A model generated the notes under the pieces. The model made no database searches, had not been told where the DNA came from, and saw only the letters and a program-made list of their open reading frames with translations. DNA of 64,000 nt from Streptococcus sp. 29887 (GTDB taxonomy: Bacteria > Bacillota > Bacilli > Lactobacillales > Streptococcaceae): the NCBI RefSeq assembly GCF_032595075.1, contig NZ_CP118735.1, positions 2,136,001 to 2,200,000 on the forward strand, written 5' to 3'. Below are positions 1-64,000 of the stretch, piece by piece; within the stretch, counting starts at the first letter, position 1; every line of letters starts with the position of its first letter. The translations under genes and the position numbers were made by a program.

Positions 1-3000
1 TCACTTACCGATTCAGAGACAGATGCCGAAACGGACGCACTGACTGACTCAGAAACTGATGTTGAAACAGATTCACTGACCGATTCAGAAACTGAAGTCG
101 AAACGGACGCGCTGATTGACTCAGAAACAGACGTTGAAACAGATTCGCTGATTGACTCGGAAACAGACGCTGAAACGGATGCGCTGATTGACTCGGAAAC
201 GGATGTAGAAACTGAAATACTATCCGATTCTGAAACTGACGTCGAAACTGAGGAACTAACTGATTCTGAAACAGATGTTAAAACAGACTCACTGACTGAC
301 TCGGAAATGGAGGCCGAAACTGAGGAACTGACCGACTCGGAAACAGATGTTGAGACAGAAGCACTGACTGACTCGGAAACGGAGGCCGAAACGGAGGCAC
401 TAGCTGATTCGGAAACAGATGTTGAAACAGACTCACTGACTGACTCAGAAACGGATGTTGAAACTGAGGCACTATCCGATTCTGATACGGATATAGAAAC
501 TGAAGCACTATCCGATTCGGAAACGGAGGCCGAGATGGACGCGCTGGCTGACTCTGAAACGGAAGTCGAGACAGAGGCACTAACTGATTCTGATACGGAT
601 GCCGAAACGGACGCGCTATCCGATTCTGATACGGACATTGAGATTAATTCACTAACCGACTCAGATACAGATACAGATGTTGAAACAGACTCACTAACTG
701 ATTCGGAACTTGAGACTGACCCGCTGACCGATTCAGATACAGATGTCGAAACAGATTCACTGACCGACTCAGAGACGGATATAGAGAGAGATTCACTAAC
801 TGACTCAGAAACTGATTCGGAAACGGACATTGAGATTGATTCACTAACCGATTCTGATACAGATGTCGAAACGGACGCACTGACTGATTCAGAAACGGAT
901 GTTGAAACAGATTCTGAACTTGAAACCGACTCAGATGTTGAAATGGATTCACTGACCGACTCAGAGACGGAAGCCGAAACGGACGCACTGACTGATTCAG
1001 AGACAGATGCCGAAACGGACGCACTGACTGACTCAGAAACAGATGTTGAAACAGACGCACTGACCGACTCAGAGACGGATGTAGAGACAGATTCACTAAC
1101 TGACTCAGAAACTGATTCGGAAACGGACATTGAGATTGATTCACTGGCCGATTCAGAGACAGAGGCCGAAACGGACGCGCTATCCGATTCTGATACGGAC
1201 GTTGAGATAGAAGCACTGACTGACTCGGAAACGGATGCCGAAATAGATTCACTGACCGACTCAGAAACAGAGGCCGAAACAGAGGCACTAGCTGACTCTG
1301 AACCTGATGTGGACTCAGATGCACTTGTTGAGTCAGAAAGAGACTCAAACAATGATTCGCTGACTGAGGTCGCAAGAGAGGATGAGACCGATTGAGACTC
1401 GGAATGTGATGTCAACAATGACATTGAAAGGGATTTAGACCCTGACTGCGATAGGCTGTTAGAAACTGATACTGATTGAGAATGGGACTGACTCAAGGAC
1501 AATCGAATACTCAATGAGTTTTGAATAGACTCAGAAGTCGATTGCAAAAAGCTATTCATTCCATCCGCCACAAAAGATGTCCTATATCCAATCAGCATTC
1601 CACTTAAATTTTGACGGTTTTCCGGCTCCTTTACAGTTGCATGAACCACATTTGATGTTGGGTGGATTGCCGACTGGACATACAATGCAATATTGGCCAA
1701 ACTGGAGCTGACACGAGTCGTAAACGTATATGTGATTGGACCAGTAGTTGAAATCTGGCTAGAAGCCAAAGAATAGTTTTTTCCGTAGTATCTTCCAGAA
1801 TAATCAACCGTCCGAAGCGTTACACCTAGGGTTTCACGACTATTAAAGCTATTATCTAGTTGTAACGGAACCCCATTGACGAGCACATTTTGAGGCTCTC
1901 CCATCTCAGTCACCGTTGCCACATATAAACCTGCGTACGCCTCAGGTAGGGTAGTAATCGGATTATAAATAACTTTCCAATCAATCGTATTCGTAACCGT
2001 ATCTAATCGACCTTCAATAAGGGAAATTTGAGTCCCATTTAATTTAGCGCTAGCATCCGACTCTGAAAATACCAAAATAGTATTATCACTCGTCGATCTC
2101 AAACTTGTTCCAGCCCTACCATCCCCCCCTAAAAGTTGGGTACGACGTCCAGTCAAATTAGTTGCCGCCTGCGCAATTTGCTTACTCGCAACATCCAGTT
2201 CGTCCTGACTCACTATTTTTCCTGCTTGAATCTCCCCTACCAATTGCCAAGCTTGGTCTGCCGCTTCCTTTGCTCTTATATACCGTTGATATTTCGTCGT
2301 AGTCTTATCTAAAGAATCTGGCACCTCTAAACTTCGTGCTTCTTCTAGACTAACAAGTGCCATATCAAATAGCTGACGATTCAAACCTGTTAAATCTACT
2401 GATGGTTGTTCCGAAACAGAGCTTGAAAGTTCTGCCCCTGTTGAAGCTGGCGAGTTTTCCTCGTTCTCCACAACCACTACTGACTCACTCAAGGCAAGAG
2501 ATTCTGAATACGTAACCCTTTCCGAATCGCTTGCTGAGGTCGAAACGGAATCATACTGACTTTCTGATTCACTCAACGATAAGGACTGAGAATCAGGGAT
2601 ACTTTCTGAAGATGACGAAGATAGACTAACCGACTCCTCTACCAACTCCAAAATAGACTGGCTAGCAGACTCAGAATATTGAACAAGACTAGTACTTCCC
2701 CCTAGTTCAACAGTGTCTGTCGTTGCCAGTAATTCCTGGTTGGTTTCTTGGGTTTGTACCAAGGAATCCTCAGCTAATACAGTACCTGTTGTCGCATAGC
2801 CACCGGCAAAAGTACCCGCTACCATTGCCGCTTTTAATAGGACGCTACTAGAACGATTACCTTGGACAGAAGATTCTGAAACTCTTATAGTTCCTAATGT
2901 CTTCCCGCGATATAATTTCTTAAATCCTATTTGAGATAACACGGACCTGACCCAGTGTTTCCCCGACTTATGCATCCTAACTCGTGTCTTACGAGATACT

Positions 3001-3035
3001 TCTATAGATGTCTGCTTAATAGTTTCTTTACTCAC
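1..3035 (-). CDS. Serine-rich repeat surface adhesin, N-terminal part (runs off the left edge)
   Basis: The frame is open for at least 1011 codons from a GTG at 3035, which has AGAAGG 7 nt upstream, and continues past base 1. Residues 14-40 carry the long basic signal peptide with the KxYKxGKxW-type motif (here RMHKSGKHW) that marks cargo of the accessory SecA2/SecY2 export system. A short Ser-rich segment (about 120-200) is followed by a non-repetitive, probably ligand-binding region (about 210-490). After that comes a very long Ser-rich repeat made of SVSESxS-type units, which is where O-glycosylation occurs in this family. The C-terminal wall anchor and any gtfA/B, secA2 and secY2 genes would lie outside the window. 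The strong antisense acidic reading frame over the repeats is an artefact. The family is certain; the ligand is unknown. Confidence 0.9.
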
Positions 3036-3170
3036 AATTCAGCCTTCTATATTTATTATACTCAATGAAAATCGAACCAGTTTTAAAACTATAGTTAGTG
3101 TCTCCTATCGAAATAAGAATACTGCCATTCAATTTTTAAAGAGCATTACTTTAATGTGTCTAATATTTCT

Positions 3171-3199
3171 ATACTACTGATTACTCGTACATTTGTCAA
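3171..3199 (-). promoter_or_regulatory. Promoter of the serine-rich adhesin gene
   Basis: A perfect -35 TTGACA (3194-3199) is separated by 17 nt from a -10 TAGTAT (3171-3176) on the minus strand. This leaves a 5' leader of about 130 nt before the GTG start. Confidence 0.75.
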
Positions 3200-3234
3200 T
3201 TATTATATATTTTCCTATACTATAATAGGCACAC

Positions 3235-3263
3235 TAAAAAGGTGCAGTTTTCACACTACACCT
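3235..3263 (-). terminator. Rho-independent terminator after the AIM24-family gene
   Basis: On the minus strand AGGTGTAGT pairs with ACTGCACCT around a 6-nt loop and is followed by a run of T. It lies just after the stop of the AIM24-type gene and upstream of the adhesin promoter. Confidence 0.75.
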
Positions 3264-3276
3264 CATCTATAGAAAT

Positions 3277-4032
3277 TTAGAAAATCGCATCAAGGAGGGA
3301 TGTACTACCTCCTCCACCATCGCCACCTGTTACGATATGGCTACCGATGACTTGAGCAAAGGTTTCAATATTCAAGCTTTGAACGTAAATTTCTCCGTAA
3401 CCAGAGAAGGTATTAACAATTCCTTCCCCAGTACCAATGGATTGTAGGAAACCATTTTCCATATGAATATCGTAGTTGAGGTCACGGCTCCAAGCTACCA
3501 CATGGGCATTATCAATGGTAATACTCCCGCCATCCAATTCAATCTTCTTAATCGACCCGAAAGCATTTGCCAAGAGGGTACCCTTACCCTCAGTCGTCAT
3601 AACAAAGAGGCCACCCTGACCACCAAAGAAGGCACGACCAACACTTTGGCGTTCCATCTTATACTGAGCTGAACCATCAAGGGCAAGAAATGCGCCATCA
3701 TTAAGGCGGTATTGTTCAGCCCCAAGTTCCAAGGCAATGACCTGACCTGGCGTTGAAGGCGCAAGTGCAATCTTCCCATCATCACTATTGGAAATGGCTT
3801 GCGTGATAAACATAGACTCACCTGATACCATAGAACGACCAATGGCACCTATGAGCTTACCAAAACCAGAGCCTCCACGGGCATTAAGCTTGGTATTCAA
3901 GGTCACACTCGGTGTATGATAAACCATGCTTCCTTGTTGAATATAAGCTGATTCTCCAGCTTCCAAGGCGATTTCCACTAAAGGAAATTGCATATTGCTG
4001 TCGATTGTGTATTTCATACGGTTGTCTGACAT
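3277..4032 (-). CDS. AIM24 family protein (TIGR00266 type)
   Basis: This 251-residue soluble protein has the features of the bacterial AIM24/TIGR00266 family: a glycine-rich N-terminal half (ARGGSGFGK near residue 55), alternating beta segments and a Gly-rich C-terminus (GGDGGGG near 240). Family members fold as beta-sandwiches; their cellular role in bacteria is not established. The start is an ATG behind AGGAGG. A 25-codon membrane ORF ends 9 nt upstream, and both are probably read from the promoter at 4154-4182. A terminator follows. The family call is good; function is unknown. Confidence 0.8.
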   Translation of the reverse strand: MSDNRMKYTIDSNMQFPLVEIALEAGESAYIQQGSMVYHTPSVTLNTKLNARGGSGFGKLIGAIGRSMVSGESMFITQAISNSDDGKIALAPSTPGQVIALELGAEQYRLNDGAFLALDGSAQYKMERQSVGRAFFGGQGGLFVMTTEGKGTLLANAFGSIKKIELDGGSITIDNAHVVAWSRDLNYDIHMENGFLQSIGTGEGIVNTFSGYGEIYVQSLNIETFAQVIGSHIVTGGDGGGGSTSLLDAIF

Positions 4033-4041
4033 AGTTGCCTC

Positions 4042-4119
4042 CTATTTTTTACGAAATGTACCTGTTAACCACAGGATTGCTATAATAAACCAAAAACAAG
4101 CTAAAACAAACCAAATCAT
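4042..4119 (-). CDS. 25-residue single-span membrane peptide ahead of the AIM24 gene
   Basis: The ORF has an ATG at 4119, an AAGGAG Shine-Dalgarno 7 nt upstream, and 25 codons. They encode one hydrophobic helix rich in Trp, Phe and Ile (MIWFVLACFWF... ending TFRKK), so a C-terminal positive cytoplasmic end is likely. Its TAG stop lies inside the ribosome-binding site of the AIM24 gene, so translation of the two may be coupled. It lies about 35 nt downstream of a consensus promoter. No function can be assigned; a membrane anchor or partner for the AIM24 protein is one possibility. Confidence 0.6.
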   Translation of the reverse strand: MIWFVLACFWFIIAILWLTGTFRKK

Positions 4120-4153
4120 TATTAACTCCTTTTTGTATTGTTTTTATAACACA

Positions 4154-4182
4154 ATTCTACAACCAAAACCAGACCCTGTCAA
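4154..4182 (-). promoter_or_regulatory. Promoter of the small-peptide / AIM24 unit
   Basis: -35 TTGACA (4177-4182), a 17-nt spacer and -10 TAGAAT (4154-4159) on the minus strand. Confidence 0.8.
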
Positions 4183-4233
4183 GTATTTTTGTAAAAAAAT
4201 AAAGGAATCCAAACAATTAGATTCCTCCTGTCA

Positions 4234-4728
4234 TCATATAACCTCTGTCATACGGCCCGTATCCACATCATAAATAGCCCCTGAAATTTCAACGTCGTCA
4301 GGTATGAGCGGAGATTGTTTCAAAAGGGCAATATCTTCCCGCACGCTTTCTTCAATGTCTGTAAAAGGAAGAAAGTCCTGACCAGCCACATCCACTCCCA
4401 AATCCCGCCTGAGTTGGACCCCAAATTCTTCATTGGTAAAGGTCTGGGCACCGCAGTCTGTATGGTGGAGGACAACGATTTCCCGCGTACCAAGTTGTTG
4501 CTGGGAAATGACAAGCGAACGAATCATGTCTTCTGTCACGCGCCCACCCGCATTCCGCAAAATGTGGGCATCACCCAGAGCCAAGCCCAAGGCCTGCGCC
4601 ACGTGAAGGCGTGAGTCCATACAGGTCACGATAGCCACCTTGGTCTTGGGCTTGAGCGACAGATGCTAGGTACCGTGCAGGTCAACATAGGCCTTGTTGG
4701 CCTTCATAAAGTTTTGAAAATAAGACAT
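4234..4728 (-). pseudogene. Beta-class carbonic anhydrase interrupted by an amber codon
   Basis: The full reading frame would be 164 codons starting at the ATG at 4728, which has GGAGG upstream and the usual N-terminus MSYFQNFMKANK. Codon 21 (4666-4668) is TAG. Downstream all catalytic features remain: CMDSR (zinc Cys and the Asp-Arg pair) and HHTDCG (zinc His and Cys). A restart at a GTG at 4638 would give 134 residues beginning MAIVTCMDSR, which keeps the zinc ligands but loses the N-terminal helix used in dimer contacts. The gene sits downstream of radA with a terminator between. It converts CO2 to bicarbonate when intact. This is probably a recent nonsense mutation (C to T in a Gln codon fits) or a sequencing error. 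Confidence 0.75.
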
Positions 4729-4811
4729 AGAACCTCCTCGTCTGATAAGAATTTCTGAATTTTTCAGAAAAAGGTTAGACCTAGCTTATCACATTCCCGA
4801 CTATTTGTAGC

Positions 4812-4839
4812 AAAAAGAGGAGCGACTAGCTGTCACTCC
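4812..4839 (-). terminator. Terminator after radA
   Basis: On the minus strand GGAGTGAC pairs with GTCGCTCC around a 5-nt loop and is followed by TCTTTTT. Confidence 0.7.
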
Positions 4840-4851
4840 CGAATATTTTCG

Positions 4852-6213
4852 TCACTTAAACACTTTTTGTAGGACTTCGCCAATGGTTGTCACGCCGACA
4901 ACAGTAATTTCCTTGGGTACCTTGATTCCTGTCAGGGAATTTTTAGGGGCATAGACCTTAGTAAAGCCCAATTTGGCGGCTTCGTTAATCCGTTGTTCAA
5001 TCCGATTGACGCGGCGGATTTCCCCTGTCAGACCTATTTCGCCTATAAAGCACTCTTGTGGGTTGGTTGGCTTGTCCTTGTAACTGGAGGCAAGGGCAAC
5101 TGCGACCGCTAGGTCAATAGCTGGCTCATCTAGCTTGACACCGCCTGCTGACTTGAGGTAGGCATCTTGGTTTTGGAGGAGCAGGCCTGCCCGTTTTTCC
5201 AAAACCGCCATAATCAAGCTGGCGCGGTTGAAATCCAAGCCTGTCGTGGTCCGCTTGGCATTGCCAAACATGGTCGGCGTCACCAGAGCCTGCACTTCCG
5301 CAAGAATAGGGCGGGTGCCCTCCATGGTCACGACAATCGCAGAGCCAGTCGCCCCGTCCAGACGCTCTTCCAGAAAGACCTCACTTGGATTGAGAACTTC
5401 GACCAAGCCCTGTGACTGCATTTCAAAAATGCCGATTTCGTTGGTAGAGCCGAAGCGATTTTTGACCGCCCTCAAGATACGGAAGGTGTGCTGCCGCTCG
5501 CCCTCAAAATAAAGAACGGTATCTACCATATGCTCCAAGGTCCGCGGTCCAGCCAAGGTGCCTTCCTTGGTCATATGGCCGACGATAAAGGTTGCAATAT
5601 TGTTGGTCTTGGCAATCTGCATGAGCTCATTGGTCACTTCACGGACCTGACTGACAGAGCCTTGCACGCTGGAGATGTCCGGACTCATAATGGTCTGGAT
5701 AGAGTCGATAATCAGGAAATCTGGCTTGATCTTCTCAATCTCGGTCCGAATGCTCTGCATATTGGTCTCCGCATAGAGATAGAACTCGCTGTCGATGTCG
5801 CCCAAACGCTCCGCCCGCAACTTAATCTGCTGGGCAGACTCTTCCCCCGACACATAGAGGACGGTACCAATGGTCGAAAGTTGGGTAGATACCTGTAAAA
5901 GCAGGGTGGATTTCCCAATTCCTGGATCGCCTCCGATCAGGACCAGACTGCCTGGCACCACGCCACCTCCGAGGACACGGTTGAACTCCTCCATGTTGGT
6001 CTTGGTACGGGCCACTTGAATGGAGGAAACTTCTTTGAGTTTCATGGGACGGGTCTTCTCACCTGTCAGGCTGACCCGCTCGTTCTTGACTTCAGCGACT
6101 TCCACTTCCTCGACAAAGCTAGACCAGGAGCCACAGTTGGGGCAACGGCCCAGATACTTGGGTGAGTGATACTCGCAGGATTGACAGACAAAGGTTGTTT
6201 TTTTCTTAGCGAT
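4852..6213 (-). CDS. radA: DNA repair protein RadA (branch-migration helicase), apparently ATC-initiated
   Basis: RadA promotes strand exchange and branch migration during recombination and transformation. The 453-residue product shows, in order, an N-terminal C4 zinc finger (CQSC...CPNC, residues 9-28), Walker [10 protein letters not shown], Walker B FLIIDS, the RadA signature KNRFGST, and a C-terminal Lon-protease-like domain. The frame has no ATG, GTG or TTG before the zinc finger. Immediately after a TAG and GGAGGA there are three ATC codons and then GCTAAGAAA. The ATC at 6213 has the best spacing (8 nt) and gives the usual (M)AKKKTTFVC start. The first conventional start, a GTG at 6105, would delete the finger. 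The gene lies downstream of dut and the phosphatase. Confidence 0.9.
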
Positions 6214-6225
6214 GATGATTTCCTC

Positions 6226-6759
6226 CTATAGAGTGTATTCTAGGATTTCGCAGTAGGCTATGGTTTCTTTGGGGACAAACTGGCGTATCAGCATACCGTG
6301 ACAGACGATAACGATTCGGTCATAGGCTTTGTATTTTTCAAGGGCCTATAAAAATCGCTTTTTCATCTCCGCAGCAGTCTCATAACGAACAGGAGAAGAC
6401 TCAGGCACCGCTCCGCTATTTTCCCAAAATAATCGATGAGCTAAGACAGCCTCATCTTGACTGGCATTTTTCCCCATCAGGTCGGGTCGCCACTCATGAA
6501 AAAAGGGCTCGACCAGAAGAGGTAGTTGCTGGGCATGAGCAATGTAAGTTGCAGTCTCCAAGGCCCGCGTGACGCTTGAAGCGATAACCACCTGAGCCTG
6601 AGCAAAAACAGGACTGCTGGCAACTTCCTGGGCCAAAGCCCTCCCCTTTTCAGTCAGGGGAGCCAGATCCCGTCCAAAACCTGCGTACAGCCGAGGGTTG
6701 TCATGCTGGTCAAACACACTGTAGTCAGGCTCGGAATGCCGCGCAAAGAGAATCTGCAT
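6226..6759 (-). pseudogene. Histidine phosphatase (phosphoglycerate mutase superfamily), amber-interrupted
   Basis: The N-terminus carries the phospho-acceptor motif ARHSEPD (residues 5-11). The frame then hits TAG at 6346-6348, after EMKKRFL. The same frame continues with ALEKYKAYDRIVIVCHGMLI and on to a stop at 6226-6228, giving 177 codons in all. The second catalytic His (CHG) is beyond the interruption, so the truncated 137-residue product should be inactive. It lies 6 nt after dut, and its natural stop abuts the radA ribosome-binding site, so translation coupling to radA may be affected. A Gln codon changed to TAG is the simplest explanation. Confidence 0.75.
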
Positions 6760-6765
6760 AGTAGT

Positions 6766-7209
6766 CTATTTCCCCGTCGAACCAAATCCGCCCGTCCGAA
6801 CGCCATCGGCCTGGTCGCCGTCAGCCAAGAGGAAGGGTGCAAAAACAGCCTGTACGATTCGTTCCCCAGCTTCCACCACGACAGTTTCTTCTGTGATATT
6901 TCGCATCTGGGCAAAGATGTGACCTTCATTGGCTGGATTGCCGTAGTAGTCACCGTCGATAACTCCGACCGAGTTTATCAAAACCAGCCCCTTCTTGCGA
7001 GGGTTGGACGAACGGTCGTAGAGGTAGAGGACCTCGTTGGCCTGCATATAGGCCTTGACACCCGTTGGAACCAGCTTAATCTCACCTGGCTCCAAGCTAA
7101 CAGTCTCCGCAGCTTTCAAGTCGTAACCTGCTGCGTGGGCTGTTTCGCGTTTTGGCAATAAGTTTTCATCTGTAAACTGGCTAACCAGTTCGAATCCGCG
7201 GATTTTCAT
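6766..7209 (-). CDS. dut: dUTP diphosphatase
   Basis: This 147-residue trimeric dUTPase hydrolyses dUTP to dUMP and keeps uracil out of DNA. The five family motifs are visible: AGYDL, RSSNP, GVIDGDYYGN, GERIVQ and a C-terminal GGFGSTGK that closes the active site. The start ATG is preceded by AAGGAAA. It is the first gene of the dut / phosphatase / radA unit. Confidence 0.93.
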   Translation of the reverse strand: MKIRGFELVSQFTDENLLPKRETAHAAGYDLKAAETVSLEPGEIKLVPTGVKAYMQANEVLYLYDRSSNPRKKGLVLINSVGVIDGDYYGNPANEGHIFAQMRNITEETVVVEAGERIVQAVFAPFLLADGDQADGVRTGGFGSTGK

Positions 7210-7228
7210 GTGTTTTCCTTTCGAGTAC

Positions 7229-8215
7229 TTATTTTGAAGATAAGTCTTCTAGTAATTTTTCAAAATCAGAATTTATCTTTTGGGTCTTATTAAAAATTGC
7301 ATATTCTGACCGAGCTTTCTCCTTGGCTACCTGCCTTGTAATTTGACCATGCCCCTCTAAAAGCTCATAATCTTGAAAGGCTAAAAATCGATCAATGCTA
7401 TCTGCCAAATCTTGCATGGTCTGGGTCTTTCCTTGCTCAATTTGTCGCTCCAGATAGTCAAAGTAGCCCGAAATACTACGTTCCAGCGAACGAATCTCCT
7501 TTTCGTTCAGATAATTTTTAGCCACAAGAGCGTCCGATTGCAAAATACGTCCGTCAGGAGAGTGCTTCCAGGTTACCAACCCCATGTTCGCTTTGGTGTG
7601 GTCTGCCTTTTCATAAATAATTTCTGCAGCTGTTTTACCTGTAATCGCATAATGAAATTTATTTTGCACATGAGCATAGAATTGCTTAGTCATCAAGCTA
7701 TTAGCGTCATAATCAATCGCAATCTCCGCAAAAATATCTGTGATTTGTAACCAAATTCGTCGTTCACTAGCACGGATAGAACGAACTCGTTCTAAGAGCT
7801 CGCGAAAATAGTCTTTTTCCAACAAGTTTTCGCCTTGCTTCAAACGCTCATCATCCATGGCAAAACCTTTAATCATGTATTCTCGAAGCACAGTTGTTGC
7901 CCACTGCCTAAACTTAGTAGCCTTTTGAGAATTGACACGATAACCGACGGAAATGATGGCATCGAGATTGTAATAGCTAGTTAGATAATTTTTACCATCA
8001 CTTGCAGTTGTTTCCATTTTGGAAATAACTGAATGCTCATCTAGTTCGCCTTCTTCAAAAATATTTTTCAAATGTTTGCTGATAGCTGGTACACCAACAT
8101 CAAACAATCTTGCCATTTCCTTCTGACTAGCCCAAATCGTCTCGTCACTGACAATGACACTAGCCTTTTCTTGGTCATTTTCTGCTCGGTAAATTAAAAA
8201 TTGTAATTCCTTCAT
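7229..8215 (-). CDS. RhuM family protein
   Basis: This 328-residue protein has the RhuM signature. An N-terminal winged-helix-like part (VSDETIWASQKEMARLFDV, about 22-40) is followed by HLKNIF, the YYNLDAIISVGYRVNS block and the KFRQWATTVL block, with a helical C-terminal half. RhuM was named from a Salmonella pathogenicity island. Homologues are scattered on islands and phages, and their biochemical role is not known. The start is ATG. It lies 19 nt upstream of dut and is preceded by the unknown gene at 8234, in the same orientation. Confidence 0.85.
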   Translation of the reverse strand: MKELQFLIYRAENDQEKASVIVSDETIWASQKEMARLFDVGVPAISKHLKNIFEEGELDEHSVISKMETTASDGKNYLTSYYNLDAIISVGYRVNSQKATKFRQWATTVLREYMIKGFAMDDERLKQGENLLEKDYFRELLERVRSIRASERRIWLQITDIFAEIAIDYDANSLMTKQFYAHVQNKFHYAITGKTAAEIIYEKADHTKANMGLVTWKHSPDGRILQSDALVAKNYLNEKEIRSLERSISGYFDYLERQIEQGKTQTMQDLADSIDRFLAFQDYELLEGHGQITRQVAKEKARSEYAIFNKTQKINSDFEKLLEDLSSK

Positions 8216-8233
8216 ATTTGCCTCTTTAATTAT

Positions 8234-8770
8234 TTAGGGCTCACTCCCCTCTACAAATTCATTCGCATTTTTCGTCACAAATGCAAAAAGCGTTGTTAAG
8301 GGAAAGGCATACTCGTCATCAAAGCGAGCCGCACGTAGCCACAAGTCTTGGTCAACCTTACGAAGATAGACACTGCGAGGGAAGGTGAATTCTTCTTCCA
8401 ACTGAGGCGACAGCAGACAAATGGCTCCGTCTGGTGATTTCCCTTGGGAGAGTATGGCATCTTGACTGACTTCCTGTTCCAACAAGGCCAGGCGAAGATA
8501 AACTCCCAGATGAGCTGGTGGTAATTGATAACCCATCTCCACGGCTCTCTCCTCTATCTGAGGAGCAGTTGCTTCCCGATCAAATCCCATGTCGGCTAGG
8601 CTGACAATCTCAACCAAGCACTCTTGCTGCTCCTCCACCACTTGATATGCCGAGTGAGCTAGGTAGATCTTGAAATAGTCATTCACTAAAACACCCTTGT
8701 CATCTAAGTAGGCAGGGATTTCTTCTTTTTTTAGGGGAAATAATTCAACTCGAACGCTCTGTCTTTTCAT
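8234..8770 (-). CDS. Conserved hypothetical protein, acidic, 178 residues
   Basis: I do not recognise the family. The start chosen is the ATG at 8770 (MKRQSVRVELFPL). The open frame continues upstream, but that stretch overlaps the ABC remnant and the YbaN gene in another frame and has no family character. The product is acidic and soluble, without signal peptide or membrane segment, and has several aromatic-rich beta-like stretches. It ends 18 nt before the RhuM gene, so the two may be a transcriptional unit. Confidence 0.6.
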   Translation of the reverse strand: MKRQSVRVELFPLKKEEIPAYLDDKGVLVNDYFKIYLAHSAYQVVEEQQECLVEIVSLADMGFDREATAPQIEERAVEMGYQLPPAHLGVYLRLALLEQEVSQDAILSQGKSPDGAICLLSPQLEEEFTFPRSVYLRKVDQDLWLRAARFDDEYAFPLTTLFAFVTKNANEFVEGSEP

Positions 8771-8834
8771 AGGTCTATTATACAGGAAATACAGGGTAAA
8801 GCAAAACTCCAACCTAATGGCTGGAATTTTGAAT

Positions 8835-8953
8835 TTATTCAAACACAAACTGGTTGTGGTAGAGTTCGGCGTAGAAGCCGCCCTGTTTAAGAAGCTGGCT
8901 GTGGTTGCCTTGCTCGATGACTTTTCCGCCTTTGAGGACGATGATTTCATCCG
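8835..8953 (-). pseudogene. 3' remnant of an ABC exporter ATPase, paralogous to the end of satB
   Basis: The minus strand encodes [20 protein letters not shown] and on to NQFVFE plus stop. This matches the last about 38 codons of the exporter gene ending at 12581, at roughly 84% nucleotide identity counted by eye. There is no upstream coding sequence: homology stops at about 8953. It is probably the scar of a deleted exporter gene or of recombination between related exporters. Confidence 0.75.
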
Positions 8954-8964
8954 TAAGTCTGGAG

Positions 8965-9324
8965 CTATTTCTCTGGTATAACCCAAAAAAGATAGTAAGT
9001 AATAAAGACTGTCAGCAAGCCAAGTCCAATTTTGACAAATAGTACAGGAGCCAACCAAATGGAAATCCCCATGAGTATGTAGATTTGCCAGATAATTTGT
9101 TTTTTCCGTTTACGGGAAATGGCTTTGGTTTCAGCATAATCCGCTACATAAAATTGATAAATTTTTGTATTGCGTAGCCATTTTTCAAAATTTTTAGAGC
9201 TTCTAGCAAAACAAAATCCAGCCAAAAGTAAAAGAGGCGTTGTCGGAATGATAGGTAGAACAATCCCAATCATGCCAATAGCAAGGCTAACAAAACCAGC
9301 TACTAGATAAACAATTTTTTTCAT
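8965..9324 (-). CDS. YbaN family (DUF454) inner-membrane protein
   Basis: This 119-residue integral membrane protein contains the DUF454 signature [19 protein letters not shown] (about 17-35), the FARSS motif and a second hydrophobic pair at the C-terminus. It probably has three to four membrane spans. The start is the ATG at 9324 ([10 protein letters not shown]). The longer upstream frame has no membrane character and overlaps the divergent FMN reductase gene. The function of the family is not established. Confidence 0.8.
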
Positions 9325-9388
9325 AATACTATTATACCAAAAGAGTTCGTGATTTTTTGAACATTTTCTGTACAATTTGGGAAAACGC

Positions 9389-9417
9389 TTGCTTTTCGCC
9401 CTGTAAACTGGTATGAT
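9389..9417 (+). promoter_or_regulatory. Promoter of the FMN reductase pair
   Basis: -35 TTGCTT, a 17-nt spacer and -10 TATGAT with a TG extension. A catabolite-box-like AAAACGCTTGC overlaps the -35. Confidence 0.55.
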
Positions 9418-9451
9418 AAGGATATTACATTTAGAAAAGAGAGAAGATGTT

Positions 9452-10054
9452 ATGAAACTTCTAGGACTTGTCGGAACCAACTCCGCTCGCTCAACCAACC
9501 GCAAACTCTTGCAGTACATCAAACAGCATTTCGCTGACAAGGCAGATATTGAATTGGTTGAAATCAAGGACCTTCCAGTCTTCAATAAACCGGCTAATCG
9601 TGAACTGCCAGAAAGTGTTAAAGAATTAGTTGCAAAGATTGAAAGTGCTGATGGTGTCATCATCGGAACACCTGAGTATGACCACTCGATCCCCGCTGTT
9701 CTTATGAATGCACTAGCTTGGGTATCATATGGAGTCTACCCTATGCTTAACAAGCCGGTTATGATTACAGGTGCCTCATACGGAACACTCGGTTCTTCCC
9801 GTGCTCAATTGCAACTACGCCAAATTCTCAATGCTCCTGAACTCAAAGCTACTGTTTTACCAGATGAGTTCTTACTATCTAATTCCATGAAAGCCTTTGA
9901 TACAAACGGTGAGCTCATTGATTTAGAAATCAGTCAAAAACTGGATGCCATTTTTGATGACTTCCGTCTCTTTGTCAAGATGACAAGTAAACTGTCTAGC
10001 GCCAAAGAGTTACTTCAAAAAGAAGCTGAAAACTTTGACTGGGAAAACTTGTAA
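9452..10054 (+). CDS. NADPH-dependent FMN reductase family protein
   Basis: This 200-residue flavodoxin-fold protein begins MKLLGLVGTNSARSTNR, a phosphate-binding loop of the FMN_red family. It also contains GTPEYDHSIPAVLMNALAW, the conserved flavin-site block. The start is the ATG at 9452 behind AGAGAGAAG; an upstream in-frame ATG at 9413 lies on the -10 box and is rejected. It is followed after 15 nt by a larger paralogue, so the two are co-transcribed. Such enzymes reduce FMN, quinones or azo compounds; the substrate here is unknown. Confidence 0.85.
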   Translation: MKLLGLVGTNSARSTNRKLLQYIKQHFADKADIELVEIKDLPVFNKPANRELPESVKELVAKIESADGVIIGTPEYDHSIPAVLMNALAWVSYGVYPMLNKPVMITGASYGTLGSSRAQLQLRQILNAPELKATVLPDEFLLSNSMKAFDTNGELIDLEISQKLDAIFDDFRLFVKMTSKLSSAKELLQKEAENFDWENL

Positions 10055-10069
10055 GAGAGGAGAACAATC

Positions 10070-11305
10070 ATGAAATTTGTCGGAATCGTCGGGTCTAATG
10101 CAGACCAATCTTATAACCGCATGCTATTGCAATTTATTCAACGCCACTTTAAAGTAAAATTTGAATTAGAGCTTTTGGAAATCAAAGATGTCCCAATGTT
10201 CAATCAGGACGAAGACCAGTCTAATAGTTTTGCGATCCAATACCTTTACAACAAAATCACACGTGCTGATGGTGTCATCATTGCTACACCTGAGCACAAC
10301 CACACCATCACACCTGCTCTTAAAAGTACTCTAGAGTGGCTCAGTTTCAATTTACATCCATTTGAAAATAAACCAGTTATGATTATCGGGGCTTCTTACT
10401 ACGACCAAGGAACGTCTCGTGCTCAAGTCCACTTGAGAAAAATTTTGGACGCTCCAGGTGTCAATGCCTACACGTTGCCAGGTAATGAATTCCTCCTTGG
10501 TAAAGCGAAAGAAGCTTTTGATGATAAAGGGAACATTATCAATGAAGGGACTGTGAAATTCTTGGAAAGCTGTCTAGACAACTTTATCAAGTATGTCGGC
10601 GTTGTATCTAAATTGAAACAACCCAAGCCAATTGCACCAGAAGATTTAGACTGTAACCATCCAATCGCAACGACCATCACAGGTGTGGATCCAGATGATC
10701 CAGACTGGTTGGAAAAAGCTGCCAAACAGGTCAATGCCGTTGAGGGAAATACCTATGTGAAATTGGACAACGGTCTCCTCACCGTAGACCAACTCAATAT
10801 GTTCCTCAATGCGATGCCATTTGAATTGACCTATGCAGATGATAATAACCAATTCCTCTACTACAACAACAAGCACCAGGAGCCAAATACCATGTTGGGT
10901 AAACGGGTACTTGCTCAAGTAGGAAATCGCCTATCAACTGTCCACGGTACGCTACCTCCTGCCCGCATGAAGAATGTTGAATGGGTTGTCGGTACCTTGC
11001 GTAATGGTAACCAAGAATATGTTCGTACCATTGTACCCGGTACCCCTGCTGAAATTATCAATACCCACAACTACCAAGCTATGTACTATCCTGATGGATC
11101 CTACGCTGGTATCAATGAAATTATCTTTAATTTCAAACCATGGCTAGATTGGTATCTTGAAGCTACTGGTCAACGCTTAGTTGGTGGTTCGGGAACTGCC
11201 GCAGCTCCTGCACATGTTGACGCAACCTCTGGTGCATCAGATGCTGGTAGCGCCCCTGCTACTTCCACACCGACAGATGCAGATTCTGGTGCATCCGCTC
11301 ACTAA
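10070..11305 (+). CDS. FMN reductase fused to a C-terminal PAS domain
   Basis: This is a 411-residue protein. Residues 1-180 repeat the flavodoxin fold of the preceding gene ([30 protein letters not shown]). A linker contains [12 protein letters not shown]. Residues about 235-365 form a PAS domain of the type found in DUF438-like proteins ([48 protein letters not shown]). The last about 40 residues are low-complexity Ala/Ser/Thr/Asp. The PAS domain could hold haem or flavin or sense redox; this is inference. A good AGGAGA precedes the ATG. A terminator follows. Confidence 0.82.
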
Positions 11306-11318
11306 TCGTTCACATATA

Positions 11319-11349
11319 GGTGCTGGGCTTTCTGCCCAGCACCTCTTCT
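11319..11349 (+). terminator. Terminator after the FMN reductase operon
   Basis: GGTGCTGGGC and GCCCAGCACC form a 10-bp perfect stem with a 5-nt loop, followed by TCTTCT. The T tail is weak but the stem is very stable. Confidence 0.75.
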
Positions 11350-11391
11350 CAGAGTTCATGTCAACATCTCAGCGCAGTAGTTGATTGGCTT

Positions 11392-11443
11392 AAACAGTCT
11401 GGGGGACTGTTTAAGGTTGGAGATAGGATTTGCAAAGCAAATC
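11392..11443 (+). repeat. Intergenic hairpin-core-hairpin repeat, copy 1
   Basis: Stem AAACAGTC/GACTGTTT is followed by the core AAGGTTGGAGATAG and a second stem GATTTGC-AAA-GCAAATC. The same architecture recurs at 11490-11543 (inverted), 35961-36012, 49811-49870 and 49902-49961. Confidence 0.75.
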
Positions 11444-11489
11444 ACAGCAGTTCGTTTTTTACACTCCAAATCTAGCCTCTACGACTGGT

Positions 11490-11543
11490 GCGAACAGAGT
11501 TCGCTTCATTTCCAACCTCCAACTGTCTCCCAGACAGTTGGAG
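11490..11543 (-). repeat. Intergenic hairpin-core-hairpin repeat, copy 2 (inverted)
   Basis: Read on the minus strand: a 12-bp stem CTCCAACTGTCT/AGACAGTTGGAG, the core AGGTTGGAAATGAA, then GCGAAC-TCT-GTTCGC. It faces copy 1 about 50 bp away, so the pair could fold together as one large palindrome. Confidence 0.75.
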
Positions 11544-11554
11544 CTGTACGGGGG

Positions 11555-11657
11555 TGGGAGTAAAATAGTCCAGTGGACTATTTTAGCCCGAACCTACTGT
11601 TTGGAAGCGAGGGGAACTCTTTTTAAACTGGTCGAGTTCTTTCCCACTCCCATATTT
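11555..11657 (+). repeat. Large nested inverted repeat ahead of the formate/nitrite channel gene
   Basis: Outer arms TGGGAGT/ACTCCCA enclose an 11-bp perfect hairpin TAAAATAGTCC-AGT-GGACTATTTTA. ATATTTTT follows the outer right arm, so it may also act as a terminator or attenuator. With the terminator at 11319 and copies 1 and 2, it fills the 390-bp gap before the next gene. Confidence 0.6.
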
Positions 11658-11697
11658 TTCAAACAAAACATTGATCATGATTTCACAAGGAGTTCCT

Positions 11698-12492
11698 ATG
11701 TCACCATTTCAAGAAAAAATTTCAGCTGCAGTTTCAAAAAAAGAAGCCCTTTTTGACGAAAGTCTAGGCCGCTATGCCTTGCGTTCTATGTATGCAGGAG
11801 CCTACCTGACTATGTCAACAGCTGTCGGTATTATCGGAGCAGACGTTATTGCCAGTCAATTTCCAAGTTTGTCGCGCTTTGTCTTTACCTTCATCTTTGC
11901 TATTGGGCTGGTTTTTGTTCTTCTTTTTGGTGGTGAATTAGCCACATCTAACATGATGTATCTCACAACTGGTGCCTACTATAAGCAAATTAGCTGGAAA
12001 AAAGTGACACTGATGCTGCTATACTGTACTTTCTTTAACTTTGTAGGCGCTACTATTCTAGCCTGGCTCTTCAATCAGTCCTTCTCCTACCTCAATCTCT
12101 CTGATAAGAGCTTTGTCGTCAATGCCGTTACCATCAAACTTGGAAAATCTGACTGGAGTAATTTTATTGAAGGGATCACGGCTAATATGTTTGTAAATAT
12201 GGCAATCCTTGGCTTCATGCTCATCAAGGAACAGTCTGCTAAGTTCTTTGTCATCATTTCCTCCATTTTTATGTTCGTTTTCCTCATCAATGAGCATCTG
12301 GTCGCCAATTTCGCATCTTTCATGCTCCTAGCTTTTAACGCTACTCGAAGCAATGTCGAAGCCTTCAATATGATCAATATCCTTCGTCAATGGATTGTGG
12401 TCTTTTTTGGAAATTGGCTCGGAGCCGGTCTCTTTATCGGTATCGCCTACGCTTGGCTCAATCAAACCAAAACCAACCATATTGAGCAGTAA
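11698..12492 (+). CDS. Formate/nitrite transporter family channel
   Basis: This 264-residue protein has six hydrophobic segments and the FNT-family block FGGELATSNMMY. FNT proteins are pentameric channels for formate, nitrite, lactate or hydrosulfide; the substrate cannot be told here. The ATG at 11698 with AAGGAG 6 nt upstream is chosen over an in-frame ATG at 11671, which has no Shine-Dalgarno. The gene stands alone, converging on satB across a shared terminator. Confidence 0.85.
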   Translation: MSPFQEKISAAVSKKEALFDESLGRYALRSMYAGAYLTMSTAVGIIGADVIASQFPSLSRFVFTFIFAIGLVFVLLFGGELATSNMMYLTTGAYYKQISWKKVTLMLLYCTFFNFVGATILAWLFNQSFSYLNLSDKSFVVNAVTIKLGKSDWSNFIEGITANMFVNMAILGFMLIKEQSAKFFVIISSIFMFVFLINEHLVANFASFMLLAFNATRSNVEAFNMINILRQWIVVFFGNWLGAGLFIGIAYAWLNQTKTNHIEQ

Positions 12493-12503
12493 GCCTATCA
12501 CAA

Positions 12504-12573
12504 AAACAGCCAAGATAAACCACGTCCTAAACGTTTAAGGATTGTGGTCTGCTTATCTTGGCTGTTTATTTTT
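12504..12573. terminator. Bidirectional terminator between the FNT gene and satB
   Basis: A 15-bp perfect stem AAACAGCCAAGATAA/TTATCTTGGCTGTTT encloses a second imperfect stem (ACCACGTCCT/AGGATTGTGGT). A/T tracts lie on both sides, and the flanking genes converge. Confidence 0.85.
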
Positions 12574-12580
12574 CTATATA

Positions 12581-14365
12581 TTATTCAAACACAAACTGAT
12601 TGTGGTAGAGTTCGGCATAGAAGCCGTTGAGCTTGAGGAGTTGGCTGTGATTGCCTTGTTCAATCACCTTTCCGTCTTTGAGGACGATGATCTCATCCGC
12701 ATTGAGAATGGTTTTGAGGCGGTGGGCAATGACGAAGCTGGTCCGTCCTGCGATAATGGCCTCCATGGCCTTTTGAATTTTGGCTTCCGTTACGGTATCA
12801 ACGTTGGACGTTGCTTCGTCTAAAATCAAGACCTGTGGATCTGTCAAGAGCGTACGGGCAATGGAAATCAACTGTTTCTGACCTGTTGAGAAGACATTCT
12901 CATCATCGGTCACAAAGGTTTCATAGCCCTCTGGCAAGCTCATGATGAAGTCGTGGATATGGGTGGCACGAGCTGCGGTTTCCACCATTTCCTGCGAAAT
13001 GCTCTCATCACCGAAGCGAATATTGTCCGCAATAGTACCCGAGAATAGCACCGACTCCTGCAAAACGATACCGACCTTATCCCGCAAGCTGTCCAAGTCA
13101 TATTCCCGAATATTACGACCATCAAAGGCCACGCTACCACCATTGACATCGTAGAAGCGGTTAATCAAGTTCATAATGGTAGTCTTACCAGACCCCGTCG
13201 GACCAACGACCGCCACCATTTTGCCCTTAGGAGCAGAGATAGATACCTTGTCCAAGACCTTCTGACCTGGCAGGTAGCCAAAGTCAATGTCCTTGATTTC
13301 AACACCTTCTTTTAATTCGGTAAATAGCGGAGCGTTTTGAGGGCGAACTTCCTCAGGCTCATCAAACATTTCCTGAATACGATGAGCTCCTGTAAAAGCT
13401 AGCTGCAATTCTGCCCAGCTGGCAGCAACCTGCATGATTGGCTGGTAATACTGTTGCGAATACTGAACAAAGGTCACCACCAGACCAAGTGCGGCAGCTG
13501 TTTCCAGCGAGCTATCATTGAGAACAATGCTGGAGCCTGCAAAGATAACAATGGCAGTATTAACCAGGCTCATTCCGTTCATAAATGGGAAGAGAATCCC
13601 ACCAAACAAGCGTCCCTTAAAGGTTGTGCGACGAACTTCTTCATTGAGTTCTAAGAAACCATCAATCGTCTCTTCCTGCACACCCTGTACAATAATCGCT
13701 TTTTGTCCAGAAATTTTCTCGTCCATGTAGGCATTGAGCTTAGATACCGCAGCCTGTTGCTTATCCGTATATTTCCGTGATAGGCGGATGATAAGGACCA
13801 AGGCAATCAAGGCAACTGGCGTAGAAGCAATGGTCACCAAGGCCAAGCGAGTATCCTGACGGAACATCATGATGACCATACCAATATAAAGAGCAATGTT
13901 GGTCACTACCTGGGTCAAAGACTGGTTAAAAGCATTTTGGATATTATCCAAATCACTGGTAAAGCGAGAAAGAATATCCCCGTCCTTGTGACTATCAAAG
14001 AAGGCAACTGTCAAACGTTCCAGTTTGCCAAACAAGCCCTTACGCATACGGTTGGTCGAATGAGCCACGATGCGCGTGAAGAGGAGGGTGTAAATCAAGG
14101 TTGCCACGACCGTCGCCGCATAGGCAAAGAAAAGATCGAGCATAACCCCGTTAAAATCAGACAGGTCAGGTTTGAAATCTGACTGACCCATTTGCACCGA
14201 AGCAAAGTAAGCTTGCCCGATTTTCCCCATCTCCGCAATGGCATTTCCAAGGAAAACAGGTGTCTTAACCTGCAAGTAGGTCGCTGTCACAATGGCTAGA
14301 AAAATCACAGCAAAGGACAGTTTATAGCGTTTAAAATAAAACCAGAAAAAACGTAACGTCTTCAT
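12581..14365 (-). CDS. satB: ABC multidrug exporter half-transporter, catalytic-site subunit (SatB type)
   Basis: This 594-residue protein has an N-terminal six-helix exporter domain and a C-terminal ATPase. The ATPase has Walker A GPTGSGKT, a degenerate signature FSTGQ (normally SGGQ), canonical Walker B LILDEATS with its catalytic Glu, and an intact H-loop AHRL. With the upstream partner it shows the asymmetric pattern of heterodimeric exporters such as LmrCD and PatAB. The S. suis equivalent, SatAB, exports fluoroquinolones (established for the family; assigned here by context and similarity remembered, not searched). It directly abuts satA without spacing. Confidence 0.82.
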
Positions 14366-16072
14366 CTATTCCTCCCTCCCTTTCTGTGTTTCGTAGATTT
14401 CACGGTAAACATCGTTCGTCGCTACCAGCTCAGCATGGGTCCCTTGGCCGATCAGACGACCTTCGTCAAGAACCAAAATCTTATCAGCCTTGACAACAGA
14501 AGAAATCTTCTGGGCAACAATGACAGTGGTTGTCCCCTTCAAATCATGGTTGAGAGCCTCTTGGACTAGTTTCTCAGACCTGGCATCCAGGGCAGAAGTT
14601 GAGTCATCCAAGACCAAAACCTTAGGCTCGCCAATCACCCCACGAGCAATGGACATCCGCTGCTTCTGACCACCAGAGAAGTTATTTCCACGTTCTTCTA
14701 CTTGGCTCTCATAGGTATCATCCAAGCGGTCGATAAATTCTTTGGCTTGGGCAATACCTGCGGCCCGCTCCAAACGTTGCAAATCAGCACCAGGTGCCCC
14801 TTGACGCAGGTTGTCCGCAATGGTCCCCGAGAAGAGAATAGCCTTTTGCAAGACAATCGATACCGTATCACGCAGGGTGTTCTTGCTGACTTCTTTCAAG
14901 TCCCGACCACCGATGGACACCGTTCCTTCTTGCGGGTCAAACAAACGCGGAATCAGTTGGGCAAGTGTGGATTTACCCGCACCTGTTGCACCAACCACAC
15001 CGACCATTTGCCCAGGCTCAATCTCAAATGAGATATTTTTCAAAGTCGGCTCTGTATCATGTGGATAGGTAAAGCTAACATTGTCAAAGACAATCTTACC
15101 AGTCAATTCTTCATCCGCCACATCCTTGAAGGTCATAGCAGGCTCCGTATCCAAGACCTCGCTGATACGCTTAATTGAAATCGCCGCACGAGAAGCCTGC
15201 ATCCCCATGAAACTAGTCATGATGATAGCAAACATAATTTGCATGAGGTAGCTCATAAAGGAAGTAAAGCCACCAACTGCTTCCATGTTGGTTTTCAACA
15301 TCCCAGACACCAAGTAAAGCGACGCAAAAATCGCCATATAAGAGATAAACATCATCAAGGGTTGCAAGATAGCAAAACCATAGCCGATAAAGAGATTGAG
15401 ATCCAAGAGTTCATTGGATACCTCCTTGAATTTAGCGTATTGATTTTTCTCCTGAACAAAAGACTTGACCACACGGATTCCACGCAAATTTTCCTTGGCA
15501 ATGCTATTCATCTTGTCCATAAGGGACTGGAATATCCCAAAACGTGGTCCCATTTGCCCCATGACAACTGCCATAATGGCCATAATCAAGACCACCATGA
15601 GAATAATCATCCACCAGAGTTCTGGCATGGTCCGCACTGCCATAATGAAGGCTCCGACAAACAGCAATGGAACCCGCATCAATACTGTAAAGAGCATCAT
15701 GACAAGGTTTTGGATTTGATTGACATCGTTAGTCATCCGAACAACCAGGTTCCCTGCGTTAAACTCTTCGATATTGGCATAAGAGAAGCTTTGGATCTTC
15801 CGAAAGGTCTTCTCACGAATATCCGCAGATACTCCCTGAGAAATCTTAGCTGCTGAAATGGTATTGACAAGCCCTGCTAAAAGACCAATTCCAGCAATAA
15901 TCAGCAGTAATTTACCCACACGAACAATTTCATCCTTGTCATTGGCCAAGACTGCTGTCAAGACATCCTGCAGATAACTAGGTTGCATTAAGGTCGTTGC
16001 TACGACAATCGACGTCAGTAAGACCGATGCTAAGGCGTACCATTTATAGCGTAAAATGGCTTCTTTAAACAT
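14366..16072 (-). CDS. satA: ABC multidrug exporter half-transporter, degenerate-site subunit (SatA type)
   Basis: This 568-residue protein has six N-terminal membrane segments and an ATPase with Walker [10 protein letters not shown] and a canonical signature FSGGQKQ. Its Walker B is LVLDDSTS, with Asp in place of the catalytic Glu, and its H-loop reads VAQKIS, with Gln in place of His. It therefore supplies the good signature but the degenerate hydrolysis site, complementing the next gene. The start ATG overlaps the last 8 nt of the MarR gene, which indicates translational coupling. Confidence 0.82.
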
Positions 16073-16514
16073 GTTTCTTCTCCTTATAGTGTTGAATATT
16101 TTCTTTTAATTGATCGGCTACTTGTCTAACCAAATCAAATTCTTCTTTTTGAATACCCCAAAATAGAGAATGGTGCATTTCTTCATGGAAGGCTTTCAGG
16201 TGACAGATTTTCCCTTGTCCCTTCTCTGTCAAAACCAACTGCTTATAACGTTTATCAACCTGAGAAGGTAGGACTTGGATAAAGCCATTTTTCTCCATTC
16301 TCTTGACCAGATTGCTGGCAACCGATTTGGAAATCTTTAATTCCGCTTCTATATCTTTGACAAAGGTTTCAAGGTCTGACCGCTCCGCGATGAAACGCAA
16401 GGCCCAGCCCTGTGGACCAGCTAGGTGCTCTACATCGTATTCTTTAGCAATGGTTTCACTGATTTGTTCAATCTGATTGAGCAAGTTCCGAAAATCTGCA
16501 ATGGTATGTCCCAC
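16065..16514 (-). CDS. satR: MarR family repressor of the exporter operon (SatR type)
   Basis: This 149-residue winged-helix protein has a DNA-recognition helix region ([20 protein letters not shown], about 84-103) and a wing ([17 protein letters not shown]). It heads a three-gene unit with satA and satB, overlapping satA by 8 nt. The promoter immediately upstream is covered by two interlocking palindromes, so autoregulation and drug-induced derepression are likely. The start is the ATG at 16514 behind AAAGGAGC. Confidence 0.85.
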
Positions 16515-16545
16515 AATAGCTCCTTTCCAATCAATTAATTAGCAT

Positions 16546-16581
16546 GAGAACTATTATAGTTCTCTTAGGAACTATTGTCAA
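16546..16581 (-). promoter_or_regulatory. satRAB promoter with overlapping MarR-type operators
   Basis: On the minus strand -35 TTGACA (16576-16581), 17 nt, -10 TATAAT (16553-16558). A perfect 19-bp palindrome GAGAACTAT-T-ATAGTTCTC (16546-16564) covers the -10. A second one, ATAGTTC-N6-GAACTAT (16557-16576), fills the spacer. Confidence 0.85.
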
Positions 16582-16696
16582 TGATTTCATCTCCAATTTT
16601 CTGAAAATGGTGCCTATTTTCATACTATCTACTGTCAACATTTTTCTTTATCAAAGCAATATTTGACATGACTTGCAAGCTTTTATTTTTTGCTTA

Positions 16697-16705
16697 TGGT
16701 ATAAT
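16697..16705 (+). promoter_or_regulatory. Extended -10 promoter of gpsA
   Basis: TGGTATAAT, a TG-extended perfect -10, lies 36 nt before the gpsA ATG. There is no good -35. Confidence 0.6.
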
Positions 16706-16740
16706 AGTAAAGAAATTAACTCAACTAGAAAGGATTTTCT

Positions 16741-17757
16741 ATGACCAAACAAACTATTGCTATCTTGGGACCCGGTTCATGGGGGACTGCCCTGGCTCAG
16801 GTTCTCAACGATAACGGTCATACTGTCCGTATTTGGGGAAATATTCCCGAACAGATTGACGAAATCAATGAACACCATACCAATACCCGCTACTTCAAGG
16901 ACATTGTCTTAGACGAAAATATCAAAGGTTACAAGGATTTGGCGGAAACTCTAGATGGAGTTGACGCTGTTCTCTTTGTTGTTCCAACCAAGGTGACCCG
17001 CCTGGTTGCCAAACAAGTTGCTCAAGCCCTTAAACACAAGGTGGTTGTCATGCACGCTTCCAAAGGGTTGGAACCAGATAGCCACAAGCGCTTATCTGAG
17101 GTCTTGGAAGAAGAAATTCCTGCAGATCTCCGTTCAGAAATCGTTGTGGTTTCTGGACCAAGCCATGCCGAAGAAACCATTGTCCGTGACTTAACCTTGA
17201 TTTCTGCAGCTTCAAAAGACTTGGAAACAGCTGGCTATGTGCAAAACCTCTTCAGCAACCATTACTTCCGCCTTTACACCAACAATGATGTCATCGGTGT
17301 AGAAACAGCTGGTGCTCTTAAAAACATCATCGCAGTTGGTGCTGGTGCCCTTCACGGACTCGGATTTGGCGATAATGCCAAGGCAGCTATCATTGCCCGA
17401 GGCTTAACTGAGATTACCCGCCTTGGGGTTGCCATGGGAGCCAATCCCCTAACCTACAGTGGTCTGTCTGGTGTCGGCGACTTGATTGTTACAGGAACCT
17501 CTGTTCACTCACGCAACTGGAGAGCTGGGGATTTACTTGGAAAAGGGGAAAAACTCGAAGATATCGAAGCCAACATGGGCATGGTTATCGAAGGGATTTC
17601 TACTACCAAGGCAGCCTACGAATTAGCACAAGAATTGGGCGTTTATATGCCAATCACTCAAGCCATCTACAGCGTCATTTACCAAGGAGCTAGCATCCAG
17701 GACGCTATCAAAGATATCATGTCCGGCGAATTCCGCCATGAAAATGAATGGTCTTAA
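16741..17757 (+). CDS. gpsA: Glycerol-3-phosphate dehydrogenase [NAD(P)+]
   Basis: This enzyme reduces dihydroxyacetone phosphate to sn-glycerol 3-phosphate for phospholipid and teichoic acid synthesis. The 338 residues show a Rossmann loop [10 protein letters not shown] (10-19), SGPSHAEE, and the substrate-site block [20 protein letters not shown] with catalytic Lys. The ATG has AAAGGA upstream. It overlaps the upstream open frame of galU by 10 nt, but the true galU start lies 15 nt downstream. Confidence 0.95.
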
Positions 17758-17771
17758 TAAAAGGAGATACG

Positions 17772-18677
17772 ATGACAAAAAAAGTTAGAAAAGCCGTTAT
17801 TCCTGCTGCTGGTTTAGGAACCCGTTTCCTACCTGCTACTAAGGCTCTTGCCAAGGAAATGTTGCCGATTGTAGATAAACCAACCCTTCAATTTATCTTT
17901 GAAGAGGCCCTTCGTTCCGGTATCGAAGACATCTTGGTTGTAACCAATAAATCCAAACGTTCCATCGAAGACCACTTTGACTCAAACTTTGAATTGGAGT
18001 ATAACCTAAAGGAAAAAGGGAAAGAGGATCTTTTGAAATTGGTTGATGATGCGACAGCCATTCGTCTACACTTCATTCGCCAAAGCTATCCAAAAGGGTT
18101 GGGTGACGCAGTCTTACAGGCCAAGGCCTTTGTTGGGAATGAGCCATTTGTCGTAATGCTGGGCGATGACCTTATGGACATCACAGACGACACTGTCAAA
18201 CCAATTACCAAACAGCTAATTGAAGACTACGAAGCAACCCATGCCTCAACACTAGCGGTTATGCCTGTTCCCCACGAAGAAGTATCATCTTATGGTGTCA
18301 TTGCCCCTCAAGGCGAAGGTATCAATGGTCTCTATAGTGTGGAGACCTTTGTGGAAAAACCAAAACCAGAAGATGCACCGTCTGATTTGGCCATTATCGG
18401 GCGCTACTTGCTAACTCCTGAAATCTTCAAAATATTAGAAAATCAAGAACCAGGTGCAGGCAACGAAATTCAGTTGACAGATGCCATTGACACCCTCAAC
18501 AAAACCCAGCGTGTATTTGCTCGTGAATTCACAGGAAAACGGTACGATGTCGGAGATAAATTTGGCTTTATGAAAACATCGATTGACTACGCCTTGACCC
18601 ACCCACAAGTCAAAGATGATGTCAAAGACTATATCATCGACCTTGCCAAACAGTTACAAACTGAAGAAGAAAAGTAA
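17772..18677 (+). CDS. galU: UTP-glucose-1-phosphate uridylyltransferase
   Basis: This enzyme makes UDP-glucose for capsule, glycolipid and teichoic acid decoration. The 301-residue nucleotidyltransferase has [20 protein letters not shown] with the nucleotide-binding loop near the N-terminus, GDD (metal-binding Asp) near 132, and VEKP. The start is the ATG at 17772, preceded by AAAGGAGATACG. It is co-transcribed with gpsA, as is common in streptococci, and followed by a terminator. Confidence 0.95.
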
Positions 18678-18702
18678 AAAACTAGCAACCGCTAGTTTTT
18701 TC
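18676..18702. terminator. Bidirectional terminator between galU and the rhomboid gene
   Basis: ACTAGC-AACC-GCTAGT is flanked by A5 on the left and T6 on the right, and serves the convergent genes. Confidence 0.85.
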
Positions 18703-19380
18703 TTATATCACATAAAATATACCTAATAGCACGGCAATCAAGCTCCAATAACCAATGAAACTGTAGAAAATCTGTTTTCCTGTAAAAAGATCTTTTTCCA
18801 CAAGAGGCGGAAGGAACATCACAACCAAACAACCTCCAACAGCTCCTCCAATATGCCCTGCCATACTAATGGTTGGATTGAAAAGTCCCAAGACCAAGTT
18901 CAATCCCAAAAGGACCATGTAGCGTTGACCAAGAACTTGCAGATAGGGACTACGACTGAATTTCCTCAAGAGTGCCATGGCAGCAAAAAGACCAAAGAGC
19001 GAGGTCGATGCACCTGCACCAACTACATCTGGTGTAAAGAAGAGTACGAAGAGATTTCCCATTATCCCAGACAAGATATACAGCAGAAAGAAGCGCCGTG
19101 CTCCAAACAGTCCTTCTAATTGATAACCCAAACCAAGCAAGGTGATGCTATTAAAGATAAAATGTTCCCAACCAATGTGGACAAAGATAGGGGAAATCAA
19201 GCGCCACAACTGAGTTGGATCATACCGCACAACTTGACCATACATGCCACCAAACTCAAAAATCGTATAGGCTGTAGTGGTCTGCCCAAAGCGAAATATT
19301 TGTATAAATAGAAAAACAAGAGCCGTAGCTGCCAACAAGCCATTGGTCACAGGGTAGCGCTTATCAAAAAGATTCTTCAA
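18703..19380 (-). CDS. Rhomboid family intramembrane serine protease
   Basis: This 225-residue protein has about six to seven membrane spans. The catalytic Ser lies in GASTSLFGLF (about residue 126; the usual GxSG has Thr in the last position) and the catalytic His in GHIGGAVGG (about 177). HIGWEHFIFNSITL in the second span is the conserved His/Asn segment. It overlaps the preceding cyclo-ligase gene by 17 nt, an arrangement seen in other Gram-positives. Its substrates are unknown. Confidence 0.88.
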   Translation of the reverse strand: MKNLFDKRYPVTNGLLAATALVFLFIQIFRFGQTTTAYTIFEFGGMYGQVVRYDPTQLWRLISPIFVHIGWEHFIFNSITLLGLGYQLEGLFGARRFFLLYILSGIMGNLFVLFFTPDVVGAGASTSLFGLFAAMALLRKFSRSPYLQVLGQRYMVLLGLNLVLGLFNPTISMAGHIGGAVGGCLVVMFLPPLVEKDLFTGKQIFYSFIGYWSLIAVLLGIFYVI

Positions 19381-19906
19381 AAATCAACAACTCCTTTACT
19401 GGAATATCAAATACATCTGGTTCGAAATCATAGACTTGAAAGTCTGCCAAGGTCGATACCATTTTCCCCTGATAATCTGCTAAATAGCGGTCGTAAAAAC
19501 CACCTCCATAGCCCACTCGAAAACCCGCATGGTTCCATGCTAAACCGGGCACATGGATCAACTTAACCACAGACTTATCCACAGGTTGTGAATAAGTCCC
19601 TGGTTCCCAAACTCCAAACCTAGATTTCACCAAATCATCAGGATTATATTCTACAAAATCCATACACCCTTGTGAATAGGTCTTAGGGATGAAAATCTGC
19701 TTGCCGTCCTTTTGAGCCTGCTCAATCAGGTAAGAAGTGTCAAATTCATGGGGCATGGAAAGGTAGGTCCCAAGCGACTTTGAGCACTTATAGGTGTCCG
19801 ATGAAAGGAGCCTTTCTGTTAGTTGCTGACTCCATCTTGCTCGCTGGCTACTAGTCAGGGCTTTCAATCTCTGCAAGACCTCTTGCCGAATTTCTTTTTT
19901 ATCCAC
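19364..19906 (-). CDS. 5-formyltetrahydrofolate cyclo-ligase
   Basis: This enzyme converts 5-formyl-THF to 5,10-methenyl-THF with ATP. The 180 residues show an N-terminal basic helix, FIPKTY, and the signature GYGGGFYDRYLADY (about 134-147) that binds phosphate and substrate. The start is the ATG at 19906 behind AAGGAGTT. Translation is coupled to the overlapping rhomboid gene. Confidence 0.9.
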   Translation of the reverse strand: MDKKEIRQEVLQRLKALTSSQRARWSQQLTERLLSSDTYKCSKSLGTYLSMPHEFDTSYLIEQAQKDGKQIFIPKTYSQGCMDFVEYNPDDLVKSRFGVWEPGTYSQPVDKSVVKLIHVPGLAWNHAGFRVGYGGGFYDRYLADYQGKMVSTLADFQVYDFEPDVFDIPVKELLIFEESF

Positions 19907-19947
19907 AGGAACTCCTTTCTTTTCAGAAAAAGACCGGAAAAACCAGT

Positions 19948-21075
19948 CTAGTTTGCTTTCATTTTCAAAAAATCGCTCAACTTATCCACAGCAAAGGTAA
20001 GCACTTCCTCTTTGGGACTGAGACGTGGATTGTGAAGGGGATAAGGCGTATCCACACCCAACCAGAACATAACACCCGGAACCTTGTTAAGCAGGTAGCC
20101 GAAGTCCTCACCCGTCATGGCAGGTGGACAATCAATCATCTCCACTCCGTCAACACCATCAAAGTAAGTCATCAGTTCATCTGCCAGTTGAGGATTGTTC
20201 TCCACAGGCAGATAACCACTTGGATTGAGCTCGATCTCCAAGTCCACTCCAAAGGACAAGGCAATTCCCTCTGCCACTTCCCGCACCCGTTTTTGCACCA
20301 AGAGGCTCATGTTCTGAGTCAAGGCCCGAATGGTCCCGTGCAGAAAGGCTGTTTCAGCAATGACATTGTTTGTCGTGCCAGCATGCATGGAGCCGAAGGT
20401 CACCACCGCTCCCTCGATCGGGTCGACATTTCGACTCACCACTGACTGAACCTGGGTCACAAAGTAGCTGGCCGCCACCAAGGCGTCATTGGCGGTATGG
20501 GGAAATGCTGCGTGGCCACCCTTTCCTGTAAACCGTATCTTGACTTCACAGGTCCCAGCAAAGAGGGTCGCACGGTTGGTGGCCATTTGACCAACTTTGA
20601 GGTCCGGTCGGACATGGAGGCCATAAAATTCATCTGGCAACCAATCCCCAAAAGCTCCCGCTTCATACATAAGCATGCCACCTGCTAGATTTTCCTCCGC
20701 AGGCTGAAACAAGAAGAGAAGATTATTTTTCGGTTGCTGCTCTGCCATTTTCTCCAAAAGCCCCAAGGCAATGGTCATGTGGAAATCATGTCCACAGGCG
20801 TGCATCCGGTCTGGGTGGAGGGACTTGAAGTCCAGGCCCGTCTCCTCCACGATCGGAAGACCGTCAATATCCGCCCGCCAGCCAATCGTTTTCTCTGGAG
20901 CAGAGCCCGTCAAATAGACCAAGATTCCTGTCTTCCAAGTACGAACTTGAGCAAAAGAACAGTCTTGAAGTACACCTTCAATGGTTTCCATGAGAAAGGC
21001 ATGGGTCTTAAACTCCTCCATGCCCAGCTCTGGAATCTGGTGGAGGGCCCGGCGTGTCGCGATCAAATCTAGCAT
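19948..21075 (-). CDS. N-acetyldiaminopimelate deacetylase (M20 family)
   Basis: This step of the acetylase branch of lysine/DAP synthesis removes acetate from N-acetyl-LL-diaminopimelate. The 375-residue peptidase-fold protein shows metal-site segments [22 protein letters not shown] and GEDFGYLL. Streptococci use Lys in the peptidoglycan stem, so the pathway mainly feeds lysine. It starts 9 nt after dapH, which supplies the preceding enzyme, so the substrate assignment is by context as well as by family. Confidence 0.88.
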
Positions 21076-21084
21076 AGCTACCTC

Positions 21085-21783
21085 TTAGAGTGTCCGCAAA
21101 GCCTCTTCCAAGGCTGTTTTTTGTTGGGTTTGAGCGTCGATTTCCTTGATGATGCGGGCTGGCACACCTGCCACCACTACGTTTTCAGGGACATCTTGGG
21201 TCACTATCGCACCCGCTGCCACTACAGAGCCGCTACCGATTTGCACACCCTCGATGACAACAGCATTGGCACCGACCAAGACATTGTCACCAACACGCAC
21301 TGGCTCAGCAGAAGCGGGCTCGATGACACCTGCAAGGACCGCACCTGCACCGATGTGGCTGTTTTTACCAACGGTCGCACGTCCCCCCAAAATCGCACCC
21401 ATATCAATCATGGTACCTGGACCGATTTCCGCACCGATGTTAATCACCGCTCCCATCATGATAACGGCATTATCACCGATGGTCACTTGGTCACGGATTA
21501 TGGCACCTGGCTCGATACGGGCGTTGATGTTGCGTTTGTCAAGTAATGGCACAGCTGAATTGCGGCCGTCTTGTTCTACAACGTAGTCCACATTTTCAGT
21601 CAAGTTTGCCAAGAGTGGCTCAACGTCCTTCCAGTCACCGAAGAGGACATTGCCAAGCTTTGTCACTTCAGCAGGAACAGGACCTGCCAATTCTCCTTCA
21701 AAGGTCACTTTAACAGTGGTCTTTTTCACAGCATTACCGATAAATGCAATGATTTCTTGTGCAGTCATTTTTTGTGCAGTCAT
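21085..21783 (-). CDS. dapH: 2,3,4,5-tetrahydropyridine-2,6-dicarboxylate N-acetyltransferase
   Basis: This 232-residue left-handed beta-helix acetyltransferase acetylates tetrahydrodipicolinate. Hexapeptide repeats run from about 95 to 205 ([45 protein letters not shown]). An N-terminal alpha/beta part is specific to the DapH/DapD class. Two candidate ATGs sit five codons apart; the first is used. It is upstream of the deacetylase gene in an operon. Confidence 0.9.
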
Positions 21784-21856
21784 AATGATTCCAATCTAAA
21801 AATAATATTTTTACTATTATATCAAAATTTTCTGAAAATTTGGGAAGAAATGCAAA

Positions 21857-21884
21857 AAAATGAAAAAGCCCCAACACTGGGGCT
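21857..21884 (-). terminator. Terminator after the lipoprotein gene
   Basis: On the minus strand AGCCCCA-GTGT-TGGGGCT is followed by TTTTCATTTTTTT. Confidence 0.8.
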
Positions 21885-21890
21885 ATCACT

Positions 21891-22730
21891 TTAATCAATC
21901 ACTGTCTTTTCTAGAGTAAAACTAATTGGAATTGTAGCAATAACATCATAGTCATCATTCATAATTTCAAGAACAATATTGACGGTTGCTCCTTCTTTTA
22001 ACAAACCGTCCGAGTCACGCATAGTCGCTTCTTTCCATTGACCACTAGATAGTTCTGCATAAGATAAATCACCTAAACCATAGCTTGAAATCACTTGTCC
22101 ATTAACATCCATGGATTCAATAGTTGATTGGATAGGTATCGAACCACTATTCGTTAGTTTAAATGTATAGTAATTTGTTTGTTCTAATTTAATGCCATTT
22201 TGGTCATATAAAACTTTTGGTTGGTAATCACTTCCTAGATAGTCTTCATACAGTCCAACTTCCATGTATGGAATTGTAATCTCTGCACCAAATGTTGATT
22301 CATAGGTATATCTACCATAGGTATAACCGTAGAGTGTAATATAATCATCTTCTGAAATGGTATCCGTTACCTGAGACCCATCAATCAATGCGAGAATCAT
22401 ATTGTCATAATTTCCCTCAAACGCTAATCTAACGATAGTATCACCATCATCATACATAGCTTGAACAATCTTACCTGATACTTTAACCTTTTTCCCATTT
22501 TCCATCAAATCATGATTCCAAGTATCATAATCAGATAAAGTAAGATTAGAATAATTATCTTTGTTGGAATCAAACTCAGCTGTGCTTGTATAACTTGAAG
22601 AAGCAGTAGAATCCTCAGAGGAAGTTGAACTGGTGGACTCCACTCCTACTGAATTACTCGAACCACTCGTACATGCTACCAAACTAAAAAAAGAAAGAAC
22701 AGCAATACTTATTAATGTTAGTTTTTTCAT
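21891..22730 (-). CDS. Surface lipoprotein of unknown function
   Basis: This is a 279-residue precursor. A lipoprotein signal (MKKLTLISIAVLSFFSLVAC) has its lipobox Cys at residue 20. A Ser/Thr-rich linker of about 40 residues follows, then an OB-fold-like segment (KVKVSGKIVQAMYDDGDTIV, about 83-102). The C-terminal beta-rich domain is of the FxLTNSGS kind often seen in DUF-type extracellular lipoproteins. The start is the ATG at 22730 with GGAGG 5 nt upstream. It is monocistronic with its own terminator. The role is unknown. Confidence 0.75.
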   Translation of the reverse strand: MKKLTLISIAVLSFFSLVACTSGSSNSVGVESTSSTSSEDSTASSSYTSTAEFDSNKDNYSNLTLSDYDTWNHDLMENGKKVKVSGKIVQAMYDDGDTIVRLAFEGNYDNMILALIDGSQVTDTISEDDYITLYGYTYGRYTYESTFGAEITIPYMEVGLYEDYLGSDYQPKVLYDQNGIKLEQTNYYTFKLTNSGSIPIQSTIESMDVNGQVISSYGLGDLSYAELSSGQWKEATMRDSDGLLKEGATVNIVLEIMNDDYDVIATIPISFTLEKTVID

Positions 22731-22801
22731 ATAATCCTCCAAAAAATTGTGTACAACACCATTATATATATATATATATATGCGTTGTCAAGTAGAAAAA
22801 C

Positions 22802-22833
22802 AAAAAAAATTAGAAGTGTTACCTCCTAATTTT
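22802..22833 (-). terminator. Terminator after the metallophosphoesterase gene
   Basis: On the minus strand AAAATTAG, a 12-nt loop, CTAATTTT and a continuing T run. The neighbouring 22765-22784 is an (AT)n tract. Confidence 0.6.
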
Positions 22834-22844
22834 CTGGTATTATC

Positions 22845-23585
22845 TTAATCTTCAATTTCTTTTCTGGGATTAACAGCCCCAACGATATAATCTTGAACTA
22901 AACCTGTGTCATCTAGTACAATTCCATGGAGAACTCCACCATAAACAGCTCCTCCGTCAATCCCCATTTTCCCATCTGAACTGGTCCAGATTTGGCTAAT
23001 GCGGAGCTTTGTTTGATAGAGGTTATAAACAGGAGTATGCCCAAAGACAATCATCTTCCCTGTGGTATTTTCAGCCTCATGGAAAGGGGTGCGTAACCAA
23101 ACCTTATCATGATTGCTGGTTTCGCGCCAGTCCGGTAAGGTCAAGTCCACACCAGCATGTACAAAGATATATCCTTCTGTTTCCAGATGATAGGGACAAG
23201 ATTTGACAAAATCAATCAGGTCCCCATATTGTTCCATCACTGCATTAGCATCTACCAATCCATCTACAGGAGCATCCAAGGGACGACCAAGAAGAGAGTT
23301 AATCGTCGTATCGCCACCATTTCTCCGATAGTGGTCATAGCGGTCAACCGGATCACGTAACCAAGCCAGAAACATTCGTTCATGATTCCCAGTCAGACAA
23401 ATAGCATCTTTTTCTCGGACTAATTGCCAAACCAACTCTAGACAGGCCTTTGAGTTTTCTCCACGGTCAATTAAATCACCTAGGAAAATCAACTGTTGTC
23501 GCTTCTCGTTCCATTTCTTTAAAATATCAAGCAGGAGTTCAAACTTACCATGAACATCTCCTACTACAAAAAATTCTTTTTTCAT
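22845..23585 (-). CDS. Metallophosphoesterase, PPP-type Ser/Thr phosphatase fold
   Basis: This 246-residue protein has the five metal and phosphate motifs of the PPP superfamily in order: GDVHGKF (8-14), GDLIDRGE (36-43), GNHERM, HAGVDL and VFGHTPVY. Bacterial homologues act as protein phosphatases or as Ap4A/nucleotide hydrolases; which applies here is not clear. It is monocistronic. The ATG at 23585 has a TAGAAAATA upstream and only a weak Shine-Dalgarno. Confidence 0.85.
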   Translation of the reverse strand: MKKEFFVVGDVHGKFELLLDILKKWNEKRQQLIFLGDLIDRGENSKACLELVWQLVREKDAICLTGNHERMFLAWLRDPVDRYDHYRRNGGDTTINSLLGRPLDAPVDGLVDANAVMEQYGDLIDFVKSCPYHLETEGYIFVHAGVDLTLPDWRETSNHDKVWLRTPFHEAENTTGKMIVFGHTPVYNLYQTKLRISQIWTSSDGKMGIDGGAVYGGVLHGIVLDDTGLVQDYIVGAVNPRKEIED

Positions 23586-23613
23586 AGAAAATATTCTACC
23601 ATATTTCTAATGG

Positions 23614-23645
23614 AAATAAAAACTGGCCGTTTCCGGTCAGTTTTT
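23614..23645 (-). terminator. Terminator after pgi
   Basis: On the minus strand AACTGACCG-GAAA-CGGCCAGTT is followed by TTTATTT. Confidence 0.8.
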
Positions 23646-23651
23646 ATTCTA

Positions 23652-25001
23652 TTACAATCGTGCGTTCAATTCTGCACCGAGTTCTTCAAATCCTGGTTTG
23701 CCAAGAAGAGCGAACATGTTTTTCTTGTAGGCTTCTACACCTGGTTGGTCAAATGGGTTGATGGCATTGAGGTAACCAGAGATAGCAATCGCCAACTCGA
23801 AGAAGTAGAAGGTGTAACCAAGTGTGAACTCATCTTGTTGTGGAAGAGTGACAAACATGTTTGGTACGCCACCATCTGTGTGGGCAAGAAGTACGCCATC
23901 TGTTGCTTTTTTGTTTACAAAGTCAACGTCTTTTCCTTGCAAGTAACCAAGACCGTCAAGGTCTTCTGCCATGTCAGGAATGAGGATATTTTTTCTTGGT
24001 TTGTCAACACGAACTACTGTTTCAAAGATATTGCGGTTTCCTTCTTGGATAAATTGTCCAAGTGAGTGCAAGTCTGTTGAGAAGTTAGCAGATGTTGGGT
24101 TGATACCTTTTTGGTCCTTACCTTCTGACTCACCAGCCAATTGTTTCCACCATTCGCTGAAGTATTGGAGTGATGGCTCATAGTTTGCCAAGATTTCTGT
24201 TACATAGCCTTTTCTGTAAAGGATGTTACGAACAGCTGCATATTGGTAAGCCTCATTTTCGGCAATCTTATCTGATGTATAGGTCTTGCGGGCAGCGTTT
24301 GCACCTTCCATCAGGGCATCAATATCTGCACCAGCTGCTGCGATTGGCAAAAGACCAACTGCTGTCAAGACAGAGAAACGGCCACCAACATCGTCTGGAA
24401 CTACAAAGGTTTCCCAACCATTTGCGTCCGCTTCAACCTTAACTGCACCTTTTGCCTTGTCAGTTGTCGCATAGATACGCTTGTTAGCTTCCTCTTGACC
24501 GTATTTCTTCACAAGCAATTCTTTGAAGACGCGGAAAGCAATAGCTGGCTCGGTTGTTGTACCTGATTTTGAAATCACGTTAACTGAGAAGTCCTTATCT
24601 GCCACGTAGTCCACCAAGTCAGCAAGGTAGCTTGATGAGATTGAGTTTCCAGCGTAAAGGATTTGTGGAGCTTTGCGCTCTTCACGAGTTTGCAAGTTAA
24701 CAAAAGCATTGCTCAAGAAATCAATGGCTGCTTTAGCACCAAGGTATGAACCACCGATACCGATAACCACCAAAACTTCGCTTTCATTTTGGATCTTAGC
24801 CGCCGCTTCCTTGATACGCGCAAATTCTGCTTTGTCATAGTTTTCTGGTAAATCCAACCAGCCGATAAAGTCGCTACCAGGACCTGTTCCTTGACGGAGC
24901 ATTTGGTCAGCTAGAGTAACTTGTGGTTGCATATAGTCTACTTCTTGAGCACCAACAAATTGGCCCAAGACTTTTGAATAATCAAATGTAATATGTGTCA
25001 T
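23652..25001 (-). CDS. pgi: Glucose-6-phosphate isomerase
   Basis: This glycolytic enzyme interconverts glucose-6-P and fructose-6-P. The 449 residues, the usual bacterial length, contain [24 protein letters not shown] (phosphate site) and [13 protein letters not shown] with the catalytic Glu. The start is the ATG at 25001 with GGAGG 6 nt upstream; the longer open frame reaches into the promoter and is rejected. Confidence 0.95.
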
Positions 25002-25028
25002 GTCATTCCTCCATTTATGTACCATAAT

Positions 25029-25057
25029 ATGATAACGCTTTATCATGTTTTTTTCAA
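25029..25057 (-). promoter_or_regulatory. pgi promoter overlapped by a palindrome
   Basis: -35 TTGAAA (25052-25057), 17 nt, -10 TATCAT (25029-25034). An 18-bp near-perfect palindrome ATGATAAAGCGTTATCAT (25029-25046) covers the -10 and part of the spacer. It resembles a CcpA cre site. Confidence 0.55.
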
Positions 25058-25082
25058 GGAATTTATCAATTTTCATTTATTT

Positions 25083-25625
25083 TCATAAAACCATGCTTGT
25101 TTGAATGTTGTTTTCTGAAAATTGTTTGTAATTTACCCTTGCATAATAGTCTTCCAAGTACTCCCCGCTTTGTGTCACAGTTATCAATTCTGGACATAGC
25201 TTAGACAGTAAATAAAGTGGCAACAAACTGAGATACCAAATAGTCATCACTTCAAAAATGAATTTATTATTATTTCCTCGATGAATATAGCGTTGTTTGT
25301 ACTCCGCTTTTAGACGAGGATGGGGAATATAGATATGAAAAGGAATGCCCTGAGAAACAATGACCGTCAGTACCATCCTCACCAAAAAATTGAGGGCTAC
25401 AAGGACCGTCTTTCCCTCTTCGTGTAAGGCATAGGCCTTGTTCACATATACATTTTTATAGTTCTTATCTTTAATGGGACGGGGAGTGGATTTCCGTTCT
25501 TCCTTGGTCAAATGTCTGACGCTGCTATTATCATACTTAATATCAGACATCTCCAAATCGACTACATGAGCATATCTCTTGGCCAGGGTCGTTTTCCCCA
25601 TACCTGGAAAAGCAAATATAAACAT
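25083..25625 (-). CDS. P-loop NTPase of unknown role
   Basis: This 180-residue protein begins MFIFAFPGMGKTTLAKRY, so its Walker A sits at the very N-terminus, as in small nucleotide or polynucleotide kinases. Basic segments follow (HLTKEERKSTPRPI, RHRGNN-like region near 135), and there is a hydrophobic stretch (WYLSLLPLYLLSKL, about 143-156). The start is the ATG at 25625 with GGAGG 7 nt upstream. It lies 81 nt upstream of pgi. Phage and streptococcal ATP-binding proteins of this shape exist, but I cannot assign a substrate. Confidence 0.6.
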   Translation of the reverse strand: MFIFAFPGMGKTTLAKRYAHVVDLEMSDIKYDNSSVRHLTKEERKSTPRPIKDKNYKNVYVNKAYALHEEGKTVLVALNFLVRMVLTVIVSQGIPFHIYIPHPRLKAEYKQRYIHRGNNNKFIFEVMTIWYLSLLPLYLLSKLCPELITVTQSGEYLEDYYARVNYKQFSENNIQTSMVL

Positions 25626-25850
25626 AGGCCTTCCTCCTTTTCCCCTGTAGAATAGCAGAGCTAACAAAAAGTTTTCTTAAGTGGAAGTCTATTTTACTCC
25701 TTTTTCCCTATAAATCAATAGAAAAATCCAAAAATCAGTCCCCAGACGGAGAGAAAAGTACTTGCTAAGGCCGTTGCCCTTATTTCTAAAAATTAGACAA
25801 AGAAAACCCTCTGAAAAGCTTGACTTCAACGTTTTTTTAGACTATACGCA

Positions 25851-25930
25851 AAAAGAGCACACACCCGACTTCGCTTAGGGCTGCTGGATTCCTCCCCTGA
25901 CCCGCTTCACGCACGAATGTTGCTCCACTT
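25851..25930 (-). ncRNA. ffs: Signal recognition particle RNA (small bacterial type)
   Basis: Read on the minus strand the RNA contains the universal SRP domain IV sequence GGTCAGGGGAGGAATCCAGC. It is closed by GAGCA...TGCTC arms and ends in TTTTT (25850-25854). A promoter TTGCAC-16-TATAAT lies at 25934-25961. It lies just downstream of tadA, in the same orientation. The approximately 80-nt size fits the short SRP RNA lacking an Alu domain. Confidence 0.85.
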
Positions 25931-25975
25931 ATTATTATAACACAAATCAATGAAAGTGCAAGTTTAGAGTGTAAA

Positions 25976-26497
25976 CTAGCTATCCGAAACTGTCCCTTGC
26001 TGAGCTTTCAAGGCCTCTTTTTCTACTTTTTGTTTTTCTCTTCTCTGCCTAAAAAAGTCCTGCATGATTTGGGCACAAGAATCTTCCAAGAGCCCTGTTT
26101 CCACTTCCACACGATGATTGAGGCGCTCATCCGTTAAAATGTCGTATAGGCTACCTGCCGCCCCAAACTTTTGATTGGTAGCACCGTACACCACCCGTGG
26201 AATGCGGGCAAGACCAATGGCACCGCTACACATGACACAGGGTTCAATGGTCACAAAGAGGGTCGTATCCAGCAAACGCCAATTGCCCTCCACTTGATTA
26301 GCCTCCTGAATAGCCATAACCTCCGCATGCATAATAGCCTGATTAAGCTCCTCACGGGCATTATGTCCACGGCCAATAATCTGTCCATCCTTGACAATGA
26401 CACAGCCAATGGGAATTTCTTCCTTGTCCAGCGATTTTTTGGCTTCAGTCAAAGCCTGGTTCATAAAATATTCTTTTTCTTCTTGTGTATAGTTCAT
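25976..26497 (-). CDS. tadA: tRNA adenosine(34) deaminase, probably leaderless
   Basis: This enzyme deaminates A34 of tRNA-Arg(ACG) to inosine. The 173-residue cytidine-deaminase-fold protein has HAEVMAI (zinc His, catalytic Glu) and PCVMCSGAI (two zinc Cys). The chosen ATG at 26497 lies only 6 nt downstream of a perfect TATAAT, with no Shine-Dalgarno, so the transcript should begin at or next to the start codon. The longer open frame upstream crosses a terminator hairpin and is rejected. Confidence 0.9.
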   Translation of the reverse strand: MNYTQEEKEYFMNQALTEAKKSLDKEEIPIGCVIVKDGQIIGRGHNAREELNQAIMHAEVMAIQEANQVEGNWRLLDTTLFVTIEPCVMCSGAIGLARIPRVVYGATNQKFGAAGSLYDILTDERLNHRVEVETGLLEDSCAQIMQDFFRQRREKQKVEKEALKAQQGTVSDS

Positions 26498-26503
26498 AGG
26501 ATT

Positions 26504-26509
26504 ATTATA
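26504..26509 (-). promoter_or_regulatory. -10 box of a leaderless tadA promoter
   Basis: TATAAT is followed by AATCCT and then the tadA ATG. Normal spacing puts +1 on the A of ATG. Confidence 0.6.
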
Positions 26510-26548
26510 ACAGAAATAGCGTCTAAACCTGAAACTTTTTCCCAATAT

Positions 26549-26607
26549 AAAAAATACCTTCTCACTTGGAGAAGGTAGGGGGAGAGCAATGATCAATCGA
26601 TTGTTCA
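26549..26607 (-). ncRNA. Candidate small RNA with an anti-Shine-Dalgarno stretch
   Basis: A promoter TTGACA-17-CATAAT (26614-26642, minus) would start an RNA of about 59 nt that ends in a clean terminator, ACCTTCTC-CAAGT-GAGAAGGT followed by ATTTTTT. The single-stranded part contains CATTGCTCTCCCCC, which is complementary to a GGGGGAGAGCAATG start region. Streptococcal csRNAs pair with targets in this way. No CiaR box (TTTAAG-N5-TTTAAG) is visible. It lies upstream of tadA but is separated from it by the terminator. Confidence 0.5.
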
Positions 26608-26811
26608 AAAGATATTATGATATATTATCATTTTGTTGTCAAGAGCTAATTAACAATTTGCAAGCTATTTGAACCGTCCTAGAAATCAATCTAGATAGGA
26701 GTGCTGGATAAAGTAATAGCGAAACCTGGAACACTTTATTCTGTATTCCTTCTACTGTCCTTATATGTTATACAAAAATGCACAGATTGTTAAGAGAGAG
26801 AAATTTCGAAA

Positions 26812-26836
26812 ATAGAAAACAGCCCCGAAGGGCTGT
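26812..26836 (-). terminator. Terminator after tkt
   Basis: On the minus strand ACAGCCC-TTCG-GGGCTGT (a stable UUCG tetraloop) is followed by TTTCTATTTT. The stretch between it and the sRNA promoter (about 26643-26811) shows nothing I can identify. Confidence 0.8.
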
Positions 26837-26850
26837 CTGTACAGTTTCTA

Positions 26851-28821
26851 TTACAATTCTCCAACCAATTTCACTACGTTTTCTACAGTGAAGCCATAGT
26901 TGTCGATAACTGTTTGTGCTGGAGCTGATGCACCGAATGTGTCGATACCAAGGACTTTACCGTCAAGACCGACATACTTGTACCAACTTTGAGTAGCACC
27001 CATTTCGATAGCCAAACGACGACGGATAGCATTTGGAAGGATTTCTTCCTTGTAAGCTGCGTCTTGAGCATCGAAGAGCTCAGTTGATGGCACAGAAACC
27101 ACACGAACTTTTGTACCAGCTGCTTCTAGTTCTTTGGCAGCTTTAACAGCCAAGTTGACTTCTGAACCAGACGCAAGAAGGATAGTGTCAAAGCCTGCTG
27201 CTTCATAAACCACATAAGCACCTTTGGCAACCTTGTCAAAGTCAGTACCTTCTTCAACTGTCAAGTTTTGACGAGTGAGGACAAGTGCTGATGGTGTAGA
27301 TTTGCTAGTCAATGACAAGTACCAAGCTGCCTGTGTTTCACGCGCATCTGCTGGACGGAAGACATTGAGGTTTGGCATAGCACGAAGTCCTGCCAAGTGC
27401 TCGATTGGTTCGTGAGTTGGTCCATCTTCACCAACTGCGATAGAGTCATGAGTGAAGACATAAGTCACAGGAAGACCTTGAAGGGCTGACAAACGAACAG
27501 CTGCCTTCACATAATCTGAGAAGACGAAGAAGGTACCACCGTAAACACGAAGTCCACCGTGAGCTGCCATACCGTTCAAGATAGTACCCATAGCAAATTC
27601 ACGCACACCGAACTGGATGTTGCGGTTGAGTGGGTTCGCAGCATCTTGCAGACCATCTTCCTTGATATAGGTCATGTTTGAGTGAGCCAAGTCTGCTGAG
27701 CCTCCAAGGAAGGTTGGCAAGACCTTAGCTGCTGCGTTGAGGGCATCTTGTGATGAGTTACGAGTTGCTTGTGAGAAGCCATTTTCGTAGACTGGGAAGT
27801 CTTCTGGTTTCACTTCCACTACATCGCGACCTTCCAAGATAGCTGTTACTTCAGCTGCTAATTCTGGATGAGCTACTTTGTAGTCTTCTACTAATTTCAC
27901 CCAAGCATCGTAAGCTGCTGCACCACGATCTGCTACATTTGCCTTGAAGTCCGCATAGACTTCTGCTGGAATTTCAAATGGAGCGTAGTTCCAGTCAAGT
28001 GCCTTACGAGTTGCTTCTGCTTCCTCTGGTCCAAGCGGCGCACCATGGACTGCGTTTGTACCTTGTTTGTTTGGTGAACCGTGACCGATAACAGTCTTGA
28101 TTTCGATAAGAGATGGCTTACCGGCTGCCTTAGCTTTTTCAATAGCGGCAAAGATTGCATCCACATCTGTACCGTCTGTTACGAGGTCTGTATGCCAGCC
28201 ATAAGCATTGTAGCGAGCACGCACATCTTCTGTGAAGGAATCTTTTGTTTCACCATCCAAGTTGATATCGTTTGAATCATAAAGAACGATGAGTTTTTCT
28301 AATTTTTGAAGACCAGCGTAAGAAGCAGCTTCTGCAGAAACACCCTCCATCAAGTCGCCATCACCACAGATTACATATGTATAGTGGTCGAAGATCGGGA
28401 AACCATCACGGTTGTACTTAGCCGCAAGGAAACGCTCAGCTTGAGCAAAACCTGTCGCAGTTGAGATACCTTGACCAAGAGGACCTGTTGTCGCATCAAC
28501 ACCAGCTGTGTGACCAAATTCTGGGTGACCTGGTGTTTTTGAACCCCACTGACGGAAGTTTTTGATTTCGTCCATGCTGACATCTTCAAAACCTGAAAGG
28601 TGAAGAAGTCCGTAAAGCAGCATAGAGCCGTGTCCTGCTGACAAGATAAAGCGGTCGCGGTTGATCCAGTTTGGTTGAGCTGGGTTGATGCGGAGTTCTT
28701 TAGTGAACAAGCTATAGGCCATTGGTGCCGCACCCATAACAACACCTGGGTGACCTGATTTTGATTTTTCAATGGCATCGATACCAAGGAAACGAATTGC
28801 GTTTACTGAAAGTTGTGACAT
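26851..28821 (-). CDS. tkt: Transketolase
   Basis: This pentose-phosphate enzyme transfers two-carbon units and is thiamine-PP dependent. The 656 residues show the N-terminal [15 protein letters not shown], the TPP motif [13 protein letters not shown] ending at the conserved Asn region, and [16 protein letters not shown] in the pyrimidine domain. The start is the ATG at 28821 with GGAGAA upstream. It lies next to the ula genes, whose pathway delivers xylulose-5-P, a transketolase substrate. Confidence 0.95.
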
Positions 28822-28851
28822 CTTATTCTCCTTTAATAAAGTCATAGTTCT

Positions 28852-28881
28852 ATTATACCATAAAGCGTTTTCGCTTGTCAT
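28852..28881 (-). promoter_or_regulatory. tkt promoter with a palindrome in the spacer
   Basis: -35 ATGACA (28876-28881), 18 nt, -10 TATAAT (28852-28857). AAGCGAAAACGCTT (28863-28876), a cre-like palindrome, fills the spacer. Confidence 0.6.
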
Positions 28882-28884
28882 TTT

Positions 28885-28909
28885 CAAAAGGCAGGACTTG
28901 CGTCCCGCC
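28885..28909 (-). terminator. Terminator after ulaG
   Basis: On the minus strand GGCGGGAC-GCAA-GTCCTGCC (one mismatch) is followed by TTTTG. Confidence 0.65.
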
Positions 28910-28923
28910 CTCGGAGTGATCTA

Positions 28924-30015
28924 TTATAGCAAGGCCTTGAATTGAATGTTTGAATCTTCCAAGAAGCAATCGTCAAAGCCACGTGGGTGATGGTATTCAA
29001 TACGGTCTTTGTCAAGTGGATAGGTGTACTTGCCACCAACTTCCCAGATAAATGGATGGAAGTCATATTGCAAGCGTTCTTTACGCATTTTCCAGAGCTG
29101 CAAGATTTCATCTGTTGATGCCATGAAGTTAGACCAGATGTCATAGTGAACTGGGATAATAACCTTAGCACGCAAGTTTTCTGCCATACGAAGAAGGTCG
29201 ATTGATGTCATCTTGTCTTGGATACCGATTGGGTTATCACCATAGTTGTTGATAGCAACGTCAATGTTGAAGTCACGGCCGTGTTTTGCAAAGTAGTTAG
29301 AGAAGTGGGAGTCTGCACCGTGGTAGATGGTTCCGCCAGGTGTTTCAAAGACATAGTTGACTGCCTTGCGAGCCATGAGCTCATCTGTCACAGGAAGACC
29401 TGCTAGCTTGCCACCGTTTTCTTCGTAGCCATCGATTGGAAGAGTTACCAAGCAAGTACGGTCGAAGGATTCTACAGCGTGTACCTTGATGTCTTTGAAT
29501 TCAAAGCTGTCGCCCGGTGCGATACGGATGATACGGTCAGCTGGAACACCCCATTTTTCCCAAATGTCGCCACTTTCAACTGGTCCTACAAATTTGACAT
29601 GATCCAATTTTGGATTGTTGATGATAGCAGCGGCTGTGCTGATGTCCATGTGGTCACTGTGGACGTGCGATACTAGGTAGTAGTCCAATTCATTGATGGC
29701 AAATGGATCGATAACCATTGGTTGTACACGCAAGTTTGGTTGCAATTTACGGACACCTGCCATATTAGCCATTTGGTGACCCCAAACCATGTCTTTTACT
29801 TTTTTAGTTGACTTACCGCGTGATGACCAAAGGTCCATGACCACGTTCGCACCACCTGGTGTCTTAATCCAAACACCACAGTTACCAAGCCACCACATAG
29901 CAAAGTTGCCTTCTGGCACTACTTCTTCTTCAATTTCTTCATTAAGCCAAGTTCCCCACTCTGGGAAAGTTGAAAGAATCCATGATTCTCTTGTAATATC
30001 TTGAACTTTAGCCAT
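28924..30015 (-). CDS. ulaG: L-ascorbate-6-phosphate lactonase
   Basis: This enzyme opens the lactone ring of ascorbate-6-P to give 3-keto-L-gulonate-6-P. The 363-residue metallo-beta-lactamase-fold protein has the metal motif SHVHSDHMD (about 115-123), GNCGVWIKTPGG in the N-terminal sheet, and HGADSHFSN. The ATG has AGGAGG 7 nt upstream. It is a separate transcription unit from the rest of the pathway, with its own copy of the presumed regulator palindrome. Confidence 0.92.
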   Translation of the reverse strand: MAKVQDITRESWILSTFPEWGTWLNEEIEEEVVPEGNFAMWWLGNCGVWIKTPGGANVVMDLWSSRGKSTKKVKDMVWGHQMANMAGVRKLQPNLRVQPMVIDPFAINELDYYLVSHVHSDHMDISTAAAIINNPKLDHVKFVGPVESGDIWEKWGVPADRIIRIAPGDSFEFKDIKVHAVESFDRTCLVTLPIDGYEENGGKLAGLPVTDELMARKAVNYVFETPGGTIYHGADSHFSNYFAKHGRDFNIDVAINNYGDNPIGIQDKMTSIDLLRMAENLRAKVIIPVHYDIWSNFMASTDEILQLWKMRKERLQYDFHPFIWEVGGKYTYPLDKDRIEYHHPRGFDDCFLEDSNIQFKALL

Positions 30016-30057
30016 TTTTCATTCCTCCTATAAGGCTGATTGTGTTTCTATGTTTCT

Positions 30058-30124
30058 AGTATATGCTCAACAGGTCACAAAAAAAAGACCAAATAAAACA
30101 CAGGCTTGTGTTCACATTTGGACT
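30058..30124 (-). promoter_or_regulatory. ulaG promoter and upstream 39-bp palindromic operator
   Basis: -10 TATACT (30058-30063) with a T-run instead of a -35. A 39-bp imperfect palindrome at 30086-30124 has outer arms AGTCCAAAT/ATTTGGTCT and inner arms AACACA/TGTGTT. It is nearly identical to the one at 37589-37627 and lies the same 22 bp from the -10. Confidence 0.8.
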
Positions 30125-30146
30125 TTAAGGCTTAGGCAAGCAAAAA

Positions 30147-31835
30147 TCAGTACAAATCTGTTTCAATATCGCGACTAGATACATTTGACAGCAGTTCATT
30201 ACTGATGAGCTTTTGCAGTCTACCTTTGAGTTCTTGGGCTGTCTTTCCATCTGATAAATAGCCAGCCAAGAGCTTATCTAACTCTACTGCAAATCCCTGC
30301 TTCTCATCAGACAGGCTACGGTATTTGGCAAAGTGGGTGAGATTGAGTACGTCATCGAAATCCAAGATTGGATGGACCCGTACCAGTGGGAAATCCGTTT
30401 CCAAACCCTCACTAGTTGTAATTAAGAAATCTACTTCCAACAAATCTTCAACACTTTTAAATTGCTCCGTAGTAAAGACTGCTCCAATTTTCTTATCAGG
30501 CAAATGATGCTGGCATTGTCTATAGAGCAGGCGTTGAACAGAAACTCCCTCATCACAGATTAGATAGATGTTTTGGCTCTGTACCTTTCGGGTTCCACTT
30601 CGGCGAATAGCCCCTCCTAGATGAATGGTCAGATAGGCAATGTCCTCATCTGTCAGCTCAATCTCCCATTCCTCCTCTAATATCTTACTGGAAACTTGGG
30701 TAACGGCAAATAAAGTGCTGTACTTCTCCTGGATTTGCTTGACCATTGGATTTTTGGATAAAATCCCATAGGTCTTTCTGAATAGTAGGGCCTTACAGTG
30801 GGCTAAGAGATGTCTAGCTAGCTCCTCTGGATTTTCCAACTCAAAGGAAGAATGGACTTCAAAGTGGTGAATAAAACGATTAACCACCCGTTTTAATTCA
30901 TCAAAATCCTGGCTGGTGACATGAGCATCGCTATCCTTGCGATAGGATAGCAACAAGATGGCAATCAAGGAAACCTCAATATCATCTAGCTCCAAATCAA
31001 AACTAGACCACAGTGCCTCCTTAAAATCTTGCGCCACCAGATACTCAATCCGTTCTCGAACCTGTTCAAATTCCTTGAGAATGGCTCGTTCTTCCAACTC
31101 ATCCAACTCCATATTGCGATAGCTGAGTAAGAGAAAGGGGAGAACCTTAAGCATAAACTCAATCTCATAACGGTTGATTTTCTTCCCTAATTTCTTCTCT
31201 AAACCAGGTACCTGTTTCTGCCAAAAACGAGCCATTTCTTCTGAGAAGAGAATTTGATAACCAACTAAATCCGATAATTTCTCTTCAAGGACTTGAAGAA
31301 AGCCCTTGTTGGCATCTGAAAAAATGCTATAAAGTAGAGAATGAACATACTGGATTTTGTTCAGGGGATGGCAAACTAAGCTATAGCCTTGGCTCTTGGA
31401 CACATAGAGGGTCATCTTATATTGCTCCTGTGTCAGTTGCGATCGAATTTCATTGAGGTCATTCAAGACTGTGTTACGAGAAACCTCTGTCAGTTCCATA
31501 AGCTTTTCAATGGTTACCCGTTCGGGTGTGATACAAATGTAGACCATCATCAATTGAATACGTTCATCCATATTCATAATGTAGCTATAGGAATCAATGG
31601 AATCTAAGAGTTGGCGACAGGCTTGCTTTTGCTCTTCGGACAAGCGAATGCCTATCCGAGGCAGACTTTCCAGAGCTTCAATACCTTTTGGCAAAGAAGC
31701 ATTGATTTTTTCCAAATGGTAGTAGATTTTTCTACGCGATTGTTGCAATTCCTTGGAAATAGCCATAATGGTTTCTGGCTCTTGGATACCAATCAAATGA
31801 CGCAATAAGGCACAACTGCTTTTATCTAGTAACAC
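30147..31835 (-). CDS. PRD-domain transcriptional activator of the ula genes
   Basis: This is a 562-residue BglG/LicR-type regulator. An N-terminal HTH lies at about 1-55 and a second, Mga-like HTH at about 108-135 (TIEKLMELTEVSRNTVLNDL). Two PRD modules follow (about 180-420; the second ends with the conserved LTIHLGGAIRR). A PTS EIIB-like domain with phospho-Cys lies in CDEGVS (about 430). The EIIA domain found at the C-terminus of longer relatives is absent. Its place between ulaG and the ula operon suggests that it reads PTS phosphorylation state and activates both units (inference). No terminator is seen after it. Confidence 0.8.
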   Translation of the reverse strand: MLLDKSSCALLRHLIGIQEPETIMAISKELQQSRRKIYYHLEKINASLPKGIEALESLPRIGIRLSEEQKQACRQLLDSIDSYSYIMNMDERIQLMMVYICITPERVTIEKLMELTEVSRNTVLNDLNEIRSQLTQEQYKMTLYVSKSQGYSLVCHPLNKIQYVHSLLYSIFSDANKGFLQVLEEKLSDLVGYQILFSEEMARFWQKQVPGLEKKLGKKINRYEIEFMLKVLPFLLLSYRNMELDELEERAILKEFEQVRERIEYLVAQDFKEALWSSFDLELDDIEVSLIAILLLSYRKDSDAHVTSQDFDELKRVVNRFIHHFEVHSSFELENPEELARHLLAHCKALLFRKTYGILSKNPMVKQIQEKYSTLFAVTQVSSKILEEEWEIELTDEDIAYLTIHLGGAIRRSGTRKVQSQNIYLICDEGVSVQRLLYRQCQHHLPDKKIGAVFTTEQFKSVEDLLEVDFLITTSEGLETDFPLVRVHPILDFDDVLNLTHFAKYRSLSDEKQGFAVELDKLLAGYLSDGKTAQELKGRLQKLISNELLSNVSSRDIETDLY

Positions 31836-31952
31836 CGTTTTTCCCTCCTCTCTTTCTCTATCTTAACACATTTATGCACCAATTTCTAATAATTATAAAA
31901 ACTGAACGTATTCGTGCATCTTCATTCAAAATTGCCGACCCACCTAAATAGC

Positions 31953-32570
31953 TTAGTAGATACTCTTGATAATCTCCACCCGTGTAATCAAATCCCCATG
32001 CATATTGTCAATCCGTAGAGCCACATTCTTCAGATAGACACAGGCACCAATAGCAATGGTTTTCTCCTCTTCATTGAGTTTGCGGGTCACAAATTCACGT
32101 AGTGTTTCACTGCCCTCGCTAGGAATTTTAACCCTGGCAATGATATTGGCAACCCTGACCTTCTGGCTGGCCCGCATGATGATATTATTAGAGTCATCAA
32201 ACTGGGTAAAGAGGTATTTTCTCACAGCAAATAAGATGGCAACCGACACAATACCAATCAGGTAATCCATGCTTGACCCATGTTCCACAATCAATTGGCG
32301 GGCAATAGCAACCAAGAGCACCTCGATGACAGTACTAGGGGATTGTTTGCAGAGCATTTTGATGAATTCGACCCCGACTGCCAAGGTCATAGCCTTGCTT
32401 AAAAAACTCTGGATAAAGTTATCCGCTTGAATACCACCCGTCAGTGAACCAACTAAATCCGCCAACAACAAACCTGACAGTGCTAGTAGGGCTAATCCTA
32501 AAATGGCTGATAAAATCAACTCCAGATAGTAGGCAACCTCTGTCAGACTATCTTGTAAAAACTTTCTCAT
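31953..32570 (-). CDS. PsiE-domain membrane protein
   Basis: This 205-residue protein has four predicted membrane spans in the first 130 residues, with the PsiE-like layout (LELILSAILGLALLALSGLL; FIKMLCKQSPSTVIEVLLVAIAR). A soluble beta-rich C-terminal domain follows (IPSEGSETLREFVTRKLNEE). The start is the ATG at 32570 behind GGAGAGG; the upstream TTG reading is rejected. It lies downstream of a strong terminator that follows ulaF, so it may be expressed only by read-through. Function is unknown. Confidence 0.7.
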   Translation of the reverse strand: MRKFLQDSLTEVAYYLELILSAILGLALLALSGLLLADLVGSLTGGIQADNFIQSFLSKAMTLAVGVEFIKMLCKQSPSTVIEVLLVAIARQLIVEHGSSMDYLIGIVSVAILFAVRKYLFTQFDDSNNIIMRASQKVRVANIIARVKIPSEGSETLREFVTRKLNEEEKTIAIGACVYLKNVALRIDNMHGDLITRVEIIKSIY

Positions 32571-32583
32571 GTCCTCTCCTTTC

Positions 32584-32623
32584 AAAAAAAGAAGAATGAG
32601 GAGAGCTCTTTTCTCATTCTTCT
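32584..32623 (-). terminator. Terminator between ulaF and the PsiE-type gene
   Basis: On the minus strand AGAAGAATGAG, a 12-nt loop, CTCATTCTTCT, then TTTTTTT, which runs straight into the Shine-Dalgarno of the next gene. Confidence 0.8.
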
Positions 32624-32648
32624 AATCATTTTTGGCTAGAAACAAAGC

Positions 32649-33365
32649 TTAGTGTTCATCACCTTTTTGTCCGTAGTAGGCATTTGGACCGTGCTTACGG
32701 AGATAGTGCTTGTCCATGATATAGCTTGGTGCTGGTTCCACCCGTGGATTGATTTGCTCTGTGTAGCGGTTCATCCGAGCCACTTCTTCTAGGACAACAC
32801 TGTGGTAAACTGCCTGGGCAGGATCCTTGCCCCAAGTGAATGGACCGTGATTACGGACAACAATTCCTGGTACTGCAACTGGGTCGATGCCACGGCGCTC
32901 AAATTCCTCAATAATGACTGAGCCTGTTTCCTTTTCATAGGCAGTATTCACTTCTTCGGCCGTCAAAGAACGGGCACACGGTACTGGACCGTAGAAATAG
33001 TCTGCGTGCGTTGTTCCATAAAATGGAATGTCACGACCAGCCTGAGCCCAACCAACTGCCTCTGTCGAATGTGTATGGACAACAGCATGGACATTTGGCC
33101 AAGCCTTGTAGAGGGCAACGTGGGTCGCCAAATCAGACGACGGGTTGAGATCACCTTCTACCACATTTCCATCCAAGTCAGTCACCACCATGTTTTCTGG
33201 TGACAATTTTTCGTAATCAACACCTGAAGGCTTGATGACAATGCGACCAAGTTCACGGCAGACTTCTGATACGTTGCCCCAGGTAAACTTGACAAGCCCA
33301 TGAGCAGGTAGGGCGATATTGGCTTCATAGACCCGTTGGCGCATTTCCTGTAAATCTTTTGGCAT
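32649..33365 (-). CDS. ulaF: L-ribulose-5-phosphate 4-epimerase
   Basis: This enzyme interconverts L-ribulose-5-P and D-xylulose-5-P, the last step of ascorbate catabolism. The 238-residue class II aldolase-fold protein has the zinc ligands in VVHTHST (about 95-101) and the NHGPFTWG motif (about 170). Its start overlaps the ulaE stop by one base, showing tight coupling. Confidence 0.93.
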   Translation of the reverse strand: MPKDLQEMRQRVYEANIALPAHGLVKFTWGNVSEVCRELGRIVIKPSGVDYEKLSPENMVVTDLDGNVVEGDLNPSSDLATHVALYKAWPNVHAVVHTHSTEAVGWAQAGRDIPFYGTTHADYFYGPVPCARSLTAEEVNTAYEKETGSVIIEEFERRGIDPVAVPGIVVRNHGPFTWGKDPAQAVYHSVVLEEVARMNRYTEQINPRVEPAPSYIMDKHYLRKHGPNAYYGQKGDEH

Positions 33366-34228
33366 TAGTTCAACCCCGCTTTCTCAATCAATGGATAGAG
33401 GAAATCCTGCGCTTCTTTGATAGCTGCTCGTGTTTCCTCAACCGTTTCGCAGTTCTCTGACCACATTTCAATCAAGAATGGACCTTGGTAGTTGGTCTTT
33501 TTCAAGACTGCAAACATATTGTCCCAGTCCACACAGCCCTGACCGAATGGTACATCGCGGAATTGACCCTTGGAGCTTTCAGTTACCGCATAGGTATCTT
33601 TCAGGTGAAGGGCTGCGATAGAGCGATGACCTAGGTAAAATTCGCTATAAATATCATTGTGCCAAGCAGACACGTTTCCAGTATCTGGATAAACAAAGAG
33701 ATATGGTGAGTCGATTTCCTTCTCAACTGCTAGATATTTTTCAATGGAGTTGATAAATGGATCATCCATAATCTCAATAGCCAACATGACCTGAGCCTGT
33801 TCTGCCCAGTCGCAAGCCTTGCGGAGATTCTTGATGAAACGTTCTCTAGTTTCAGGTGATTTTTCCTCATAGTAAACATCGTAACCAGCCAACTGGATGA
33901 CACGGACACCCAAGTCCTGAGCCAGTTCGATACACTGTTTCATGGTTTCTAAAGACTTAGCTTCAAGAGCAGGATCATTGGAACCAAGCGGATAACGACG
34001 GTGACCAGAGAAGCAAATGGTCGGAATACGGACACCTGTTTCATAGATGGCCTTGACCAAATCCAAACGCTCTTCCTTGGTCCATTCCAATCGTGCCAAA
34101 CGAGCATCGCTCTCATCCACCGACATTTCCACAAAGTCGAAACCTAATTCTTTGGCAAACTCCAAACGCTCTTTCCATGTGAAATGCTTAGGCGTTGCCT
34201 TTTCATATATTCCGATTGGTCGTGCCAT
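33365..34228 (-). CDS. ulaE: L-ribulose-5-phosphate 3-epimerase
   Basis: This enzyme converts L-xylulose-5-P to L-ribulose-5-P. The 287-residue TIM-barrel protein begins MARPIGIYEKATPKHFTWKE and carries the metal/acid residues in EIMDD (about 151) and IEMWSEN (about 253). It lies 5 nt after ulaD and overlaps ulaF by one base. Confidence 0.93.
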   Translation of the reverse strand: MARPIGIYEKATPKHFTWKERLEFAKELGFDFVEMSVDESDARLARLEWTKEERLDLVKAIYETGVRIPTICFSGHRRYPLGSNDPALEAKSLETMKQCIELAQDLGVRVIQLAGYDVYYEEKSPETRERFIKNLRKACDWAEQAQVMLAIEIMDDPFINSIEKYLAVEKEIDSPYLFVYPDTGNVSAWHNDIYSEFYLGHRSIAALHLKDTYAVTESSKGQFRDVPFGQGCVDWDNMFAVLKKTNYQGPFLIEMWSENCETVEETRAAIKEAQDFLYPLIEKAGLN

Positions 34229-34233
34229 AGGCC

Positions 34234-34899
34234 TTACCCCCAGATACGACGGATTTCGTCTTTGAATTCACGCGCCGCAGCTGCTGGATCTGCTGCTTCT
34301 GTAATACCGCGACCTGCGATAAAGGTGAAGACATCTACACCCTCGAAGAGTTTGAGGGTATCCACATCAAGACCACCTGTTACAGAAACACGGAAGCCCA
34401 TTTCAACCAATTTTTTCACTTTATTGAGGTCTTTTTCGCCCCAAGTTTCGCCAGCAAGGAGGGCGTCACGAGATTGGTGGTAAATCGCTTGGGAAATGCC
34501 TGCGTCCAACCAAAGCTGAGCTTGTTCAAACGTCCAATCACCGTAAAGTTCGATTTGGATTTCACCCTTGTCGCCACGTACTTCCTTGATAGCCTTCAAA
34601 GCAGCTTCCATGGTTGGAATGGTCGCAGAACAGATACAAGTCATCCAGTCCGCACCACGAACGGCATTGTTTTTAGCCACAGTACCTCCCGCATCTGCAC
34701 ACTTGGTATCTGCAACAATGATTTTGTCTGGGAAAAGGCTGCGAAGAACTTCCACCAATTCGCTACCAACTTGGAGCAAGCAAACCGTACCTGCTTCAAT
34801 CACGTCAACTTCATGACCAACAGACACAGCAGCCTTAATCGCTCCTTGCAAATCTGAGTGATCCAATGCAACCTGTAAATTTGGGATATGTTTTGTCAT
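34234..34899 (-). CDS. ulaD: 3-keto-L-gulonate-6-phosphate decarboxylase
   Basis: This 221-residue OMP-decarboxylase-superfamily barrel removes CO2 from 3-keto-L-gulonate-6-P to give L-xylulose-5-P. Visible motifs are LQVALDH at the N-terminus, VADTKCADAGG (catalytic DxK(xx)D-type), HQSRDA and the phosphate loop IAGRGITEA. It begins 95 nt after ulaC; the gap holds a short imperfect GAATAG/CTATTC hairpin and no clear promoter. Confidence 0.92.
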   Translation of the reverse strand: MTKHIPNLQVALDHSDLQGAIKAAVSVGHEVDVIEAGTVCLLQVGSELVEVLRSLFPDKIIVADTKCADAGGTVAKNNAVRGADWMTCICSATIPTMEAALKAIKEVRGDKGEIQIELYGDWTFEQAQLWLDAGISQAIYHQSRDALLAGETWGEKDLNKVKKLVEMGFRVSVTGGLDVDTLKLFEGVDVFTFIAGRGITEAADPAAAAREFKDEIRRIWG

Positions 34900-34994
34900 A
34901 ATACTATTACCAAGAGTGAATAGACGGCCGATAAAGCTTCCTATTCCCCTTCAATTCCTTTCATTTTTGTCTATATCAATTTCTAACCGCCAAA

Positions 34995-35480
34995 TTAGCT
35001 TTCCAAGTCTAAACCTTCTAAGTAAGGGCTGTTTTTAGACTCTTCAACCATTGCCAATACTTCTTCTGGAGTTTTGCAGGCAATCAAACGCTCGATTGAA
35101 TTTTCCAATTCGAAGAGGGCGATGATTTGCGGAATGGCTACTGAAGTATGGATTTTTGGATCTGTCGCAGCCAAGGTCAATAGGACAGAAACCTCCTTAC
35201 CATCTGAGAAGGCTACTGGTTTTGTCAGGGTAATCAAAGCAAAGGAATCTTTCAAAACACCGACACCAGCCTGGGCATGAGGCATAGCCATACCTGGCAT
35301 GAGCACATAGTAAGGGCCATATTCTTCTGTTGAAGCGATGATGGCATCGTAGTATTCTTCTGTTGCAGCACCGCTTTCAATCAAAGGTTCAACTGCCAAA
35401 TGAACAGCTTCCTGCCAAGTTTCAGCTGTCAAGCCCAAACGGATAGAATTGTTTTCAATAAATGCTTTCTGTAAATTCAT
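34995..35480 (-). CDS. ulaC: Ascorbate-specific PTS EIIA component
   Basis: This is a 161-residue cytoplasmic phosphocarrier. The phospho-His lies in MPGMAMPHAQAG (about 75-86). The C-terminus has the EIIA_2 helical region (VAIPQIIALFE). The start is the ATG at 35480 behind GGAGAAC; the longer frame enters ulaB's 3' flank and is rejected. It passes phosphate from HPr to UlaB. Confidence 0.9.
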   Translation of the reverse strand: MNLQKAFIENNSIRLGLTAETWQEAVHLAVEPLIESGAATEEYYDAIIASTEEYGPYYVLMPGMAMPHAQAGVGVLKDSFALITLTKPVAFSDGKEVSVLLTLAATDPKIHTSVAIPQIIALFELENSIERLIACKTPEEVLAMVEESKNSPYLEGLDLES

Positions 35481-35536
35481 GATGTTCTCCTCTCTATATG
35501 AAAGGGGATGGGAAGAAATCCCGCCCCCTTTTTCCA

Positions 35537-35815
35537 TTACAATACTTGACTAAGTTTTGTCTTGATTTCGTTATCGTCCATGAGGTTGTCAAGACCAACC
35601 AAATGACCATTTGTACGACCTTCCAATTCAGCGATTAAGTGATTTGAAGCAACAACAATGTCATAGCCTGCTGCCAAACCTTTTGCTTCACCTACTGAGC
35701 AAGAAGCAGATTGGAAATCTGTTACACCAAGTTGACGAAGGGCATTTTCAACCTTCATCTTGATAACCATGGATGAACCCATGCCATTACCACAAGCAGT
35801 TAATACTTTAACCAT
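35537..35815 (-). CDS. ulaB: Ascorbate-specific PTS EIIB component
   Basis: This is a 92-residue EIIB protein with the phospho-Cys loop ACGNGMGSSM (about 7-16) of the lactose/galactitol-ascorbate class. It is followed after 56 nt by ulaC. Unusually, 260 bp separate it from ulaA, and a mobile-looking repeat occupies much of that gap. Confidence 0.92.
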   Translation of the reverse strand: MVKVLTACGNGMGSSMVIKMKVENALRQLGVTDFQSASCSVGEAKGLAAGYDIVVASNHLIAELEGRTNGHLVGLDNLMDDNEIKTKLSQVL

Positions 35816-35912
35816 CTTATTTTCTCCTTGTTTTTTATAAAATATATTTTGTTGTTTTTGTTAATGAACCAAGTAATAAACGAAGTTTTGTTCTGTTGAT
35901 TTTCGAAGAGTT

Positions 35913-36074
35913 ATCGTCTTTCAGTTTGCTTTTAGTACGAGGCAACGAGATGCAGGCTGCTTATACAGTCTAATGGCTGTATAAGGTTGGAAATAACACT
36001 TGCGGAGCAAGTCACCCCTGCCGAGTACGGCAAAGCGAGTTAACGAAGTAATAAAAGATAAACTGGATGACGAT
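35913..36074. repeat. 162-bp MITE-like element between ulaA and ulaB
   Basis: Terminal inverted repeats of about 26 bp start ATCGTCTTTCAGTTT...CTTTTAGTAC at the left and match the complement of the right end (GTAATAAAAGATAAACTGGATGACGAT). The core holds the hairpin TTATACAG/CTGTATAA, GGTTGGAAATAA and ACTTGC-GGA-GCAAGT. The right end lies 1-2 bp from the ulaA stop. GTT flanks both ends, a possible target duplication. A shorter relative is at 44472-44564. There is no coding capacity. Confidence 0.75.
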
Positions 36075-36075
36075 G

Positions 36076-37524
36076 TTAGTCCGCTTGCGCCTCACCGCGG
36101 TAGTAAGCTTCCTTATCTTTTGCTTTTGCAAATTGAAGTTGTGGGATAGCCAACAAGAAGAGGCAGACAAGAACATAACCAGCAACGCCGAGGTATTTGA
36201 AGGCATAACCGAATGGCAACCATGGGATTTCAAAGTCGATGTTTCCGTGGTAACCACCGCTCAATTCAAGCAAGCCGACGCAGACTGCACCAAGGGCTAC
36301 TTGAAGGACACCTGAGAGGAAGGAAAGGATTGCTGCTGCTTTCCAACCACCACGTTTGTCAGCGTAAACTGCGATAGCTGCGTTATCGAAGAATACAGGT
36401 ACGAAACCAGTGATGATAAGGATTGGGCTCTTGAAGACAATCAAGAGAACGATAGTGATTAATTGACCAACCAAACCGAAGGCAAAGCCTGAAAGAACTG
36501 CGTTAGATGAACCGAAGCCATAAGAAGCCGCAACGTCCACCGCTGGGAATGAACCTGGAAGTAGTTTGCTTGAGATACCTTGGAAGGCATTTGTCAATTC
36601 TGCTACGAACATGCGTACACCCTGCATCAAGATGAAGAGATATACTGAGAAAGTGAAGGCTGTTTGTACAACGTACATGAAGAATGCTTGTTTAGCTGGG
36701 TTGTATGGTGTGCCAGAAGTGATAACTTCTGGGTTTGCCATGATTTCTGGACCCAAGATGAACAAGATGACACCGAAGAAGACCAACATCAAGGTTGCAG
36801 ATGCAACAACTGTATCGTGGAAGATGTTGAGGAAGCTAGGCAACTTCAAGTTGTCCAAGTTTTCTTCTTTTTTACCAAGTTTTGGAGCAATCTTATCTAC
36901 AAACCAGATTGCGAATTGTTGTTGGTGACCGATGGCAAATCCACCACCACCTGTCAAGCGTTGCGTTGCTTCAACAGTCATGTTTGAGCTGACTGCCCAG
37001 TAGATACCACAGATGATACCGATAGCTGCTGTACCGAATTGGTTACGGAGTCCTGGGATAAGGAAGAGCACCATCAATGAGATTGTTGCCGCTTGTTGTA
37101 CCATGATGTGTCCAGTGATGAACAGAGTACGAACTTTTGTAACCTTACGAAGCGCAACCAAGAGGATGTTGACACCGAAACCGATCAAGAGGGCTGTTGT
37201 TGCTGCTGATACGAAATCAGGAAACTCTTCAGCGATTTTTCCGTTTGCTGCTGCAAGACCGAAGTAAGGGTCAATAACCGCCGCATCAATTTGGAACTTG
37301 TGGTTCAAGGCTGCCAAGATTGGACGGAAGGTTGTTACCAAGCCACCAGCTGCTACGTTTAAAATCATGTAGCCGACAGTTGCTTTGATAAACCCTGCAA
37401 AGACATCATGAGGCTTTTTCTTTAAGAGGGCATAACCCACCAATACCAAAAGACCTACGAAGAAGGCTGGATTCTGCAAGATGTTTTGCGAGAACCAGTT
37501 TAATGGGGTTTGAAGAAAATCCAT
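36076..37524 (-). CDS. ulaA: Ascorbate-specific PTS EIIC component
   Basis: This is a 482-residue SgaT/UlaA-type membrane channel with about ten hydrophobic segments. It starts MDFLQTPLNWFSQNILQNPAF and has internal blocks such as LAALNHKFQIDAAVIDPYFG and GVRMFVAELTNAFQGIS. It imports L-ascorbate with phosphorylation by UlaB. It is the first gene of the operon, directly behind the presumed operator-promoter. Confidence 0.93.
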   Translation of the reverse strand: MDFLQTPLNWFSQNILQNPAFFVGLLVLVGYALLKKKPHDVFAGFIKATVGYMILNVAAGGLVTTFRPILAALNHKFQIDAAVIDPYFGLAAANGKIAEEFPDFVSAATTALLIGFGVNILLVALRKVTKVRTLFITGHIMVQQAATISLMVLFLIPGLRNQFGTAAIGIICGIYWAVSSNMTVEATQRLTGGGGFAIGHQQQFAIWFVDKIAPKLGKKEENLDNLKLPSFLNIFHDTVVASATLMLVFFGVILFILGPEIMANPEVITSGTPYNPAKQAFFMYVVQTAFTFSVYLFILMQGVRMFVAELTNAFQGISSKLLPGSFPAVDVAASYGFGSSNAVLSGFAFGLVGQLITIVLLIVFKSPILIITGFVPVFFDNAAIAVYADKRGGWKAAAILSFLSGVLQVALGAVCVGLLELSGGYHGNIDFEIPWLPFGYAFKYLGVAGYVLVCLFLLAIPQLQFAKAKDKEAYYRGEAQAD

Positions 37525-37560
37525 TTTTCATTCTCCTTTTGAAATGATTTTTATGGTTTT

Positions 37561-37627
37561 ATTATAAATCTTGAAAGCGCAAACAAAAAGACCAAATAAA
37601 ACACAGGCTTGTGTTCACTCTTGGACT
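37561..37627 (-). promoter_or_regulatory. ula operon promoter and upstream 39-bp palindromic operator
   Basis: -10 TATAAT (37561-37566) without a recognisable -35. The palindrome at 37589-37627 (AGTCCAAGA... and ATTTGGTCT arms; AACACA-AGCC-TGTGTT centre) matches the ulaG site and has the same 22-bp distance to the -10. That fits an activator contacting RNA polymerase. Confidence 0.8.
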
Positions 37628-37700
37628 ATTTGTCAATTTTTCTAATAATTACTTATAAACCGTAAAATTTAAAAGACGATTTGGTTTCTGCCCACAAAAT

Positions 37701-37738
37701 AAAAAAGAGGTCAAGAACCATAGGGTTCCTAACCTCTT
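37701..37738 (-). terminator. Terminator after apuA
   Basis: On the minus strand AAGAGGTTAGGAACC-CTAT-GGTTCTTGACCTCTT (two mismatches) is followed by TTTTATTTT. Confidence 0.85.
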
Positions 37739-37752
37739 GGGAGGAAAGCATA

Positions 37753-40700
37753 CTATTCTTCTGATTTTTTATTTCTTCCTTGTGCAGCAACTGTCAAACC
37801 AAGTCCAGCAAGTCCGATACCTAGAAGTGCCAAATCGCTTTGACGGTCTCCAGTAGCTGGCAGACTTTCTTTGGTTGATATGCTGGTAGTTTGTTCAGAC
37901 TCTTTGGCTGTTGGAGTAGATAGACTTGGTTTCACAACTTCCTGATTAACAACTGTATCTGCCTTAGCTACCGCTTTGGTAATTACCTTGCTACCTTGTA
38001 CAAGGATACGTGCTTCACCATCTACAAGAGTTTCTGATAACAAGTTTGTTGCTACTACCTTGCCATCAACCAAGACATCTTGATAAACCAAGACTTTCTT
38101 GCCTGCCTTACCTTCTTGTAGGACATAGGATTGACCTTTTGCAAGAGTTGTATCATAGCGAACTTCCTCTGCAATTGGAAGGATTATTTCTTCTGTACGT
38201 TCCTTGGTAGTAAAGTCTAGACTTGGTTTTTCTTCAGCAGTAGGTGCTGTAGCCGGAACTTCTGTAACTAAGCTACCCTCAACAACAATCCGTGCTTCAC
38301 CATCTACAAGAGTTTCTGATAACAAGTTAGTAGCAATCACCTTGCCGTCAACCAAGACATCTTGATAAGCCAAGACTTTCTTACCAGTTTTGCCTTCTTG
38401 AAGCACATAAGATTGACCTTTTGCAAGAGTTTCATCATAGCGAACTTCCTCTACGATAGGAAAAATTTTTTCCTCTGTACGTTCCTTGGTAGTAAAGTCT
38501 AGACTTGTTTTTTCTTCAGCAGTAGGAGCTGTATCTGGAACTGCCGTAGTGATGTAAGGCAAACGAATTACTGTTGCTGTCAAAGGTGCAAGAGCAACTG
38601 CGCTATCAGTCAATTCAACACCCACTAAATCAGTCAGAGCTTCTATTCCTGCCCGTTCACCATCGACCAGCACTTGACCTTTAAGCAATTCTTTGTAACT
38701 ATCAGAAAGAACAAAGCTACGTTCCTTACTGTCAGCATTGACAAAGACAGCATAGCGATCCCCATTGCTTGCAATGGTTTGATAGGCAATAATCACATCA
38801 TTTTTGGCAATGCCATTTTGACCTGGAATTGAAATCAAGCTAACCTTCTGTTCAACTTCTTCTTTTGTTCCCAAACGGAAGGCATCTGTAGATTTGCGCA
38901 AGGCAATCAATCCTTTTGTAAAGGCCTGAGTACGGGTATTCTCTGGATAGAGCGCCTCATCTGTCGCTTTGGTCCAGTCAAACTTGTTGACCGCATCCGA
39001 TGAATCGTACGAATCATGAATGTAGTATGGATAGTCAAATGGCGTGCCATCTGCATTTGTCAACAAATGAGCTTTGTTCGGTACCTTGTCCTCTGAAACT
39101 GGCTCCTTGTAATCAGGATGGCGGAACTGTTTGGTCCGTCCATACTCCTGACCAGAATGGATAAACGGTGTACCTTGAGCAGTCAAAACTAGCAAATTAC
39201 CCAAGCGTTGACGTTGGTGAATTTCAGTATAGTTTTCAGCAACTGACGGATCCTTCTTGATGGACTGAGCGATAATATCAAAGAGGGTCAAGTTATCGTG
39301 AGCTGCAATATACTGGATCACATCACCTGGATCATCTGCCAAGAAGTTTCCTGGTTGTGCCTTGAGGTTATTGAAGACAGTCTCAACACTCTTAGCACCG
39401 CCTGTGATAAAGGCTGGCTGGCCTTCGTTTGGATAACCAGATTTAAGTGTGTTGCGAATGTCATCTGAGAATACTGCAACCGTATCTGTTGAACTCATCC
39501 AGTCTTGGTCCGCTGGCTGAACAGGCTGATTGGCATCGCCTGTAAAGGTTCTCCAACCTTCACCAAGCATAATGATGTTTGGATTGAGTTTTTGTGCCTC
39601 GGTAAAGGCCAGCTCAATCGCTTCGGCATCATGGTCCCCCATCATATCGAAACGGAAACCATCTACCTTAAATTCATCCACAAGATACTTGATAGAATCA
39701 ACGAGGACACGGCGACTCATATAATGAGTTGTTCCCAGACGACCACCACCAAAGCTTGATTTAGCCGTACCATCTGCCTCCATGAAGTGATAATAGTTTG
39801 GCTCTAAGTCTTCAAATAAGAAGGTCTTAGAAGTGTGGTTATAGACCACATCCAAAATCACACCCATGTCTTGTTTGTGGATTTCATTGACCAGGTTTTT
39901 GAATTCCTCGATGCGTTTCATTGGATCTGTCGGATCTATAGAATACATACCTGTAAAGGCAAAGTAGCTCTGTGGATCATAACCCCAGTTGTAGTTACTG
40001 TTGCTTGATGCGTACTCGCTCATCCGCTCTGCATTTTTCAATTCATTGACGTAATAGTAGCTCATAACTGGTAGCAACTGAATGTGGGTCACACCCAAGT
40101 CTTTGAGGTAGCTGAGACGCTCTGCAAAGGCTGTGAAGGTACCGAACTGAGCTGTCAATTCATCAGAAATAGCAGGATCGGATGTAAAGTCACGGACATG
40201 AGCCTCATAGATAATAGCATCTTCACGCTGATTGAAGTTAGGAATTGTGGCATAATCCAAATCGCTTGGACCAACTTCTGCTGAATCCACAATCGCAGCT
40301 TTGGCAATCCGATAAGATGGATCTGTATCAGCCAAATCACTATTCCACTCCGCTAAAGATTTAGCATATGGGTCTAAAACAAGAACAGATTGACCCCCGC
40401 GAGTGATTTCATAATGGTAGTAGTAACCACGATAGTCCGCGATACCAAGACCTGATTGACTGTTCAATTCGAGGTCCCATTGTCCCTTATCGCCCTTGGT
40501 CATGGCTAATTTACCGACCACCTTAGATTGGTCATCCTTATCATAAAGAACGACTGCCACACTGTCTGCACTTGGAGACCAGAGAGTCATATCAACGACA
40601 CTACCAGCCTGACGCACACGCGCACCAAGCTCTCCATCATAAGCATAGAGCTCATCCTTCAACTGCCAACTCATAGTTGTTGTGAAGCTATCATTGCCAT

Positions 40701-43700
40701 ATTTGAGGGTATAGCCCGCATTTTCTTGGTTGAAATCCCCGAGGACTCGCACCTTGTTGCTGGTAAGGTCCAAGACAAGGTCCGTCACAGCAACTGTCTG
40801 ACCATTCTTATCTGTTACAGACAATTTCTCCAAGATGCTATCCTTATCAGCACCTTCCAATGTTGTAAAGGCTGCTTCTAAGGCTGTTAGGCTAACATGA
40901 GAAACACCTGTCACACGGACATTATTGACAAAATAAGGGTTGGTGTAAATAGTCGCATCATCATCCTTGAGGAAGATTTGTGTCTGATTTTTCAAATCTG
41001 TAAAGCTATAATCTTTCTGCTGAATCTTCACATCGTCTCCTGACTTGCTTTCATCCAATAGCAAGAAGCCAATGGAACTTGGTAAATCTGTCAATTTGAC
41101 ATCAATATAGGCACCGTACTTGCCTTGGTTTTCAAAATCAATACCATTTGGCCAGTCACCCAAGGTAAGGTCAGTCACATCACCCCAAATCCAGAGACCT
41201 TTTTGATCATAATTGCCATCGGTACGGAAGTAATTGATACGGATGTAGCCTTCTTTGAGCGGTTGATAGAGGCTGAGTTGATAGTTTTCATCAAACCAAG
41301 CTTCATTCATCTTAGTGCTAATCCGTTCAATGGTCTTGTCACCTGTGATGTTATCACCAGAAGTGTTATTAATCAAAAGACTAATCTTGCTAGCTGTTTC
41401 GTCTTTCATCTTGATGTCCAGATAATAGCCATAGTCATCCTGTTTAGCGGTACTGAAATTGGTTGCACCTGTAGGCCAAGCACCAACATCTGACGATGGT
41501 TTTTCGACATCATCCCATGTCCATAAACCTAAGCTAGATAGATTATCAGATGGTAGAGTTTTAAAGTGAACACGGAAGTAGCCTGCTTCAATTGGTTCTT
41601 CAGTTGCTCCTTGTACACTTGCATTGACGATGTCACCTGCTTGAGTCTGAAGGAGCATGGTGCCACCTTGACCGATTGTTGGAAGTTCGACTTGAACAAC
41701 CCATTTACCGTCTTTCTCGATAGCTTGATAAGATTTTCCTGTGTAGGCATCTGTTACAACCACATCTTTACCAGATACTTCAAGCGCTATTTCCTTGCTC
41801 TCGGTATTGGTTGAGAAGACAAGATAGGCAGCTTGATCTTGGTAACTGCGTTTGCTGATAAGCCAACCTTGGCTATCATTTCCAGCAAGGGTGCTTGTAT
41901 CACCACGTGAGAGCAATGTTGAATTGGCATTACGGAAAGCCAACAATTTTTGGTAATGGTCCTCTATGTCACTTGTCTCTACCTTACTCCAATCGAAATC
42001 GTACCGGTTGTCATAAACTGGCCAGTTGTTTTGTCCAGATTGACCTAATTCTTCACCGTAGTAGATGACTGGCTGACCTTTAGCAGTAATCAAGAGACTA
42101 GCAGCCAATTTCAGTTTATCCAGATTTCCTTCTTTTTCTGCGCCACCGAGACTGTAAAGGAAACCATCTTCGTCATGACTACCCAAGAATTGACCCAGAG
42201 AAGCTGCGCTAGTAAGAACCTTGCTACGCTCTTCTAGCTCTTTTCCAGCTGCTTTCAGTTGACCATTGACTAAATACTTGGCGATATCCTTGAAGCCAAA
42301 GTCCAACAAGCTGTCCATAGTACCGATTCCCAAGTCACCCTTGGTATCTTTATAGTTAGCTCCCCAAGATTCTCCAATCAAGTGGAAGTCAGGGTCTCTA
42401 TCCACCAATTCATTTTTGAAATGTTGCCATGTGGTATCATCAACGTGTTTGACTGTATCGACACGGAAACCATAGATTGAATTACCTTTAGCAGTTGTTG
42501 AGCGTTCCAACCAAGATGCCTGCCAAGCAACCAACTGATTGCGAACGGTAGCTTCTTCTGTCTTGAAGTCTGGTAATCCAGATAATGAACCTAATTGGTC
42601 ATCTCCCTGCTTATCTTCTTCCTTGGTCCGTACCATACCTTCAAAGGTTTCTTCTGTACCATAGCCAGCATGATTCAGCACCACGTCAACAATGATATTG
42701 ATGCCTTTTTCGGCTGCGGCATCAATCAATTCGTGGAAATCAGCTAAACTTCCCAAATGCGGATTAAGTTTCTCAAAATTGGATGCCCAATAACCATGGT
42801 AAGCATAGTAATCTCCGTCTGTAGCGCTACCAACATTCTGTGGAATATTTTCAACAATTGGTGTCAACCAGATAGAATCCACACCCAATTCTTTCAAGTA
42901 ATCCAGCTTGGCTGTCACTCCTTTGAAGTCACCACCTTGGTAAAGACCGCGAGGATTGGTCACATCTCCGTCAACCACCTGATCATTGCTAACGTCACCA
43001 TTGTAGAAACGGTCGGTCATCATGAAGTAGATGACTTGCTCGTCCCAGTCTTTTTCACCTTCTGCCTTAATGCGCTCCGTAATGGTCACATCCAATTTTG
43101 TTTCGTAGTAACCATTGTCTTTATCATAGACTTTTACAGGAAGACTATATGTACCTGGCGCTGTGCTAGACGTCGCTTTAATGGTCACACGATTGAGCTC
43201 TGTAGAGATTGGCACAAGACCTCCGCCGATGGCACTTGTATCGACTTCCATTTTAACTATTTCAGCATTTTCAGGGTTGGTGATAGTTACAGATACCAAG
43301 CCGCTTTCATTGTAGTTGAATGGTGCTTTGCTACTAGCCTCAACAGTCACATTTTTTGTACCCGGAGTAGCTTTACTTGTATCTAATTCTACTTTCTCTT
43401 CGATAAAATATGGATTTGTGTAAACTTTGTCATCATCGTTTCGAAGGAATATTTGGCTATGACGTTTGCGGTCGGCAAAGGATAAGTCTATCGATTTATT
43501 GCCAGCCAAATCCGGATTATTCTGATTGATTAGTAGAAATCCAAGCTTAGAATCTAAACCATTCGAGAGGGGAATGTCAACATAGGCACCGTATTTGCCA
43601 AGTTTAAAATCAACGGCACCTGTTGGCCAGCCATCACTCGCTTCAGTCGTATCGCCCCAAGTCCAAACGCCCCAACCTTCATAATTATTGTCTTCACGGG

Positions 43701-44451
43701 TGTAGTTGATGCGGAGAACATTGTCATCCTTGAGTGGCTCATAGCTAGAAACAGTATAATCGCTAGCAATCCAAGCCTCATTTTGTTCCGGAACAAGAAG
43801 CTCCACTTTCTGGTCCGATTCTGTTATTTTTTCCCCATTCTTGAGAACTAGATAGCCAATCGTTCCTGGTGTCTCAGATTTTTTAATATCAACGTAATGG
43901 CCGTAGTCATCTACCTGACTGCTTGAAAAGTTCGCTGTATCCGTTGGCCATTGATTACCATCGGACGGCTCTGCCACTCCACCCCAAGTCCAAAGTCCTT
44001 GGCTTTCTGGAGCTGTTTCATCTACATTTTCAAAGTGCAGACGAATACTGCCTTCTTCGATGGGAGCTTCCTCTGAAGCAGTAGTCGTTTCTGCTGTCGT
44101 TGCCGCTCTTTCTGCCACGGGTATTTTAGTAGTTACCAGTGGATTCGCTGTTACAGTATCTGTTGTTGATTCAACAAGCTCAGTGACTGCTGGAGCCTCA
44201 ACTGTTTCAGATACTCCAGTAGGATGTGTAGTAGCACCAGTCCTGGCTGTTTCAACCGGTTGCTCTGAAACACTTGTAACAGTAGTCGCCACCACCTCTT
44301 CAGCATGAACTATCTGACCTGCCCCAGACATCAAAAAGGCTGTCGCAATACCGACGGATGCAACTCCGATATTAAATTTACGAATGCTAAAAAATTGTTT
44401 TTTCTCAAACATGCCACTTGATTTCATCTCACGAATAGATTTCTTATTCAT
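37753..44451 (-). CDS. apuA: Cell-wall-anchored amylopullulanase (ApuA)
   Basis: This is a 2232-residue bifunctional surface enzyme that cuts alpha-1,4 and alpha-1,6 bonds of starch and glycogen. In order: a YSIRK-type signal (FFSIRKFNIGVAS, 20-32); two CBM41-like starch-binding repeats (about 130-350); a GH13 alpha-amylase domain with GFRVD, GESW and SHDEDG (about 660-760); two more CBM41-like repeats (about 960-1180); a CBM48-like domain; and a type I pullulanase domain with YNWGYDP (about 1489), GFRFD, GEGW and HDN (to about 1720). Two G5-type repeats and an LPATG anchor follow (about 2196). The start ATG at 44451 has GGAGG. S. suis ApuA is known to aid adhesion as well as glycan degradation. 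Confidence 0.93.
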   Translation of the reverse strand: MNKKSIREMKSSGMFEKKQFFSIRKFNIGVASVGIATAFLMSGAGQIVHAEEVVATTVTSVSEQPVETARTGATTHPTGVSETVEAPAVTELVESTTDTVTANPLVTTKIPVAERAATTAETTTASEEAPIEEGSIRLHFENVDETAPESQGLWTWGGVAEPSDGNQWPTDTANFSSSQVDDYGHYVDIKKSETPGTIGYLVLKNGEKITESDQKVELLVPEQNEAWIASDYTVSSYEPLKDDNVLRINYTREDNNYEGWGVWTWGDTTEASDGWPTGAVDFKLGKYGAYVDIPLSNGLDSKLGFLLINQNNPDLAGNKSIDLSFADRKRHSQIFLRNDDDKVYTNPYFIEEKVELDTSKATPGTKNVTVEASSKAPFNYNESGLVSVTITNPENAEIVKMEVDTSAIGGGLVPISTELNRVTIKATSSTAPGTYSLPVKVYDKDNGYYETKLDVTITERIKAEGEKDWDEQVIYFMMTDRFYNGDVSNDQVVDGDVTNPRGLYQGGDFKGVTAKLDYLKELGVDSIWLTPIVENIPQNVGSATDGDYYAYHGYWASNFEKLNPHLGSLADFHELIDAAAEKGINIIVDVVLNHAGYGTEETFEGMVRTKEEDKQGDDQLGSLSGLPDFKTEEATVRNQLVAWQASWLERSTTAKGNSIYGFRVDTVKHVDDTTWQHFKNELVDRDPDFHLIGESWGANYKDTKGDLGIGTMDSLLDFGFKDIAKYLVNGQLKAAGKELEERSKVLTSAASLGQFLGSHDEDGFLYSLGGAEKEGNLDKLKLAASLLITAKGQPVIYYGEELGQSGQNNWPVYDNRYDFDWSKVETSDIEDHYQKLLAFRNANSTLLSRGDTSTLAGNDSQGWLISKRSYQDQAAYLVFSTNTESKEIALEVSGKDVVVTDAYTGKSYQAIEKDGKWVVQVELPTIGQGGTMLLQTQAGDIVNASVQGATEEPIEAGYFRVHFKTLPSDNLSSLGLWTWDDVEKPSSDVGAWPTGATNFSTAKQDDYGYYLDIKMKDETASKISLLINNTSGDNITGDKTIERISTKMNEAWFDENYQLSLYQPLKEGYIRINYFRTDGNYDQKGLWIWGDVTDLTLGDWPNGIDFENQGKYGAYIDVKLTDLPSSIGFLLLDESKSGDDVKIQQKDYSFTDLKNQTQIFLKDDDATIYTNPYFVNNVRVTGVSHVSLTALEAAFTTLEGADKDSILEKLSVTDKNGQTVAVTDLVLDLTSNKVRVLGDFNQENAGYTLKYGNDSFTTTMSWQLKDELYAYDGELGARVRQAGSVVDMTLWSPSADSVAVVLYDKDDQSKVVGKLAMTKGDKGQWDLELNSQSGLGIADYRGYYYHYEITRGGQSVLVLDPYAKSLAEWNSDLADTDPSYRIAKAAIVDSAEVGPSDLDYATIPNFNQREDAIIYEAHVRDFTSDPAISDELTAQFGTFTAFAERLSYLKDLGVTHIQLLPVMSYYYVNELKNAERMSEYASSNSNYNWGYDPQSYFAFTGMYSIDPTDPMKRIEEFKNLVNEIHKQDMGVILDVVYNHTSKTFLFEDLEPNYYHFMEADGTAKSSFGGGRLGTTHYMSRRVLVDSIKYLVDEFKVDGFRFDMMGDHDAEAIELAFTEAQKLNPNIIMLGEGWRTFTGDANQPVQPADQDWMSSTDTVAVFSDDIRNTLKSGYPNEGQPAFITGGAKSVETVFNNLKAQPGNFLADDPGDVIQYIAAHDNLTLFDIIAQSIKKDPSVAENYTEIHQRQRLGNLLVLTAQGTPFIHSGQEYGRTKQFRHPDYKEPVSEDKVPNKAHLLTNADGTPFDYPYYIHDSYDSSDAVNKFDWTKATDEALYPENTRTQAFTKGLIALRKSTDAFRLGTKEEVEQKVSLISIPGQNGIAKNDVIIAYQTIASNGDRYAVFVNADSKERSFVLSDSYKELLKGQVLVDGERAGIEALTDLVGVELTDSAVALAPLTATVIRLPYITTAVPDTAPTAEEKTSLDFTTKERTEEKIFPIVEEVRYDETLAKGQSYVLQEGKTGKKVLAYQDVLVDGKVIATNLLSETLVDGEARIVVEGSLVTEVPATAPTAEEKPSLDFTTKERTEEIILPIAEEVRYDTTLAKGQSYVLQEGKAGKKVLVYQDVLVDGKVVATNLLSETLVDGEARILVQGSKVITKAVAKADTVVNQEVVKPSLSTPTAKESEQTTSISTKESLPATGDRQSDLALLGIGLAGLGLTVAAQGRNKKSEE

Positions 44452-44471
44452 AGGTACCTCCATGTATAATC

Positions 44472-44564
44472 TTTTAGTACTAGACAACGAGCCTCAGGCA
44501 TAACTGGAGTTAGGCAAGGCGAGTTAACAAAGTAATAAAAGAAAAACTAAATGACGATAAATTG
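44472..44564. repeat. 93-bp relative of the 35913 element, in the apuA leader
   Basis: It shares CTTTTAGTAC...CAACGAG at the left and GCGAGTTAAC-AAGTAATAAAAG...ATGACGAT at the right with the element at 35913-36074. The central hairpin-core part is replaced by a short ATAACTGGAGTTA stem. The left outermost repeat is missing. It lies between the apuA promoter and the start codon, so it is transcribed as 5' UTR. Confidence 0.7.
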
Positions 44565-44579
44565 ATTTTTTATAGTATA

Positions 44580-44637
44580 AGTATATACAATTTCACACGG
44601 TCTTTGCAAACGTTTTCCCAAATGTTATCGGTAACAA
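44580..44637 (-). promoter_or_regulatory. apuA promoter with two LacI/CcpA-type boxes
   Basis: -35 TTGCAA (44604-44609), 18 nt, -10 TATACT (44580-44585). The box TGGGAAAACGTTTGCA (about 44605-44620) overlaps the -35. TGTTACCGATAACA (44623-44636) fits TGNNANCGNTNNCA perfectly just upstream. These suit dual control by CcpA and the neighbouring LacI-family protein. Confidence 0.7.
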
Positions 44638-44644
44638 AATAATC

Positions 44645-44674
44645 AAAAAAAAGAAACTACTAGGGTGTAGTTTC
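44645..44674 (-). terminator. Terminator after the LacI-family regulator gene
   Basis: On the minus strand GAAACTAC-ACCCTA-GTAGTTTC is followed by T8. The stop codon of the regulator lies within the hairpin. Confidence 0.8.
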
Positions 44675-45598
44675 TCGTTCAATTAATTCGGCCCGGTAAA
44701 AATAAGCCAAGTGGGTTAATGGTTTTCCATCAAGTATATCCATCAACCGTTTTACACTGATCGCCCCCATCTTTTGAATCGGTTGCTTCATGGTCGTCAG
44801 CCTCGGATTTGAAATCCTGTCAATAAAAAATCCATCAAATCCAATCACGCCAACTTCCTGTGGAATGGATTTTCCAATAGCTTGCAGCCCTCTTGTAATT
44901 CCCAGTGCTAGGCGATCCGAAGCACAGACAAAACAGGTCTTTTCTGGTAAATCGTTTAAATTTCTGATAAATTCTTCTGCGACATGAGAATGATTTGCTA
45001 ATCGATAAAGTCGGCTCTCTCGACCTTCCATAGCCTTTCTATAGCCTTCTTCTCGCCTTTCTTCAAAAGGCTCTTCCAAATCAATGCCCACAAAGAAAAC
45101 CTGTTCATACCCTTTAGAAAGGGCGAATTCCGTTGCTACCTGAGTGGCTTCCATGTTATCTGAATCAACAAATGGTAACCCTTCGCTATTCTCTCCGAAT
45201 AATATAAGCGGTTTTCCTAAACTTTTCAACCATGAATAATCTGACTTTCTGGCACCTGTCACGATGTAGCCATCACACTGATCCGTCACCATCTTCGAAT
45301 CTGTTACTAGCTGTAAGGTATAATTTCGTTGATTTAATTCTGCTGCTATGCCCTTTAATAAATCGATATAATATGGTTCAACAACATCCATTTTTTCAAG
45401 GATAACTACCTGCACAATCAAGGTTCGTTGCTGAGCCAAGGCCTTGGCTACAACATTTGGCTTATAATGTAGCTCCTCCATCGCAGCTGTGACCAAAGTG
45501 CGTAACTCCGACGTAACTTGTTCAGGATGGTTGAGTACACGCGAAACTGTCATTTTCGATACATTGGCTAGCCTAGCCACATCCGCTAAAGTTGCCAT
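44660..45598 (-). CDS. apuR: LacI-family transcriptional regulator upstream of apuA
   Basis: This 312-residue protein has an N-terminal LacI HTH and hinge (MATLADVARLANVSKMTVSR, VLNHPEQV), the minor-groove helix KPNVVAKAL and a periplasmic-binding-protein-like sensor domain (GVIGFDGF near 243). Its gene precedes apuA in the same orientation. The box TGCAAACGTTTTCC upstream of both suggests that it controls apuA and itself. The effector is probably a malto-oligosaccharide (inference). The symbol follows my recollection of S. suis literature and is less certain than the family. Confidence 0.8.
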   Translation of the reverse strand: MATLADVARLANVSKMTVSRVLNHPEQVTSELRTLVTAAMEELHYKPNVVAKALAQQRTLIVQVVILEKMDVVEPYYIDLLKGIAAELNQRNYTLQLVTDSKMVTDQCDGYIVTGARKSDYSWLKSLGKPLILFGENSEGLPFVDSDNMEATQVATEFALSKGYEQVFFVGIDLEEPFEERREEGYRKAMEGRESRLYRLANHSHVAEEFIRNLNDLPEKTCFVCASDRLALGITRGLQAIGKSIPQEVGVIGFDGFFIDRISNPRLTTMKQPIQKMGAISVKRLMDILDGKPLTHLAYFYRAELIERETTP

Positions 45599-45612
45599 AA
45601 GCCCTCCTTATT

Positions 45613-45677
45613 TTGTGCAAACGTTTTCCTTGTTCTATTATATCGAATTTATCTAAAAAAATCAAAAACGTTTTGAT
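45613..45677 (-). promoter_or_regulatory. Promoter of the LacI-family gene with flanking operators
   Basis: -35 TTGATT (45660-45665), 17 nt, -10 TATAAT (45637-45642). The palindrome ATCAAAA-CGT-TTTTGAT (45661-45677) covers the -35. GGAAAACGTTTGCA (45616-45629) lies just after +1. Confidence 0.65.
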
Positions 45678-45704
45678 AGTTATAACATATATTTCCTTAG
45701 GAAC

Positions 45705-45733
45705 TTAAAAACACCAGCAAAGCCAGTGTTTTC
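45705..45733 (-). terminator. Terminator after the amino-acid transporter operon
   Basis: On the minus strand AAAACACTGGC-TTT-GCTGGTGTTTTT (one G-T pair). Confidence 0.7.
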
Positions 45734-45736
45734 ATT

Positions 45737-46480
45737 CTATATATCTTCTTTCTGAATGCGAGCCAAGAATTGCTTGGTTCGTTCTTCTTTTGGATGGTCA
45801 AAAATATCTTCTGGTCGGCCTTCTTCAATAATCTGCCCCCCATCCATAAAAATGACCCGATCAGCCACTGCACGCGCAAAGCCCATTTCATGCGTTACTA
45901 CTACCATGGTCATGCCTTCCTTAGCCAGTTGCATCATGACAGTCAGAACCTCACCGATTAACTCGGGATCGAGAGCAGAGGTTGGTTCATCAAAGTAAAT
46001 CACTTCTGGGTTGGTCGCAATGGCCCTAGCAATGCCAACCCGTTGCTGTTGACCTCCTGAAAGCTGGCTTGGGTAAAAATCATATTTGTCCGACAAACCA
46101 ACCTTGTCCAAGGCTGCCTTACCAATTGTTTCAGCCTCTTGTTTTGGGACTTTTCGAGCCACAATTAGACCTTCCGTCACATTTTGTAGGGCAGTCTTGT
46201 TGGCAAAGAGATTGTAGTTTTGAAAAACAAAGGCTGTTCGTTTGCGAATGGCAGCAATTTCTTTGTGGCTAATCTTAGCCAAGTCATAGCTGTCCTCACC
46301 GAAAACCAAGTGACCCGCGTCAGCTTTTTCCAAAAAGTTCAAGGAACGAAGTAGGGTCGTTTTACCTGATCCAGATGGACCCAAGATGACAACCACCTCT
46401 CCAGGATTGACCTGAACATCAATCCCCTTTAAAACCTGCTGACCATGGAAGGCCAGCTCTATTCCACTTGCTTGAATCAT
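45737..46480 (-). CDS. Polar amino-acid (cystine-type) ABC transporter ATPase
   Basis: This 247-residue ATPase has Walker [13 protein letters not shown] (34-45), Q-loop FQNYNLF, signature LSGGQQQRV, Walker [10 protein letters not shown] and H-loop VTHEM. It is the third gene of a substrate-binding / permease / ATPase operon, 9 nt after the permease. The sequence pattern is that of the GlnQ/TcyC group. Confidence 0.9.
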
Positions 46481-46489
46481 CTGAACCTC

Positions 46490-47149
46490 CTAATACACTG
46501 CCAGCTTCTTCTCACCAAAGGCTTGCAGTTTGGTCAAAATAGTTGAAAAGAGTAGGTAGATAAGGGCAACTTCACAGTAAAGAATAAAAGGCTCGTAGGT
46601 TCTAGCCGCAATCTGCTGAGTTGCCATAAACATCTCTAAAACCGTAATGTTGGCTGCTAAGGACGTGTCCTTAACCAAACCAATCAAAGTATTAGACAAA
46701 GGTGGGAAGGCAACTCGAAAAGCTTGGGGAAGAATAATACGGCGCATGGTCTGGGCAAAACTCATCCCAACAGAATAACCAGCCTCCAACTGCCCTTTAG
46801 GCACTGACTCAATCGATGCCCGAATGGTTTCTGCAGCGTAAGCACCTGTGTTAATGGAAAAGACTAAGACTGCCGATGGAAAGGCATCGATAACCAGACC
46901 CAAACTTGGTAAGCCATAAAAAATCACATAGAGCTGAACCAAGAGAGGTGTTCCACGGATAATCCAGATGTAAAAACGAGCCAGTTGCTTGAGAACGGGA
47001 AGGTTGGCTACCTGTACCAAGGCCGTTCCAATAGCCAAGAGCAAGCCAAAGGCAAAAGACAGGATTGTCAGTGGAATGGTCACCAACAATCCTGGAACAA
47101 GTATCTGCGAAAATGAGTCAATCACTAATTGCCATACTCTATCTGTCAT
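46490..47149 (-). CDS. Polar amino-acid (cystine-type) ABC transporter permease
   Basis: This 219-residue HisMQ-type permease has five hydrophobic segments and the EAA loop GQLEAGYSVGMSFAQTMRRIILPQAFR (about 128-154; quoted in part as SVGMSFAQTMRRIILPQA). It lies between the binding protein and the ATPase. Confidence 0.9.
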   Translation of the reverse strand: MTDRVWQLVIDSFSQILVPGLLVTIPLTILSFAFGLLLAIGTALVQVANLPVLKQLARFYIWIIRGTPLLVQLYVIFYGLPSLGLVIDAFPSAVLVFSINTGAYAAETIRASIESVPKGQLEAGYSVGMSFAQTMRRIILPQAFRVAFPPLSNTLIGLVKDTSLAANITVLEMFMATQQIAARTYEPFILYCEVALIYLLFSTILTKLQAFGEKKLAVY

Positions 47150-47161
47150 AGTTTCTCCTGC

Positions 47162-47971
47162 TTACTTGGCTTTCGATACGTCTTCGCCAAAGTATTTATT
47201 TGAAATTTCAGCTAGTTTACCTTCGCTTGCCAATTCAGCCAAGGCCGCATCAATTTCTTTTACTAGGTCTTCATTTCCTTTAACCACTGGGAAGGCTGTT
47301 GTAGAAACATCGTCTGTCAAAGCCACCAGTTTAATCGGTGCATCTGCGTGTTGCTTGAGGTAATCCAAATATACCAAGTTGTCATTGATGGTCACATCCA
47401 CACGGTTTGTATTCAACAATTCAACCGCTTGTGAAAATCCATCTACACCGACAACTTCCGCACCGTTTTCACGAGCCAAATCTGCCCAGTTACTTGTTAA
47501 GCTGTTGGCTGATTTTTTGCCTGCCAAGTCAGCAAAACCTGTAATCTCCGTATTATCTTTCTGGGTTACTAAAGCTCCATAAATGTAGGTATATGGTGTT
47601 GAGAAATCGTATTTCTCTTTTCGCTCGTCTGTCACACCAACCTGGTTGGCAATAGTATCAAAACGTGCTGCGTCCAAACCAGCAATCATGGAATCCCACT
47701 TGGTTTCAACAAACTCAACCTTAACGCCCAATTTCTCAGCAACTGCTTCAGCCACTTCTACATCGTAACCGACCAATTTTCCACTCTCATCGTGGTAAGA
47801 GTAAGGAGCATAGGCACCTTCCGTACCGATTTGAATGACACCTTCTTCTTTGATTTGTGCCAAGAGAGTTTGGTCTGTGCTGCTGGATGAGCTAGTTGAT
47901 GTTGAAGAACTGCAGGCTGCTAAAGTAAAAGCTGCTAGGGCTGTTGTTGCAAATAAAGCTAATTTTTTCAT
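47162..47971 (-). CDS. Amino-acid ABC transporter substrate-binding lipoprotein, probably cystine
   Basis: This is a 269-residue precursor with lipobox LAAC (Cys at 20) and a Ser/Thr-rich tether. The family-3 solute-binding fold shows GTEGAYAPYSYHDESG, GYDVEVAEAVAEKL, ETKWDSMIAGLDAARFDTIA and NQVGVTDERKEKYDFS, which resemble cystine-binding TcyJ/FliY proteins. It is the first gene of its operon. A weak promoter TTGGCT-18-TATGAT lies upstream. Substrate assignment is by resemblance only. Confidence 0.83.
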   Translation of the reverse strand: MKKLALFATTALAAFTLAACSSSTSTSSSSSTDQTLLAQIKEEGVIQIGTEGAYAPYSYHDESGKLVGYDVEVAEAVAEKLGVKVEFVETKWDSMIAGLDAARFDTIANQVGVTDERKEKYDFSTPYTYIYGALVTQKDNTEITGFADLAGKKSANSLTSNWADLARENGAEVVGVDGFSQAVELLNTNRVDVTINDNLVYLDYLKQHADAPIKLVALTDDVSTTAFPVVKGNEDLVKEIDAALAELASEGKLAEISNKYFGEDVSKAK

Positions 47972-48088
47972 GAATTGTACACTCTTTCTTTTTCAGATTG
48001 TACTATCATATCACGAAAGAATCTTATGAGCCAATATATAATTTCTATCAGGGGTATAAATATTTTAAATGGAGCCTCTGCACTTAGA

Positions 48089-48113
48089 AAAGGCCTATTT
48101 CTAGACCTTTGCA
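48089..48113 (-). terminator. Possible terminator after the CHAP-domain gene
   Basis: On the minus strand AAAGGTCTA-GAAA-TAGGCCTTT then TCT. The arm sequence AAGGCCTATCCCTAGACC is repeated at the gene's own stop (48171-48183). Apart from the transporter promoter near 48000, nothing else is seen in the 206-bp gap. Confidence 0.5.
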
Positions 48114-48177
48114 TTTTTCAGTTTGTCCTGCCAACTTATTCGTCCAAGCATTCCTCGGAGCGAAATAAGGCCTATCC

Positions 48178-48804
48178 CTAGACCCCAGCTGGAGGGTAAA
48201 TATAGCTTACAGTTCCTTCGCTAGTGGTTGTTGGATCAAAGAAGCCACGTACATTGCTTGGGTAGTAGGCTCCGCCATAGTTTGATTCCATTACTTGAAT
48301 AGTGCCATCGGCCGCTACATCGGTAACATAGGCAACGTGACCATAGCCACCGTCTGTCCAGACAGCGATTGCGCCAACCTTAGGAGTGGTTCCTACTTCA
48401 TAACCAAGAGCTGCGGCACTGGCTGCCCAGTCACCACCATTTCCCCAATAGTTGCCAACCCAAGGCGCCATTTCTTTGGCACCCCATGTACATTGACCAG
48501 CAGGATAGGTATTGGCTGTGTATTCTACAGCAACCTCTGATACCATATTCGTAGCAAGGGCTGCTTGGGCTGCGGCTTCCGCAGCTGCTTTTTCTGCCGC
48601 AGCCTTTTCAGCTGCAGCTTTAGCCTCTGCTTCTTTTTTCAACTGCTCTTCCTGCTCAACCTGAACCGTTAGGACTGATAGACTAGGACTATCTGTCAAT
48701 TCTGTGTCCGCCTTAACAGCTTCTTGTCCCAAAGCTAGCATTCCTCCCAAGATAGCAGTAGCAAGGGCAACTTTCATTGTTTTGTGAAGTTTGTGTTTAT
48801 TCAT
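48178..48804 (-). CDS. Secreted CHAP-domain peptidoglycan hydrolase
   Basis: This is a 208-residue protein with a Sec signal peptide (cleaved near VKADT, residue 32). An Ala/Glu/Lys-rich coiled-coil-like linker ([20 protein letters not shown]) leads to a C-terminal CHAP domain. The domain has the catalytic Cys in GQCTWGA (about 104) and His in GYGHVAYV (about 155). The CHAP amidase/endopeptidase class cleaves cross-bridges during division. The gene stands alone and is divergent from the following hydrolase gene. Confidence 0.85.
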
Positions 48805-48908
48805 ACCTATTCAAATCCTTTCAAATTACTTCTGTATATATCCTAACCAACTTATCTTGCACAAGACTTAAAGAAATGTAACAAGTATGACAGCTGTTTT
48901 GCAGGTAG

Positions 48909-48937
48909 TTAACATTTGACTTTCAGCATGCTATAAT
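48909..48937 (+). promoter_or_regulatory. Promoter of the alpha/beta hydrolase gene
   Basis: -35 TTAACA, 17 nt, -10 TATAAT, about 26 nt before the ATG. Confidence 0.65.
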
Positions 48938-48962
48938 AGAAATAAATGTCAGGAGTTTGTTT

Positions 48963-49727
48963 ATGAAAGATATTGTGTTAATTCACGGAACCTGGTGTGA
49001 TGGCTCCGTCTGGGGAGATTTCGCTCGCAAATTAGAAAAAATGGGCTTGCGGGTTCACACTCCTAGCCTACGCTTCCACGACTTGCCCTATGATGAGGTC
49101 ATGGAAAAAGTTGGTGCGGTTAGCCTGACAGACTATGCCGATGACTTGGTGACCTTGGTTGAAAGTTTGGAAGAGCCACCTTTACTCTTGGGACATTCTC
49201 TGGGCTGTTTACTCGCTCAAATGGTTGCTGAACGCACACAGGTGGCTGGCATGATTCTCATGGGCCCTGCTCCGACAGCAGATATCTTCGCTTTCTACCC
49301 TACCATGATTCGTTGCTTCATCCGCCATTTCTTACGCTGGGGATTTTGGAAAAAGCCAATGCCACCTTACAAGGATGAGTTCTTCCGCTACTGCTTAAAT
49401 GTTCAAGACCCTGCCCTCAAAGAAGATATTTTCAAGACCTTGGTACCTGAGTCTGGCAAGGTCTATACCCAGATGGCCTTTCCTTTCTTTGATAAAAGCA
49501 GAGCAGGTTATGTCGATTTCAGCAAGATTACAGGACCTATCCTGGTCGTCACAGGAAGTGAAGACAAGATGACCGTTTCTGCCATTGCTAGAAAAACAGC
49601 TAAAAACTACAAGGACTCCGTTCTGGTTTCTCTAACAGGGGCAGACCATATGTACGAATCTGGCAAGTTCCAAGACAAAACCCTATCTGTTATTCACGCT
49701 TGGTTGAGCGAGAAAGATTATCTATAG
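48963..49727 (+). CDS. Alpha/beta hydrolase fold protein
   Basis: This 254-residue protein has an oxyanion segment IHGTWCDGSVW (6-16), nucleophile elbow GHSLGC (about 82-87), a catalytic Asp near TGSEDKM and His in GADHMYE (about 236). It resembles small esterases/lipases of the AB-hydrolase family; the substrate is unknown. The ATG at 48963 with AGGAG 7 nt upstream is chosen over a TTG two codons earlier. A terminator follows. Confidence 0.83.
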   Translation: MKDIVLIHGTWCDGSVWGDFARKLEKMGLRVHTPSLRFHDLPYDEVMEKVGAVSLTDYADDLVTLVESLEEPPLLLGHSLGCLLAQMVAERTQVAGMILMGPAPTADIFAFYPTMIRCFIRHFLRWGFWKKPMPPYKDEFFRYCLNVQDPALKEDIFKTLVPESGKVYTQMAFPFFDKSRAGYVDFSKITGPILVVTGSEDKMTVSAIARKTAKNYKDSVLVSLTGADHMYESGKFQDKTLSVIHAWLSEKDYL

Positions 49728-49734
49728 ACAGCCA

Positions 49735-49766
49735 AAAACGACCTCCAAGACGGAAGTCGTTTTCTT
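49735..49766 (+). terminator. Terminator after the alpha/beta hydrolase gene
   Basis: AAAACGACCTCC...GGAAGTCGTTTTC: 8 outer plus 3 inner pairs, then TTTTCTT. Confidence 0.75.
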
Positions 49767-49777
49767 ATTATTTACAT

Positions 49778-49955
49778 TTATTTCACTACAATATTAACCA
49801 ATTTAGTTGGCTCCAACAGTTCAGTGAACTGTTGGAGGTTGGAAATAGACAAACAAACGAGGCAATCGTTATTTGGTAACGATATTGACAAGTTTGGTTG
49901 GCTTCAACAGTCTGAGAATAGACTGTTGAAGGTAGGAAATGAGCAAATAAATTGG
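49778..49955 (-). repeat. Two tandem copies of the leuS 3' end, each with a hairpin element
   Basis: Units at 49869-49955 (87 bp) and 49778-49868 (91 bp) each end, on the minus strand, with an in-frame copy of the leuS C-terminus: PTKLVNIVTK-stop and [14 protein letters not shown], against [14 protein letters not shown] in leuS. Each also contains a 12-bp hairpin (49902-49931 and 49811-49837) and a GGAAATRR core. The stretch fills the gap between leuS and the hydrolase terminator. Confidence 0.85.
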
Positions 49956-52457
49956 TTATTTCACAACAATATTAACTAATTTGTTCGGAACACTAATCAC
50001 CTTCACCACTGTTTGCCCAGCGATTTCAGCTTGGACTTTTTCGTCTGCAAGGGCAACTTTTTCAAGCTCTGCTGGTGCTAGGTCTTTGGCTACGGTCAAG
50101 CGGGCTTTTACTTTACCCTTGATTTGGACAACGATTTCCACTTCGCTTTCTACTAGCTTGCTTTCATCATAGACTGGCCATGCGACATAGCTGATTGACT
50201 GGCCTGTTGCTACCAGACCCTGCCAAAGTTCTTCTGCCAAGTGTGGCGCAAATGGGGCAATCAATTGAACAAAGCCTTTGGCGTATTCGACGTAAAGCTT
50301 ATCTTCTTTGTTGGCTGCGTTGACAAAAATCATGAGCTGGGCGATAGCCGTGTTGAATTTCAAGTCTTCAATATGCTCAGTCACCGTCTTCACAGTTTCA
50401 TTGTAAACTTTATCAAGCGCTCCGCTATTCTCCGAAGAAATTTCCTTCGTTGTAATTAGGCGGTAAACGCGGTCAAGGAACTTACGGCTACCTTCGAGGC
50501 CTTCTTCTGACCAAGCGATTGATGCATCAAGTGGGCCCATGAACATCTCGTAAACACGGAGGGTGTCCGCACCGAATTGCTCGACCACATCATCTGGGTT
50601 AACCACGTTTTTAAGAGACTTAGACATCTTAGCAGGTGCCTGCTCCAACTCCTCACCAGTTTCGATGTGGAAGAAGGAACCGTCACGTTTTTCAACTTTA
50701 TCTGTCGCTACAAGGGCACCACGGCTGTCGCGGTAGCTAGTCCCCAAAATCATACCCTGGTTAAAGAGTTTTTGGAATGGCTCTTTGGTCGGCACAACGC
50801 CAAGGTCATAGAGGAACTTGTGCCAGAAGCGTGCGTAGAGCAGGTGAAGGACTGCGTGCTCGGCACCACCGATGTAGATATCCACCGGCAACCAAGCTTT
50901 GAGAAGCTCCTCATCTGCCAATTTCTCATCGTTGTGTGGGTCGATGTAGCGGAGGTAGTACCAGCTAGAGCCCGCCCATTGTGGCATGGTGTTGGTCTCA
51001 CGGCGACCTTTGACACCGTCTTCACGCACCACTTCCAACCAGTCTGCCAGGTTAGCAAGCGGCGATTCCCCTGTACCTGAAGGCTTGATGTCTGAGGTTT
51101 TTGGCAATACCAGAGGTAACTCATTTTCTGGGACTGCTGTGGAAGTGCCGTCTTCCCAGTGGATGATTGGAATTGGCTCCCCCCAATAACGCTGGCGGCT
51201 GAAGAGCCAGTCGCGGAGGCGGTAAGAAATTTTCTCCTGACCGACACCATTTTCTTCCAACCAAGCCACCATTTTGGCAATGGCATCTTCCTTGTTAAGA
51301 CCATCTAGGAAATCTGAGTTGATATGTGCTCCATCTTCTGTGTAAGGAGCTTCTTCTACATTGCCACCTTCCAGAACTGGAATGATGTCCAAACCAAACT
51401 GTTTGGCAAATTCCCAGTCACGCTCATCGTGGGCAGGAACGGCCATGATAGCACCTGTTCCATAGCTTGCCAACACATAGTCCGCAATCCAAATTGGAAT
51501 TTCTTTACCGTTGACAGGGTTGATGGCATAAGCACCCGTCCAAACACCTGTCTTGTCTTTTGCCAGATCTGTACGGGCTAGGTCTGATTTGAGAGAGGCT
51601 TGGCGTTTGTATTCTGCCACAGCTCCCGCTTGCTCAGGCGATGTAATGCTATCTACCAAGTCATGCTCAGGAGCAAGGACTGCGTAGGTCGCACCAAAAA
51701 GAGTATCTGGACGGGTAGTAAATACTGTGAAGTCCTTGTCTGTGTCCTTGATTTTGAAAGTCACATTGGCACCGGTTGACTTGCCAATCCAGTTGCGTTG
51801 CATGTCTTTGATAGACTCTGGCCAATCAACTTCTTCTAGGTCATTAAGCAAACGCTCTGCATAGGCCGTGATTTTCAGCATCCATTGACGCATTGGCTTG
51901 CGGACAACTGGGTAGCCACCACGTTCAGACGTTCCGTCAGGAAGGACCTCTTCGTTGGCGATAGCTGTTCCCAATTCCTCTACCCAGTTAACAGGCACTT
52001 CTGCCTCATAGGCTAGGCCTTTTTCATACAACTTGGTGAAAATCCACTGGGTCCACTTGTAGTAATTCGGGTCGGTCGTATTGACCTCACGGTCCCAGTC
52101 GTAAGAAAAGCCAAGGGCGTTAATCTGACGTTTGAAGTTGGCAATGTTTTCTGCTGTAAAGTCAGCTGGGTCATTGCCCGTATCCATAGCGTATTGCTCT
52201 GCTGGCAGACCAAAGGCATCCCACCCCATTGGGTGAAGAACGTTGTAGCCTTGGGCACGCTTGTAACGGCTGAGAATGTCCGTCGCTGTATAGCCCTCAG
52301 GGTGACCAACGTGCAAGCCCGCACCAGACGGATAAGGGAACATATCTAGGGCATAAAAGTTTGGCTTTTCTGCATCTGTTCCCGTCTTAAAAGTATGATT
52401 TTTTGCCCAAAATTCCTGCCATTTGGGCTCGATTTCCTTGTGATTGTAGAAGCTCAT
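49956..52457 (-). CDS. leuS: Leucyl-tRNA synthetase
   Basis: This is an 833-residue class I synthetase. The HIGH-type motif is [11 protein letters not shown] (about 45-55); the editing domain includes [12 protein letters not shown] (about 248-259); the KMSKS loop is KMSKSLKN (about 616); the C-terminal anticodon domain ends [11 protein letters not shown]. The start is the ATG at 52457 behind GGAGAAAAG. The gene is intact, but its 3' end has been copied twice downstream. Confidence 0.95.
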
Positions 52458-52495
52458 ATCTTTTCTCCAATAAAATTGATTATTTTCTTATTATA

Positions 52496-52555
52496 TCACG
52501 AAATCAGGAAAGAAAAAAGCAGGATTGTAAACCCTGCTAAAAATAGCTTTTTCAT
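52496..52555 (-). other. 19-codon hydrophobic ORF over a terminator
   Basis: The ATG at 52555 opens MKKLFLAGFTILLFSFLIS then TGA, which looks like a bare signal-peptide-type helix. It lies 12 nt after the glycerophosphodiesterase stop, but the only G-rich sequence (GGGGGAA) is too far upstream. The ORF also coincides with the terminator hairpin at 52512-52538. Probably not translated. Confidence 0.2.
52512..52538 (-). terminator. Terminator after the glycerophosphodiesterase gene
   Basis: On the minus strand AGCAGG-GTTTACAAT-CCTGCT is followed by TTTTTCTTTCC. Confidence 0.75.
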
Positions 52556-52567
52556 GTTTATTGAGTA

Positions 52568-54409
52568 TTATTCCCCCAAAATTGAATCCACAATAACTTC
52601 AAAATCTGTCCGTTCATCACGCGCCTTGATGCCAGCCTTGACATCAAGAACATAGTCCGTGATGATGCCGTCAACTTCTGAGTTGACAAAACGCTGAATG
52701 GATTCTTCTGTATTGACTGTCCAAACGATGACTTTCTTGCCTTGGGCTTTCAGGTCTGCTACCTTTTCTGGACTAGCCTCTGCCTCTTCCATAATCAGAT
52801 AATCGCCCTGCAGGTCTTCTGTCTGACCAATTGAGAAATAATAGAGGTAGCCAGACACCATCTCAGGATAGGTTTCTTCGATATAGGTAATCAGCTTGTA
52901 GTCCAAAGACAGCAGAGCCACTTCCTTTTCAACACCATAGGCCTTGACCATGGCAACAATGTCATCCACCATTTGCTTGTCGGCTGTTTTACCTTTCAGT
53001 TCGATAAAGAGGCCAATCTTACCCTTGCTGGCTTCGATCACTTCCTCAATCGTAGGAACTGGCTGGGCTGGACGACTACTGTCAAAAGCATCCGCAACTT
53101 GCAAGTCCTGGATTTCAGCCAGAGTCATCTCACTAGAACTACGGCTGTCACCAGCAACACGCTTGAAATCACCGTCATGGTTGAGGACATAGTGACCGTC
53201 TTTGGTCCGTTGAATATCAATCTCAGACCAAGCCACCCCTTCCTCCGCTGCCGCTAAAATACCTGCAATCGTATTTTCAGCACCCAAGTCACCACCACCA
53301 CGGTGAGCGACTAAGGCAATCTCACGATTCACACGGAAAATCGTGTCAAAATGCTGCACCAACAAGTAAGCAAAGCCAAAATTTCCTGCCAAGATGAGCA
53401 GAATCAAGCTGGTCACCAAAAACTTGGTACGCAGGCGAATGGTCGGCAAGATGTCCTCCCGCCACTTACTGGCCTTGGTCGAAAGTGTGACCGCAGGCGT
53501 CCGTCCCTCAGCCTCTTCGTAGTCATAAAAGGCATCCGTCACTCGATAAATCATCATCGGCGGAAAGAGGAAGGTCAGAAAGCTGACAATATCCACGACT
53601 ACAAGGAGGATAAACAAGAGATACAAACGACTTTGATTTGTCTGCTCTGCCTGACTGACCAAAACAAAGACAAGCAGGGCTATCAAGGCAACAAAGAGAG
53701 GTAAAAAGTAGACAAGGCCATTTTTCACAAAAATCCCGACAAGTCGCTTGATGAGCGCTCGATCGTATTTCTTTGTCAGGTCAAGAGAGGAGCGAATAGC
53801 TGAACCAATCGTTTTCCCACCAATGAGAACATAGTGGAAGGTGAATATCAGTCGATAGCTCAGATAGGTCAATATCAGGAGAACTCCTATATAAAGCGAT
53901 AGATAAAGAGGGTTGGCATAAATCACCGAAGTGATAAAGTTGGGAATCTGGAACTGGCGCATAGGGCCAATGGTGACACCCAAGCCCAAAAGCGGGAAAA
54001 TCAAGGACACATAGACCATGAGCAAGAGTCCAGCTGGACTAAAGAGGGACTTGAGGGAGGTCAAGCCCAGCCAGAGCATGTGCCGGGCGGTCATTTCAAT
54101 CTTTTCTTCCTTTATAAGAGCACTGGTCAAGATAAAGGTGTTGATATCTAGACCAATCAAAATCACCATCATGACCACGGTCGCCAAAAGAAAGCCAATC
54201 CCTTGGAAACTCAAGAGAAAGGACACATAGTCCCCACTGGAAATCCCTGTCCGCCCTGATAAGGCTAAAAAAGTATCAATGGCAAAGGAATACAAGGGAT
54301 AAATAACTAGAGCCAGTAGCCCCTTACTAAGCAGTTGGTATTTGGTAAAGAGCCAGACAATCCGACCACGAAAGGCCCAGCTGGTTGAAACTTTCTTTCC
54401 TGTTTTCAT
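52568..54409 (-). CDS. Membrane-bound glycerophosphodiester phosphodiesterase
   Basis: This 613-residue protein has about eight membrane spans in its first 340 residues (GPDPase membrane-domain type) and a C-terminal extracytoplasmic GDPD barrel. The barrel has the catalytic HRGGGDLGAENT (about 369-380), EIDIQRTKDGHYVLNHD, and ELKGKT. It releases sn-glycerol-3-P from glycerophosphodiesters or teichoic-acid-like polymers. The ATG at 54409 with GGAGGAG is chosen over an upstream in-frame start. It is monocistronic. Confidence 0.87.
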   Translation of the reverse strand: MKTGKKVSTSWAFRGRIVWLFTKYQLLSKGLLALVIYPLYSFAIDTFLALSGRTGISSGDYVSFLLSFQGIGFLLATVVMMVILIGLDINTFILTSALIKEEKIEMTARHMLWLGLTSLKSLFSPAGLLLMVYVSLIFPLLGLGVTIGPMRQFQIPNFITSVIYANPLYLSLYIGVLLILTYLSYRLIFTFHYVLIGGKTIGSAIRSSLDLTKKYDRALIKRLVGIFVKNGLVYFLPLFVALIALLVFVLVSQAEQTNQSRLYLLFILLVVVDIVSFLTFLFPPMMIYRVTDAFYDYEEAEGRTPAVTLSTKASKWREDILPTIRLRTKFLVTSLILLILAGNFGFAYLLVQHFDTIFRVNREIALVAHRGGGDLGAENTIAGILAAAEEGVAWSEIDIQRTKDGHYVLNHDGDFKRVAGDSRSSSEMTLAEIQDLQVADAFDSSRPAQPVPTIEEVIEASKGKIGLFIELKGKTADKQMVDDIVAMVKAYGVEKEVALLSLDYKLITYIEETYPEMVSGYLYYFSIGQTEDLQGDYLIMEEAEASPEKVADLKAQGKKVIVWTVNTEESIQRFVNSEVDGIITDYVLDVKAGIKARDERTDFEVIVDSILGE

Positions 54410-54492
54410 ATCTCCTCCGAAAAGTTTTTTTGTTATTGTACCATAATTAATATTCTGGAACAATGTTGACTAGAGAGGGCTATTCCCACAAG

Positions 54493-54519
54493 AAAAAAGG
54501 CTGGGAAATCCCAACCTTT
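54493..54519 (-). terminator. Terminator after pepO
   Basis: On the minus strand AAAGGTTGGG-ATTT-CCCAGCCTTT then TTTC. Confidence 0.75.
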
Positions 54520-54526
54520 ATCTGTT

Positions 54527-56419
54527 TTACCAAATAATCACGCGGTCTTCTTTTGCTCGCCACATGCCGTCGCCTTCTTGAACGCCAAAGGTTTCATGGA
54601 ATTCATCGAAGTTTGGCAGCTGGATGTTGGTGCGTAGGTGACCTGGTGCGTGGACATCCACACTCGCCAACATCTGCATGAACTCAGGACGGGCCTTCAT
54701 TCGCCAGATACGAGCAAAGTTGGTGAAGAATTCCTCTGCGGAGAAGTCTTCTTCTGACTTGGCTGCTTCTAAGGCTGCTGCAATCCCACCAAGGTCGGCA
54801 ATGTTTTCTGACACGGTCAATTTACCATTGATTTTGGCACCGTAAGAATCTTGACCTTCAAACTGGTCGATGACCTGCTGGGTACGGGCCTCAAAGGCTG
54901 CATAGTCTTCTTCTGTCCACCAGTTATTCAAGCTACCATGCTCATCAAAGGAAGCACCATTTGAGTCGAAGGCATGAGAAATCTCGTGGGCAATAACGGC
55001 ACCGATACCACCGTAGTTAGCTGATGAAGACTGCTCCAGAGAGTAGAATGGTGCCTGCAAAATGGCTGCTGGAAAGACAATCAAGTTTTTCTGTGGGTTA
55101 TAGTAGGCATTGACCATGTGAGCTGGCATGCCCCATTCCTTAATGTCCACAGGCTTGTTCCACTTGCTCCAACCATGAGCAATGTCAATCTTGTTTAGTT
55201 CGATAGCATTTTCCACCAAGGACTTGCTTGGGTCAATAATCTTCTTATAATAACGCTCTGGTAAGGCTTCTGGGTAGCCTATGTAAGGCTTGATAACATT
55301 GAGTTTGACAATGGCCTTGTCACGCGTTTCCTGAGCCAACCAGTCTGCCGTTTCCAAACGAGATTTGTAGACCTCAATCATCTTGGCAACTTTTGCTTCC
55401 ACATCAGCTTTTGCTTCTGGTGAGAATTTTTCTCCAGCATACCAAAGACCGAGGGCTTGGTTAAAGTAGCCTTGAGCCAAGTTGTAGGCTGCTTTTTCTT
55501 GGTTTTGAGCCTGCGGTGTACCTGAAAGCGCACGGCTATAGGCTCCTGCTAGAATACGAATTTCATCCGACAGAAAGGCTGTATAAGCTCCTGCCGCTTT
55601 CAAAATCAAGGTCGCCTTCAAAAGCTCCCAATTATCCGCACTGTAAATGTCCTTGGCAGCCTGCCAGAAACGCTCCTCAGGCACGATAATCTTGTCTGGC
55701 GTTTGACCTAAAATCGCTGTGAAGAAATCATCCAAAGGCAACTCTGGTGCCAAGGCAGTAAAATCTGCCCACTCGTACGGGTGGTAGAGTTTGGCGTACT
55801 CAGAACCTTCTTCATTTGACAGAACATACTTGGCAATCGTGGCATCCAGTTCCAAACGCTTGTCCAAGAGGTCCTTGATTTCCTCATCGCTAAAACCAAA
55901 CTTAGGTAAAATCGCTTCTTGGCTTTCACGCCAGATTTTGAGCAATTCTGTTCCTTTTTCATGACCTTCTTCATAGTAGGTCGTATCTGGCAAGATAATC
56001 CCTAGAGAATCTGCCCAGAGAACATTGGTGGTCGCATCCATAAAGTCAGGTGCTACGCCGAAAGGCATGAGGTTGGGCTTGCCTGCCAACTCATATTCTG
56101 CCAGCTTGCTGGTAAATTCTTCGAAAGAGTTGAGAGCCTTGTACTCTGCAATCAAGGCCTGGGCAGGCTCTGCACCCAAACGGTCACGGGTTTCATAGTC
56201 AGCCACTTGCTTGTGGAAGGCTACAAAGTTTTGCAAAACGCTATCTTCTGGGACATTTTCACCAGCCAACCATGCGTTTGTCGTGTCAATCATGAGTTTT
56301 TCAATCTCGTCCGCTAGGTCTGAAAAACCACCAGTTCTCGGCTTATCATCTGGAATGACGGCTGTTTTTGCCCATTCACCATTGACGTATTCGTAAAAAT
56401 CATCTTGTAAACGTGTCAT
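54527..56419 (-). CDS. pepO: M13 family endopeptidase PepO
   Basis: This 630-residue neprilysin-type zinc endopeptidase has NAYYNPQKNLIVFPAAIL (substrate-binding NAYY), the zinc motif HEISHAFD (about 476-483), and ENIADLGG with the third zinc ligand (about 533). It ends in the conserved CxxW position as VIIW. No signal peptide is present, yet streptococcal PepO is found at the surface and binds host proteins. It is monocistronic between two terminators. Confidence 0.92.
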   Translation of the reverse strand: MTRLQDDFYEYVNGEWAKTAVIPDDKPRTGGFSDLADEIEKLMIDTTNAWLAGENVPEDSVLQNFVAFHKQVADYETRDRLGAEPAQALIAEYKALNSFEEFTSKLAEYELAGKPNLMPFGVAPDFMDATTNVLWADSLGIILPDTTYYEEGHEKGTELLKIWRESQEAILPKFGFSDEEIKDLLDKRLELDATIAKYVLSNEEGSEYAKLYHPYEWADFTALAPELPLDDFFTAILGQTPDKIIVPEERFWQAAKDIYSADNWELLKATLILKAAGAYTAFLSDEIRILAGAYSRALSGTPQAQNQEKAAYNLAQGYFNQALGLWYAGEKFSPEAKADVEAKVAKMIEVYKSRLETADWLAQETRDKAIVKLNVIKPYIGYPEALPERYYKKIIDPSKSLVENAIELNKIDIAHGWSKWNKPVDIKEWGMPAHMVNAYYNPQKNLIVFPAAILQAPFYSLEQSSSANYGGIGAVIAHEISHAFDSNGASFDEHGSLNNWWTEEDYAAFEARTQQVIDQFEGQDSYGAKINGKLTVSENIADLGGIAAALEAAKSEEDFSAEEFFTNFARIWRMKARPEFMQMLASVDVHAPGHLRTNIQLPNFDEFHETFGVQEGDGMWRAKEDRVIIW

Positions 56420-56458
56420 TATTTTCTCCTTTGCTTGTGTGATTACTTACTATAATAA

Positions 56459-56490
56459 CAAAAAAGTCTGACAATTTCATTTGTCAAACT
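56459..56490 (-). terminator. Terminator after the tro operon
   Basis: On the minus strand AGTTTGACAA-ATGAAA-TTGTCAGACT is followed by TTTTTG, directly at the stop of the last permease gene. Confidence 0.75.
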
Positions 56491-57322
56491 AAATTTTTAG
56501 GGCATTTTTTAGGAAAAAGCTGACGCAGACTGTCAGAAGACCCATGACCGAACAGGTGCCAGACATGGTCAGGTCAAGCCAACTGGCAAGCCCAAAGCCT
56601 AGAACAATCATCAGAATGGCGCAGCATTGCCCCAAAACTAAAAACTGACAGAAATGCTTCGACCAAGGTAAGGCCGCCATGCTGGGGGCCACTAAGAAAA
56701 CAATGACCGCCATAGAGCCGACCGCTTCAAAGGACGAGACCGTTGTCAAGGAAACCAGAAAAATCAATCCCAGCTCCAGTCTTTTGGTGGCAATCCCTTG
56801 GAGTTTAGCCTGCTCCTTGTCCAAGAGATAGAGGGTCAGAGCTTGAAAATTCAAGAAAAAGAAGACCAGCAAGACCAGTAAGAGCCCGACGGACTTGACC
56901 AAAGCCAAGGGTAGCGATAACCCTAAAAAATCAAGCCTGTTAAGAGGGGCAAAGAGCACCTCGCCCATCAGGACCATATCCAAGTCCAGATGGACATTAC
57001 GGGCAAAGAGGGAGATGAGAATAACCGCTAGGGCAAAGAAAAAGGTAAAGAGCAAGCCCGTCGCTGCATCCTGAGCCAACTTACGAGTATGTAGTCCCTC
57101 AATCGCTAGAACTGTCAGTAGACCAAAAACCGCCGCCCCAAACAAGAGCAAGGGGGAATCTAGGCTGTGACTGACAAAGAAGCCCAGTACAATGCCCAAG
57201 AGGACCGAGTGGGACAAGGCATCTGCCAGCATGGCCTGATTGCGTACCACCAGGACAGACCCAATCAAGCCACAAGAAGAACCAACAGCCAGTAAAATCA
57301 ATAAGACCTCAAGCACCTGCAT
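56489..57322 (-). CDS. troD: Metal ABC transporter permease 2
   Basis: This 277-residue ABC-3 family permease has about eight hydrophobic segments, ADALSHSVLLGIVLGFF near residue 32 and FEAVGSMAVIVFLVAPSMAA near 198. It overlaps the other permease gene by 14 nt. Manganese (or zinc/iron) import is the family role. Two different permease subunits are typical of the Tro-type systems. Confidence 0.85.
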   Translation of the reverse strand: MQVLEVLLILLAVGSSCGLIGSVLVVRNQAMLADALSHSVLLGIVLGFFVSHSLDSPLLLFGAAVFGLLTVLAIEGLHTRKLAQDAATGLLFTFFFALAVILISLFARNVHLDLDMVLMGEVLFAPLNRLDFLGLSLPLALVKSVGLLLVLLVFFFLNFQALTLYLLDKEQAKLQGIATKRLELGLIFLVSLTTVSSFEAVGSMAVIVFLVAPSMAALPWSKHFCQFLVLGQCCAILMIVLGFGLASWLDLTMSGTCSVMGLLTVCVSFFLKNALKI

Positions 57323-58169
57323 TCTCCTTTCTGATATAGGTCACATAAGCAAAAGCCACTAAAGAGGACAAACTCAAGCAAACAATAATAGCCGGCCCAG
57401 TCGATAAACCTGTCACCACCGAACTCACATAACTTCCAAGTAGGGCTGAAAATCCAGCAATTCCTGCTGCTAATACCAAGGTCTGGCCATAGGACTTTCC
57501 TAAAAGCAAGCCAAAGACGGCTGGAGCTATCAAGAAACTACTCATCAGGATAGCCCCAACCACCTTCAAGCCAACCGCAATCAAACTCATCATCAGAAAC
57601 AGGGTCAGGCGGTCAATCTTTTCCACAGGAATCCCCACTAGCTTGGCAAATTGTCTGTCAAACAGATAGAGCTTGATCGACTGGTAGTGCCAGCCAAATA
57701 AGAACAAGGCTAGCAAGGCTACTAGGCAAATCAATAGCACATCGTCCAGCTGCATAAAGGCAGCCTGACCAAAGACATAGTTTTCCAAGCCTGCCTGGGC
57801 GACTCCTTGAAAGGCCGCATTGCCCTGAACATACTGCTTGAGAACCAAGCCCAGTCCAAAAAAAGCTGCCGAAACCAGTGCCAAGGCATTGACCCGACTG
57901 GTCCGCCCTCCTCGACAGAGCCAGCTGACCAGACCATAGGACAGGTAACCCGAAGCCACCGCTCCAATCAAGAGAAGCAGGGGCTGGCGTGATTGAAAGA
58001 CCATATAGGACAGGATGATCCCTGGATAGGCCGCATGCCCCAAGCTATCTCCGATTAAACTCTGCCTAGTCAAGACGCTAATGGTCCCGATTTGACTAGC
58101 CGCCAAGGCTAAAACAAGGGTTCCCAGAGCTACCGTCCAAAAAGAATAGTCCTGCAAGAGATCAAGCAT
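57309..58169 (-). CDS. troC: Metal ABC transporter permease 1
   Basis: This 286-residue ABC-3 permease has the hallmark GDSLGHAAYPGIILSYM (about 41-57) and VGAILMSSFLIAPAVFG (about 200). Its start overlaps the ATPase gene by 8 nt and its end overlaps the second permease, so all are co-translated. Confidence 0.87.
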   Translation of the reverse strand: MLDLLQDYSFWTVALGTLVLALAASQIGTISVLTRQSLIGDSLGHAAYPGIILSYMVFQSRQPLLLLIGAVASGYLSYGLVSWLCRGGRTSRVNALALVSAAFFGLGLVLKQYVQGNAAFQGVAQAGLENYVFGQAAFMQLDDVLLICLVALLALFLFGWHYQSIKLYLFDRQFAKLVGIPVEKIDRLTLFLMMSLIAVGLKVVGAILMSSFLIAPAVFGLLLGKSYGQTLVLAAGIAGFSALLGSYVSSVVTGLSTGPAIIVCLSLSSLVAFAYVTYIRKENAGA

Positions 58170-58926
58170 GACCGAGACCCTCCTTTAGAAACAAGGCAGG
58201 TTCCTGACCATAGGCAGCCTGATAGGCTTGCAGCAAATCCACCTGATCCATAGCCCCCTCTGCCACCAAGCGACCATTGAGCCAGAGGACATAGTCAAAA
58301 TACTTTTCCAAGGTCAAAAGGTCATGGTGGATAACCAGAGAGGTCTTGCCTTCTTGCTGGAACTTCTTCAAACAGTCCATGATGACTTGCTCTGTCACCT
58401 GATCAATTCCTGCCAAGGGTTCATCCATCATATAGAGTTCGGCTTCCTGAGCCAAGGCTCTAGCTAGAAAGACCCGTTGCCGCTGACCTCCCGATAACTG
58501 ATCAATCTGCCGATTACGTAACTCACTGATCTTCATCTCTTCCAGAGCCTGCTCTGCCTTTTCCTTATCCAAGGAACTTGGTCGACGGAAGAAACCACTG
58601 GTATGGGCAAACCGCCCCATCAGGACAATATCCAGAACCCTTGCAGGAAACTGCCAGTTGACCTGACTGGCTTGGGGAATATAGGCAACATTTTTTTGAA
58701 TAACTTGGTCCAGTTTCTCTGACTGACCCAGTAGTGAAACCTTGCCACTTACCCCCTTCTCCAATCCCAAAATCGCCTTAAACAAGCTAGATTTCCCTGC
58801 ACCATTTGGTCCGACCAAGGCTGCACGACAACCCTTGGGCAGCTGAAAACTGACCCGATCTAGAGCCTTGACCTGTCCTGCACCATAGTGCAAGGACAAG
58901 TCCTCAACTCTCAGTATTTCTTCCAT
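58162..58926 (-). CDS. troB: Metal ABC transporter ATPase
   Basis: This 254-residue ATPase has Walker A GPNGAGKSSLFK (38-49), signature LSGGQRQRVF, Walker B LYMMDEPLAGID and H-loop VIHHDL, in the pattern of MntB/ZnuC-type metal importers. It lies 14 nt after the binding-protein gene. Confidence 0.88.
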   Translation of the reverse strand: MEEILRVEDLSLHYGAGQVKALDRVSFQLPKGCRAALVGPNGAGKSSLFKAILGLEKGVSGKVSLLGQSEKLDQVIQKNVAYIPQASQVNWQFPARVLDIVLMGRFAHTSGFFRRPSSLDKEKAEQALEEMKISELRNRQIDQLSGGQRQRVFLARALAQEAELYMMDEPLAGIDQVTEQVIMDCLKKFQQEGKTSLVIHHDLLTLEKYFDYVLWLNGRLVAEGAMDQVDLLQAYQAAYGQEPALFLKEGLGHA

Positions 58927-58940
58927 TCTTCCAACCTTTC

Positions 58941-59864
58941 TTACTGCAAATGCTCCACAATTAACTGGACATTGTGCTTATACATATCGATAAATGTTGC
59001 TCCCTCTTCCCCTTCTGGTGCTAGGGAATCTGAGAATAGCTCCTTGCCTTCACCGCTTACAATCGCTACCTGACCACCCTTGGCCTTGACAGCTTCCTGC
59101 AATTTTTCCATGCGTTCTGGACTGGTTGTTGACTCGGTGAAGATGGCCTTGATACCATGTTCTAAAATCATATTGACCGTTTCAATCATATCGCTATTGG
59201 CAACTTCAGACTCGGTACTAATGCCCTGCGGTGCATAGAGAGTGAAGTCATAGCTGGCTGCGAAGTAGTTAAAGGCATCATGTGGGGTGACTAGGTAACG
59301 GCTCTCAGCAGGCAGGACACTCAGTTCTTTTTCAATCCAAGCATGCAAGTCATCCAACTGAGCTAGGTAATTTTCCGTATTTTTCTGAATCAGCTCTGCT
59401 TTTTCCGGAAGAAGCTTTTGCAACTCCTCAGAAGCTACCGCTACCGCTGATTTATAGAGAGGAATAGAAAACCAGAAGTGAGGGTCCACAATCTGCTCCC
59501 CGTCTTCATCCATGGTAGTCAAATCCGACTGGTCAAAGTTCTTAGACACTGCCACTCCCGTCTTTTCCAAGGCTTCCACCATCTTGCCTTCAAAATGCAA
59601 ACCATGGTAGAGAACAAGGTCAGCCTTTTGTAATTTTGATAAATCACTAGATTTGGCTACGTACAAATGAGGGTCTTCCCCCGCTGGAATCAATAGATCC
59701 CGCTCCACCTCATCTCCTGCCAGCTGATAGACCATATCACTGAGGAAAGAGGTCGTGACTGCCACTCGTGGCTTGCTGGAAGCCTCTGGGCTTTGCGTTG
59801 AACGACAGGCTCCTAGTCCGATAAGGGACAATAGCAGAGCCAAACTAAGAATTAGTTTTTTCAT
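58941..59864 (-). CDS. troA: Metal-binding lipoprotein of the ABC importer (TroA type)
   Basis: This is a 307-residue precursor with lipobox LGAC (Cys at 20). The cluster A-I fold has metal ligands expected at His in EDPHLYV (about 66), HFWF (about 128), Glu in STESEVAN (about 215) and Asp in FIDMYK (about 293). His-His-Glu-Asp with a short loop lacking a His-rich insert favours manganese over zinc. TroA is needed for manganese uptake in S. suis (family knowledge). A palindromic operator sits at the transcription start. Confidence 0.85.
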   Translation of the reverse strand: MKKLILSLALLLSLIGLGACRSTQSPEASSKPRVAVTTSFLSDMVYQLAGDEVERDLLIPAGEDPHLYVAKSSDLSKLQKADLVLYHGLHFEGKMVEALEKTGVAVSKNFDQSDLTTMDEDGEQIVDPHFWFSIPLYKSAVAVASEELQKLLPEKAELIQKNTENYLAQLDDLHAWIEKELSVLPAESRYLVTPHDAFNYFAASYDFTLYAPQGISTESEVANSDMIETVNMILEHGIKAIFTESTTSPERMEKLQEAVKAKGGQVAIVSGEGKELFSDSLAPEGEEGATFIDMYKHNVQLIVEHLQ

Positions 59865-59886
59865 GATAGGTTCTCCTTTATATTTT

Positions 59887-59940
59887 GTTAGGTATACTTA
59901 ACTTTAGTTTTAATATATATTAAAAAAATCTTTCTGTCAA
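59887..59940 (-). promoter_or_regulatory. troA promoter with a palindromic metalloregulator site
   Basis: -35 TTGACA (59935-59940), 17 nt, -10 TATATT (59912-59917). The 16-bp palindrome GTTAAGTATACCTAAC (59887-59902) lies just downstream, around +10 to +25, where a bound DtxR-type repressor would block transcription. Confidence 0.75.
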
Positions 59941-59990
59941 TGATTTTTATAAAATTTTGGTATACTATTCTTACTAGAAAGTGAGAGAAT

Positions 59991-60650
59991 ATGACACCAA
60001 ACAAAGAAGATTACCTGAAAGTCATTTACGAACTAGGGCAGACAGAACAGAAAATCACCAATAAGCAGATTGCTGAAAAGATGAATTTTTCCGCCCCAGC
60101 CGTTTCCGAAATGCTGAAAAAAATGGTCACGGAAGAGCTGATTGAAAAAGATAAAGCAGCAGGTTACATCCTCAGCCAAGTCGCCTTGGAAATGGTAGCC
60201 AACCTCTACCGCAAGCACCGCCTGATAGAAGTCTTTTTAGTTGAACAGCTGGGCTATTCCCCTGAACAAGTCCATGAAGAAGCTGAAATTTTAGAACACA
60301 CCGTTTCAGACCATTTTATCAACCAACTGGACAAACTGCTGGGCTATCCCCAAACCTGCCCACACGGTGGCAGCATTCCTAAAGAAAACCAGTTGCTTGT
60401 AGAACGCTACCAGACCCGGCTGTCCCAACTGACCGAAACCGGCAACTACCAACTGGTTCGTATCCATGATTTCTACCAGCTCCTCCAATACCTGGAACAA
60501 CATGAGTTAACTGTCGGCGATCAACTACTTGTGACAGCCTTCGACCAGTTTGCCCAGACCATCACCATCCAGTACAAGGACAAAGAACTGGCCATACCTG
60601 TAACCATCGCCCAAGAATTATTCGTAGAAAAAGCCAATCGCCCAGCCTAA
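59991..60650 (+). CDS. troR: DtxR/MntR family metalloregulator, divergent from troA
   Basis: This 219-residue protein has an N-terminal winged helix (NKQIAEKMNFSAPAVSEMLK, about 24-43), a dimerisation/metal domain (HRLIEVFLVEQLGYSPEQVHEEAEILEHTVS, 76-106, with the His and Glu ligands) and an SH3-like FeoA-type C-terminal domain. It is divergent from troA across a 126-bp gap with one clear palindrome, so manganese- or iron-dependent repression of troABCD is likely. A TG-extended TATACT at about 59960 may be its promoter. Confidence 0.87.
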   Translation: MTPNKEDYLKVIYELGQTEQKITNKQIAEKMNFSAPAVSEMLKKMVTEELIEKDKAAGYILSQVALEMVANLYRKHRLIEVFLVEQLGYSPEQVHEEAEILEHTVSDHFINQLDKLLGYPQTCPHGGSIPKENQLLVERYQTRLSQLTETGNYQLVRIHDFYQLLQYLEQHELTVGDQLLVTAFDQFAQTITIQYKDKELAIPVTIAQELFVEKANRPA

Positions 60651-60665
60651 TAAGCTGAGCGATTA
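60634..60665. repeat. 32-bp direct repeat, left copy (troR 3' end and terminator)
   Basis: CCAATCGCCCAGCC...GCTGAGCGATTA spans the last troR codons, the stop and the hairpin AATCGCCCAGC/GCTGAGCGATT. An identical copy lies at 62365-62396. Confidence 0.9.
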
Positions 60666-60728
60666 GTTTTGTTTAGTAAAAAAAGAGAGGAATGCCGAAT
60701 CAAAATCTAAAGGAAAAGGAAAAAGAAG

Positions 60729-61169
60729 ATGAAAAAGAAAATACTTGTTGCACTAATCCTAACCTTCATAAGCCTCCTGCTTTGGGGGATTGGAAAGCTG
60801 TATATCGCATATAATCTATCTCACTACGCAGGGTACTATGTCCAGCACATGCCTCGGAAAGAGGGGATGAATCCAGAATTAGTCATCATTTTAACTCATC
60901 TGGACAGTATTGAAAGACCAGAAGTAAACGGACTTACTTATAACTTAAGGGGAAATGGTGGTATCATAAAAGATGATAGTTTTTACCTTTTTGATGTGTC
61001 GGATGAATTTCAACTGACTATATCAGATGAAGATGGAGACTACTTCTTTAACCATGATAACGGTGAATTTTTGTATTATTACACTGATGATATCGACAAT
61101 ACAAATTCTGACACGCAATATCAAAAAGAGGCGGAATTACTTCTCGATAAAATCTTGCCCCTATCCTAG
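60729..61169 (+). pseudogene. Tandem paralogue 1, C-terminally truncated by a 1-bp frameshift
   Basis: This 146-residue product has an N-terminal hydrophobic anchor (residues 4-25, LVALILTFISLLLWGIGKLY) and an extracellular domain. Compared with paralogues 2 and 3, a C is missing in the run GCCCC(C)TATC at about 61159. The frame therefore ends at ILPLS instead of ILPPIL. The lost tail (QPKPKINLQ...KQFNE) is still encoded down to 61243. AAGGAAAAAGAAG serves as Shine-Dalgarno. No family is recognised. Confidence 0.75.
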
Positions 61170-61235
61170 AAGCGCAACCCAAACCAAAAATAAACCTTCA
61201 AAATCTATTTAACGACAAATACTACAAACAGTTTA

Positions 61236-61760
61236 ATGAATAAGCTATCTATGAAAAAGAAATTACTTGTTGCCCTTATCCTAACCTTCATAAGCCTCCT
61301 GCTTTGGGGGATTGGAAAGCTGTATATCGCATATAATCTATCTCACTACGCAGGGTACTATGTCCAGCACATGCCTCGGAAAGAGGGGACCAATCCTGAG
61401 TTGGTCATCATTTTAACTCATTTGGACAGTATTGAAAGACCGACAACTAATAAATTATCCTATGACCTTGATGGGAATAGTACAATTTTACTAAATAATT
61501 CTATAATATTAAGTAATGGTCCCTACATTCGTATTTGGAATTATACAGAAAATAAAAAATATATTTTCCATAATTTCGGTAGTTATTCTTATTATTACAC
61601 TGATGATATAGACCAAAAAAAATATGATTCACAATATCAAAAAGAGGCGGAATTACTCCTCAATAAAATCCTGCCCCCTATCTTAAAAGCACAACCCAAA
61701 CCAAAAATAAACCTTCAAAAACTATTTAACGACAAATACTACAAACAGTTTAATGAATAA
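61236..61760 (+). CDS. Tandem paralogue 2, small membrane-anchored protein
   Basis: This is a 174-residue protein (169 if the second Met, at 61251, is used). The first about 64 residues after MKKK, including the single membrane helix and YVQHMPRKEGTNPELVI, and the last about 40 are almost identical to paralogue 3. Residues about 70-130 are diverged. The start ATGAATAA overlaps the ancestral stop of paralogue 1, which suggests translational coupling. There is no Shine-Dalgarno of its own. Function is unknown; an immunity, antigenic or envelope role is possible. Confidence 0.7.
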   Translation: MNKLSMKKKLLVALILTFISLLLWGIGKLYIAYNLSHYAGYYVQHMPRKEGTNPELVIILTHLDSIERPTTNKLSYDLDGNSTILLNNSIILSNGPYIRIWNYTENKKYIFHNFGSYSYYYTDDIDQKKYDSQYQKEAELLLNKILPPILKAQPKPKINLQKLFNDKYYKQFNE

Positions 61761-62286
61761 GCTATCTATGAAAAAGAAATTACTTGTTGCCCTTATCCTA
61801 ACCTTCATAAGCCTCCTGCTTTGGGGGATCGGAAAGCTGTATATCGCATATAATCTCTCACACTATGCAGGGTACTATGTCCAACACATGCCCCGGAAAG
61901 AGGGGACCAATCCTGAGTTGGTCATCATTTTAACTCATTTGGACAGTATTGAAAGACCTTCGACCAATAACTTATCCTACGACCTTGATGGGAATGGTGC
62001 AATTATTGTAGATAATCAATTAATTCTTTCTTACAGGACAGATATGTTTAATTTATATCCAACAGAAGGTACTGAAAATTATATATTAGATGTCAAAAAT
62101 GGATCATTTCTCTATCATGTCAAAAATCTTAATTTTCAAGAAAAGGATAATAGTAAACCCAAGGAGCTAGAAGCCGAAAAACTTCTCAATAAAATCCTGC
62201 CCCCTATCTTAGAAGCGCAACCTAAACCTAAAATCAACCTTCAAAAACTATTTAACGACAAATACTACAAACAGTTTAATGAATAA
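61753..62286 (+). CDS. Tandem paralogue 3, small membrane-anchored protein
   Basis: This 177-residue protein has the same design as paralogue 2: a hydrophobic N-terminal anchor, a diverged central domain (about 70-133 after the second Met) and a conserved Pro/Lys-rich tail ending KQFNE. Its ATG overlaps the stop of paralogue 2 (ATGAATAA). The unit length is about 517-522 bp for each copy. After it, 78 bp lead to the right copy of the 32-bp repeat. Confidence 0.7.
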   Translation: MNKLSMKKKLLVALILTFISLLLWGIGKLYIAYNLSHYAGYYVQHMPRKEGTNPELVIILTHLDSIERPSTNNLSYDLDGNGAIIVDNQLILSYRTDMFNLYPTEGTENYILDVKNGSFLYHVKNLNFQEKDNSKPKELEAEKLLNKILPPILEAQPKPKINLQKLFNDKYYKQFNE

Positions 62287-62364
62287 GCATGCAGTTAAAA
62301 TCAGGTATAGAGGGCTATTTTTGCTGTTCATTGAGTATCAAATCTCCTCTATTCTCTTTCAAAA

Positions 62365-62396
62365 CCAATCGCCCAGCCTAATAAGCTGAGCGATTA
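62365..62396. repeat. 32-bp direct repeat, right copy
   Basis: Identical to 60634-60665. Here it acts as a bidirectional terminator between the tandem array and the convergent small membrane protein gene, whose TAA is its last three bases. Confidence 0.9.
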
Positions 62397-62669
62397 TTTT
62401 TTCTTCCAATTGCGGAAAATGGATCTGGTTGCAAAAAACACTTGCCCTAGGATATATACCAAACCCAAAAAAGAACCTAGATAAAAACAGCCCAAGAGAA
62501 AGAAAGGGTTATAGGTCAAGGGCTGGATGATAAACATGAACACGAGCACCAAGCCCCACCGCATGCCCCAGGTCATCTTTCTCTGAATCAACCATTCCAG
62601 CCTATCTTCTCCAACTGAACTTCTGGTTTCCAGATATTCTTGATTGAGGTCTTGAAAAAATTTTCTCAT
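62394..62669 (-). CDS. Small two-span membrane protein
   Basis: This 91-residue protein has a charged N-terminus (RKFFQDLNQEYLETRSS) and two hydrophobic helices (about 36-54 and 58-78), with a basic C-terminus. The start taken is the ATG at 62669 with GAGGTG upstream; a GTG four codons earlier is an alternative. No family is recognised. Confidence 0.6.
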   Translation of the reverse strand: MRKFFQDLNQEYLETRSSVGEDRLEWLIQRKMTWGMRWGLVLVFMFIIQPLTYNPFFLLGCFYLGSFLGLVYILGQVFFATRSIFRNWKKK

Positions 62670-62766
62670 ATTTCTGCCCACCTCTGCACTTGATAGTTAG
62701 CAATTATAAAATTGCCAACCTCCTCTTAGTATATAGGCATTTCCCCCAAATATCTACTGTTAATGT

Positions 62767-63431
62767 TTATCCACCAATCTGCACCATACCAAATAAAATT
62801 TGGAGGAATAAAATGGAGGCATTATAGAAGCTATGTGCAAGGATAGTATCCGTCATTCGTCTATTGCACATATACAGATAGCCCAGATAAGCCCCTGTGA
62901 TAAAGTGACCTAAAAATGCCACTGAAAAGCTCCAAGTATGAAAAAAAGCAAATAAAATAGCAGAAAATAAGATGACCATTTGAGGATGCTTAGGAAAATA
63001 CTGGGCTGTTTTTTCTAACAAAATCCCTCTGTAAAGAAATTCTTCTAAAACGGGTGCAAACAAGACAACTGAGAGAGCCATCACCCAAAAATTTTCCGAA
63101 TTTAACTGATTGACTATATCTAAGGCGTTAGAATCACTAGTGCTAAGCCCTAAATATTGCCAAAGGAGGTTCAGGCAAGTTTGTCCAGTAAATACCAACG
63201 CTGTCATACCGACTATTTTAAAAATATTCAGCTTCTCTCTTGAAAAGACTTGATTCTTCCCCATTCCTCGTCTGATAACAGAAAGTAGTGCCAATATTGC
63301 AAGACCAAGCCCTATCATGACTGCAAGTTTTAATCTTGAAAGGCTGTTATTCCCACATAAACTGGAAATTGAATGAGCAAAGTGAGCAACAAGGTACCCA
63401 CAGCTAAACCGATGGATTTTATTATTTTCAT
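62767..63431 (-). pseudogene. CPBP-family intramembrane protease, frameshifted near the N-terminus
   Basis: The intact part (62767-63318, 183 codons from an internal ATG) has the glutamic-protease motifs EEFLYRG (about 91-97), FAFFHT (about 127) and a third segment with GHFITGAYLGYLY. A likely true start at 63431 (MKIIKSIGLAVGTLLLTLL) reads about 33 codons and hits TAA at about 63332. A one-base shift there joins the two frames into a normal CPBP protein of about 220 residues. CPBP proteins often act in bacteriocin processing or self-immunity. Confidence 0.65.
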
Positions 63432-63509
63432 ATTCTTATCCCACACTTTCTTCAGATATTTCAATCCTAATTTTTCTTGTTTCTAATGTATTGTCAAACG
63501 ACACTCCAT

Positions 63510-63698
63510 TTATTTAGCATTTTTATTGATTTGACTCAAAATAATCAACCAAGTGCCAATAATAATCCAGTCTTTTACAGAAAGCACCTTACTTTCAAGG
63601 TAATAATAGACAACTATGGAAATATTCATGAAAAATAAAGTAAAAAATAATAGCTTTCTATTCATAAATTCACTGCAAAATGGAAGCTGAAAAATCAA
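63510..63698 (-). CDS. Small two-span membrane protein, TTG start
   Basis: This 62-residue protein has hydrophobic segments at about 16-32 and 44-55 and a Lys/Asn-rich end. The TTG at 63698 has AGGAGG 9 nt upstream. A competing ATG 4 nt upstream opens a frame that ends after 10 codons. Function is unknown. Confidence 0.45.
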   Translation of the reverse strand: MIFQLPFCSEFMNRKLLFFTLFFMNISIVVYYYLESKVLSVKDWIIIGTWLIILSQINKNAK

Positions 63699-63756
63699 CC
63701 ATTTATCCCTCCTACCACTGTTATTAAACTGTTTTTACTAGATGTTATTGCAAGTA

Positions 63757-63996
63757 TTACTTATTCTTTTTCCAATCTTTCATAGCACGAATTCCCCAAC
63801 ATAGCAAGATTAAAAAGGTAATTGCTATGATGAATCCGATAAAACCGATTATTTTCTGGTAGAAATATTCTGCAGTCAAACCTCTATACAAACTTACTAG
63901 TCCTATGATTGAAAATAAGACTATGAAACCTAGCTGTTGCAAGTACAAAGTAGGCTCCCACACTGTATGTTCTCCCTGCTTTCTTACTTCTTTCAT
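63757..63996 (-). CDS. Small two-span membrane protein at the right edge
   Basis: This 79-residue protein has two hydrophobic helices (about 21-39 and 47-68) and a WKKNK end. The start ATG is 4 nt from the window edge, so an earlier start cannot be excluded. Its C-terminal RAMKDWKKNK recalls the RNWKKK end of the gene at 62394. Function is unknown. Confidence 0.5.
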   Translation of the reverse strand: MKEVRKQGEHTVWEPTLYLQQLGFIVLFSIIGLVSLYRGLTAEYFYQKIIGFIGFIIAITFLILLCWGIRAMKDWKKNK

Positions 63997-64000
63997 GAAA

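Follow-up and report, generated by a model that had tools for sequence, protein, structure and literature searches.

The 64,000-nt window analysed here (Streptococcus sp. 29887, contig NZ_CP118735.1, positions 2,136,001 to 2,200,000) encompasses a tandem array of three units of about 515 bp each (60729–62286), which are constant at their ends and strongly diverged in their centres. What do the encoded small proteins do, and which process keeps the ends alike and the centres different? An earlier note on this DNA, made from the sequence alone, had suggested a membrane-anchored antigenic or immunity family in which recombination or gene conversion maintains the ends. With a probability of roughly 0.83, we take the window array to be an orphan array of a new family of membrane-anchored immunity proteins directed against TelC-like toxins carried by GbpC-type proteins.

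The array lies where the earlier note had placed it, on the plus strand, with a spacing of 522 and 517 nt between the units. Unit 1 is preceded by a purine-rich ribosome-binding region (60714–60728), recognised by eye, with a near-identical leader in Streptococcus suis DE406T (G117) and S. suis 2187 (G278). The ORF of unit 1 starts at 60729, and a frameshift near codon 143, not mentioned in the earlier note, truncates it to 146 aa (60729–61169) according to the ORF list and the comparison of frames; the leftover constant 3' part, recognised by its match to residues 149–177, sits in another frame (61154–61243). Units 2 and 3 are open and encode candidate membrane-anchored immunity proteins of 174 aa (61236–61760) and 177 aa (61753–62286), counted from the outer starts at 61236 and 61753; inner ATG codons are found at 61251 and 61768, respectively, and units 2 and 3 overlap by 8 nt when unit 3 is read from its outer start. 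A promoter scan detected promoter-like sites around the orphan array only at the background level and none before unit 1.

The contrast between ends and centre, inferred earlier from inspection, is fully borne out by codon-based alignment of the three units (W1, W2 and W3). Nucleotide identity is 0.92–0.97 in the 5' block (62 codons), compared with 0.48–0.56 in the centre (60915–61124 in unit 1, as delimited by block identities; 61437–61640 in unit 2; 61954–62166 in unit 3). In the 3' block, units 2 and 3 are 0.90 identical over 39 codons, and unit 1, with only 11 comparable codons, shows identities of 0.91 to unit 2 and 0.76 to unit 3; 40-nt windows at the DNA level give 0.88–1.00 from alignment position 440 onward. 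Differing sites are concentrated in the centre in all pairs, namely, 92/204 in the centre against 12/219 in the ends for W1/W2 (Fisher p=1.6e-22), 110/210 against 23/219 for W1/W3 (p=8.9e-22), and 90/204 against 18/303 for W2/W3 (p=3.5e-25), and their clustering reached the floor of the permutation test (p=1e-4). In the AlphaFold2 model of unit 3 (mean pLDDT 92.9), the constant 5' block (61768–61953) forms a predicted membrane helix (residues 3–37) followed by helices, the variable centre a predicted beta-sheet (six strands between residues 74 and 123), and the constant 3' block (62167–62286) the C-terminal helices.

The array is an insert between two copies of a 41-nt direct repeat on the plus strand that are 95% identical; the earlier note does not mention this repeat. 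Copy 1 (60630–60670) consists of the 3' end of the upstream iron/manganese-repressor-type regulator gene (iron-dependent-repressor type, Pfam PF02742, PF01325, FeoA) and a terminator-like hairpin, and copy 2 (62361–62401) lies at the far end of the insert; the hairpin scan flags copy 1 only, on the minus strand. The 32-nt repeat core occurs exactly twice in the genome when up to 3 mismatches are allowed. Four related genomes (G014, G016, G022 and G006) have an empty site with a single repeat copy and no array there, and G006 carries an array elsewhere in the genome. Between the same flanks, DE406T contains two units and 2187 contains one, so that copy number at this one site is 3, 2 or 1 in three S. 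suis-group genomes, the window's genome being placed in that group by these close relatives; the centre of the 2187 unit is 0.97 identical to that of window unit 2 and belongs to the same type. The insert separates the regulator gene from a convergent gene for a small uncharacterised protein (62394–62681, minus strand), which has a distant paralogue in the same genome and in some relatives.

Using Pfam, NCBIfam, PHROG and PADLOC models, we obtained no meaningful score for the window family, in agreement with the earlier failure to recognise a known one, and a search of the literature, mostly without subscription papers, found no published name for it. The genome contains a second three-unit array (L036:7817–9366; units B1, B2 and B3), in which B1 sits beside a toxin-type gene. 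This gene is a 1215-aa ORF (L036:4173–7820) directly upstream of the array, which it overlaps by 4 nt; its start appears, by eye, signal-peptide-like, it contains a GbpC domain (PF08363, E 6.3e-30) and matches antigen I/II structures by sequence, its C-terminal domain matched no family, and the last 120 residues of its tail include 44 K/R and zero D/E. The toxin-type domain has one match in this genome, at L036 only, and no toxin-type gene adjoins the window array. Among eight partner ORFs scanned, GbpC is present in five, MucBP in one (L055), and neither in the two shortest, and an LPXTG-like motif is absent from all 12 toxin-type ORFs tested. In strain HCJ31, a three-unit array lies between the same neighbour genes as at L036, one of which reads by eye as alanine dehydrogenase, and the toxin is missing.

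The C-terminal domain of the partner has a TelC-like predicted fold. According to excerpts of PMC12419801, the TelC-type signature consists of an active-site aspartate, another aspartate six positions downstream and a C-terminal arginine, and the partner domain carries this lipocone signature as D194, D200 and R232, invariant in 17 of 17 sequences (A5 alignment), the alignment with TelC suggesting which of them is the active-site aspartate. Profile comparison with TelC by hhalign gave a weak match (E 0.0021, probability 13.4%), the partner domain profile (A4) matched no PDB sequence, and TelC was absent among the best 50 Foldseek matches for the domain. The same excerpts describe prok-TelC lipocone toxins, predicted in 2025, that are joined to GbpC and MucBP domains; the partner here has the same kind of architecture, with a C-terminal TelC-like predicted fold. 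For GbpC-TelC toxins, these excerpts name no immunity family. We infer that the partner protein is a toxin.

Across 284 genomes of the genus, the family was found in 40 and the toxin-type domain in 17, all 17 within those 40 (Fisher p=1e-16). The 21 domain matches fall into 20 loci, in 17 of which a family member is next on the same strand; the remaining three end at a contig border and are not testable. Genes adjacent to family members supplied the first sequences of the domain profile, which biases these linkage counts in part. In G175, however, the domain came to light before any family gene: the single-protein family search had been negative there, and a family gene next to the domain was recovered by the later profile search. 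Two of the 17 linked loci (L053:7188–7731 and L060:8074–8805) hold the toxin-type ORF as fragments only, with family genes still next. Behind a toxin-type ORF of 447 aa, far shorter at the front than the other full ORFs, L043:3345–8013 contains six different units. A subclass of 224–226 aa (L038:3715–5207, L041:7644–8324, L042:10051–11933, L059:6403–7077) shows, by eye, a further hydrophobic stretch beyond the constant tail, which suggests a second membrane helix; at L042, this form alternates with the short form.

Divergence of the toxin domain correlates with that of the first neighbouring family member (Mantel r 0.88, 0.83 and 0.69 in 15, 12 and 9 pairs, respectively), a relationship that joint inheritance could also yield. 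The carrier and the domain can diverge separately: L046 and L061 agree to 74% over 562 aa of the carrier and to 24% in the domain, and L036 and L110 to 53% and 25%, respectively; L165 and L055 have little carrier sequence in common with the other seven and domain values of 30–46%. Carrier and domain are both alike in L057/L166 and L165/L055, 2 of the 36 pairs, and the rest show smaller contrasts or none. Judged by these sequence comparisons, the mismatch between carrier and tip in part of the pairs is polymorphic-toxin behaviour.

The same linkage could be read as the association of an accessory factor, such as an anchor, chaperone or export helper, with the upstream GbpC-type surface protein: a unit is the next gene at every testable locus, the two genes overlap by 4 nt at the toxin stop in 6 of 15 pairs, and many export helpers have a membrane anchor like the one predicted here. 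We consider this very unlikely, given that up to seven diverse copies occur in a row and that a helper would need neither orphan arrays nor many alleles of a centre that varies between constant ends. Copies also occur in 23 genomes in which the toxin domain was not detected, six of which (G208, G190, G214, G041, G254 and G264) have short family pieces only; in drafts, the partner may be missed, and these 23 genomes would fit orphan immunity and would fit another function too.

A second alternative, which we regard as very unlikely, is that the units are genuinely related to TipC and counter LXG-TelC toxins exported by the type VII secretion system (T7SS). As presented in excerpts of PMC9484751, tipC arrays resemble the window array in their tandem paralogues, conserved 5' and 3' blocks, variable centre, recombination and orphan copies, and TipC itself is a membrane-anchored extracytoplasmic immunity protein against a TelC-type toxin (PMC9484751, PMC6193138, both in part), which is the role that we propose by analogy. 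A weak polo-box resemblance was observed for the predicted model of the family and is reported for TipC2 (excerpts of PMC6193138). The partner of the window family differs from that of TipC, however: instead of an LXG substrate of the T7SS, it is a protein of the GbpC/antigen-I/II type whose start resembles a signal peptide and whose tail is basic. Nor does the family have a detectable sequence relation to TipC: the TipC model NF033863 matched nothing in this genome, both arrays included, at E up to 1, and the two profiles align with an hhalign probability of 4.3%. In other streptococci of the genus sample, the TipC model has up to nine matches per genome, in arrays preceded by an ORF whose C-terminal part aligns with TelC (L111:3400–10900, L112).

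The esaG arrays of Staphylococcus aureus likewise consist of several non-identical immunity genes in a row that are reshuffled by way of conserved blocks, with the difference that EsaG is another protein and counters a nuclease toxin (PMC9484751, in the excerpts cited). The features of such arrays, that is, conserved terminal blocks, a variable centre, exchange between paralogues and, at some loci, linkage to a toxin-type gene, are all found here. By these analogies, the array type is already known in kind; the presumed immunity family appears new by sequence.

The antigenic half of the earlier suggestion, that is, surface antigens varied to escape the host immune system, accords in outline with constant ends and a variable exposed centre and is nevertheless highly improbable in view of the linkage to toxin-type genes, the correlated divergence of family and toxin, and the small, discrete and common set of centre types described below. 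The same linkage favours the immunity half, as does the predicted TelC-like fold of the partner.

Synonymous divergence bears on the origin of the pattern. Among the window units, the 5' block has a dS of 0.16–0.39, and the 3' block gives 0.36, 0.59 and 0.39 (over 11, 11 and 39 codons); the centre reaches 1.43 and 0.91 in two pairs and is not estimable in the third. With dS smaller at both ends than in the centre, the ends are homogenised beyond what protein constraint alone would bring about. That strong functional constraint alone, without recombination, conserved the ends is hardly credible against this difference and the recurrence of the same centre type in different end contexts (B3 and G117_2; B2 and units of G006), even with ends that encode the predicted membrane helix and the conserved C-terminal helices and a 3' block dS that is only moderately low. 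Homogenisation of the unit ends by recombination, as proposed earlier, is thus supported by sequence comparison, most clearly for the 5' block, with the varying copy number pointing the same way. The centre dN is 0.59–0.70 and dN/dS (NG86) is below 1 in every estimable listed pair, with dS near saturation, so that the centre, previously viewed as diversified, shows no net positive selection.

A reversed pattern also occurs: between unit 3 and G117 unit 1, dS is 0.076 in the centre and 0.254 in the 5' block. The site counts for this pattern are weak (p=0.17 for this pair, 0.079 for B3/G117_2, 0.012 for B3/G172_3 and 0.0041 for G172_2/G172_3).

Comparison of the central alleles across strains and sites showed how widely they are held in common. 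When grouped at 90% nucleotide identity, the 22 close units from six sources (this genome, DE406T, HCJ31, the G006 MAG, 2187 and OP662532.1; more distant units were left out) yield eight centre types. Seven of them are present in at least two sources, and only the type of B1, beside the toxin gene of this genome, is confined to one. The type of window unit 1 is common to units 1 and 4 of YS34, so that open relatives of this interrupted unit exist in OP662532.1; that of unit 3 recurs in G117 unit 1 and YS34 unit 6. The centres of B3 and G117_2 are 0.97 identical, and B2 matches the more distant G006 units at 0.94 in the centre and 0.83–0.86 in the 5' block. Since centre types are common to strains, recombination therefore seems to shuffle recognition modules.

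Arrays occupy three sites: the regulator site, the alanine-dehydrogenase site and a pgmA site. The last is represented by OP662532.1, listed as an S. suis phage with pgmA at its end, which contains seven units and a remnant toxin ORF with matched start and tail and an unmatched toxin domain. In the corresponding segment (L179; OP662532.1 75902–90936, Streptococcus phage YS34-rum), the array spans locus positions 9419–13051 beside pgmA and is annotated only as hypothetical proteins, with the GbpC-type toxin ORF remnant upstream. Because the OP662532.1 and HCJ31 arrays lack the toxin domain, arrays outlive the toxin or travel without it.

Under the immunity reading, each protein would be anchored by its N-terminal membrane helix and expose a small alpha/beta domain on the outer side of the membrane. 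The variable beta-sheet of this domain would bind and block the tip of a secreted polymorphic toxin of the GbpC/antigen-I/II type; that tip, a TelC-like enzyme, would be expected to degrade lipid II. TelC was reported to be harmless to its producer when exported by the T7SS and toxic when sent through Sec (excerpts of PMC6193138). A Sec-type toxin of the TelC fold should therefore require permanent protection of its producer, and this would account for toxin and immunity genes that overlap or adjoin. The toxin-linked copies would protect the producer, and the orphan window array would protect against toxins that neighbours release; centre modules would be gained, lost and exchanged as the constant ends undergo unequal recombination and gene conversion.

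More tentatively, S. suis and its relatives might possess a common library of interchangeable immunity modules against GbpC-TelC toxins, in which the constant ends would serve as recombination handles, discrete centres would be swapped between units, sites and strains, and orphan arrays would be an updatable memory of toxins met. The family is a candidate antidote for the toxin class predicted in 2025, and its centre types offer a natural set for testing how immunity specificity is encoded and exchanged. If the immunity reading is true, a second protein family would stand beside TipC, either as a convergent family or as a distant relative.
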